A stretch of 32,933 nt of DNA. Origin: Lysobacterales bacterium (GTDB taxonomy: Bacteria > Pseudomonadota > Gammaproteobacteria > Xanthomonadales > Rhodanobacteraceae). Every line of letters starts with the position of its first letter. Position 1 is the stretch's first letter. The position numbers and the translations under genes were made by a program. Below, one piece after another: positions 1 through 32,933 of the stretch. Location of the stretch: NCBI GenBank assembly GCA_017302215.1, contig JAFLDX010000011.1:1-32933 (forward strand), in the 5' to 3' direction. The notes beneath the pieces are model-generated. The model was not told the origin of the DNA and made no database searches. It worked only from the letters and a program-made list of their open reading frames with translations.

Positions 1-2
1 TG

Positions 3-1250
3 CATCCGCGCGCGACCCTGCTCGAGAAACTCGCGATCGCGGCGGGCGATCGCTCGGCCGCGCTGATGTGCATCGCCATCGACCGCGCCCAGGCCCTGCG
101 CGACCGCATCGGCCTCAGCGGCCTCGCCGCGCTGGACGCGCATGTCGGCCAGGTGCTGCGTTCGCAGCTCGAAGCGACCGACCTCGCCGCGCACTACCAG
201 GACTTCCACTACTTCGTGCTGCTGCACCGGCGTTCACGCAGCGAAGTGACCCTGGTCGCCGAGGACCTGCGCTCGGCGCTCGCGCGCCACGCATGGAGCT
301 TCAACGGCGAGGATGACGTACTGAGCGCGAGCATCGGCCTCGCCCTGCTCGGCGGCGAGCCGGTCGGAGTCGACGCCCTCGTCACGCACGCCGAGGCGGC
401 GCAGGTCGCGGCCACCCACATGGGCGGCAACCGCGTCCTGTGGTACGAGGCGAAGGAAGCCGCCCTGCTGCCGACCGATCCCCTGCTGGCGGTGCGTGCG
501 GTCATGGAACGCCCGCTGCGGCCGGAGCAGGCATCCTTCGATTTCCTGCCGATCGTGCCGCTCGTCGGCAAGCTCAGCGGCCAGTTCGACCTGCGCTTCC
601 GCGTGCGCAGCACGCAGGACCCGGCCGCGACAATCGGCTACGACGACCTCGTGCCGGCCGCCGCGGAAACACGCCAGCTCGCCCAGGTCGATCGCTGGCT
701 GCTGCAGCACACGCTCGAGATGCGCGAGCAGCAGCTCAAGCGCGGGCGCCAGCTGCGCATCTTCGTGCAGCAGTCGGTGGAGTCGCTGATGACCGCCGAC
801 ATCGGCTGGTGGCTCGAGCGCGAACTGAAGGAGCGCCACCTGTCGGGCACGGGCCTGACCCTCGCCGTGCCGTGCTCGACCCTGATCGACGCCGGCGAAC
901 GCGCGCGCGTGCGCATGGGCGAGCTGCGCCGGCTCGGCCTGCGCATCTGCCTCAACGATTTCGGTCGCGACTGGGCTGCCGTGCATGCCCTGAAGCTGCT
1001 CGCGGTGGACTTCGTCCGCCTCGATCCCTCGCTGGTCCATGAACTCGGCAGCACGCGTTCGATCGCCGATACCGTGATGGCCCTCGTGCGCAAGGCGCAT
1101 GCCGCCGGCGCGGCGGTGATCGCGCCGGACGTCGACAATGCCAATCGCGCGCACCTGCTGCTGCGGCTCGGCGTCGACTACGCCGTCGGCCCGGCGTTCT
1201 CGTCACCGCTCGCGCAACCGGAATTCGACTTCGGTCGACCGCTGTGGTGA
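3..1250 (+). CDS. Degenerate GGDEF-EAL protein, FimX-like (5' end missing)
   Basis: The frame is open from the left window edge, so this is the C-terminal part of a longer protein. Roughly the first 130 visible residues look like a degenerate GGDEF domain with no recognisable GG[D/E]EF motif. The rest is an EAL-like domain from about FDFLPIVPL onward. The EAL signature position reads FDLRFRV, and the usual DDFGTGYSS metal/loop motif reads NDFGRDWAA, so phosphodiesterase activity is unlikely. The segment IFVQQSVESL resembles the FimX branch, whose degenerate EAL binds c-di-GMP and controls type IV pili. The domain call is firm; the FimX assignment is an inference. It ends in TGA, convergent with sufT across an inverted repeat. 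Confidence 0.72.
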   Translation, partial: HPRATLLEKLAIAAGDRSAALMCIAIDRAQALRDRIGLSGLAALDAHVGQVLRSQLEATDLAAHYQDFHYFVLLHRRSRSEVTLVAEDLRSALARHAWSFNGEDDVLSASIGLALLGGEPVGVDALVTHAEAAQVAATHMGGNRVLWYEAKEAALLPTDPLLAVRAVMERPLRPEQASFDFLPIVPLVGKLSGQFDLRFRVRSTQDPAATIGYDDLVPAAAETRQLAQVDRWLLQHTLEMREQQLKRGRQLRIFVQQSVESLMTADIGWWLERELKERHLSGTGLTLAVPCSTLIDAGERARVRMGELRRLGLRICLNDFGRDWAAVHALKLLAVDFVRLDPSLVHELGSTRSIADTVMALVRKAHAAGAAVIAPDVDNANRAHLLLRLGVDYAVGPAFSSPLAQPEFDFGRPLW

Positions 1251-1263
1251 CGGAGCGGTGATG

Positions 1264-1342
1264 GGTGATTCGTGGATTGGCGGTTCGCAAGAGCTGGGCC
1301 GGCGCGCCTTTCCGAACCACCAATCACGAATCACGAATCACC
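1264..1342. repeat. Intergenic inverted repeat between convergent genes
   Basis: The left arm (1264-1287) contains GTGATTCGTGGATTGG followed by CGGTTCG. The right arm (1313-1342) is its near-complement, CGAACCACCAATCACGAATC, with an extra tandem ATCACGA unit. The arms can form a long stem around a GC-rich loop of about 25 nt. Lying between two converging stop codons, it could act as a bidirectional transcript end. GATTCGTGATTGG-like words recur in intergenic DNA of Lysobacterales as far as I recall, so it may be a dispersed repeat. Confidence 0.6.
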
Positions 1343-1346
1343 GGCT

Positions 1347-1904
1347 TCAGAACATCCCGGTTTCGAGCTTGGCCGCGTCGGACATCATCGCGTGATTCCA
1401 CGGCGGGTCGAACACGAGCTCGACATCGGCCTCGCTCACGGTCGGGATCATCTCGATCTTGGTGCGCACGTCGTCGACGAGCACCTCGCCCATTCCGCAG
1501 CCCGGCGCGGTGAGGGTCATGCGCACATTGACCTTGCGGCGGTCGTCGTCGAGCTTCTCGAGCTCGCAATCGTAGACGAGGCCGAGTTCGACGATGTCGA
1601 TGGGGATCTCGGGATCGAAACACGTGCGCAGCTGTTGCCAGACCAGTTTCTCGACCTCGTCGTCGCCGGCACCGTCGGCCAGTTCGAGCGGCGCCGGCGG
1701 CTCCTTGCCGATCGCGTCGGCATCGATGCCGGCGATGCGGAACAGGTTGCCCTCGACGAAGACCGTGAAGCTGCCGCCCAGCGCCTGCGTGATGTAACCG
1801 GCCTGACCGGCCGGCAGCGTCACCGATTCGCCCTGCGGAACCATCACCGCGGGGCAATCGCGCTCGAAACGGACGGGCTCGGACGTGGAGTGGTAGGTGC
1901 TCAT
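1347..1904 (-). CDS. sufT: Putative Fe-S cluster assembly protein SufT
   Basis: A 185-residue protein with an N-terminal extension of about 75 residues before a DUF59/MIP18 domain. The domain is recognisable from FDPEIPIDIVELGLVYD, then the conserved cysteine-containing TAPGCGMGEVLVDDV and the terminal DPPWNHAMMSDAAK. Members of this family help deliver or mature iron-sulfur clusters; SufT with this N-terminal extension is found in many proteobacteria, sometimes next to suf genes. No other suf genes are visible here, so it stands alone. It starts at ATG 1904 and is separated from the regulator gene to its right by about 88 bases. Length and motifs fit the family well. Confidence 0.85.
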   Translation of the reverse strand: MSTYHSTSEPVRFERDCPAVMVPQGESVTLPAGQAGYITQALGGSFTVFVEGNLFRIAGIDADAIGKEPPAPLELADGAGDDEVEKLVWQQLRTCFDPEIPIDIVELGLVYDCELEKLDDDRRKVNVRMTLTAPGCGMGEVLVDDVRTKIEMIPTVSEADVELVFDPPWNHAMMSDAAKLETGMF

Positions 1905-1992
1905 GCCTGGCGGATCGGTGCCGGTGGGCGCGGCCGTGCATTATGACAGGGCCACGTTCGTGCCAGCCGATATCGGTGCGGATCGGTGCTGT

Positions 1993-3441
1993 TCAAGCAA
2001 GCAGACCGGTCTCGCGCAGGCAGCGCCCGAACAATCGCAGCGCCGCCTCGATGTCGGCCGACGGCAGACCCGCGTAGCCAAGCAGCAGACCGGGTCGCAA
2101 CGACACCTTCAGCGCGTAGGGCGCGATCGTGTAGAGGCCGAGGCCACGCTCGCGTGCATGGGCAGCGAGGCGCTCGCAGTCGGCGTGGCTGCCGGTGCGC
2201 AGCCACGCGGTCAGATGCATGCCGGCATTCGAGTCGACGACCTCGACGGCCTGCCCGGCATGGCGTGCCAATCCGGCGAGCATCGCGCTGCGGCGTGCGC
2301 GCAGGGTCTGCGCGGCGCGGCGCAGGTGCCGCTCGAAGCCGCCGTTGGCCATGAAGTTCGCGAGTGCCGCCTGCTCGAGCGTGTTGCTGCCGCGATCCTC
2401 GAGCCACTTCGCCGCCCGGTACGCGGCGCGCAATGATGCCGGCAGGACCATGTAGCCGAGGCGCAGCGCCGGAAACAGCGTCTTCGAGAAGCTGCCGATG
2501 TAGATCACGCGGCCGTCGCGGTCGAGCGACTTCAGTGCGGCCAACGGTCTGCCGCCGAAGCGGAACTCGCCGTCGTAGTCGTCCTCGATCAGCCAGGCGC
2601 GGCTCGCCGCGGCCCATTCGAGCAGTTCGACGCGACGCGCGAGCGGCAGCAGCGCGCCGGTCGGGAACTGGTGCGAAGGCGTGACCACGGCGAGACGCGC
2701 GCGGGGCGGCAGGGCTGCCGGGACGAGGCCGTCGGCATCGACACGCACGCCGCGCACGCGCAAGCCGTTGGCCAGGAAGATCTGGCGCGCGCCGCGATAG
2801 TGCGGGTCTTCGAGCACGACCGTGTCGTTCGCATCGAGCAGGACGCGAGCGGCCAGTGCGAACGCCTGCTGCGTGCCCGAGATGACCAGCACGTCCTCGG
2901 GTTGCGCGTCGACGCCGCGCCGGCGCGTCAGGTAGTCGCAGATCCGTGCCCGCAGTTCCGGCAAACCCTGCGCGTCCGGGTAGTCGAACTCGGCGCGTTC
3001 CGCCGCGCGATTGATCTCGCGCCGCCACGCGCTCGCCAATGCCGGATTGGTCAGCGGCACGCCGTATTGCAGGTTGTAGCGCAGGCCGGCGTGCTCGCGC
3101 CCGGGAATCCGCACGCCGTCGGTACTCGCCAGCGCGCGCCGCGCGAACGGGGACAACGGCGCGACCGGAGCCTGACCCGGGTTGCGCCGGTTCGGCGAGA
3201 CGCGACTGCCGACATCGGCGACGTAACTGCCCGAGCCGACGCGGCCGAGCAGGAACCCTTCCGCCTGCAACTGCTCGTAGGCGGCGAGCACAGTGTTGCG
3301 CGAGACATCGAGCTCACGCGCGAGCGTGCGGCTGGCCGGCAGGCGCGATCCGGCAGCGAGCCGTGCGTCGAGGATCGCGGCCTTCAGCGCACGGATGAGC
3401 TGCGCGTAGCGTGGTCCCTGCCCATCCAGTTCGACGTACAC
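1993..3441 (-). CDS. MocR/PdxR-type GntR regulator with aminotransferase fold
   Basis: This 482-residue protein joins an N-terminal GntR winged-helix domain (about residues 8-80, including LPASRTLARELDVSRNTV) to a class I aminotransferase-like domain. The PLP-lysine motif is GSFSKTLFPALRLGY, and DDYDGEFRF is another conserved MocR element. Such proteins sense PLP or amino compounds and regulate a divergent gene. The start is GTG at 3441, preceded by a GGGAG ribosome-binding site. It diverges from a pyridoxamine-phosphate-oxidase-like gene, an arrangement common for PdxR-like regulators. The shared 143-bp gap carries a perfect inverted repeat. Family call is firm; the effector and exact target are inferred. 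Confidence 0.87.
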   Translation of the reverse strand: MYVELDGQGPRYAQLIRALKAAILDARLAAGSRLPASRTLARELDVSRNTVLAAYEQLQAEGFLLGRVGSGSYVADVGSRVSPNRRNPGQAPVAPLSPFARRALASTDGVRIPGREHAGLRYNLQYGVPLTNPALASAWRREINRAAERAEFDYPDAQGLPELRARICDYLTRRRGVDAQPEDVLVISGTQQAFALAARVLLDANDTVVLEDPHYRGARQIFLANGLRVRGVRVDADGLVPAALPPRARLAVVTPSHQFPTGALLPLARRVELLEWAAASRAWLIEDDYDGEFRFGGRPLAALKSLDRDGRVIYIGSFSKTLFPALRLGYMVLPASLRAAYRAAKWLEDRGSNTLEQAALANFMANGGFERHLRRAAQTLRARRSAMLAGLARHAGQAVEVVDSNAGMHLTAWLRTGSHADCERLAAHARERGLGLYTIAPYALKVSLRPGLLLGYAGLPSADIEAALRLFGRCLRETGLLA

Positions 3442-3489
3442 GATTGGCTCCCTCGATCGGGTTCGTGGTGGTACTCCACGGAGCCAATC
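3442..3489. promoter_or_regulatory. Candidate MocR operator: perfect 10-bp inverted repeat
   Basis: GATTGGCTCC (3442-3451) and GGAGCCAATC (3480-3489) are perfect complements separated by 28 bp. One arm abuts the GTG start of the regulator and contains its ribosome-binding site, so occupancy could block the regulator's own expression. A smaller palindrome, GTGG-TACT-CCAC (3468-3479), lies between the arms. MocR-family operators are often widely spaced repeats in the divergent gap. Binding by this regulator is inferred. Confidence 0.5.
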
Positions 3490-3584
3490 ATCGGGCCGAT
3501 CATGATCCTGTCAACCTCGATGCACGCACCGGCTCGCGCCGAGCCGGGGCCGCGCGAGGCGCCACCTTTCGCAGGAGCACTCCC

Positions 3585-4229
3585 ATGCGCGAGAAGCCCC
3601 GCCATGAAGTCCAGCGCGTGCGCCAGCGCGCGCACTACGACGAACCGACCGTTCATGCCGTGCTCGACGCGGGCTGGCTGGCCCACGTCGCCTTCGCCGG
3701 GGCGGGACAACAGCCGTTCGTGATTCCGATGCTTTACGTGCGCGAGGAACGCTCGCTGCTGCTGCACGGTTCGATCGCGAGCCGGCTCATGCGCACCCTC
3801 GGCGACGGTATCGATGCCTGCGTATGCGCGACCCTGGTCGACGGCCTCGTGCTCGCGCGCTCGCACTTCCACCATTCGGTCAACTACCGCTCGGTCGTCG
3901 CCTTCGGCCGCGCGCGACCGGTCGGTGATGGCGACGGCAAGGCCGCGGCGCTGGCCCGCTTCGTCGACGCGATGATCCCGGGACGCGCGGGCGAGTCGCG
4001 CCCGGCCGACCGCAACGAACTCGCCGCGACCGCCCTGCTGCGCTTCGACATCGCCGACGCCAGCGCGAAGATCCGCAGCGGCGGACCAAAGGATGATCCG
4101 GCCGATGCCGGGCTGCCGATCTGGTCCGGCGTCGTGCCGATGGCGCTGCGCTGCGGCGAACCGCTCGTCGCCGACGACGCGACACCCGGTCTGGCGGTCC
4201 CGGCGTCCGTGCGCACGCTCGCCGGCTGA
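3585..4229 (+). CDS. Pyridoxamine 5'-phosphate oxidase family (FMN-binding split barrel) protein
   Basis: A 214-residue protein starting at ATG 3585, chosen because AGGAG lies eight bases upstream and the family N-terminus begins here; the frame is open further upstream without a better site. The split-barrel fold is suggested by LDAGWLAHVAFAGAGQQPFV, then LLLHGSIASRLMR and the SHFHHSVNYRSVV segment typical of this flavin-binding group (DUF447/Nim-like oxidoreductases). It is not canonical PdxH, which has different phosphate-binding residues. The divergent MocR-type regulator suggests a role in B6 or amine metabolism, or detoxification. The reaction is unknown. Confidence 0.78.
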   Translation: MREKPRHEVQRVRQRAHYDEPTVHAVLDAGWLAHVAFAGAGQQPFVIPMLYVREERSLLLHGSIASRLMRTLGDGIDACVCATLVDGLVLARSHFHHSVNYRSVVAFGRARPVGDGDGKAAALARFVDAMIPGRAGESRPADRNELAATALLRFDIADASAKIRSGGPKDDPADAGLPIWSGVVPMALRCGEPLVADDATPGLAVPASVRTLAG

Positions 4230-4270
4230 GCGGCGCCCGCAGGCGATACCGTCACGGGCGGCCATGCCGC

Positions 4271-4293
4271 TATGATCGGCACCCGCCGATCAT
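4271..4293 (+). promoter_or_regulatory. Perfect 9-bp hairpin overlapping a -10-like box
   Basis: ATGATCGGC (4272-4280) and GCCGATCAT (4285-4293) are perfect complements around a four-base spacer. TATGAT at 4271-4276 fits a sigma-70 -10 box and lies about 75 bp upstream of the small membrane-protein gene. No clear -35 is seen. The palindrome may be an operator or a 5'-UTR hairpin. Confidence 0.4.
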
Positions 4294-4350
4294 GGGGCCA
4301 CCGATGCGAACGAGGCCGCTGCACACGCCGTATCCTGACGGGTACCGCCG

Positions 4351-4764
4351 ATGACGCGCGTGCTCGGCGTCGCCACCGCCCTGATGTGCGCGCTCGCCGG
4401 TGGCGCCGTCTGGTGCGTGCTGGCGCTGTACCTGCGCCTCGATTCGGGCGTGTTCCTGCTCGTGATCGCCGCGCTGGTCGGCTGGGTGCTGCGCCGGCAT
4501 GGCTTCGCGCATTCCTGGGCCGGCATCGCCATCGCGGTCGCCTGCACGCTCGTCGCGTTCGCCTATTCGAGCTACCTGCTCGCCGCGGCCAAGGTCGCCT
4601 CGTTCCTCGGCCTGCCGCTGCGCTCGACCCTGCTCGCGATCGGTCCCGAGATGGCCAGCGCCGTCGCCCGTGCCGACTTCACCGCCTGGCAGGCCGCCAA
4701 CCTCGTGCTCGCCTGCATAATCTCCGCGTGGCTGGTGTGGCGACCGGCAAGACCGCGCAACTGA
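4351..4764 (+). CDS. Small hypothetical inner-membrane protein
   Basis: A 137-residue hydrophobic protein with about four predicted membrane segments: roughly residues 5-27, 33-48, 55-80 and 112-131. It has basic short loops (LRRHGF; WRPARPRN at the C-terminus). I do not recognise a named family; it resembles small uncharacterised membrane proteins of Lysobacterales. There is no strong ribosome-binding site before ATG 4351, though a -10-like box and a hairpin lie about 75 bp upstream. It stands alone between the flavin-binding protein gene and a repeat-bearing gap. Coding is supported by length, GC-rich third positions and hydrophobic pattern. Confidence 0.6.
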   Translation: MTRVLGVATALMCALAGGAVWCVLALYLRLDSGVFLLVIAALVGWVLRRHGFAHSWAGIAIAVACTLVAFAYSSYLLAAAKVASFLGLPLRSTLLAIGPEMASAVARADFTAWQAANLVLACIISAWLVWRPARPRN

Positions 4765-4858
4765 CTCCCGGCCAAAGCGCCACCCCGACACGACGGATCA
4801 GACCGCGCGCGGAACCTTCGTGGCCCTCTTATACGGATGCTTCACCTCAAGAGTGCGG

Positions 4859-5046
4859 CCATGGATGGCCGCTTCTGGACTTCGCCAGTACGCTACACCC
4901 ACGCCCGAACAAGGCGCCGGCGCGAGGCGAAACAGGACGTTTCGCAAGAACTACACCATGGATGGCCGCTTCTGGACTTCACCAGGACGCGACACTCCCG
5001 CCCACGCACCAGCCGGCCGAGCCGCGAAGCAGGACGCTTCGCAAGG
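4859..5046. repeat. 97-bp tandem repeat, two copies with covarying hairpins
   Basis: Two imperfect copies with a 97-bp period fill the gap between the small membrane-protein gene and pntB. Both begin with CATGGATGGCCGCTTCTGG (4860 and 4957) and end in a hairpin. Copy 1 (4926-4944) is GCGAAAC-AGGAC-GTTTCGC and copy 2 is GCGAAGC-AGGAC-GCTTCGC (ending about 5043). The stem changes as a base pair (A-T to G-C) while the AGGAC loop is identical, so pairing appears to be maintained. Copy 1 also opens with a palindrome GCGGCCATGGATGGCCGC. Frames running through here give RFWTSP-like repeats and are probably not protein-coding. The 4765-4858 part shows no other feature. Confidence 0.7.
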
Positions 5047-5047
5047 A

Positions 5048-6457
5048 TCAATGTCCGCCGCCACCCTCGATCGCCTTGAGCTCGGCACCGAGCAGGTTGG
5101 CCGCTTCCTTGCCGTCGGCGTAGAGCATGCGCGTGTTGTCGGCGTAGAACAGCGCGTTCTCGATGCCGGCGAAGCCGGTACCCTTGCCGCGCTTGATGAC
5201 GATCGTCTGGCGCGAGTTGACCACGTCGAGGATCGGCATGCCGTAGATCGGCGAGGACTTGTCGGTTTTCGCGGCCGGGTTCACGACGTCGTTCGCGCCG
5301 ATGACGATCGCCACGTCGCAGGTCTTGAACTCGGGATTGATGTCGTCCATGTCGGCGATCAGGTCGTACGGAACGCCGGCCTCGGCGAGCAGCACGTTCA
5401 TGTGCCCCGGCATGCGCCCGGCGACCGGATGGATCGCGAACCTGACGTCCTTGCCGGCCTTGATCAGCTGCTGGCTCAGTTCCCAGATCTTGTGCTGGGC
5501 CTGGGCCACGGCCATGCCGTAGCCCGGCACGATGATGACCTTCTCGGCCATGTACAGCAGCGAGGCCGCGTCGGCCGCCTCGATCGGCTTCTGCGCGCCG
5601 GTGATCGCCTCGCCACCCCCGCCGCCACCGAAGTTCGAGAACAGCACGCCGCTGATCGGGCGGTTCATCGCCTTGGCCATGAGCTGGGTCAGGAACGTGC
5701 CGGCCGCGCCGACCACCATGCCGGCGACGATCAGCGCCTCGATGCCCATGACGTAGCCTTCGAAGGCCACGGCAAGTCCGGTGAACGCGTTGTACAGCGA
5801 GATCACGACCGGCATGTCGGCTCCGCCGATCGGCAGCGTCATCAGCACGCCGAACAGCAGCGAGAGCGTGAAGAACAGGACCACAAGCCACGGCTCGACG
5901 CGCCAGAAGATCAGGGCCAGGCCGGCGACGACGGCGGCAGCGAAGACGAGGAAGTTGACCGCCTGCTGGCCGCTGAACGTGAAGCGCTTGTCCATGCGCC
6001 CGTCGAGCTTGGCCCAGGCGATGACCGAGCCCGTCATCGACACCGAGCCGATCAACGCGCCGAGCACGGCGAGCCCGATCGTGACGAGCGGAATGCCGGT
6101 CGTGCCCGGCGCGGCGAACTTGAGCAGCTCGCCCGCGCCGATCGCCGCGGCGGAACCGCCGCCCATGCCGTTGAACAGCGCGACCATCTGCGGCATGTCG
6201 GTCATCGCGACCTTCTTGCCCCACAGCCAGGTCGGCACGACGCCGACCGCGATCGCGAGGACGATCAGGCCTAGGTTGTGCGTGCCGGTCAGCGCGAACG
6301 TGGCGAGCGTGGCGATGACCATGCCGATGCCGGCCTGGACGATGCCCTTGCGCGCGGTGACCGGCGAAGACATGCGCTTGATGCCGAGGATGAACAGCAC
6401 GGCCGCCAGGAAGTAGCTCGCCTTGGCGATCCAGGTCAGCAGTTGTTGGAGATCCAT
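5048..6457 (-). CDS. pntB: NAD(P) transhydrogenase subunit beta
   Basis: This 469-residue protein is the beta subunit of the membrane proton-translocating transhydrogenase, which uses the proton-motive force to reduce NADP+ with NADH. The first approximately 280 residues hold multiple membrane helices. The C-terminal cytosolic NADP(H)-binding domain III has IIVPGYGMAVAQAQHKI, IHPVAGRMPGHMNVLLAE and GANDVVNPAA, all hallmarks of the family. It is the last gene of a leftward operon, 70 bp downstream of pntAB. Its TGA stop abuts the hairpin of the 97-bp repeat. Length is as expected. Confidence 0.96.
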   Translation of the reverse strand: MDLQQLLTWIAKASYFLAAVLFILGIKRMSSPVTARKGIVQAGIGMVIATLATFALTGTHNLGLIVLAIAVGVVPTWLWGKKVAMTDMPQMVALFNGMGGGSAAAIGAGELLKFAAPGTTGIPLVTIGLAVLGALIGSVSMTGSVIAWAKLDGRMDKRFTFSGQQAVNFLVFAAAVVAGLALIFWRVEPWLVVLFFTLSLLFGVLMTLPIGGADMPVVISLYNAFTGLAVAFEGYVMGIEALIVAGMVVGAAGTFLTQLMAKAMNRPISGVLFSNFGGGGGGEAITGAQKPIEAADAASLLYMAEKVIIVPGYGMAVAQAQHKIWELSQQLIKAGKDVRFAIHPVAGRMPGHMNVLLAEAGVPYDLIADMDDINPEFKTCDVAIVIGANDVVNPAAKTDKSSPIYGMPILDVVNSRQTIVIKRGKGTGFAGIENALFYADNTRMLYADGKEAANLLGAELKAIEGGGGH

Positions 6458-6527
6458 GCGCGTTTTCCCCGGAGTGGTGCCACCGGCGCGACGACGCAGC
6501 CGGCGCGTGCGGATTGCCCGATGCGGA

Positions 6528-6815
6528 CTACTTGTCCTTGCTCGACTTGAACATCTCGAGCATGCGCTCGGTCACGACGTAGCCGCCGGCCGCGTTGCCG
6601 GCGCCGAGCGCGACGCCGACGAAGCCGATCACCTTGGCCAGGGTCGAATCGGCGTGCGCGAGCGCGATCATCGCGCCGACGAGGACGATGCCGTGCACGA
6701 AGTTCGAGCCCGACATCAGCGGCGTGTGCAGGATCACCGGCACGCGCCCGATGATCTCCTTGCCGGTGAACGCGGCGAGCATGAAGATGTAGAGCGCGAG
6801 GAATCCATCGATCAT
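6528..6815 (-). CDS. pntAB: NAD(P) transhydrogenase subunit alpha, membrane part (PntAB)
   Basis: A 95-residue protein with three hydrophobic helices (about 5-20, 35-55 and 60-82). It corresponds to the C-terminal membrane domain of E. coli PntA, here encoded separately as in many alphaproteobacteria and Lysobacterales. FTGKEIIGRVPVILHTPLMS and the following GSNFVHGI are family signatures. The start at ATG 6815 overlaps the TGA of pntAA (ATGA), so the two are translationally coupled. The frame remains open far upstream, but antisense-like composition there shows that longer starts are not real. Confidence 0.93.
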   Translation of the reverse strand: MIDGFLALYIFMLAAFTGKEIIGRVPVILHTPLMSGSNFVHGIVLVGAMIALAHADSTLAKVIGFVGVALGAGNAAGGYVVTERMLEMFKSSKDK

Positions 6816-7948
6816 GGCGCGGCTCCTTCGACCAGCTGTCGGGTCGGTTCGTGGCGGATCTCGCCGGCATGGGTGAGGCAGGTCTTCGCGATCAGCTCGT
6901 CGTTCCAGTCGAGGTTGAGCGCGCCTTCGGCGAGCGAGAGCTCGAGGAAGTTGTAGAGGTTGCGCGCGTACATCTCGCTGGCGTGGATCGGTGTCGTCGC
7001 CGGCAGGTTGACCGTGCCGATGATGCTGACGCCGTTGGCCGTGACGACGGTCCGGCCGGCTTCGCTGAGTTCGGTATTGCCACCCGACTCGGCGGCGATG
7101 TCGACGATGACCGCGCCGGGCTTCATGCCGGCGATCATCGCCGCGCTGATGATGCGCGGCGCCTTGCGGCCCGGCACGGCCGCCGTGGTGACGACGACGT
7201 CGATGCCCTTGAGATGGTCGGCGAGCGCCTTCTGCTGCTGCTCGCGCTCCTCGGCGGTCAGTTCGCGCGCATAGCCGCCGCTGCCGGCCGCCGAGACGCC
7301 GAGATCGAGGAACTTCGCGCCGAGCGACTCGATCTGCTCGCGCGTTTCCGGACGCACGTCGAAGCCCTCGACCTGCGCGCCGAGCCGGCGCGCGGTCGCG
7401 ATCGCCTGCAGGCCGGCGACGCCGGCGCCGACGATGAGGACCTTGCTCGGCCGGATCGTGCCGGCCGCCGTGGTCAGCATCGGGAAGAACTTTGGCGCGG
7501 CCTCGGCGGCGATCAGCACGGCCTTGTAGCCGGTCACTCCGGCCTGCGAGGACAGCACGTCCATCGCCTGCGCACGCGTCGTGCGCGGCAGCAGTTCCAT
7601 CGCGAACGAGGTGATCCTGCGGTCGCGCAAGGCCTTGACGCGCTCGGGTGCGAGATGCGGCTGCAGGTGGGAGATCACCACCGCGCCTTCCTTCAGGCCC
7701 GCGATCTCGCCGAGCGTCGGCGGCTGCACGCGCAGCAGCACGTCGGCACGCGCGAGCGCACCCGCAGCATCGGCGACGATCTCGGCTCCGGCGAAGGCCT
7801 CGTCGGCGAAGTACGCACTTTGCGCGGCGCCCTGTTCGAGCACGATGGTGGCACCGCGGCCCTTGAGCTTCTTCGCGACATCGGGCGTGAGGGCGACGCG
7901 GCGTTCGCCCGCGGCGGACTCGCGCAGAACGGCAACGACGACCGGCAT
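6812..7948 (-). CDS. pntAA: NAD(P) transhydrogenase subunit alpha, NAD-binding part (PntAA)
   Basis: A 378-residue soluble protein of the alanine dehydrogenase/PNT family that binds NAD(H) in the transhydrogenase. The N-terminal half starts VVVAVLRESAAGERRVALTP, and the NAD-binding Rossmann motif is VLIVGAGVAGLQAIATARRL. ATTAAVPGRK-like and MKPGAVIVDIAAESGGN segments follow. ATG 7948 was chosen because GGGAGGGG sits just upstream and homologues begin MxVxxxRE; an in-frame ATG 90 bases earlier lacks support. It is the first gene of the pntAA-pntAB-pntB operon, divergent from the nitroreductase gene. Confidence 0.95.
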   Translation of the reverse strand: MPVVVAVLRESAAGERRVALTPDVAKKLKGRGATIVLEQGAAQSAYFADEAFAGAEIVADAAGALARADVLLRVQPPTLGEIAGLKEGAVVISHLQPHLAPERVKALRDRRITSFAMELLPRTTRAQAMDVLSSQAGVTGYKAVLIAAEAAPKFFPMLTTAAGTIRPSKVLIVGAGVAGLQAIATARRLGAQVEGFDVRPETREQIESLGAKFLDLGVSAAGSGGYARELTAEEREQQQKALADHLKGIDVVVTTAAVPGRKAPRIISAAMIAGMKPGAVIVDIAAESGGNTELSEAGRTVVTANGVSIIGTVNLPATTPIHASEMYARNLYNFLELSLAEGALNLDWNDELIAKTCLTHAGEIRHEPTRQLVEGAAP

Positions 7949-8042
7949 GGGCCCCTCCCCCGACTCGATGACCGGCCTGCATCCTAGCCGAACTGGCCGC
8001 CTGCGGTAAGCACGGCGACAACCGATCGCGCGTCGCACTCGC

Positions 8043-8048
8043 TACACT
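8043..8048 (+). promoter_or_regulatory. Possible -10 box for the nitroreductase gene
   Basis: TACACT lies 27 bp upstream of ATG 8075 in a GCTACACTGG context, matching four of six positions of the sigma-70 -10 consensus. No convincing -35 sequence is seen at 16-18 bp. The assignment is weak and rests on position in the divergent pntAA gap. Confidence 0.3.
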
Positions 8049-8074
8049 GGTACAGGAAACCCCGGAGCCGTTGC

Positions 8075-8647
8075 ATGTCCCTCGATCTCCTCGAACGCCG
8101 CCTGTCGGTACCGTCGCGCCAGCTCGGCGCGCCCGGTCCCGATCAGGCGCAGCTCGAAGCCCTGCTGACGGCGGCGATCCGCGTGCCGGACCACGGACGA
8201 CTCACTCCGTACCGCCTGCTCGTCGTGCGCGGCGATGCGCGCGTGCGCCTCGGCGCGGAGATGGCCGCGATCCATGCGCGCAACGAGCCCGATGCACCGG
8301 CCGCTGCGCTGGCGAAGGATCGCGAGCGCTTCAATGCGGCGCCGCTCGTCGTGATCGTGATCGCGCGCACGACGGCGGGGCACAAGGTACCGCTGCAGGA
8401 GCAGCTGCTTTCGGCCGGCTGCGTCGCCTACAACCTGCTGCTCGGCGCGCAAGCGCTCGGCTTCGGCGCGCAATGGCTGACCGGCTGGTCGGCCTATGAC
8501 GCCGACGTCGCGCGCCTGTTCGGCCTCGCCGGCAACGAGAGTGTGGTCGGCTTCGTGCACATCGGATCGATCCGCGAGCCGGCGAGCGAGCATGCGCGCG
8601 CACCGCTGGCCGACGTGCTCGGTGAATGGTCCGGTCCGCCATCGTGA
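8075..8647 (+). CDS. Nitroreductase family protein (YdjA-like)
   Basis: A 190-residue flavoprotein of the small nitroreductase branch. The N-terminal FMN-binding region reads AAIRVPDHGRLTPYRLLVV, close to the PDHG..PWRF pattern of YdjA-like enzymes. The later CVAYNLLLGAQALGFGAQWLTGW motif is also typical. These enzymes use NAD(P)H to reduce nitro groups or quinones; the natural substrate is usually unknown. CGGAG lies about ten bases before ATG 8075. The end overlaps the exonuclease gene by 22 bases if that gene uses ATG 8626, or by four (GTGA) if it uses GTG 8644, so the two are probably cotranscribed. Confidence 0.87.
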   Translation: MSLDLLERRLSVPSRQLGAPGPDQAQLEALLTAAIRVPDHGRLTPYRLLVVRGDARVRLGAEMAAIHARNEPDAPAAALAKDRERFNAAPLVVIVIARTTAGHKVPLQEQLLSAGCVAYNLLLGAQALGFGAQWLTGWSAYDADVARLFGLAGNESVVGFVHIGSIREPASEHARAPLADVLGEWSGPPS

Positions 8648-9531
8648 AGGACAGGGTTCACCTGGTCGATGCCAGCCTGTACATCTTCCGCGCCTGGCAC
8701 TCGATCCCGAACGATTTCACCGATGTCGACGGCCACCCGGTCAATGCCGTGCACGGTTTCACGCGCTTCCTGCTCGACCTGCTCGAGCGCGAGCAGCCGA
8801 GCCATGCCGCGATCGCCTTCGACGAATCGCTGACGAGCTCGTTCCGCAACGCCATCTACCCGCAGTACAAGGCCAACCGCGCGCTGCCGCCGGCCGAACT
8901 CGAACGCCAGTTCGCCTACTGCCGCGAAATCGCGGCCGCACTCGGCCTCACCGTCCTCACCGACACGCGCTTCGAGGCCGACGACCTGATCGGCAGCGCG
9001 ATCGAGGCGCTGTCCGGGCTCGATTGCGGCGCCGTGATCGTTTCGGCCGACAAGGATTTCGGCCAGCTCGTCGGCGAACGCGTCGAGCAATGGGACTTCG
9101 CGCGCGGCCAGCGCTGGGATGCGCAGGGAGTCAAGCAGCGCCTCGGCGTGCGCCCGGACCAGGTCGCCGACTACCTCGCCCTGACGGGCGACGCGATCGA
9201 CAACATCCCGGGCGTTCCGGGCATCGGCGCGAAGACCGCGGCGATCCTGCTCGCCCACTTCGACACGCTCGAAGCGCTGATCGAGCGCGCCGACGAGGTC
9301 GCCTTCCTGCGCATGCGCGGATCGGCGGCCGCGGCGATGCGCCTGCGCGAGCATGCCGCGCTCGCGCGCCTGTCGCGTCGCCTCACCGTGATCGCGCGCG
9401 ATGCGCCGGTGCCGACTTCGCTCGAAGCCTACCGACGCGGCGCTCTCGACGACGGCGTGACCGGACGGCTGTTCGACCGCCTGCGCCTCGGACCGATGAC
9501 GCGCGCGCGGGTCCGCGCGCTGGCCGGCTGA
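8626..9531 (+). CDS. 5'-3' exonuclease (PolA N-terminal/ExoIX-like)
   Basis: This protein of about 300 residues matches the stand-alone 5'-nuclease domain related to the N-terminus of DNA polymerase I. Metal-binding acidic residues appear in HLVDASLYIFRAWHS, IAFDESLTSSFRNAIYPQYK, FEADDLIGSAIE and IVSADKDFGQLV. A helix-hairpin-helix follows, with ALTGDAIDNIPGVPGIGAKT. It probably processes flaps or 5' ends during DNA repair or replication. Two starts are possible, ATG 8626 or GTG 8644; the latter removes six residues and gives a GTGA stop-start overlap. It converges on the beta-propeller gene with only five bases between stops. Confidence 0.88.
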   Translation: MVRSAIVKDRVHLVDASLYIFRAWHSIPNDFTDVDGHPVNAVHGFTRFLLDLLEREQPSHAAIAFDESLTSSFRNAIYPQYKANRALPPAELERQFAYCREIAAALGLTVLTDTRFEADDLIGSAIEALSGLDCGAVIVSADKDFGQLVGERVEQWDFARGQRWDAQGVKQRLGVRPDQVADYLALTGDAIDNIPGVPGIGAKTAAILLAHFDTLEALIERADEVAFLRMRGSAAAAMRLREHAALARLSRRLTVIARDAPVPTSLEAYRRGALDDGVTGRLFDRLRLGPMTRARVRALAG

Positions 9532-9536
9532 GCCGG

Positions 9537-11066
9537 TCAGTCACCCTTCTTGTCGTCGCTCTTCTTCGTTTCCGGCGTTTCCGGCTCGACGCGCGGCTCC
9601 GGACCGTCCATCAGGCTCGGCTTCGTCTGCATGAGCTTCTTGCCTTCGTCGAGCGGCGCGGCGCGCACCGGCATGACCGACGTGTTGATCCCGGTCTGCC
9701 CCCACGCGAACCGCAGGTCGCTCTCGAACACCTTGACCGGCTCCGGGACGGCGTCCTGCTTCAGGTCGCCGTATTGGCCATAGAGGTTGCGCTGGCTGTT
9801 GGCGATGAAATAGAGCTTGTCGCCCGCAACCGCACCGTAGGTCGGCAGCTTGAATTCGGGGCGCGCCACGTCGAGCGGCATCACGCGCGTGATCTTCGAG
9901 CCTTCGGGGGACAGGGTCAGCCGCATGACACGCTGCGGTCGCATGCCGTTCTCGATCGCGACCAGCGTGCCGTCATACCAGTACAGGCCGTCGATGCCTC
10001 CGAGGGCGAGGCTGGCCGGGTTGTACTCGACCGCGAATCCCTTGCCGGTCGCGAGATGGATGCCGAAGATGCCGAGCATGTAGTCGGCGAAGTAGAGCAA
10101 CTTGCCGTCGTCGCTGACGGCGAGGCCACGCAGGCTCTTGAGATTGGGATCTGCAGCGACGACCTTGAGCGCGTCACCGTCGACGCGATAGATGACGTTG
10201 CGCCGGCCGTCGGCGACGAACATCTGGCCGCCCTTGCCGACCGTGATCGAGGTGAGCGTGTGCGTACCTTCGCCGGGTGCGAGGTAGCGCGCCAGGAACT
10301 TCCCGCTCGAAAGCTGGAACTTGAACACCGCAGACTTGCCGAGATCCGCCTCGCTGAACCCGCGGAAGTAGGTGGACGCCGCAGCTGCCACGTAGAGCAG
10401 GTCGCGCGGAGCATCCGCGGCGAGCGCGTAGACGCCCCACAGCCCGTTCGTGGCATCGGGCTGGATGAAGGGCTTGAGCTTGCCGTCCTTCGACACGAGC
10501 TGGATCGAGCCGTCACGCGCGCTGCCGACGAGCAGCTGTTGGCGCTTCGGATCCCATGCCAGCGATTCGTACAGGGTGTCGCCCTTCGGCAGCTCGAAGG
10601 CCAGCTTGCCCTCACCGAACGGGGCCATGTTGGCCTTGAGGCTCTGTGAGAGGTATTGCCAAAGTTCGGTATCGGCCACCTTCTCGAAGCGCTTGTCGTT
10701 GACGAGGTCGATGCCGTAGCCCTGCTCCTTCATCTTGAGCAGGATGTCGTAGGTCTTGGTCTTGTCGCCCTTGCGCGCGTGCAGCGCGGCGAGCGCGAAC
10801 GCATAGTCGCCCGAGTTCGGGAACAGCGCGTAAAGGCGCTCGTAGGTCCAGGTCAGGCGCTCGCCGTCGCCGATCTTGGCGTAGCCGGCGGCCATCCGCT
10901 GCAGGACGGAGAGATCCGCGATCTCGTCGATCTCCTGCTTGCTCAGCTGGCGCACGTCGCGTGTCGCCTGCGCCTCGCCGGCCGCCTGTCCGGCCGGCGC
11001 CTGCGCCTGCAGGCAGGTTGCGGCCGCCAGCAGCGCCAGGCAGAACAGGAGTCGCTTGATCTTCAT
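9537..11066 (-). CDS. Exported beta-propeller-like protein
   Basis: A 509-residue protein starting at ATG 11066, chosen because MKIKRLLFCLALLAAATCL is a clear signal peptide; the frame is open upstream but that part is out-of-character sequence. After the signal (cleavage near AQA) comes a helical part with tetratricopeptide-like spacing (about 45-130). A repeated beta-rich region follows, with NHL/SMP-30-like strands such as GGQMFVADGRRNVIYRVDG and VSDDGKLLYFADYMLGI. The last 30 residues are rich in P, E, K and D. It is probably periplasmic and ligand-binding or lactonase-like; no catalytic residues could be assigned. It diverges from the NUDIX gene. Confidence 0.7.
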   Translation of the reverse strand: MKIKRLLFCLALLAAATCLQAQAPAGQAAGEAQATRDVRQLSKQEIDEIADLSVLQRMAAGYAKIGDGERLTWTYERLYALFPNSGDYAFALAALHARKGDKTKTYDILLKMKEQGYGIDLVNDKRFEKVADTELWQYLSQSLKANMAPFGEGKLAFELPKGDTLYESLAWDPKRQQLLVGSARDGSIQLVSKDGKLKPFIQPDATNGLWGVYALAADAPRDLLYVAAAASTYFRGFSEADLGKSAVFKFQLSSGKFLARYLAPGEGTHTLTSITVGKGGQMFVADGRRNVIYRVDGDALKVVAADPNLKSLRGLAVSDDGKLLYFADYMLGIFGIHLATGKGFAVEYNPASLALGGIDGLYWYDGTLVAIENGMRPQRVMRLTLSPEGSKITRVMPLDVARPEFKLPTYGAVAGDKLYFIANSQRNLYGQYGDLKQDAVPEPVKVFESDLRFAWGQTGINTSVMPVRAAPLDEGKKLMQTKPSLMDGPEPRVEPETPETKKSDDKKGD

Positions 11067-11144
11067 CGGGGGAACCTTGGATGCTTGCGGGATTCGCGCG
11101 AAGCAGACCCTTCGCGCCCGGAAAAGTTCGGGAAGCCGCCTAAG

Positions 11145-11684
11145 ATGAACGAAACGACCACGCTTTGCAACGGAACCTGGCTGCGCCTCATGAAGCGCGG
11201 ACGCTGGGAATTCGCCGAACGCACGAATCCGGGTGGCGGGGTCATGATCATCGCGGTCACGCCCGACGACAATGTCCTGTTCGTCGAGCAGTTCCGGCCG
11301 GCGCTCGAATGCCGCACGATCGAGATGCCGGCAGGCCTGGTCGGCGACCGCTCCGACAGCCGCGACGAGGACGCGATCGCGGCAGCGCACCGCGAGCTGA
11401 TCGAGGAGACCGGCTACGCCGCCGGCCGCATCGACTTCATCATGGCCGGTCCGACCTCGGCCGGCATGAGCAACGAGATCCTCGCCTTCGTGCGTGCGCG
11501 CGACCTGAGCCGGGTCGAGGCCGGTGGCGGCGACGAAACCGAGGACATCCTCGTGCACGAGATCCCGCGCCGCGACGCGGCGCGCTGGCTCGTGCGCAAG
11601 ATGGCCGATGGCTATTCGGTCGACCCGAAGATGTTCGCCGGCATGTACTTCCTCGACAACGAGCCGATCATGCGCGGCAGCTGA
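11145..11684 (+). CDS. NUDIX hydrolase, ADP-ribose pyrophosphatase-like
   Basis: A 179-residue protein with a NUDIX box ending AAHRELIEETGYAAG, preceded by EMPAGLVGD. The spacing between the first glycine and glutamate appears slightly longer than the canonical G-x5-E. The N-terminal beta strands (VMIIAVTPDDNVLFVEQFRP) and the GMSNEIL segment resemble the NudF branch, which cleaves ADP-ribose or related nucleoside diphosphates using magnesium. ATG 11145 was chosen by homologous start; the frame is open further upstream in sequence antisense to the propeller gene. It converges on the MAPEG gene with 14 bases between. Confidence 0.85.
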   Translation: MNETTTLCNGTWLRLMKRGRWEFAERTNPGGGVMIIAVTPDDNVLFVEQFRPALECRTIEMPAGLVGDRSDSRDEDAIAAAHRELIEETGYAAGRIDFIMAGPTSAGMSNEILAFVRARDLSRVEAGGGDETEDILVHEIPRRDAARWLVRKMADGYSVDPKMFAGMYFLDNEPIMRGS

Positions 11685-11698
11685 CGCACCCCACGCGC

Positions 11699-12094
11699 TC
11701 AGGCCAGCGCGACGACGAGGTGTCGCCACAGCAGCAGCACCGCCATCGCGGTGATCGCAAGCGCGCTGAGGACGATGCCGAGTGCACGACCGGTGCTGAT
11801 CTTCGATGTCTTCGACAGGCCGAAGGCATGCAGCACGCGGCCGACGACGAGGGTGATGCCGAAGGCGTGCACGAGCACGGGCGTGGTCTGGTCGAGCTCG
11901 AGGATCAGCAGCAGGATCAGTCCGATCGGAACGTACTCGACGGCATTCGCATGCGCGCGCACGCGCTTGGCCAGTTCGTGGTCGCCCCCGTCGCCGATGC
12001 CGACGCCGGCGGTCTTGCGGCGCAGCATCACGCGCACCGCGAGGAAGATGATCAGCAGCGCGGCGAGCGCGGCGTACAGTCCGGTGATGCGCAT
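11699..12094 (-). CDS. MAPEG family membrane protein
   Basis: A 131-residue protein with four predicted membrane helices. It contains the MAPEG-type motif KRVRAHANAVEYVPIGLILL and the later GRVLHAFGL. MAPEG proteins are small glutathione-related transferases or of unknown function in bacteria (YecN-like). The start is ATG 12094, preceded by GGAG in the 11-base gap after the TMEM43-like gene, so it is the last gene of the long leftward run. The family call is firm; the substrate cannot be told from the sequence. Confidence 0.87.
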   Translation of the reverse strand: MRITGLYAALAALLIIFLAVRVMLRRKTAGVGIGDGGDHELAKRVRAHANAVEYVPIGLILLLILELDQTTPVLVHAFGITLVVGRVLHAFGLSKTSKISTGRALGIVLSALAITAMAVLLLWRHLVVALA

Positions 12095-12105
12095 GGCGTG
12101 CTCCT

Positions 12106-12804
12106 TCAGTCCGGGATCGCGGTGGCGACGAGTGATTGGCCGCGCTGCACTCCGCTCAGCGTGACCACGGCGTCGGTGCTGACCCGAAAGCGCACGCGCA
12201 GGTCGCCGATGGCCGGGTTGGCGATGTCCTCGCCCGAGTACAGCGCGCCGCCATCGTCGCGGAAGATGGCCGCGAGGTTCGGCGGCAGCTCGCCGGCCGA
12301 CGCGGGGCGCGGCCTGGCGGCCACGCCGGCGAGCACGGCCGGCTCGATCGAGAATCCGCGCAGGCGCACCGATGTCGCGGTGAACATGCGGCTGCCGAAC
12401 GGCAGCGTGGCCGGATTGCGGTTGCCGGTCTTCTCCTTGAACGTGCTCGAATCGATCAGGCTGGCCGACCATGCGCCGCGTTGCGCGCAACCATTGGCGA
12501 CACACTGCTCCTGCCACTGGTACATCTCGACGTCGCGCAGCAGCACGGTCGCGTGCGTGGCGATGCGCAGTTCATCGTCGACTGCGCCGGCGTCGAAGGT
12601 CGGCATTCCGGTCACGCTGACGCGAAGACCCTCGTTGGACGGGTCCGGCGCATCGACCGCTTTAGCGCCCGCGGCGGTCGCCGCGTCGCCGGCCGGACCG
12701 CGCAGCGCCCACCAGGTGGTGCCGGCGGCGAGGACGATCACGCCGATCGCGGCCAGCGCGACGGCACGCATGCCACTGCCGCCCATGCCGGCCGGCTCGC
12801 TCAC
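12106..12804 (-). CDS. TMEM43-like membrane-anchored protein
   Basis: A 232-residue protein with one N-terminal membrane segment (about residues 12-34) and a periplasmic part. VLLRDVEMYQWQEQ, then WSASLIDSSTFKEKTGN and FGSRMFTATSVRLRGFSI, resemble the conserved core of TMEM43/LUMA-family proteins. Those proteins are normally about 400 residues with several C-terminal helices, which are missing here; no frameshifted continuation is evident. Start is GTG 12804, overlapping the DUF4920 stop as GTGA, so translation is coupled. Function in bacteria is unknown. The family resemblance is from memory and should be treated as moderate. Confidence 0.6.
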   Translation of the reverse strand: MSEPAGMGGSGMRAVALAAIGVIVLAAGTTWWALRGPAGDAATAAGAKAVDAPDPSNEGLRVSVTGMPTFDAGAVDDELRIATHATVLLRDVEMYQWQEQCVANGCAQRGAWSASLIDSSTFKEKTGNRNPATLPFGSRMFTATSVRLRGFSIEPAVLAGVAARPRPASAGELPPNLAAIFRDDGGALYSGEDIANPAIGDLRVRFRVSTDAVVTLSGVQRGQSLVATAIPD

Positions 12805-13307
12805 TGCGCGCCCTGGATCAGCACCGACAAGGCATCGATGTTGAGTTCGCGCTCGGCCGGAGCGGTCGCGCCATCCTTGCGCAGGTGCTCGATCTCGGCC
12901 GCGCTGAACACCTTCTCGGACAAGGTGCCGTAGACCACCGCCGGCCCCTTCGAGGTGGTCGGCACGCCGAACGCGTGCTCATGCATGGCGACGCGCGCAT
13001 AGCCACCGTCCGTGCCGGTCAGCACGAGCCAGCACCCCTTCTTGCGGCAGACCTGGGTGATCTCGCCCTTGAACGCGAGCGCGTTGCCGGTGTAGGCGGA
13101 AGGATTCTTCACGGCGGCGTCGATGCCGATCGCGACCGGCATGTCCTTCGGCAAGGCCGCGCCGTAGACCGCACCGGCCGCCGTGGTCTCGACCGGCACC
13201 GGCGCGGCCGGTTCGCGTTCGTGGCCGGTGGCCGGCGTCTCGTGGTCGTGGGCCAGCGCCGGCGCCGGCGCAGCGAACAGGAAGGTGGCGAGAAAGAGGA
13301 AGCGCAT
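12801..13307 (-). CDS. Exported DUF4920-type protein
   Basis: A 168-residue protein with a signal peptide (MRFLFLATFLFAAPAPALA, probable cleavage before HDHE). A proline/alanine-rich linker follows, then a small domain with EITQVCRKKGCWLVL. The CxxKGCW motif is typical of DUF4920 proteins, small OB-fold-like periplasmic domains that may bind metal or ligand through these cysteines. The histidine-containing HDHE after the signal and the domain's own HEH would suit metal contact, but this is inference. ATG 13307 has GGAG about ten bases upstream. It overlaps the downstream TMEM43-like gene by four bases. Confidence 0.8.
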   Translation of the reverse strand: MRFLFLATFLFAAPAPALAHDHETPATGHEREPAAPVPVETTAAGAVYGAALPKDMPVAIGIDAAVKNPSAYTGNALAFKGEITQVCRKKGCWLVLTGTDGGYARVAMHEHAFGVPTTSKGPAVVYGTLSEKVFSAAEIEHLRKDGATAPAERELNIDALSVLIQGAQ

Positions 13308-13363
13308 CGGGAACTCCGGTTTCCTTGCGGGGACCGCCACGCTGCCAATGCGCGGCGCGGGCG

Positions 13364-14233
13364 TCAAGCCGCCAGCGGCCAGCCGGTCAGGCTCGGCAGC
13401 AGATCGACTGCCGCGTAACGTCCCTTGTCGTCGCGTGCGACGCGGGCCATCGCACAGGCGGTGTCGTGGGTGAAGAACAGGCGCACGCCGCGCGCAAGCT
13501 TGTCGTCGAGGAAGGCCTGCTTCTCGTCGATCAGCAGCTCCGGATAACGGTCGTAGCCCATCGTGATCGGCAGGTGCACCCACGGGCGGCCCGGGATCAG
13601 GTCGGCGCAGAACACGACGCCGCCGCCACGGGCGACGACTTCCGCCAGCATGAGGCCCGGCGTGTGCCCGTCCGAAACCTCGAAACGCACGGCGTCGCCG
13701 AGCGCCTGCGAATGCGTGCCGTCGACCCACTCGAGGCGGCCACTGTCCAGCAACAGCTGCGGCAGTTCGGCGATGAACGAGGCGCGGTCGCGCGGGTGCG
13801 GGTCGAGCGCACGCTCCCAGTGGCGCGCACCGACGACGAACGTCGCATTCGGGAACAGCAGGCGCGGCGGCTCGCCTTCGCGCCATGGCGCGAGCAGTCC
13901 GCCAGCGTGATCGAAATGCAGGTGGGAGAGCACGACGACATCGATGTCGGCGTGGTCGAATCCTGCCGCGGCGAGCGAGTCGAGCAGGACATGGCGTTCC
14001 TCGACGACGCCGTAGCGCTCGCGCAGCTTCGGCTCGAAGAACGCGCCGATGCCGGTCTCGAACAGCACGGTCCTGCCGGCGAGGTCCTCCACGAGCAGGC
14101 AGCGGCAGGCCAGCGGGATGCCGTTGCTCTCGTCGGCTGGCACCCACTTCTGCCAGACCGCCTTCGGCGCGTTGCCGAACATCGCGCCTCCGTCGAGACG
14201 TTGCGAGTTGCCCATCAGCGACCACAGCTTCAT
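13364..14233 (-). CDS. Metallo-beta-lactamase-fold hydrolase
   Basis: A 289-residue cytosolic MBL-fold enzyme. The dinuclear-zinc motif HLHFDH is at residues 104-109 ([15 protein letters not shown]). Later ligands are in [20 protein letters not shown] and LFFTHDTAC. The fold hydrolyses thioesters, lactones or phosphoesters; MBL proteins of this length beginning [16 protein letters not shown] are common in Lysobacterales, but no substrate is assigned. The start lies four bases after the gamma-glutamyltransferase stop, so the two genes are cotranscribed. A glutathione-related role (glyoxalase-like thioester cleavage) is possible from the neighbour but unproven. Confidence 0.85.
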
Positions 14234-14237
14234 CGCA

Positions 14238-15977
14238 TCACCTCACGTCGGCGCGGCTCGATTCCTCGCGCGGATCGGACCCCGCGCCCACCGTGTTCGT
14301 GCGCCGGTTCCAGCCGACCATGTTCATCAGGCCCCAGGTGCGCTCGCCCTCGTTGACCACATGGCCCATGTCGGTGAGTGCCTTGGTCTCGTCGCGCGTG
14401 AACGCGCGCGGTTCCGCCGAGACCACGTCGGGCAGGTACTGGTGGTGGTAGCGCGGACGCGCGACGACATCCTTCGGCTCGTCGCCATCGAGATAGGCGA
14501 GGATGCCTTCGAGCACCATCGTGATGATGCGGCTGCCGCCCGGCGTGCCGATCACGCCGACGCGGTCCTCGCCGATGACGAAACTCGGCGTCATCGACGA
14601 CAGCGGGCGACGCCCGCTCTTCGGCGCATTCGCCTCGCCACCGACGAGGCCGAACGCATTCGGCTGGCCCGGCAACAGGGCGAAATCGTCCATCTCGTTG
14701 TTGAGCACGAAGCCGGTGCCCTCGACGACGAAGGCCGATCCGAGGGTCAGGTTGACCGTCTTCGTCACGGCGGCGAGGTTGCCGTCGGCATCCATGATCG
14801 AATAATGCGTCGTGTGCTCGCCCTCGGTCGGCGGCATGTAGCCGGGCAGCGCGTCGCTCGACGTCGCCTTCGACGGGTGGATCGAGGCGCGCAGGCCGGC
14901 CGCGTAGAGCGGACTCGTCAGTTCGGCCACCGGCATCTTCACGTAGTCGGGGTCGCCGAGGTATTCGGCCCGATCACGGTAGGCACGACGCATCGCCTCG
15001 ATGGTGAGGTGCACGCGTTCGACACGACTGCGTTGCGCGAGGTCGTAGCCCGACAGGATGTTGAACATCTCGGCGAGCGCGATGCCGCCCGACGAGGGCG
15101 GCGGCGCGGTGACGATGCGCCAGCCGCGATAGTCGAGCGTGATCGGCTCGCGTTCCTTGACGACGTAGGCGGCGAGATCCTCGCGCGTCCAGATGCCGCC
15201 GGCCGCGGCTACCGCGTCGACGAGGCGCCCCGCGAACTCGCCTCGATAAAAGCCCGTCGCGCCATGCTCGGCGATGCGCTCGAGCGTGCTCGCGAGATCC
15301 GGGTTGCTCCACAGGCTGCCCTCGGCCGGGATCTCGCCACCCGGCAGGAACAGCGCCTTGCCGGCCGGCCAGCGCTCGAGCACCGGGCGACGCATGCCGA
15401 TCGAGCGGTTGAAGCGCGAGTAGACCGGAAAGCCTTCGCGCGCGATGCGGATCGCCGGCGCAAGCGACTCGGCCAGCGGCAACTTGCCATAGTGCTTCGC
15501 CAGCCAGTCGTAGGCCGCCGGCTCGCCGGGAATGCCGGACGAGATCGGGCCGTTGATCGACTTGTCGCGGTCGAGCTTGCCGTCGGCGTCGGCCCAGAGC
15601 TCCGAGCGACTCGCCGCCGGCGCGGTCTCGCGTGCATCGAGGAACACGTCGCGCCCGTCGGCCGCCCGGTGCAGCAGGAAGAAGCCGCCGCCGCCGATGC
15701 CCGAACTCTGCGGCTCGACCACCGACAGCACCGAACCGACCGCGATCGCCGCATCGAAGGCGTTGCCACCCTTCGCGATCACCTCGAAACCGGCCTCGGT
15801 GGCCAGCGCGTGCGCACTCGCGATCGCCGCCTTGCCGGGGCGACCGGCGAGGGTCGGAGGCGCCTTCGTCGGGGCTGCCGCGGGCTGCGATTGCGCTTCG
15901 CGCGTCGGCGCCTCGTGCGTGCAACCGGCGAACGCCGCGCACAGCACGACGACGGTAAGGATCGACGACGACCTCAT
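14238..15977 (-). CDS. ggt: Gamma-glutamyltransferase (lipoprotein-type)
   Basis: A 579-residue precursor with a lipoprotein signal ending in a lipobox-like FAGC (Cys19), so it is probably anchored in the periplasm. It has [22 protein letters not shown]-like family sequence near the N-terminus. The autoprocessing site [10 protein letters not shown] has its catalytic threonine near residue 390, becoming the N-terminus of the small subunit. [15 protein letters not shown] forms the active-site loop. The enzyme cleaves glutathione and transfers gamma-glutamyl groups. ATG 15977 overlaps the ferredoxin stop (ATGA). Length and processing site indicate a functional protein. Confidence 0.94.
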
Positions 15978-16231
15978 GCGGCTCCCTTGCGCACCAGCGC
16001 TTCGTAGCGCGCCATCAGCTGCTCGCGCGAATCAGGATGGTCCGGGTCGAGCACGATGCACTCGACCGGGCAGACCTCGATGCACTGCGGCACGTCGTAG
16101 TGGCCGACGCATTCGGTGCAGCGCGATGGCGCGATCTCGTAGATCTCGCGCCCGAGCGCGATCGCCGTGTTGGGGCAGACCGGCTCGCAGACGTCGCAGT
16201 TGATGCACTGGTCGGTGATCTTGAGCGCCAT
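15974..16231 (-). CDS. Alvin-type 2[4Fe-4S] ferredoxin (YfhL-like)
   Basis: An 85-residue ferredoxin. The first cluster motif is CINCDVCEPVCP (C-x2-C-x2-C-x3-C-P). The second is CTECVGHYDVPQCIEVCP (C-x2-C-x8-C-x3-C-P), with a further cysteine in VECI. The eight-residue loop and C-terminal helix define the Allochromatium-type (Alvin) group, which carries two low-potential clusters. The electron partner is unknown. ATG 16231 was chosen since MALKITDQCINC matches family starts. It follows the lipoprotein gene by 47 bp and overlaps ggt by four bases; the coaD-ferredoxin association is common in related genomes. Confidence 0.93.
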   Translation of the reverse strand: MALKITDQCINCDVCEPVCPNTAIALGREIYEIAPSRCTECVGHYDVPQCIEVCPVECIVLDPDHPDSREQLMARYEALVRKGAA

Positions 16232-16278
16232 GGCCTGCGGGGTGCGCTCGCGCCGAGGCCGGCGCGAGCGCGCGTGCC

Positions 16279-16794
16279 TCATTTCATCTCGGCAAAACGG
16301 TAGCTCGCACCGACCGTGGCCAGTGCCGCCTGCACGCGCTCCGAATCGGCCGGTGCGCCGACGAACAGCACGACGACGTCCTTGAACGTGTTGGCCTGGC
16401 CGTCGGCGAAGGCGTCGACGATGAGGTCGGCGGTGATCTTCGAATCGGGCCCGCCGAAGGCCAGCATGTTGCCGGGCAGCACGCCGCGCGAGATGACCGT
16501 CTGCACGTTGTCGAGCTGGTTGCTGCGGTCGAGCTGGGCCTTGCCGTCGTCGCCGGCCGGCACGAAGTACATGTACGGGCGGTTCGTCTTCACGCCCTGC
16601 ATGTTCTTCATCACGACGTCGGCCAGGTACTTCTTCCATGCCGCGGCATCGGAACCTGCGGCCGGCATCGCGACCGCGGCGGTGGCGGCCGGCGTCGTGG
16701 CGGCAGGCTCGGCGGACTTCTGCTGGTCGCATGCGCCGAGCACGAGGGCCATGACGCCCGCGAGGGCCGCGCCGGCGAGGTTCTTGTTGGTCAT
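16279..16794 (-). CDS. Hypothetical lipoprotein
   Basis: A 171-residue protein with a lipoprotein signal (lipobox LGAC, Cys at about 22) followed by an alanine/proline/threonine-rich linker. The globular part runs from about residue 50, with a conserved-looking RPYMYFVPAGDDGKAQLDR stretch and FKDVVVLFVGAPADSERV near the end. I do not recognise a named family. The sequence suggests a small alpha/beta domain carried in the periplasm. It lies between coaD (13 bp) and the ferredoxin gene (47 bp) and is likely part of the same transcript. Signal and coding bias make the gene credible; function is unknown. Confidence 0.75.
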   Translation of the reverse strand: MTNKNLAGAALAGVMALVLGACDQQKSAEPAATTPAATAAVAMPAAGSDAAAWKKYLADVVMKNMQGVKTNRPYMYFVPAGDDGKAQLDRSNQLDNVQTVISRGVLPGNMLAFGGPDSKITADLIVDAFADGQANTFKDVVVLFVGAPADSERVQAALATVGASYRFAEMK

Positions 16795-16807
16795 GAGCTG
16801 GGACTCC

Positions 16808-17949
<1,142 letters not shown>

Positions 17950-18024
17950 TGCGATATCCCGCCGATGGATTCAGGGCCGCAGTGATAGCATGCCGGCCGC
18001 CGATTTCCCGCATTCGACGATCCG

Positions 18025-19086
18025 ATGCTGAAGTTCTGGAAGAAGAAGGATCCGACCACGCCGGCCGCCGCGCAGCCCGAGCCGCTCGACGCCACGGTGG
18101 CAAGCGCCGACGCCGCTCGCGTCGCCGAGGCGCCGTCCGCCCCCGAAAGCCGCGCGACGGAACCGGCGAAGCGCAGCTGGCGCGAGCGTCTGTCCGGCAG
18201 CGGCTTCGCGCGCGGCCTCGGCAGCCTGTTCGCGCGCAACCCGAAGCTCGACGACGACCTGCTCGATGAACTCGAGACCTGCCTGATCACGGCCGATGTC
18301 GGCGTCACCGCCTCGAACCTGATCGTCGAAGGCCTGCGCAGGCGCGTCGGCAAGCGCGAGTTCGCCGATGCCGGCGAACTGCTCGCCGCGCTGCGCGTTG
18401 AACTCGTGCGCCTGCTCGCGCCGGTCGCGCAGCCGCTCGTGGTCGATGGCCACCAGCCGTTCGTGCTGCTCATGGTCGGCGTCAACGGCGTCGGCAAGAC
18501 GACCACGATCGGCAAGCTCGCGCGCCGCTTCCAGTCCCAACGGCGCAACGTCGTGCTCGCTGCAGGCGACACGTTCCGTGCGGCCGCCGTCGAACAGCTC
18601 AGGACCTGGGGCGAACGCAACAACGTGCCGGTCATCGCCCAGGGCTCGGGCGCCGACTCGGCGAGCGTGATCTTCGACGCGCTGCAGATGGCGCGCTCGC
18701 GCCATGCCGACGTGCTGATCGCCGACACCGCGGGACGCCTGCACACCCAGGTCGGCCTGATGGACGAGCTCGGCAAGATCCGCCGCGTGCTCGGCAAGCT
18801 CGATGCCGGCGCACCGCACGAGGTGCTGATGGTCATCGACGGCACGACCGGGCAGAACGCGGTCAACCAGGTGCGCCAGTTCCGCGAATCGATCGGCGTG
18901 AGCGGCCTCGTCGTGACCAAGCTCGATGGCACCGCCAAGGGCGGCGTCCTGTTCGCGCTGGCGCGCGAGTTCGGCCTGCCGATCCGCTATGTCGGACTCG
19001 GCGAAGGCATCGACGACCTGCGCGTGTTCGATGCCGAAGCCTTCGTCGACGGCCTGCTGCCGGCGAGTCTCGGCACGGCCGGATGA
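18025..19086 (+). CDS. ftsY: Signal recognition particle receptor FtsY
   Basis: A 353-residue SRP-receptor GTPase that docks SRP-ribosome complexes at the inner membrane. A short acidic/alanine-rich A region (about 1-55) leads into the helical N domain. The G domain follows with VGVNGVGKTTTIGKLARR, the LAAGDTFRAAAVEQL insertion-box region, DTAGRLHTQ and TKLDGTAKGG. The start ATG 18025 has no strong Shine-Dalgarno; TAGCAT about 39 bases upstream could be a -10. ftsY overlaps mutY by four bases (ATGA), suggesting joint transcription. Confidence 0.97.
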   Translation: MLKFWKKKDPTTPAAAQPEPLDATVASADAARVAEAPSAPESRATEPAKRSWRERLSGSGFARGLGSLFARNPKLDDDLLDELETCLITADVGVTASNLIVEGLRRRVGKREFADAGELLAALRVELVRLLAPVAQPLVVDGHQPFVLLMVGVNGVGKTTTIGKLARRFQSQRRNVVLAAGDTFRAAAVEQLRTWGERNNVPVIAQGSGADSASVIFDALQMARSRHADVLIADTAGRLHTQVGLMDELGKIRRVLGKLDAGAPHEVLMVIDGTTGQNAVNQVRQFRESIGVSGLVVTKLDGTAKGGVLFALAREFGLPIRYVGLGEGIDDLRVFDAEAFVDGLLPASLGTAG

Positions 19087-20174
19087 GCGCTTCCGTCCCG
19101 GTGGATGCATTCGCCGGCGCCCTGCTCGCCTGGTTCGACCGGCACGGCCGCCACGACCTGCCGTGGCAGCATCCGCGCGACACGTATCGCGTCTGGCTGA
19201 GCGAAGTGATGCTGCAGCAAACCCAGGTGCGCACGGTCATCCCGTACTTCGAGCGCTTCGTCGCTGCCCTGCCCGATCTCGCCGCGCTCGCGGCCGCGCC
19301 GCTCGATGCCGTGCTCGCGTTGTGGTCCGGCCTCGGCTACTACAGCCGCGCGCGCAACCTGCATCGCTGCGCGCGCTTGTGCATCGAACGTCACGGCGGC
19401 CAGTTGCCGCGCGACATCGACGCGCTTTCCGCACTGCCCGGCATCGGCCGCTCGACGGCCGCGGCGATCCTCGCCCAGGTACACGGTGATCGCCACGCGA
19501 TCCTCGACGGCAACGTGCGCCGCGTGCTCGCCCGCTTCCACGGCGTGATCGGCTGGCCGGGTTCCGCCGCCGTGCAGAAGCGGCTGTGGGAACTGGCCGA
19601 TGCGCACACGCCGGCGGCGCGCACGGCCGACTACACGCAGGCGATCATGGATCTCGGCGCGACCGTGTGCACGCGCGCGAAGCCGCGCTGCGAGGCGTGT
19701 CCGCTTGTGCATGGCTGTGTCGCGCTGCGCGATGGCCTCGTCGCGAGCCTGCCGACGCCGAAGCCCGCGCGCGCGATTCCCGAGCGCACGACGACCATGC
19801 TCGTCGTGCACGACGACAGCGGGCGCGTCCTACTCGAACGGCGACCGCCGACCGGCGTCTGGGCTGGCTTGTGGAGCCTGCCCGAGTGCTTCGACATTTC
19901 CGTCATCGAAGCCGAACTCGCGCGGCGCCACGCCCGCAGCATCGGCGCACGCAGGCACTTGCCCGAACTGCGCCACGCCTTCAGCCACTATCGATTGCGC
20001 ATCTCGCCGGTGTGCCTCAGCGCGACCGCGGTTGCGCCGGCAATCGGCGATGGCGACACCCTGCGCTGGGCCACGCCGACCCAACTCGGCGGCATCGGCC
20101 TGCCCGCGCCGGTGCGCAAGCTGCTCGAATCCCTTGCCGAGGAGGTGCCTCCGTGCGAACCGTGCACTGCGTGA
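19083..20174 (+). CDS. mutY: A/G-specific adenine DNA glycosylase MutY
   Basis: A 363-residue base-excision repair glycosylase that removes adenine opposite 8-oxoguanine. The catalytic glutamate lies in [12 protein letters not shown], the helix-hairpin-helix is [14 protein letters not shown], and the conserved aspartate is in [14 protein letters not shown]. The [4Fe-4S] motif is C-x6-C-x2-C-x5-C in [17 protein letters not shown]. The C-terminal NUDIX-like domain recognises 8-oxoguanine. It starts within the ftsY stop and overlaps yggX by 22 bases, the mutY-yggX pairing also seen in E. coli, where both protect against oxidative damage. Confidence 0.96.
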
Positions 20175-20422
20175 AACTCGATCGCGAAGCCGAGGGCCTG
20201 GCTTTCGCGCCATGGCCCGGCGAACTCGGCCGGCGCATCTACGAACACGTCTCGAAGGAGGCCTGGGCCGGCTGGCTCGCGCACCAGACGATGCTGATCA
20301 ACGAACATCGCCTGAATCCGCTCGAGAAGAAGACGCGCGACTTCCTCGCCGGCGAGATGGAGAAGCACTTCTTCGGCGGCGGCGCGGCCAAGCCCGCCGG
20401 CTACGTGCCGCCCGATGCCTGA
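20153..20422 (+). CDS. yggX: Oxidative damage/iron protection protein YggX
   Basis: An 89-residue small protein linked in enterics to iron trafficking and protection of Fe-S clusters. The start is GTG 20153, with GGAGG eight bases before; it restores the family N-terminus [16 protein letters not shown], including the conserved cysteine that a later start would lose. [21 protein letters not shown] and [18 protein letters not shown] are diagnostic. It overlaps the end of mutY by 22 bases. Full length, no oddities besides the GTG start. Confidence 0.95.
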
Positions 20423-20448
20423 GCGGCGACCGACCCGTGCGACCGCAC

Positions 20449-20856
20449 TCAGGCGGCCTTGTCGGCCGCCTTGCGTTCGGCACGCTGGCGCTTGATGTCG
20501 ATCGGACGGATCTCGTTGATCCGGCACGTGTCGCGCCCGGCCTTGACCGAATCGAAGCGCACCGTCACGCGATGCACCGACGACGTCACCGCGATCGCCT
20601 TGGCCCATTCGAGTTCGCTGCACGGCGCATCGACCGTCAGCAGGTAAGCCTCCTGCAAGCGCGGCCAGACGACGACCTTCTCCGGGCCGACCAGCTCCCA
20701 CTGGGTCAGGTTCCAGAACTGGAAACTTTCGACCGGCGCGCCCGCGTAGGGCAGATAGCCATCGAGCGCCTCCTGCTGGCGTTCGCGCGTCTGTGCCTGT
20801 GCTGTCCCGGCCAGCAGCATGGCCGCGAAGCCGATCGGGGTGATGAAGGATTTCAT
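20449..20856 (-). CDS. Exported DUF6491-like protein
   Basis: A 135-residue protein with a signal peptide (MKSFITPIGFAAMLLAGTAQA). The mature part has GYLPYAGAPVESFQFWNLTQW, then VVVWPRLQEAYLLTVDAPC and CRINEIRPIDIKRQRAE, a pattern typical of DUF6491 proteins of Lysobacterales; two cysteines may pair. ATG 20856 is preferred over ATG 20862, because AGGAG then lies nine bases before the start rather than three. It converges on yggX with a 26-bp gap. Function is unknown. Confidence 0.78.
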   Translation of the reverse strand: MKSFITPIGFAAMLLAGTAQAQTRERQQEALDGYLPYAGAPVESFQFWNLTQWELVGPEKVVVWPRLQEAYLLTVDAPCSELEWAKAIAVTSSVHRVTVRFDSVKAGRDTCRINEIRPIDIKRQRAERKAADKAA

Positions 20857-21012
20857 GCGCATGCACTCCTCTTGCGTGCCGGCACGCTGCCGGCGTCTGG
20901 CCCCGATGCAGGGACGTGCCACGGCGACGAATCGACGCAAGCGCACCGACATCGAAGCGCGCAAAGCCGCAGACGGGACCACGCCGGTCGGCGCACCATG
21001 CCGTCGCGCGGC

Positions 21013-21041
21013 TTGACGCGCTGCGGGGCAGTCGCTCTAAT
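21013..21041 (+). promoter_or_regulatory. tRNA-Phe promoter with GC-rich discriminator
   Basis: TTGACG (21013-21018) and TCTAAT (21036-21041) are separated by exactly 17 bp and match the sigma-70 consensus at ten of twelve positions. The following ACGCGCCCC is a GC-rich discriminator, as in stringently controlled stable-RNA promoters. The predicted start is about 45 bp before the tRNA. Confidence 0.8.
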
Positions 21042-21092
21042 ACGCGCCCCTTCGCCTCGGCCTCCAGCGCCCCGGCACGCAGTCAGCACAAG

Positions 21093-21168
21093 GGCCGGGT
21101 AGCTCAGTTGGTAGAGCAGGGGATTGAAAATCCCCGTGTCGGCGGTTCGATTCCGTCCCCGGCCACCA
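21093..21168 (+). tRNA. tRNA-Phe (GAA anticodon)
   Basis: A 76-base tRNA with a seven-pair acceptor stem (GGCCGGG/CCCGGCC), D-loop AGCTCAGTTGGTAGAGC, anticodon stem-loop GGGATTGAAAATCCC (anticodon GAA), T-loop GGTTCGATTCC and encoded CCA end. Its 3' end borders the accessory island and is a usual target for tyrosine integrases. Confidence 0.98.
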
Positions 21169-21213
21169 TCTTTTCAAGCACTTGGGTTTTTCCCAGCTGC
21201 GACGCTAGGCGAC

Positions 21214-21235
21214 GGTGCCTACGTGGTGCCTACAT
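21214..21235. repeat. Two tandem 11-bp repeats beside tRNA-Phe
   Basis: GGTGCCTACGT (21214-21224) and GGTGCCTACAT (21225-21235) sit head to tail, 45 bp past the tRNA end, differing at one base. They have the size and position of integrase arm-type sites, or may be remnants of the element's left end. No further copies were seen in the island. Confidence 0.4.
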
Positions 21236-21270
21236 TTTTGCCACTCGGCTCGACAGGAATGCACCGCGCC

Positions 21271-22269
21271 TCACTGCTCACTACGACGCCGAATTGCCTC
21301 CAACAAGTCCCACCCGCAAAGGTGTTTGGCCGTAGTTCTGTCCAGCCTCGGATGCTCAACATAGTCGAGCACCTCGTGAAGCTCTACGAAGCTATCCGCG
21401 TGCTCGATCATGTGCGGAAAGACCGCAAGGCAATCATTGCCTGGGTTCTTAGTTGATTTGTATAGGATGCCCTCGAAGCCGGCGGCGATAAGCATGCGCG
21501 CGAATATCTGGCTTGGCGCCGGCGAGTCGAACTGCGCTGCCCATGCTGTCCAGTTTTCGCCGAGCGCCTCGAGGAGCCGCTCCGGCGTCCTGATCATGAA
21601 GTCGTCCCGGTTCAGTCCTAGCGCTTTCGCGAGTTCTCGAACCGCCTTTGGCTGCTTGATGTCGGCTATTGCCCTGCTGAAAGGGATGAACGCATCGACC
21701 GTCCGCGCATCAAACACGTGATGGAGCCGGCCTCGCATTGTTAGATAGTTGAAGGACTGATGGTCACTGAGGGACATTTCCTCGGGCGTCAACCCTGATC
21801 CCACGCCGAGACCCCCGGCTTCCAGCTGCCACTTCTCGCGATAAGCGGTGTGGTAGTTCTCACCCAGGTAGAGGGCGGGAAACGGGTCAACCGTAGAGAT
21901 GTCCACGCCCGTGTTGTATCGGCCGCCCCACACCGTCAGGCTTCCAGCCGCTGACAACGGGGTCGAGCCATACTTTGCGGATACGACACGCGACCAATTG
22001 TTGAATTCGAATTGGATGCCACCCGTGGCGCGGAGGGACGCAACGATAGCATTGCGGCGTTGCTGTCGTTGGTCTTCAAGATCGACCCACAGCAGTTGGT
22101 GCAATTCGTCCAGCTGACCGGCTCGGCGGAGCCACAGCGTCAGGTCAGCATGCGTAAACCGTTCGAGCTCTAAAACGCTGGGCTTGGTAACACCCTGGGG
22201 CGCTGGAGGAATCTCGAATTGTTGTGCAGGTACAGGGAGCGGTCGGTAGCGGGGCCTTCTCCTTTTCAC
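21271..22269 (-). CDS. RES-domain toxin (NAD+-degrading family) with N-terminal extension
   Basis: A 332-residue protein. The RES domain starts near residue 94 (Arg94 in WSRVVSAKYGSTPLS) and contains GGRYNTG (Arg117), LYLGENYHTAYREKW (Glu145) and the late serine motif GILYKSTKNPGNDCLAVFP (Ser272). These are the R, E and S that name the family. Characterised RES toxins (MbcT, ParT) degrade or modify NAD+ or ADP-ribosylate a target. Here about 90 extra N-terminal residues, partly helical, precede the domain, making it nearly twice usual length. It overlaps the antitoxin-like gene upstream by four bases. The family call is good; the activity is inferred. Confidence 0.78.
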   Translation of the reverse strand: MKRRRPRYRPLPVPAQQFEIPPAPQGVTKPSVLELERFTHADLTLWLRRAGQLDELHQLLWVDLEDQRQQRRNAIVASLRATGGIQFEFNNWSRVVSAKYGSTPLSAAGSLTVWGGRYNTGVDISTVDPFPALYLGENYHTAYREKWQLEAGGLGVGSGLTPEEMSLSDHQSFNYLTMRGRLHHVFDARTVDAFIPFSRAIADIKQPKAVRELAKALGLNRDDFMIRTPERLLEALGENWTAWAAQFDSPAPSQIFARMLIAAGFEGILYKSTKNPGNDCLAVFPHMIEHADSFVELHEVLDYVEHPRLDRTTAKHLCGWDLLEAIRRRSEQ

Positions 22270-22841
22270 CCGCTAGCTATCGAAGCAGCCTTTCCGCTTG
22301 CCCGCCTTGGCACGTTTTCACTCATGGAGGAAACGATGAACAAGCGAAGTCGATCTGCCTTCCCCATGCGAATCATGTCGCGTGGAGAAATATCTCCCAA
22401 GCGCGGGTTCCGCGTCTTAAACCATTGCGCAGCGCGCACGATGTCACCGCCGAAAAAGTTGGCGACATCCGTCATGGTTTGCGCAATTTCTTCGAATCGC
22501 TGCAGCACAAGCGGCGGAAGATCGTCGATCTGCTCGAGGTCGATCTTAGGCACTTCGGCGATACGAGACACGTCGCGCTTGGGGAGGTCGAGGTATTTCT
22601 CGAGCAACTGCGGAACGAGCTCCGGATGAAACGAATCACCAGAGTGAAATCCCCAAGGATCGCAACGCTCTTCAATTTGGCCGGTGGCGAAGTTCATGGC
22701 TGAAAGGTCGTGTCCACGTATGGGGATCTCAAGCTGCGCAGGACATGGTTTCACCAAGGCCATGAATCGTTTCACAATTTTGCGCCGCCTGACAGTGCTT
22801 GAGCACACATGCTGGGGCTGGGCGGTGACTTGAGAAGGCAC
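22266..22841 (-). CDS. MbcA/ParS-type antitoxin (DUF2384-like)
   Basis: Up to 191 residues. The C-terminal part (about 115-180) resembles the toxin-binding domain of MbcA/ParS/Xre antitoxins: NFFGGDIVRAAQWFKTRNPR, then LGDISPRDMIRMGKADRL, with the conserved Trp and Leu-Gly..P. The N-terminal half shows no recognisable helix-turn-helix, which RES-partner antitoxins usually have. The start is uncertain: GTG 22841 would be almost leaderless with respect to the predicted promoter, and ATG 22763 is an alternative giving 165 residues. It overlaps the RES gene (ATGA), the order antitoxin-toxin being normal for this system. Confidence 0.68.
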   Translation of the reverse strand: MPSQVTAQPQHVCSSTVRRRKIVKRFMALVKPCPAQLEIPIRGHDLSAMNFATGQIEERCDPWGFHSGDSFHPELVPQLLEKYLDLPKRDVSRIAEVPKIDLEQIDDLPPLVLQRFEEIAQTMTDVANFFGGDIVRAAQWFKTRNPRLGDISPRDMIRMGKADRLRLFIVSSMSENVPRRASGKAASIASG

Positions 22842-22847
22842 CCGGCA

Positions 22848-22876
22848 TCTATAAAATCAATGAAATCAGTTGTTTA
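22848..22876 (-). promoter_or_regulatory. Predicted promoter of the RES toxin-antitoxin pair
   Basis: On the minus strand TAAACA (22876-22871) and TATAGA (22853-22848) are 17 bp apart in an unusually A/T-rich patch. The spacer holds the direct repeat TGATTTCATTGATTT, a possible autoregulatory operator. Transcription would start near 22841. Confidence 0.5.
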
Positions 22877-22997
22877 GCGCGCGGAGCGCGCCGGACTCGA
22901 CCGCCCACTTAAGAAACGCCGGCAGGAACACCGCAGCCTCTGCGTCGTCGCATTCGGCAGCATCGGCTAAGGCGGCGGCGAGACCAGCGGCAGTCAT
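22866..22997 (-). CDS. Small hypothetical protein, phage-like context
   Basis: A 43-codon frame starting at ATG 22997 and encoding an alanine-rich helical peptide (MTAAGLAAALADAAECDDAE onward, ending ALRALNN). It lies 16 bp after another leftward phage-like fragment and ends in the promoter of the toxin-antitoxin pair. No family is recognised. GC-rich third positions and helical pattern give modest support. Confidence 0.35.
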   Translation of the reverse strand: MTAAGLAAALADAAECDDAEAAVFLPAFLKWAVESGALRALNN

Positions 22998-23013
22998 GGC
23001 GCATCGTAGCGCC

Positions 23014-23205
23014 TCAGGGCGTCACCAGACCGCCGCGGCGCGGTGCCTCTGCCCGAACCCGCAGATTCGCCTCGCGAAGCTCCTGGCGCGTCGCAGACAG
23101 CTCACCGACCAGGGCATCGTCATCTTCGGCGCGCTGTCGGAGCTGATCGAGAACATCGCGGTCGGCGCCTATCAGGAAGTGCAGTCGCGCTCGTGGGCGT
23201 TTGGC
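23014..23205 (-). pseudogene. C-terminal fragment of a coiled-coil, phage-type protein
   Basis: The minus strand is open for 63 codons with a convincing coiled-coil pattern (VLDQLRQRAEDDDALVGEL, then SATRQELREANLRVRAE) and ends LVTP-stop. There is no ATG, GTG or TTG at a sensible place; an in-frame TGA at 23206-23208 closes the 5' end. It therefore looks like the tail of a gene cut at a junction near 23.2 kb, where the oppositely oriented tape-measure fragment begins. The parent family is not recognised. Confidence 0.4.
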
Positions 23206-23438
23206 TCAGCGAGGCGCTGCTCGGCCTGACCAGGGGCATCGAAGGCTTCATCGAGGGCATGTCGAGCTTCGTGTCGAACTTCGCCACGGAGCAGCACAAG
23301 TTCACGGTAGCGCAGGAGGCGCTGACCTCGGCATTCGATCAGGCCGGCCTGAAGATCCCGCCGTCGCGCGACGCCATGTTCGCCCTGATGCAGTCGCTCG
23401 ATGCGACGACCGAATCGGGCCGTGAGCAGATCGCCACC
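23193..23438 (+). pseudogene. Phage tail tape-measure protein remnant
   Basis: About 82 codons on the plus strand read VGVWLSEALLGLTRGIEGF, SSFVSNFATEQHKFTVAQEA, LTSAFDQAGLKIPPSRDAMF and ALMQSLDATTESGREQIAT. The pattern (FxxLGLxxPxTRDxFxALxxSLDxTTxxG) matches an internal region of long phage tape-measure proteins. It has neither start nor proper end: upstream is foreign sequence in another frame, and downstream the resemblance stops abruptly. A broken piece of a lost prophage. The 23439-23647 stretch after it holds no gene I can support. Confidence 0.6.
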
Positions 23439-23647
23439 CGCACCATCCGCTGTCGGGAATCGATGGAGTACTCGGGTCATCTCGGGCGTCCGTTCGGGCT
23501 GTCGGTCGTCTCACGACGATCGGGGCCTAGTATGCCTGGACGCGGGTGGGCGTGGTTCCCGCGTGGGCCTGACAGGCCGAGGAGGCGGGACAAAATGCAG
23601 AGTGTGGCCGCTGGTACGATCGGCCAACAACTTGCCGGGAGAGGGCA

Positions 23648-24448
23648 ATGAGCAGCAGGTCGAACAAGGAATTGAGAGACGCCGATCCGCTCGGCTATTT
23701 GGCCGCGCAAATGGTGGTCGCGGCGTTCACTGTCGCAGTCGCGGCGGCGGTCGCATTCATTCTTTTTTTCTGGAACCGCCCTTTGGGAGGACCGGATGAC
23801 TGGGGAACCTTCGGCGACTACTTCGGCGGAGTGGTTGGCGCGCTGGTCGCGGTCGCAACTGCGGGGCTCGTCTTCCTCACCCTCCAAGCGACTAAGCGCG
23901 AAGCGGAAAGTACGCGCAAGAAGATGGAAGACCAGCTCGACCTGCTCAGGAAGCAGCAGGAGCTGACAGATCTCCATCGAAAGCTCGAAGGCGCATTCGA
24001 AGCATGGAAACTCTTGACCAGGGTTACATCGGTTAACGGGCAAATTGGCGAGAACGAGGATCGCTCGGCCTTCAGCGTGGGCTCGACGAAGTTGGCGAAG
24101 ATATTCCGTAACGCGAACTTCCGAGTGGTCGCAAACTTTTGGCGAGCAAGTCTCGGCCCTCTTGACGTTCCGGATGGTCTCACCGCTTCCGTAAGCGACG
24201 CCCGGGCGCTGCTGATTGAGTTCGAGAGCTACATGCGTGCGTATGACCAGCTTTCCCGGAGTCGTGTGCTTGGCGACTTCTATCGCCTCCGAGTCGCTAA
24301 CGCAGCAAGCGTGATGTACGCCTGGCGGATGCTCCCCAGAGACGTTGCTGTGCGCATCGAAAGTGCAAAATTTCGACTGGACGACCCCGCCGCGCTGGGG
24401 GAATTCGACGAACCGCTGGAGAGGGTTCGATCGAGTGTCGCAACGTAG
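23648..24448 (+). CDS. Two-TM protein resembling putative AbiC-type phage abortive-infection proteins
   Basis: A 266-residue protein with two membrane helices (about 18-42 and 60-80) flanking WGTFGDYFGGVVGAL, then a coiled coil (about 82-118, rich in K, E, Q) and a cytosolic helical domain. The W-G-x-F-G-D-x-x-G-G pattern followed by a helix and charged coil is characteristic of the putative phage-abortive-infection (putAbiC) family. GGGAGAGG lies just before ATG 23648. It precedes a second two-TM gene by 51 bp. More A/T than the chromosomal genes. The defence role is inferred from family and context. Confidence 0.65.
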   Translation: MSSRSNKELRDADPLGYLAAQMVVAAFTVAVAAAVAFILFFWNRPLGGPDDWGTFGDYFGGVVGALVAVATAGLVFLTLQATKREAESTRKKMEDQLDLLRKQQELTDLHRKLEGAFEAWKLLTRVTSVNGQIGENEDRSAFSVGSTKLAKIFRNANFRVVANFWRASLGPLDVPDGLTASVSDARALLIEFESYMRAYDQLSRSRVLGDFYRLRVANAASVMYAWRMLPRDVAVRIESAKFRLDDPAALGEFDEPLERVRSSVAT

Positions 24449-24499
24449 TTCTCGATTACGCCCATTCGCAGGCAGCATCGCGTCGCATCGGAGGAAACC

Positions 24500-25279
24500 A
24501 TGTCCAAGTCGATCACTTGGTGTTGGCGTTGCTCGATTGCAGTGGCTGCGATCGTGGCCGTCCCATTCGTTTTCGACGGACTCATCCGATCCCTCGAGTT
24601 CGATCTCAAGACGATCGAATGGGAGTCGATGAGTGCGCTTGGCAGCTTTGCTGCCGCCGGTGTTGCGCTGTGGCTCGGGTTGAGATCCATTCGCGCTGAG
24701 GAGCGCGCGGCTCAAATACTTCGTGCCGAGCGATTGGAAACGGCGTCGATCTACGCTGGCATCTTGGACCACGAACTCGGCGTGGTTTACGGAATGCTCC
24801 AGTGGTCGTTCAAGCACCTGAATTCTTACGGGCCCAACTCCGATCAGGTGATCGCGCGCATCGAGTTCGAACGATACGTCAAGAAGACGAGTCTTCCGAT
24901 GCTTGAGCGCTTTGCGGAGAAGCTTGAGGTTTTTCCAATTAGTGCGGCGCGATCTCTGGGAGTTCTTCTTTCCGGAATCGGCACAATCCGCCGAAGCGAG
25001 GTACCGCAACGCGAGATCTTCGAAGCGATGCCCCAAGAAATTCGCGAGCTCTACTTCAAGAACGCGAATCGAGAGTGTGCCACCGCAATCATGAGCGTCT
25101 TCTTTGCGGCCGCTGCGATTCGCCGAGAGCTTCCTCGAGGACACCGGAGTGGGGTCATCCTTGAGCGCGTGCCGGAAGCAGTTCTCCAAGTCTGGCTGAG
25201 CACAATTCCTGCGCACGATCGCGAACGGATGCTCGCGGGTTTCAGAAAGGCGGATGTTGCGTATCGACAGTCCTCGTGA
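24500..25279 (+). CDS. Two-TM helical protein of unknown function, partner of the AbiC-like gene
   Basis: A 259-residue protein with membrane helices at about 8-27 and 44-62, a charged coiled segment (RSIRAEERAAQILRAERLE) and a long helical cytosolic part. I do not recognise a family. Its layout (two helices, short coil, helical domain) mirrors that of the preceding gene, suggesting the two proteins work together at the membrane. GGAGG before ATG 24500 is a strong ribosome-binding site. Codon use and A/T content differ from the chromosome. The 25280-25398 gap downstream holds nothing convincing. Confidence 0.62.
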   Translation: MSKSITWCWRCSIAVAAIVAVPFVFDGLIRSLEFDLKTIEWESMSALGSFAAAGVALWLGLRSIRAEERAAQILRAERLETASIYAGILDHELGVVYGMLQWSFKHLNSYGPNSDQVIARIEFERYVKKTSLPMLERFAEKLEVFPISAARSLGVLLSGIGTIRRSEVPQREIFEAMPQEIRELYFKNANRECATAIMSVFFAAAAIRRELPRGHRSGVILERVPEAVLQVWLSTIPAHDRERMLAGFRKADVAYRQSS

Positions 25280-25398
25280 ATGGATCTCTTCGTTACCGCT
25301 TGGCGACGGAGTGAAGTGCTTGTGAGAGAGGCGACGCGTGACGTGCGAGCGGCAGCCCGATACGATCGCATTGCGGACGCATCGCGGCGCCGGAGTGA

Positions 25399-25719
25399 TC
25401 ACGGTGAAAGAACCTCGACTAGCGCGTCGCCGTGGATCGCTCGCAGGTCGGCGATGATCTCGTTGCGCGGCTTGGTGCCGATCGCGGCGCACCACGAGCC
25501 CGGGTGACCGCCGGCCAGGCGGAAACGGACCACGGTGCGGGTGACGACCCCGGCGTCGGGCAACGCGGACAGGAGCGCCGGCTTCGCCTCTCGTACGCGA
25601 GCGAGCAGGTCGGCGGGAGGCGGCACCGGCGCGCGCATCGTCAGGCGGTCGCCGCGGCGCTGGATCATCACGCGATGGCGCTCGAGGTCCGCGAGCAGGG
25701 AGTCGACGGCCGCGTTCAT
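25399..25719 (-). CDS. TubC_N-like docking-domain protein
   Basis: A 106-residue protein. The first 55 residues (VDSLLADLERHRVMIQRRGD, then PADLLARVREAKPALLSALP) match the small TubC N-terminal docking-type domain often found in phage and plasmid proteins next to primases and replication ATPases. The rest, including a FRLAGGHPGSWCAAIG stretch, is not recognised. ATG 25719 overlaps the ATPase stop as ATGA and has GGGAGG upstream; an ATG five codons earlier lies before this site. Most likely an accessory protein of the element's replication module. Confidence 0.65.
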   Translation of the reverse strand: MNAAVDSLLADLERHRVMIQRRGDRLTMRAPVPPPADLLARVREAKPALLSALPDAGVVTRTVVRFRLAGGHPGSWCAAIGTKPRNEIIADLRAIHGDALVEVLSP

Positions 25720-26894
25720 GCCTCGCCCTCCCAATTGGCTCCGCCGGTTTCCGCCGGTTCTCCGCCGGTTCTCGGATTGGCGGGAACCTGCGGACTGGCC
25801 GGCTCCGCCGCCGCCAGTTCATAGGGGGGTATGGGGGGATTGGCGCGCGGAAGAATTGGCGGCTGTTCGACGACCACGAGACGGGTCCGAACCTTGCTGT
25901 CGGCGTTCCGGTACTCCTCGGAACTGGCGAAACCCTCGCGCTGCAACCGGGCCAGCGCGCGCCAGAATCGATCCTTCCCGGCCTGCCCCCGGAGGTGCCC
26001 GGGCAGCGCCTCGGTCGTTTCCAGGACGCGGTGCGCGGTCGCCGGCCCGGTGCGCGCGGTCGGAACCTTCACTCCCTGCCAGATCGCCTCGCGCAGCGCC
26101 TCGAGGACGCCGTCGGCGTCAGCATCGGCGACGGCCTCCACCGGCGCGCCCGGGCCCGACGCCGGCATCAGGACGCCTTGCGTCGACCAGCGCAGCGCGA
26201 TCGGTTCGGCCGCGCGACCGACGTTCAGCTTCTCCTGCCGCATCTCGATCCGGCCGTCGGTCTCGATGAGAGCGAGGCGGCTGCGCGACGAGTTGTGCCA
26301 GGCGGTGCTGCCCGCGTAGCTGTTGCCGGCCGCGCCGTTGCGCGCGGCGCTCTTGTCGATGTGCGCGAGCAGGAGCACGCCGGCGTCGTTCTCGCGCGCC
26401 AGGCCGGCCAGCAACCGCACGAAGGCGCGGACCATGCGTCGGTCGTTCTCGTTGACGTCGGCGGCGTCGCTCGCGTTGTCGACGACGATCAGCCGAGCCC
26501 CGCGCGCTGCGTCGCGCAGTTCCTCGAAGCGCGTGGTCGCCATCATCCGGCGCACGCCCTGGGCGCTGTACTCGGCACCGAGCGACGATTCGCCGGCCGT
26601 GCCGTCGAGGATCCGCAGGTTCTTGGTGACGTCGTCAGCCTGCAGTCGGTATTCGGTGACGATCTTGCGCAGCCGGTAGAGCATCAGTTCCGCCGGGTCT
26701 TCCAGCGACACGAACGCCGCCGGTCCGCCGGCCACGTCGAACCCTGCCCACGGCGAACCGGCGGCGACGTGCGCGGCGATGGTCAAGGCGAGCAGGCTCT
26801 TGCCGCTGCCGCCGTGCGCGCCGAGCAGGGTCACGGTGCCGGACGGGACGAGTGTGTCGACGACGAACCGCGGGGGCGCGAGCTCCGCTCCCAT
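25716..26894 (-). CDS. RepA-like AAA/RecA-fold replication ATPase
   Basis: About 392 residues. LVPSGTVTLLGAHGGSGKSL is a clear Walker A motif (about residues 25-33), RLIVVDNASDAADVNENDRR fits the Walker B region, and VLLLAHIDKSAARNG follows, as in RepA-type hexameric helicases of plasmids and phages. The C-terminus is proline-rich with Q/P/A/N repeats before the stop. Starts: ATG 26894, or GTG 26915 in frame. Neither has a good ribosome-binding site, and the opposite strand becomes coding right there. Homologues often have a longer N-terminus, so this end may be truncated. Overlaps the TubC_N-like gene. Confidence 0.75.
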   Translation of the reverse strand: MGAELAPPRFVVDTLVPSGTVTLLGAHGGSGKSLLALTIAAHVAAGSPWAGFDVAGGPAAFVSLEDPAELMLYRLRKIVTEYRLQADDVTKNLRILDGTAGESSLGAEYSAQGVRRMMATTRFEELRDAARGARLIVVDNASDAADVNENDRRMVRAFVRLLAGLARENDAGVLLLAHIDKSAARNGAAGNSYAGSTAWHNSSRSRLALIETDGRIEMRQEKLNVGRAAEPIALRWSTQGVLMPASGPGAPVEAVADADADGVLEALREAIWQGVKVPTARTGPATAHRVLETTEALPGHLRGQAGKDRFWRALARLQREGFASSEEYRNADSKVRTRLVVVEQPPILPRANPPIPPYELAAAEPASPQVPANPRTGGEPAETGGANWEGEA

Positions 26895-26953
26895 GAATCC
26901 GCGCAGGTCGGCCACGGTGGCTGCGCAAGCGCGTCGCCGACCTGGATGCGGAG

Positions 26954-27250
26954 GTGGCGCGCCTGCAGGCGGAGATTGCGATTGAGCGCGAGTATGCCGA
27001 CCGGCGCGCCGGCGCGGCCGAGTTTCGCGCGATCGATGAAGCGGCTGCCGGCGTCGCGCGCTTGATGGGTGCGCTCGCCGACCGCCTCGAGGACGCGGCC
27101 GAAGCGAAGCGGGCTGGCGATTGGGAGCGATTCGCGGATGAACTGGTGGCCGTGGAGTACTACGGGCAAGACCTGGCCGAGTACCGGGAAGCGTGCGGCG
27201 CCGATGATGCGGCCGGCTCGGGCGAGGCGCGCGAAGTGCCCAGCCCATAG
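26954..27250 (+). CDS. Coiled-coil hypothetical protein
   Basis: A 98-residue charged, helical protein (VARLQAEIAIEREYADRRAG, then ALADRLEDAAEAKRAGDWER and ELVAVEYYGQDLAEYREACG). The same frame is open back to about 26900 (RWLRKRVADLDAEVARL), so the true N-terminus may lie upstream and be missing; GTG 26954 is the only start available. It runs opposite to the RepA-like gene with practically no gap between them, which is unlike a natural divergent pair. No family recognised. Probable phage or plasmid accessory protein, possibly 5'-truncated. Confidence 0.5.
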   Translation: MARLQAEIAIEREYADRRAGAAEFRAIDEAAAGVARLMGALADRLEDAAEAKRAGDWERFADELVAVEYYGQDLAEYREACGADDAAGSGEAREVPSP

Positions 27251-27426
27251 CGCGGGTCCTCCCGGCGATACGTCAGCACGGGGACACGGACCCCGCGATT
27301 TCTCCAGTCAAATCAATGCATTGGAGGGGGTTATGATAATAATTCGCCCTGGCCTGAAGTGCGGACGCGCTCGCGAGGCAGGGTAATCGAGCGGGTATGC
27401 CCGGCGAGCGAGCGATGCTCCATTGC

Positions 27427-27676
27427 TTGTCCCGGGTCCGGGCCGACCCGGGACAAACCCGGGACACGAAAACCCCTTGTTTTCTGCTGTTGTCCCGGGT
27501 GTCCCGGTTGTCCCGGGTAGATACATAGGTTCGCGTGCAAGCCCCCTGCCGACACCCTCTGTCTACGGCCCGCATTCCTTCACCCTGCCCGTTTTCGCCC
27601 GGGACAACCGGGACACCCTTTCAATTCAGAGGCTTGGCCGTCCCGGTTTTGTCCCGGGCCGGCCTGGACCCGGGAC
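27427..27676. repeat. Array of GTCCCGGG motifs in inverted pairs
   Basis: At least ten copies of GTCCCGG(G) or its complement lie within 250 bp. Plus-oriented: 27429-27436, 27492-27499, 27501-27507, 27510-27517, 27640-27646, 27651-27658. Minus-oriented: 27447-27454, 27458-27465, 27598-27605, 27608-27614, 27669-27676. They join into a double unit, CCCGGGACAACCGGGACAC (27598-27616), recurring as minus (27447-27467), plus (27499-27517), minus (27598-27616) and plus (27640-27658), giving two inverted pairs with half-sites about 50 and 42 bp apart. No gene is supported here. Iterons, a segregation site or regulatory operators are possible. Confidence 0.75.
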
Positions 27677-28044
27677 AGAGGTTGTGCGGCAAGGTGCGTG
27701 AAAGTCCGCGCGCGGCTGGCGCCTTCGCGCCCGGCTGTCGCCCGCGCGCGGACGCACGGCGTGCGCGTCGTCCGGCCGGAGTCGCGCTTACTCGCCCTGG
27801 CGTGCCGCCGCATCTGGCGCAACAGCGTGCCGGCGTCGGAAGCGAGCGGGAAAGTGAGTAGGATTGTGAGTACGATGCACGCGGCGCTCAGGGAATTGCA
27901 TTATCGATCCGCATGTTACGCGGCGTTTTAGGTAGAGTCCCCGACCATCTTCCTGCACATGCTCGTATCGCGCGGCGAAATCGCGCGCGCCGTCCGTCCG
28001 CGCGCGTCACGCGGCTCGGTGCCGCCTGCCGCATGGCGATCCGA
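27677..28044. other. Non-coding stretch near the island's right edge
   Basis: No credible gene. Frames are open by GC bias only and lack ribosome-binding sites. It contains a short palindrome CCGCATGTTACGCGG (27909-27923) and, at 27937-27951, GTCCCCGACCATCTT. The latter resembles the tRNA-Phe 3' end (GTCCCCGGCCACCATCTT) with three bases missing and could be a degenerate right attachment site. Confidence 0.3.
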
Positions 28045-28737
28045 CTATGGGGTTCGCGGCGCTGCGCCCTGCGCCGACTCGCCGCGCTTCCACATCTCGT
28101 CCTGCCACTGCCAGTAGAGCTCGGGCACCCAGTACTTGTCGGCGAAAAGCACGGCCGCCTGGGTGACGTCGCCAAGGCTGGCGGCATCCATGACGGGATG
28201 TGTTCCCCGGGCATCGATCGACCCCGGTATGCGCACCGAGCCGACATGACCGAGGCGGCTGCCGGTGACCTTCCTGCGCTCGCGCTGCAGCTCCGTATTC
28301 ATGCGCGGCTTGGCCACGGCGTCGCCGAATTCCGCGTACACCTTGTCGCCGACGGCGACCGCGCGCTCGCGCTCGGACGGCGTCAGCGCGGCCCAGTATT
28401 TCTCGCGCGCGACGACGAGATCGCGGTAGCCACGCTCACCCGCCAGATCCATCCAGGCGTAGGCCAATGGCCGGTCCTGGCTGACGCCGCTGCCGTTCCA
28501 CAGCATCTCGGCCACCATCGCCTGCGATGCCTTGTCGGCGTAACCCGCCGATTTGCGGAAATGGCCATAGGCCTCGCGGGCGTCGCCGGCCTTCAGTGCC
28601 TCCTGGCCGAGCTGGCGCCAGTACATGTCGGGGTGGGCGGCGACGAAGACCGGGTGGTTCATCACCTCATCGTCATCAGCCGAGGCGAGCGCGGGCGCGA
28701 GCAGCAGAGCGAGGACCAGCCAGTGTCGTGAAAGCAT
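28045..28737 (-). CDS. Exported Sel1-like repeat protein
   Basis: A 230-residue protein with a signal peptide (MLSRHWLVLALLLAPALASA, cleavage before DDDE). A helical region follows with Sel1/TPR-like spacing (WRQLGQEALKAGDAREAYGH, then AMVAEMLWNGSGVSQDRPLA). ATG 28737 was chosen because GGAGG lies eight bases upstream; a longer frame before it is not natural. The C-terminal part after about residue 150 is unrecognised, with a PELYWQWQDEMWKRG ending. It is the first chromosomal-type gene right of the island. Probable periplasmic scaffold or interaction protein; function unknown. Confidence 0.75.
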   Translation of the reverse strand: MLSRHWLVLALLLAPALASADDDEVMNHPVFVAAHPDMYWRQLGQEALKAGDAREAYGHFRKSAGYADKASQAMVAEMLWNGSGVSQDRPLAYAWMDLAGERGYRDLVVAREKYWAALTPSERERAVAVGDKVYAEFGDAVAKPRMNTELQRERRKVTGSRLGHVGSVRIPGSIDARGTHPVMDAASLGDVTQAAVLFADKYWVPELYWQWQDEMWKRGESAQGAAPRTP

Positions 28738-28918
28738 GTCGATTCCTCCGACGAAGGGCGGGCGTGTACCCGCCACGATTCGTCGAAGTCTACTCCTGTG
28801 GCGCCGGCGCGCCTCAACAACGAATCGGGCTCGGATGCCGGTTGGCTCGCACATCGTGAAACCGTCCGCCGCGCGTGCCGCGTGCGCGCCGGACAGTTCG
28901 AAACGCGCACCCGATCGG

Positions 28919-29335
28919 TCAGTGCGGCTGAGCAACACCTTCCAGCAGCGAATCGGTTGCACCGGCGTTCTCGGCGCTGGCGATGTTGGCCAGCGAGACG
29001 AAGCCGACCAGGCGCTTGTCCGCGTCGACGACCGGCAGGCGGCGCACGCCGAGCTCGCCCATGTTGCGCGCCACGGCTTCGACCGTGTCGGTCTGGTAGC
29101 AGTACTTGACGCCGGCCGACATGAGCTCGCGGATCGGCGTCGACGAACCGTGACCGGCCGCGATGCCGCGCACGACGATGTCGCGGTCGGTGAGCATGCC
29201 GACCAGCTTGCCGCCCTCGTGTACCGGCACGCTGCCGATGTCCTCGCGCAGCATCAGCCGCGCCGCCGATTCGACCGTGTCGTCGCTGCCGAGGACATGG
29301 ACGTGCACGCTCATCACTTCACTGACGACCTTCAT
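28919..29335 (-). CDS. Two-CBS-domain protein
   Basis: A 138-residue cytosolic protein made of a tandem pair of CBS domains. The first covers about 8-60 (MLREDIGSVPVHEGGKLVGM, LTDRDIVVRGIA) and the second about 70-125 (MGELGVRRLPVVDADKRLVG). Such stand-alone pairs bind adenine nucleotides or similar ligands and are often stress or stationary-phase proteins. ATG 29335 has GGAGA upstream. The 29336-29553 gap to the next gene shows no feature beyond a GCGCATGCGATGCGC-type repeat. Partner is unknown. Confidence 0.88.
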   Translation of the reverse strand: MKVVSEVMSVHVHVLGSDDTVESAARLMLREDIGSVPVHEGGKLVGMLTDRDIVVRGIAAGHGSSTPIRELMSAGVKYCYQTDTVEAVARNMGELGVRRLPVVDADKRLVGFVSLANIASAENAGATDSLLEGVAQPH

Positions 29336-29553
29336 CGTTGCTCTCCATCAGCGCGATGTCCGAGCCCGCCGACGCCGTGCCGGCGGATGCATCGCGTGCG
29401 CCGAGACTGCTCCGGCCGGGCTGAACCCGTGGCGAAGTGCGATGCGTGCGCATGCGATGCGCATGGCCGGCGTTCAGCGCGGCGCGAGAACAGGCTCCCG
29501 ATCGTCGGCGTCCAACTGCAGTGCAAACGCCGGAGCCCGCCTGGAGTGACGAT

Positions 29554-30762
29554 TCAACCGATGCGATCGAACGAGAGCAGCCGCCGCAGCGGATGCCGTC
29601 GCCGCTCGATCGTCGCGCGCAGCAGGCCGGCGCCGATGACGCTGTAGACGATGCCGTTGCCGCCGTAGGCCATGGCGAACAGGATGCGCCGATCGAGCGC
29701 CGGATGCGGCCCGAAGAACGGCAGGCCGTCGGCAGTCTCGGCGAAGGTGCCGGCCCAGGCGAAGCCGGGCTCGAGTTCGAGATCCGGCAGCCAGCGCGCA
29801 AGGCGACGCAGAAGGGTGGCGGCCTTGCCCGGCACGCGCGCATCACGACGCAGCGGGATGTCGATGCGGTCGTCCTCGCCACCGATGACGAGGCGGTGGT
29901 CACGCGTCGCACGCACGTAGAGGTATGGCCGCGCACTCTCCCAGATCATCGTCCGCGCGAGCCAGGCCGGCATCGACCGCAACGGTTCGGTGACGAGCGC
30001 GTAGCTGCTGCGATTGGCGGCCACGCGCTGCGGTATCCAGGCCTGCGACTCGTAGCCGCAGGCGACGATGACGTGCCGGCAACGCAGCCGATGGCCGCGG
30101 TCCGTGCGCAGGTCGAGGCCGCGCGCGTGCGGCTCATGATCCACGACCGTGGTGCGGTCGTGCACGCGCACGCCGCTGCGTGCCAGCGCTGCGAGCTGGC
30201 TGCGCGTGAACGCATACGGATCGACCGATGCACCGACCGCGCTGAGCAGGCCGAGCGGCGCGTCGATGCCGAAGCGCGCGTCGACCGCGTCGGCCTCGAG
30301 CGTCTCGACTTCGATGCCGTGCCGACGGCGCAGCTCCGCTTCGCGCCGCAGGCGCCCGGCATGCCAGCGCCGGCTCGCCAGATAGAGGCTCTGCGCGCGC
30401 GTGATGCCGCAGCGCGGGACCGAGCCGGCGATCGATGCGAACTCGTCGACCGCCGCGACGCAGGCGCGATACATGCGAACCGCGTCCGCCTCACCCAACC
30501 GCCGGCTGAGCTCGGCCAGCTCGGTGTCGATCTCGTACTGGATCAGGGCCGTGCTGGCCGCCGTACTGCCCCAGCCGGCATCGCGGCGATCGAGCACGAC
30601 CACGTCCATGCCGGCGCCCGCAAGCTCGCGCGCGACGAGGCTGCCGGTGATGCCGGCGCCGATCACGGCGACATCGCACGTGCCGTCGGCGGCCAGCGGA
30701 GCGAACTGCGAAGGCAGTCCGTTGCGCACGATCCACCACGGATAACCGCTCTTGAGGTCCAT
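29554..30762 (-). CDS. FAD-dependent oxidoreductase (DAO family)
   Basis: A 402-residue flavoprotein. The FAD-binding Rossmann motif DVAVIGAGITGSLVARELAG starts about residue 29, followed by VLDRRDAGWGSTAASTALIQ. The later GTFAETADGLPFFGPHPALD and MAYGGNGIVYSVIGAGLL match the C-terminal FAD contacts of the glycine/D-amino acid oxidase (DadA/PuuB-like) family. The substrate, probably an amine or amino acid, cannot be told. ATG 30762 has GGGAG upstream; an earlier in-frame ATG is not supported. It stands alone, divergent from a small hypothetical gene. Confidence 0.87.
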   Translation of the reverse strand: MDLKSGYPWWIVRNGLPSQFAPLAADGTCDVAVIGAGITGSLVARELAGAGMDVVVLDRRDAGWGSTAASTALIQYEIDTELAELSRRLGEADAVRMYRACVAAVDEFASIAGSVPRCGITRAQSLYLASRRWHAGRLRREAELRRRHGIEVETLEADAVDARFGIDAPLGLLSAVGASVDPYAFTRSQLAALARSGVRVHDRTTVVDHEPHARGLDLRTDRGHRLRCRHVIVACGYESQAWIPQRVAANRSSYALVTEPLRSMPAWLARTMIWESARPYLYVRATRDHRLVIGGEDDRIDIPLRRDARVPGKAATLLRRLARWLPDLELEPGFAWAGTFAETADGLPFFGPHPALDRRILFAMAYGGNGIVYSVIGAGLLRATIERRRHPLRRLLSFDRIG

Positions 30763-30920
30763 CGCAACTCCCGCGCAGGTGCGCCATTGGCGCGCAGCGC
30801 AGGCAACGGAACATGAACGATCGTGACCGGACGGGCCGCGCCTGGCGGACGTACGCATTTCGTTCATGCAAACGTGATATGACTCACCGCACACGTTCCA
30901 GCGAAGAAACGGAGCCAGCC

Positions 30921-31178
30921 ATGGGCCTGACCATCCTGTTCGGAGACCGCGCACGCAACTCGACCACGCACGAGATTGCCCAGCGTGCGAGGGCGGTCGT
31001 CGACAGCGTGCTGGCCCGCCACCGCCTCCCTGCGCCCGAACCGCAACAGCCGGTCTGGCACAGCGTGGCGATGCTCATCGAACTCGAACAGCGTGACGAC
31101 TACGCCGGCCTGCTCGATGCGATCCGCAGCGAGTGCGCACAGCGCCGCGTCGACGTAATGGGAGTACGCCTCGCCTGA
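30921..31178 (+). CDS. Small hypothetical protein
   Basis: An 85-residue charged, probably helical cytosolic protein (MGLTILFGDRARNSTTHEIA, then RARAVVDSVLARHRLPAPEP and LIELEQRDDYAGLLDAIRSE). ATG 30921 was chosen because GGAG lies eight bases before it; a frame extending to 30813 has no site. TATGAC at 30880-30885 could be its -10. No family is recognised. Convergent with the phosphoesterase gene, 27 bp apart. Confidence 0.6.
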   Translation: MGLTILFGDRARNSTTHEIAQRARAVVDSVLARHRLPAPEPQQPVWHSVAMLIELEQRDDYAGLLDAIRSECAQRRVDVMGVRLA

Positions 31179-31205
31179 GTGTCGGCGAACGCGCAGGCGC
31201 ATGGG

Positions 31206-32021
31206 TCAGGCGGCGATGCGCTCGCGCAGGCCGATCGCCTCGGCTCCGGTGACGACCGCAGCCGAGATCGGGGTCGCCTCCCCCGATTCATCCTTCCATT
31301 CGACGAGTTCGAGTCGTCCGTCGTGGTGCTCGACGATCGCCGTGCACGAGTCGACCCAGTCGCCGCAGTTGACGTAGGCGACGCCGTCGACCTCGCGCAG
31401 CGCGGCGACGTGGATGTGTCCGCAGATGACCCCGTCTAGGCCGCGGTCGCGCACCGCGCGCGCGACCGAGCGCTCGAAGTCGTCGATGAAGTCGACCGCG
31501 GTCCTGATCCTTCGCTTGGCATAGCCGGCGAGCGACCAGTAGCCGCTGATGCCGAGCCGGCGGCGCAACCACGACAAGCCGATGTTCATGCGCACGAGCA
31601 GGTCGTAGCCCTTGTCGCCGAGTACCGCGAGCCAGCGATGGTGGCGCGTGACCTGGTCGAACTCGTCACCGTGCAGGACGAGATAGCGCCGACCGTCCGC
31701 CGTTTCGTGCACGCACTCCCGCTCGAGACGGATGTCACCGAGCGTGATGCCGACGTGTTCGCGCAGGGCTTCGTCGTGGTTGCCCGGAATGAAGGTCACC
31801 TGACCGCCGTGGCGCGCCCGACGCAGGATCTTCTGCACGACCGTGTTCTGTGCCGGCGTCCAGCGCACCTCGCGCTTCATCGCCCAGAAGTCGACAATGT
31901 CGCCGACCAGATAGAGGTGATCCGAAGGATAGGCGCGCAGGAACCCGAGCAGGCGCTCGGCCTGGCAGGCACGCGTGCCGAGATGCACGTCCGAGATGAA
32001 CACGCTGCGCACGCGGTTCAT
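31206..32021 (-). CDS. Metallophosphoesterase, PlcP/LpxH-like
   Basis: A 271-residue calcineurin-like phosphoesterase. Metal-binding motifs: FISDVHLGT (Asp11, His13), LVGDIVDFW (Asp41), FIPGNHDEALREH (Asn81, His82), VLHGDEFDQV and ICGHIHVAAL. The family includes LpxH (UDP-diacylglucosamine diphosphatase) and PlcP, the phospholipase C of Sinorhizobium that frees diacylglycerol from phospholipids. Segments such as VNCGDWVDSCTAIVEHHDGR agree better with PlcP as I recall it. The four-base overlap with a BtaB-like methyltransferase gene supports a lipid-remodelling role. Annotation pipelines often name this group UDP-2,3-diacylglucosamine diphosphatase. Confidence 0.8.
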   Translation of the reverse strand: MNRVRSVFISDVHLGTRACQAERLLGFLRAYPSDHLYLVGDIVDFWAMKREVRWTPAQNTVVQKILRRARHGGQVTFIPGNHDEALREHVGITLGDIRLERECVHETADGRRYLVLHGDEFDQVTRHHRWLAVLGDKGYDLLVRMNIGLSWLRRRLGISGYWSLAGYAKRRIRTAVDFIDDFERSVARAVRDRGLDGVICGHIHVAALREVDGVAYVNCGDWVDSCTAIVEHHDGRLELVEWKDESGEATPISAAVVTGAEAIGLRERIAA

Positions 32022-32749
32022 GGCCGGTACCCGAGGAAGCGGTAGTACGGCACGTGCAACAGCGGCAGGTAGGGCACGGTCGCGCGGGCCTCGACCAGAT
32101 CGTGCCGCGGGAACGCTTCGCACAGGGCATCGAGGCGCTGCGCGTCGAGCACCACGCCATCATGTCCGAACCAGCGCGGCCAGAAGGCTCGCGTGAACCA
32201 GCCATGGTGCTCGCGACCGGCCACCGGCGCGGCGGCGGAAACGTGGAAGTCGACCGCGGCGAGCATCCCACCCGGCTTCAGCATCGCCCGCGCATTGGCG
32301 ATCGCCGCTTGCCAGTCCGGAATCATCGTCAACGCGTAGGAAAGGATCACGACGTCGACCGGCGCATCGGGCTGCCAGCGTGTCGCATCGGCCTCGATCG
32401 CGCGCAGTTGCGGATAGCGGACGCCACGCGCACGTGCGCGTTCGAGCAGGGGCTCGCACAGGTCGACGACTTCATACGAGGCAATCCGCTGCGCACGGGC
32501 GCCGAAGAACTCGATGTTGCGGCCGGTGCCGCCGCCGAGATCGACGACGCGAGCAGCGCTGCCCAGCGGGATGCCCTGGACGAGCGCGCTGCGGCCGTGC
32601 AGCAGGCGCTCGCGGAATCGGTCGTAGTCGACTGCCTGCGGCGCGTAGAACGCAGCGAGGCGTTGCGCGTGCGCAGGGCCCGGCGGCATGCCGCGCAGCA
32701 CGGCGCGCAGCACGCCGATGTCCGCCTGCAGCGCGTCAAGCCGGCGCAT
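32018..32749 (-). CDS. SAM methyltransferase, BtaB-like (betaine lipid)
   Basis: A 243-residue class I methyltransferase. The start region LAAFYAPQAVDYDRFRERLL leads to the SAM motif VVDLGGGTGRNIEFFG (about 68-83), VVDLCEPLLERARARG and VVILSYALTMIPDWQAAI. The FY..QA..YD..R..LL.GR pattern followed by DLGGGTGxNIE and SYxLTMIP matches the BtaB (or BTA1 methyltransferase) family, which trimethylates the homoserine head group of DGTS betaine lipids. A BtaA partner (aminocarboxypropyl transferase) is not seen; it could lie outside the window. The gene overlaps the phosphoesterase by four bases and the upstream fragment by 14. Confidence 0.72.
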   Translation of the reverse strand: MRRLDALQADIGVLRAVLRGMPPGPAHAQRLAAFYAPQAVDYDRFRERLLHGRSALVQGIPLGSAARVVDLGGGTGRNIEFFGARAQRIASYEVVDLCEPLLERARARGVRYPQLRAIEADATRWQPDAPVDVVILSYALTMIPDWQAAIANARAMLKPGGMLAAVDFHVSAAAPVAGREHHGWFTRAFWPRWFGHDGVVLDAQRLDALCEAFPRHDLVEARATVPYLPLLHVPYYRFLGYRP

Positions 32750-32933
32750 CGGCGATCACGAAGCCGGCGTAGGTATGCACCCGATCGCGCACCTGCAGCG
32801 CGTCAGCCAGTTCATCGCGGAAGCGAAACGCGGCCAGCACCACGCCATCACGCGTCAGCACCGCGTCGCCCGCCGTGCCAGCCTCAGGACGACCCAGACG
32901 CCATTCATGGCCGCTCTCGTCCTGAAAGCCCAA
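32736..32933 (-). CDS. C-terminal fragment of an unassigned protein (5' end outside window)
   Basis: The last 66 codons of a gene open to the window's right edge. GHEWRLGRPEAG and LTRDGVVLAAFRFRDEL recall the loop before the P-domain of heavy-metal P-type ATPases. The protein then ends after ADALQVRDRVHTYAGFVIAD, whereas a P-type ATPase should continue for over 200 residues. It may be a truncated ATPase, or an unrelated protein. It overlaps the methyltransferase start by 14 bases, so coexpression is likely. No reliable call is possible. Confidence 0.4.
   Translation of the reverse strand: MGFQDESGHEWRLGRPEAGTAGDAVLTRDGVVLAAFRFRDELADALQVRDRVHTYAGFVIADAPA

Follow-up and report, generated by a model that had tools for sequence, protein, structure and literature searches.

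A candidate single-gene anti-phage membrane protein of a variant Abi-like class and an orphan neighbour beside tRNA-Phe

Two adjacent genes in the window, the stretch of 32,933 nucleotides of a Lysobacterales bacterium analysed here, encode helical membrane proteins, and the question raised by this locus is whether both act together against phages or whether only one of them is a defence gene. The first gene, P1 (23648-24448, + strand), codes for 266 residues comprising a two-TM, Abi-like N-terminal module and a variant C-terminal domain. The second one, P2 (24500-25279, + strand), codes for a helical membrane protein of 259 residues, which is an ORFan. An interpretation made from the letters alone (the sequence-only reading) had proposed a two-component membrane system consisting of one sensor and one effector.

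The gene pair and its insertion beside tRNA-Phe

Both ORFs are present as claimed: they are 51 bp apart (24449-24499) with no gene in between, and each is preceded by a strong, purine-rich ribosome-binding site, which is GGGAGAGGGCAATG for P1 and GGAGGAAACCATG for P2. When all six frames were scored for codon use, the annotated frame ranked highest for P1 as well as for P2, and the position-specific GC content of both genes is coding-like. Their GC content is similar (0.57-0.59) and no terminator-like site separates them; co-transcription in this genome is plausible. An ORF directly 3' of P2 (25280-25507) was rejected as a gene, as its frame score was no better than that of the other frames.

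The pair is part of a low-GC insertion, whose left edge is a tRNA-Phe gene (21093-21168, + strand; detected by ARAGORN and Rfam). From there to about 25.4 kb, the GC content is mostly 0.56-0.61 versus about 0.70 outside; only a tape-measure remnant interrupts the stretch at 0.64-0.67. Besides P1, P2, and this remnant (23160-23540, + strand; phrog_24709, E-values of 3.9e-18 to 1.2e-17 for about 75 of 1069 positions), the insertion contains a RES-domain toxin (21271-22269, - strand; PF08808, E 2.8e-14) and an antitoxin of the Xre/MbcA/ParS type (22266-22841, - strand; PF09722, E 5.4e-5, just below the curated cut-off; NF049845, E 1.1e-4). The antitoxin carries a long N-terminal extension. A high-GC, phage-type AAA_25 ATPase gene comes after the low-GC stretch. 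Thus, the toxin-antitoxin pair and the broken phage genes, which had been reported beside P1 and P2, were all found. No att repeat delimiting the insertion was recognised between 20900 and 29000. The AAA_25 gene codes for a replication ATPase and forms, together with a small gene of 111 aa, what is apparently a separate mobile remnant (25399-27248). Beside the replication gene (27427-27677), there are nested inverted repeats made of units of the TTGTCCCGGG type, with arms of 38 nt (92%) and 21 nt (100%); this may be an origin-like iteron region.

In sister species, the tRNA-Phe flank was located via the adjoining DUF6491 gene. The flank harbours a type I R-M system in G237 (hsdM, hsdS, and hsdR with E-values of 1.5e-221, 7.9e-116, and 0), a PDC-S68 candidate (E 0) and, on the far side of an HD gene, a UvrD helicase in G236, and an Mrr-like nuclease plus a nucleotidyltransferase in G235; it is empty in G231. 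These defence genes support the assignment of the P1/P2 locus as defence-type. The 3' flank of tRNA-Phe beside DUF6491 is variable in the genus, as seen in the window (21093-21168) and in four further loci (L057, L060, L061, L062).

The hairpin module of P1 and its variant C-terminal domain

According to hydropathy, P1 has two hydrophobic segments at residues 22-41 and 59-80, approximately. The first is TM1 (23711-23770), which falls within an AF2 helix spanning residues 14-41. The WGTFGDYFGG motif and TM2 (residues 52-80, 23801-23887) constitute the conserved hairpin core, as deduced from alignment and profile-profile comparison; in an alignment of six sequences, the residues W52, F55, G56, D57, G60, and G61 of the turn are invariant. 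The AlphaFold model of P1 is all-helical (pLDDT 63); TM2 and the coil are predicted as one continuous helix, followed by the C-terminal helices. A fold search of this model against PDB and BFVD gave no match at E<=0.001.

An hhalign comparison between the P1 and putAbiC classes resulted in a probability of 98.7% and an E-value of 3.9e-16 for 65 columns around the WGxFGDYFGG turn. On the basis of sequence, the N-terminal module of P1, i.e. hairpin plus coil, is the module of putAbiC/AbiP-like proteins, and for this module the AbiC-like pattern named in the sequence-only reading proved to be correct. The same part of P1 (residues 21-104) is matched by phrog_8999 (E 1.7e-13), a phage family of unknown function, whose likeness is confined to the N-terminal module and which also matches the P1 homologues in G236, G312, and G315. 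A profile built from P1 and its homologues in G236 and G312 led to many further proteins, which were reached through the N-terminal module alone; PF16872 is present in proteins reached in this way (L052, E 1.1e-21; L029, E 9.8e-12; L009, E 5.4e-6), and the PADLOC AbiP/AbiC models match L052. A confident match to a PADLOC defence model is absent for P1, and for P2 there is none at all. The best PADLOC matches of P1, ZorB (E 0.0017) and RTasTM (E 0.033), are weak and cover coil or TM stretches; a relation to these proteins was rejected.

The closest known systems, putAbiC (PF16872) and the lactococcal AbiP/AbiC-like proteins (PADLOC PDLC02351/PDLC02343), have in common with P1 the two-TM hairpin, the WGxFGD-x-GG turn, the long coil, and a cytosolic helical domain. 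The C-terminal domain of putAbiC contains a RAQLSxxEL...FYN block, whereas P1 possesses a class-specific helical domain (residues 126-245, approximately; 24023-24382) with a DFYRxR block. A profile of residues 100-266 recovered only P1 and members from G236, G312, and G471. The C-terminal profile of PF16872 (80 positions, 22-bit cut-off) did not match P1 at E-values up to 5, a genome search of G000 with PF16872 gave no match, and a local profile of the putAbiC C-terminal domain did not match P1 either; no Pfam family scored above its cut-off for P1. The description of P1 as putAbiC-like is therefore valid for the N-terminal module, but not for the C-terminal domain, as profile searches found no putAbiC domain there.

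Full-length homologues of P1 occur in G236, which belongs to the same genus (33%), and in G312, which belongs to another family of the order (28%). In a set of 49 proteins bearing the module, a putAbiC-like C-terminal domain was found in 20 cases and the P1-type domain in four (P1, G236, G312, and, more weakly, G471); about 25 proteins have neither. As the same hairpin is combined with putAbiC-like, P1-type, or other C-terminal domains, it is a module joined to different cytosolic domains. By its sequence, P1 is a member of a small variant class, whose C-terminal domain recurs in three further genomes, clearly in two of them and more weakly in one.

P1-like genes have a scattered distribution, stand alone, and are often located on prophage-type contigs; in L009, such a gene begins 18 bp after an ORF of 343 aa, whose sequence motif was taken to indicate an integrase. 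In G236, about 1.1 kb separate the P1 homologue from a gene whose product of 1263 aa matches PD-Lambda-4_A along about 970 aa (E 8.7e-29; sister-species locus L019, 3101-6892). Such PADLOC matches of neighbours are a loose indicator and not a proof of defence, because 4 of 10 ordinary core genes, used as a control, also match PADLOC at E<1e-3. In one further genome (L054, 5049-9384), about 3 kb separate two distinct two-TM genes whose products have a related WxxFGxxVGG turn; one of these genes adjoins a protein of 1355 aa with an N-terminal match to a control-protein/Xre-like HTH.

We assign a probability of about 0.5 to the reading that P1, as a member of the variant class, is an abortive-infection-type protein that is anchored in the inner membrane and acts against phages as a single gene. 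Among the alternatives, the one that survives best regards P1 as a membrane protein of a prophage or mobile element, which serves in superinfection exclusion, is holin-like, or acts as an anchor without causing abortive defence, so that the Abi label is annotation only. This is consistent with the occurrence of the module in many viral contigs, where it carries the varied C-terminal domains counted above, and with the Pfam name of PF16872, which itself reads "putative"; superinfection exclusion, moreover, would likewise be anti-phage. However, many bacterial copies are found outside recognisable prophages, and defence genes are enriched at the tRNA-Phe site of sister species. We regard this alternative as somewhat unlikely.

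P2 and its relation to P1

P2 has a hydrophobic segment at about residues 10-30 and a weaker one at about 43-61, which is barely above the hydropathy cut-off; its AlphaFold model is all-helical and of low confidence (pLDDT 47). The "same plan" ascribed to the two proteins applies to their topology, i.e. a pair of hydrophobic helices at the N-terminus and a helical part in the cytosol, but not to their sequences, which have nothing in common: an origin of P1 and P2 as duplicated paralogues was rejected, given a BLASTP E-value of 0.76, an hhalign probability of 0.1%, and no similarity in HMM comparison. As had been stated for the second gene, P2 matches no known family; searches of Pfam, PADLOC, PHROGs, and NCBIfam gave nothing beyond noise. 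No relatives were found in phages and plasmids, and a pattern scan of viral contigs and 84,980 genome species, which detects only close relatives, found none. Likewise, there is no credible relative in 233 genomes of the bacterium's own family or in wider samples. Residues 61-204 match ORFs of 535-783 aa across the family weakly (E-values of 3.5e-5 to 9.5e-4) around a HisKA-like motif, and residues 50-123 match an ORF of 591 aa outside the family, again weakly. The idea that P2 is a degenerate histidine kinase was rejected: neither HisKA nor HATPase was matched at E-values up to 5, the low-scoring matches extend across a region rich in coil, and the protein is much too short.

In order to assess the association of the two genes, the neighbourhoods of P1-like genes were inspected for 20 loci and for 30 viral-contig cases, about 50 in all; the latter include a few near-duplicates, and one contig is common to both sets. 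In none of these cases was a P2-like gene found near the P1-like gene, anywhere in the stretch examined, and none of the P1-like genes has beside it a downstream protein of 180-330 aa with two N-terminal TM helices. Both kinds of partner are also missing in G236 and G312, which contain the closest homologues of P1. The sequence-only reading had itself named a lack of conserved adjacency as speaking against its proposal, and no such adjacency was found in other genomes or viral contigs. As 0 of about 50 cases show it, P1 and P2 do not qualify as a two-gene defence module, and the two-component reading is unlikely.

In that reading, P1 and P2 would be a true sensor-effector system in the membrane, too rare for a second copy to be found. 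The common strand, the gap of only 51 bp, the lack of a terminator-like site, the good ribosome-binding sites, the similar GC content, and the matching topology all argue for it. They are opposed by the partnerless P1-like genes and by the lack of P2 relatives in the family; furthermore, the topology common to both proteins is generic. We therefore consider a sensor-effector system quite improbable. Even less credit is given to a very rare two-protein membrane defence system that combines an Abi-type hairpin protein with a partner of unknown ancestry in a tRNA-Phe defence hotspot. Accessory islands of this type often bear pairs resembling a toxin and its inhibitor, and P2 is an adjoining, likely co-transcribed membrane protein, but that it counteracts or controls P1 in the manner of an antitoxin, as an inhibitor silencing a toxic membrane protein, is highly improbable, since P1 homologues exist without such a partner and toxin-antitoxin partners are normally co-conserved. 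All versions taken together, a functional pair of P1 and P2 is unlikely. On our best reading, P2 is an orphan gene for a membrane protein with no relation to P1, ORFan cargo of the same accessory insertion at tRNA-Phe, which may be co-transcribed with P1 and is not its conserved partner.

A possible mode of action of P1 and its implications

Two characterised proteins illustrate how a single-gene defence protein of the P1 type might work. PdpSau of S. aureus prophages is a membrane-anchored, AbiP-like protein, which aborts infection and alters the membrane potential (PMC10127798). It resembles P1, according to its description (PMC10127798), in combining a membrane anchor with a cytosolic domain; unlike P1, it has one TM helix and an OB-like cytosolic domain. 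The type III CRISPR effector Csx23 possesses two N-terminal TM helices and a cytosolic sensor domain and perturbs the membrane (PMC11014256). The arrangement of two N-terminal TM helices and a cytosolic domain is also that of P1; this is a comparison of working principle and not of sequence. In contrast to Csx23, neither a CRISPR locus nor a nucleotide cyclase was recognised among the genes adjoining P1.

If P1 is such a defence protein, its two helices and the WGxFGDYFGG turn would anchor an oligomer. By analogy with AbiP and PdpSau, the C-terminal domain may recognise something produced in infection. The long helix, modelled at moderate confidence, would pass the signal from this cytosolic domain to the membrane, where the hairpin, again by analogy with AbiP and PdpSau, might perturb the membrane or stall phage replication.

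Should P1 be protective, the widespread two-TM WGxFGD hairpin would be a reusable membrane effector module with interchangeable cytosolic sensor domains, and the putAbiC domain would be just one of several sensor domains attached to it. This would call for a wider search for uncharacterised single-gene abortive-infection proteins. For the genus, the flank of tRNA-Phe is a place to seek defence genes.
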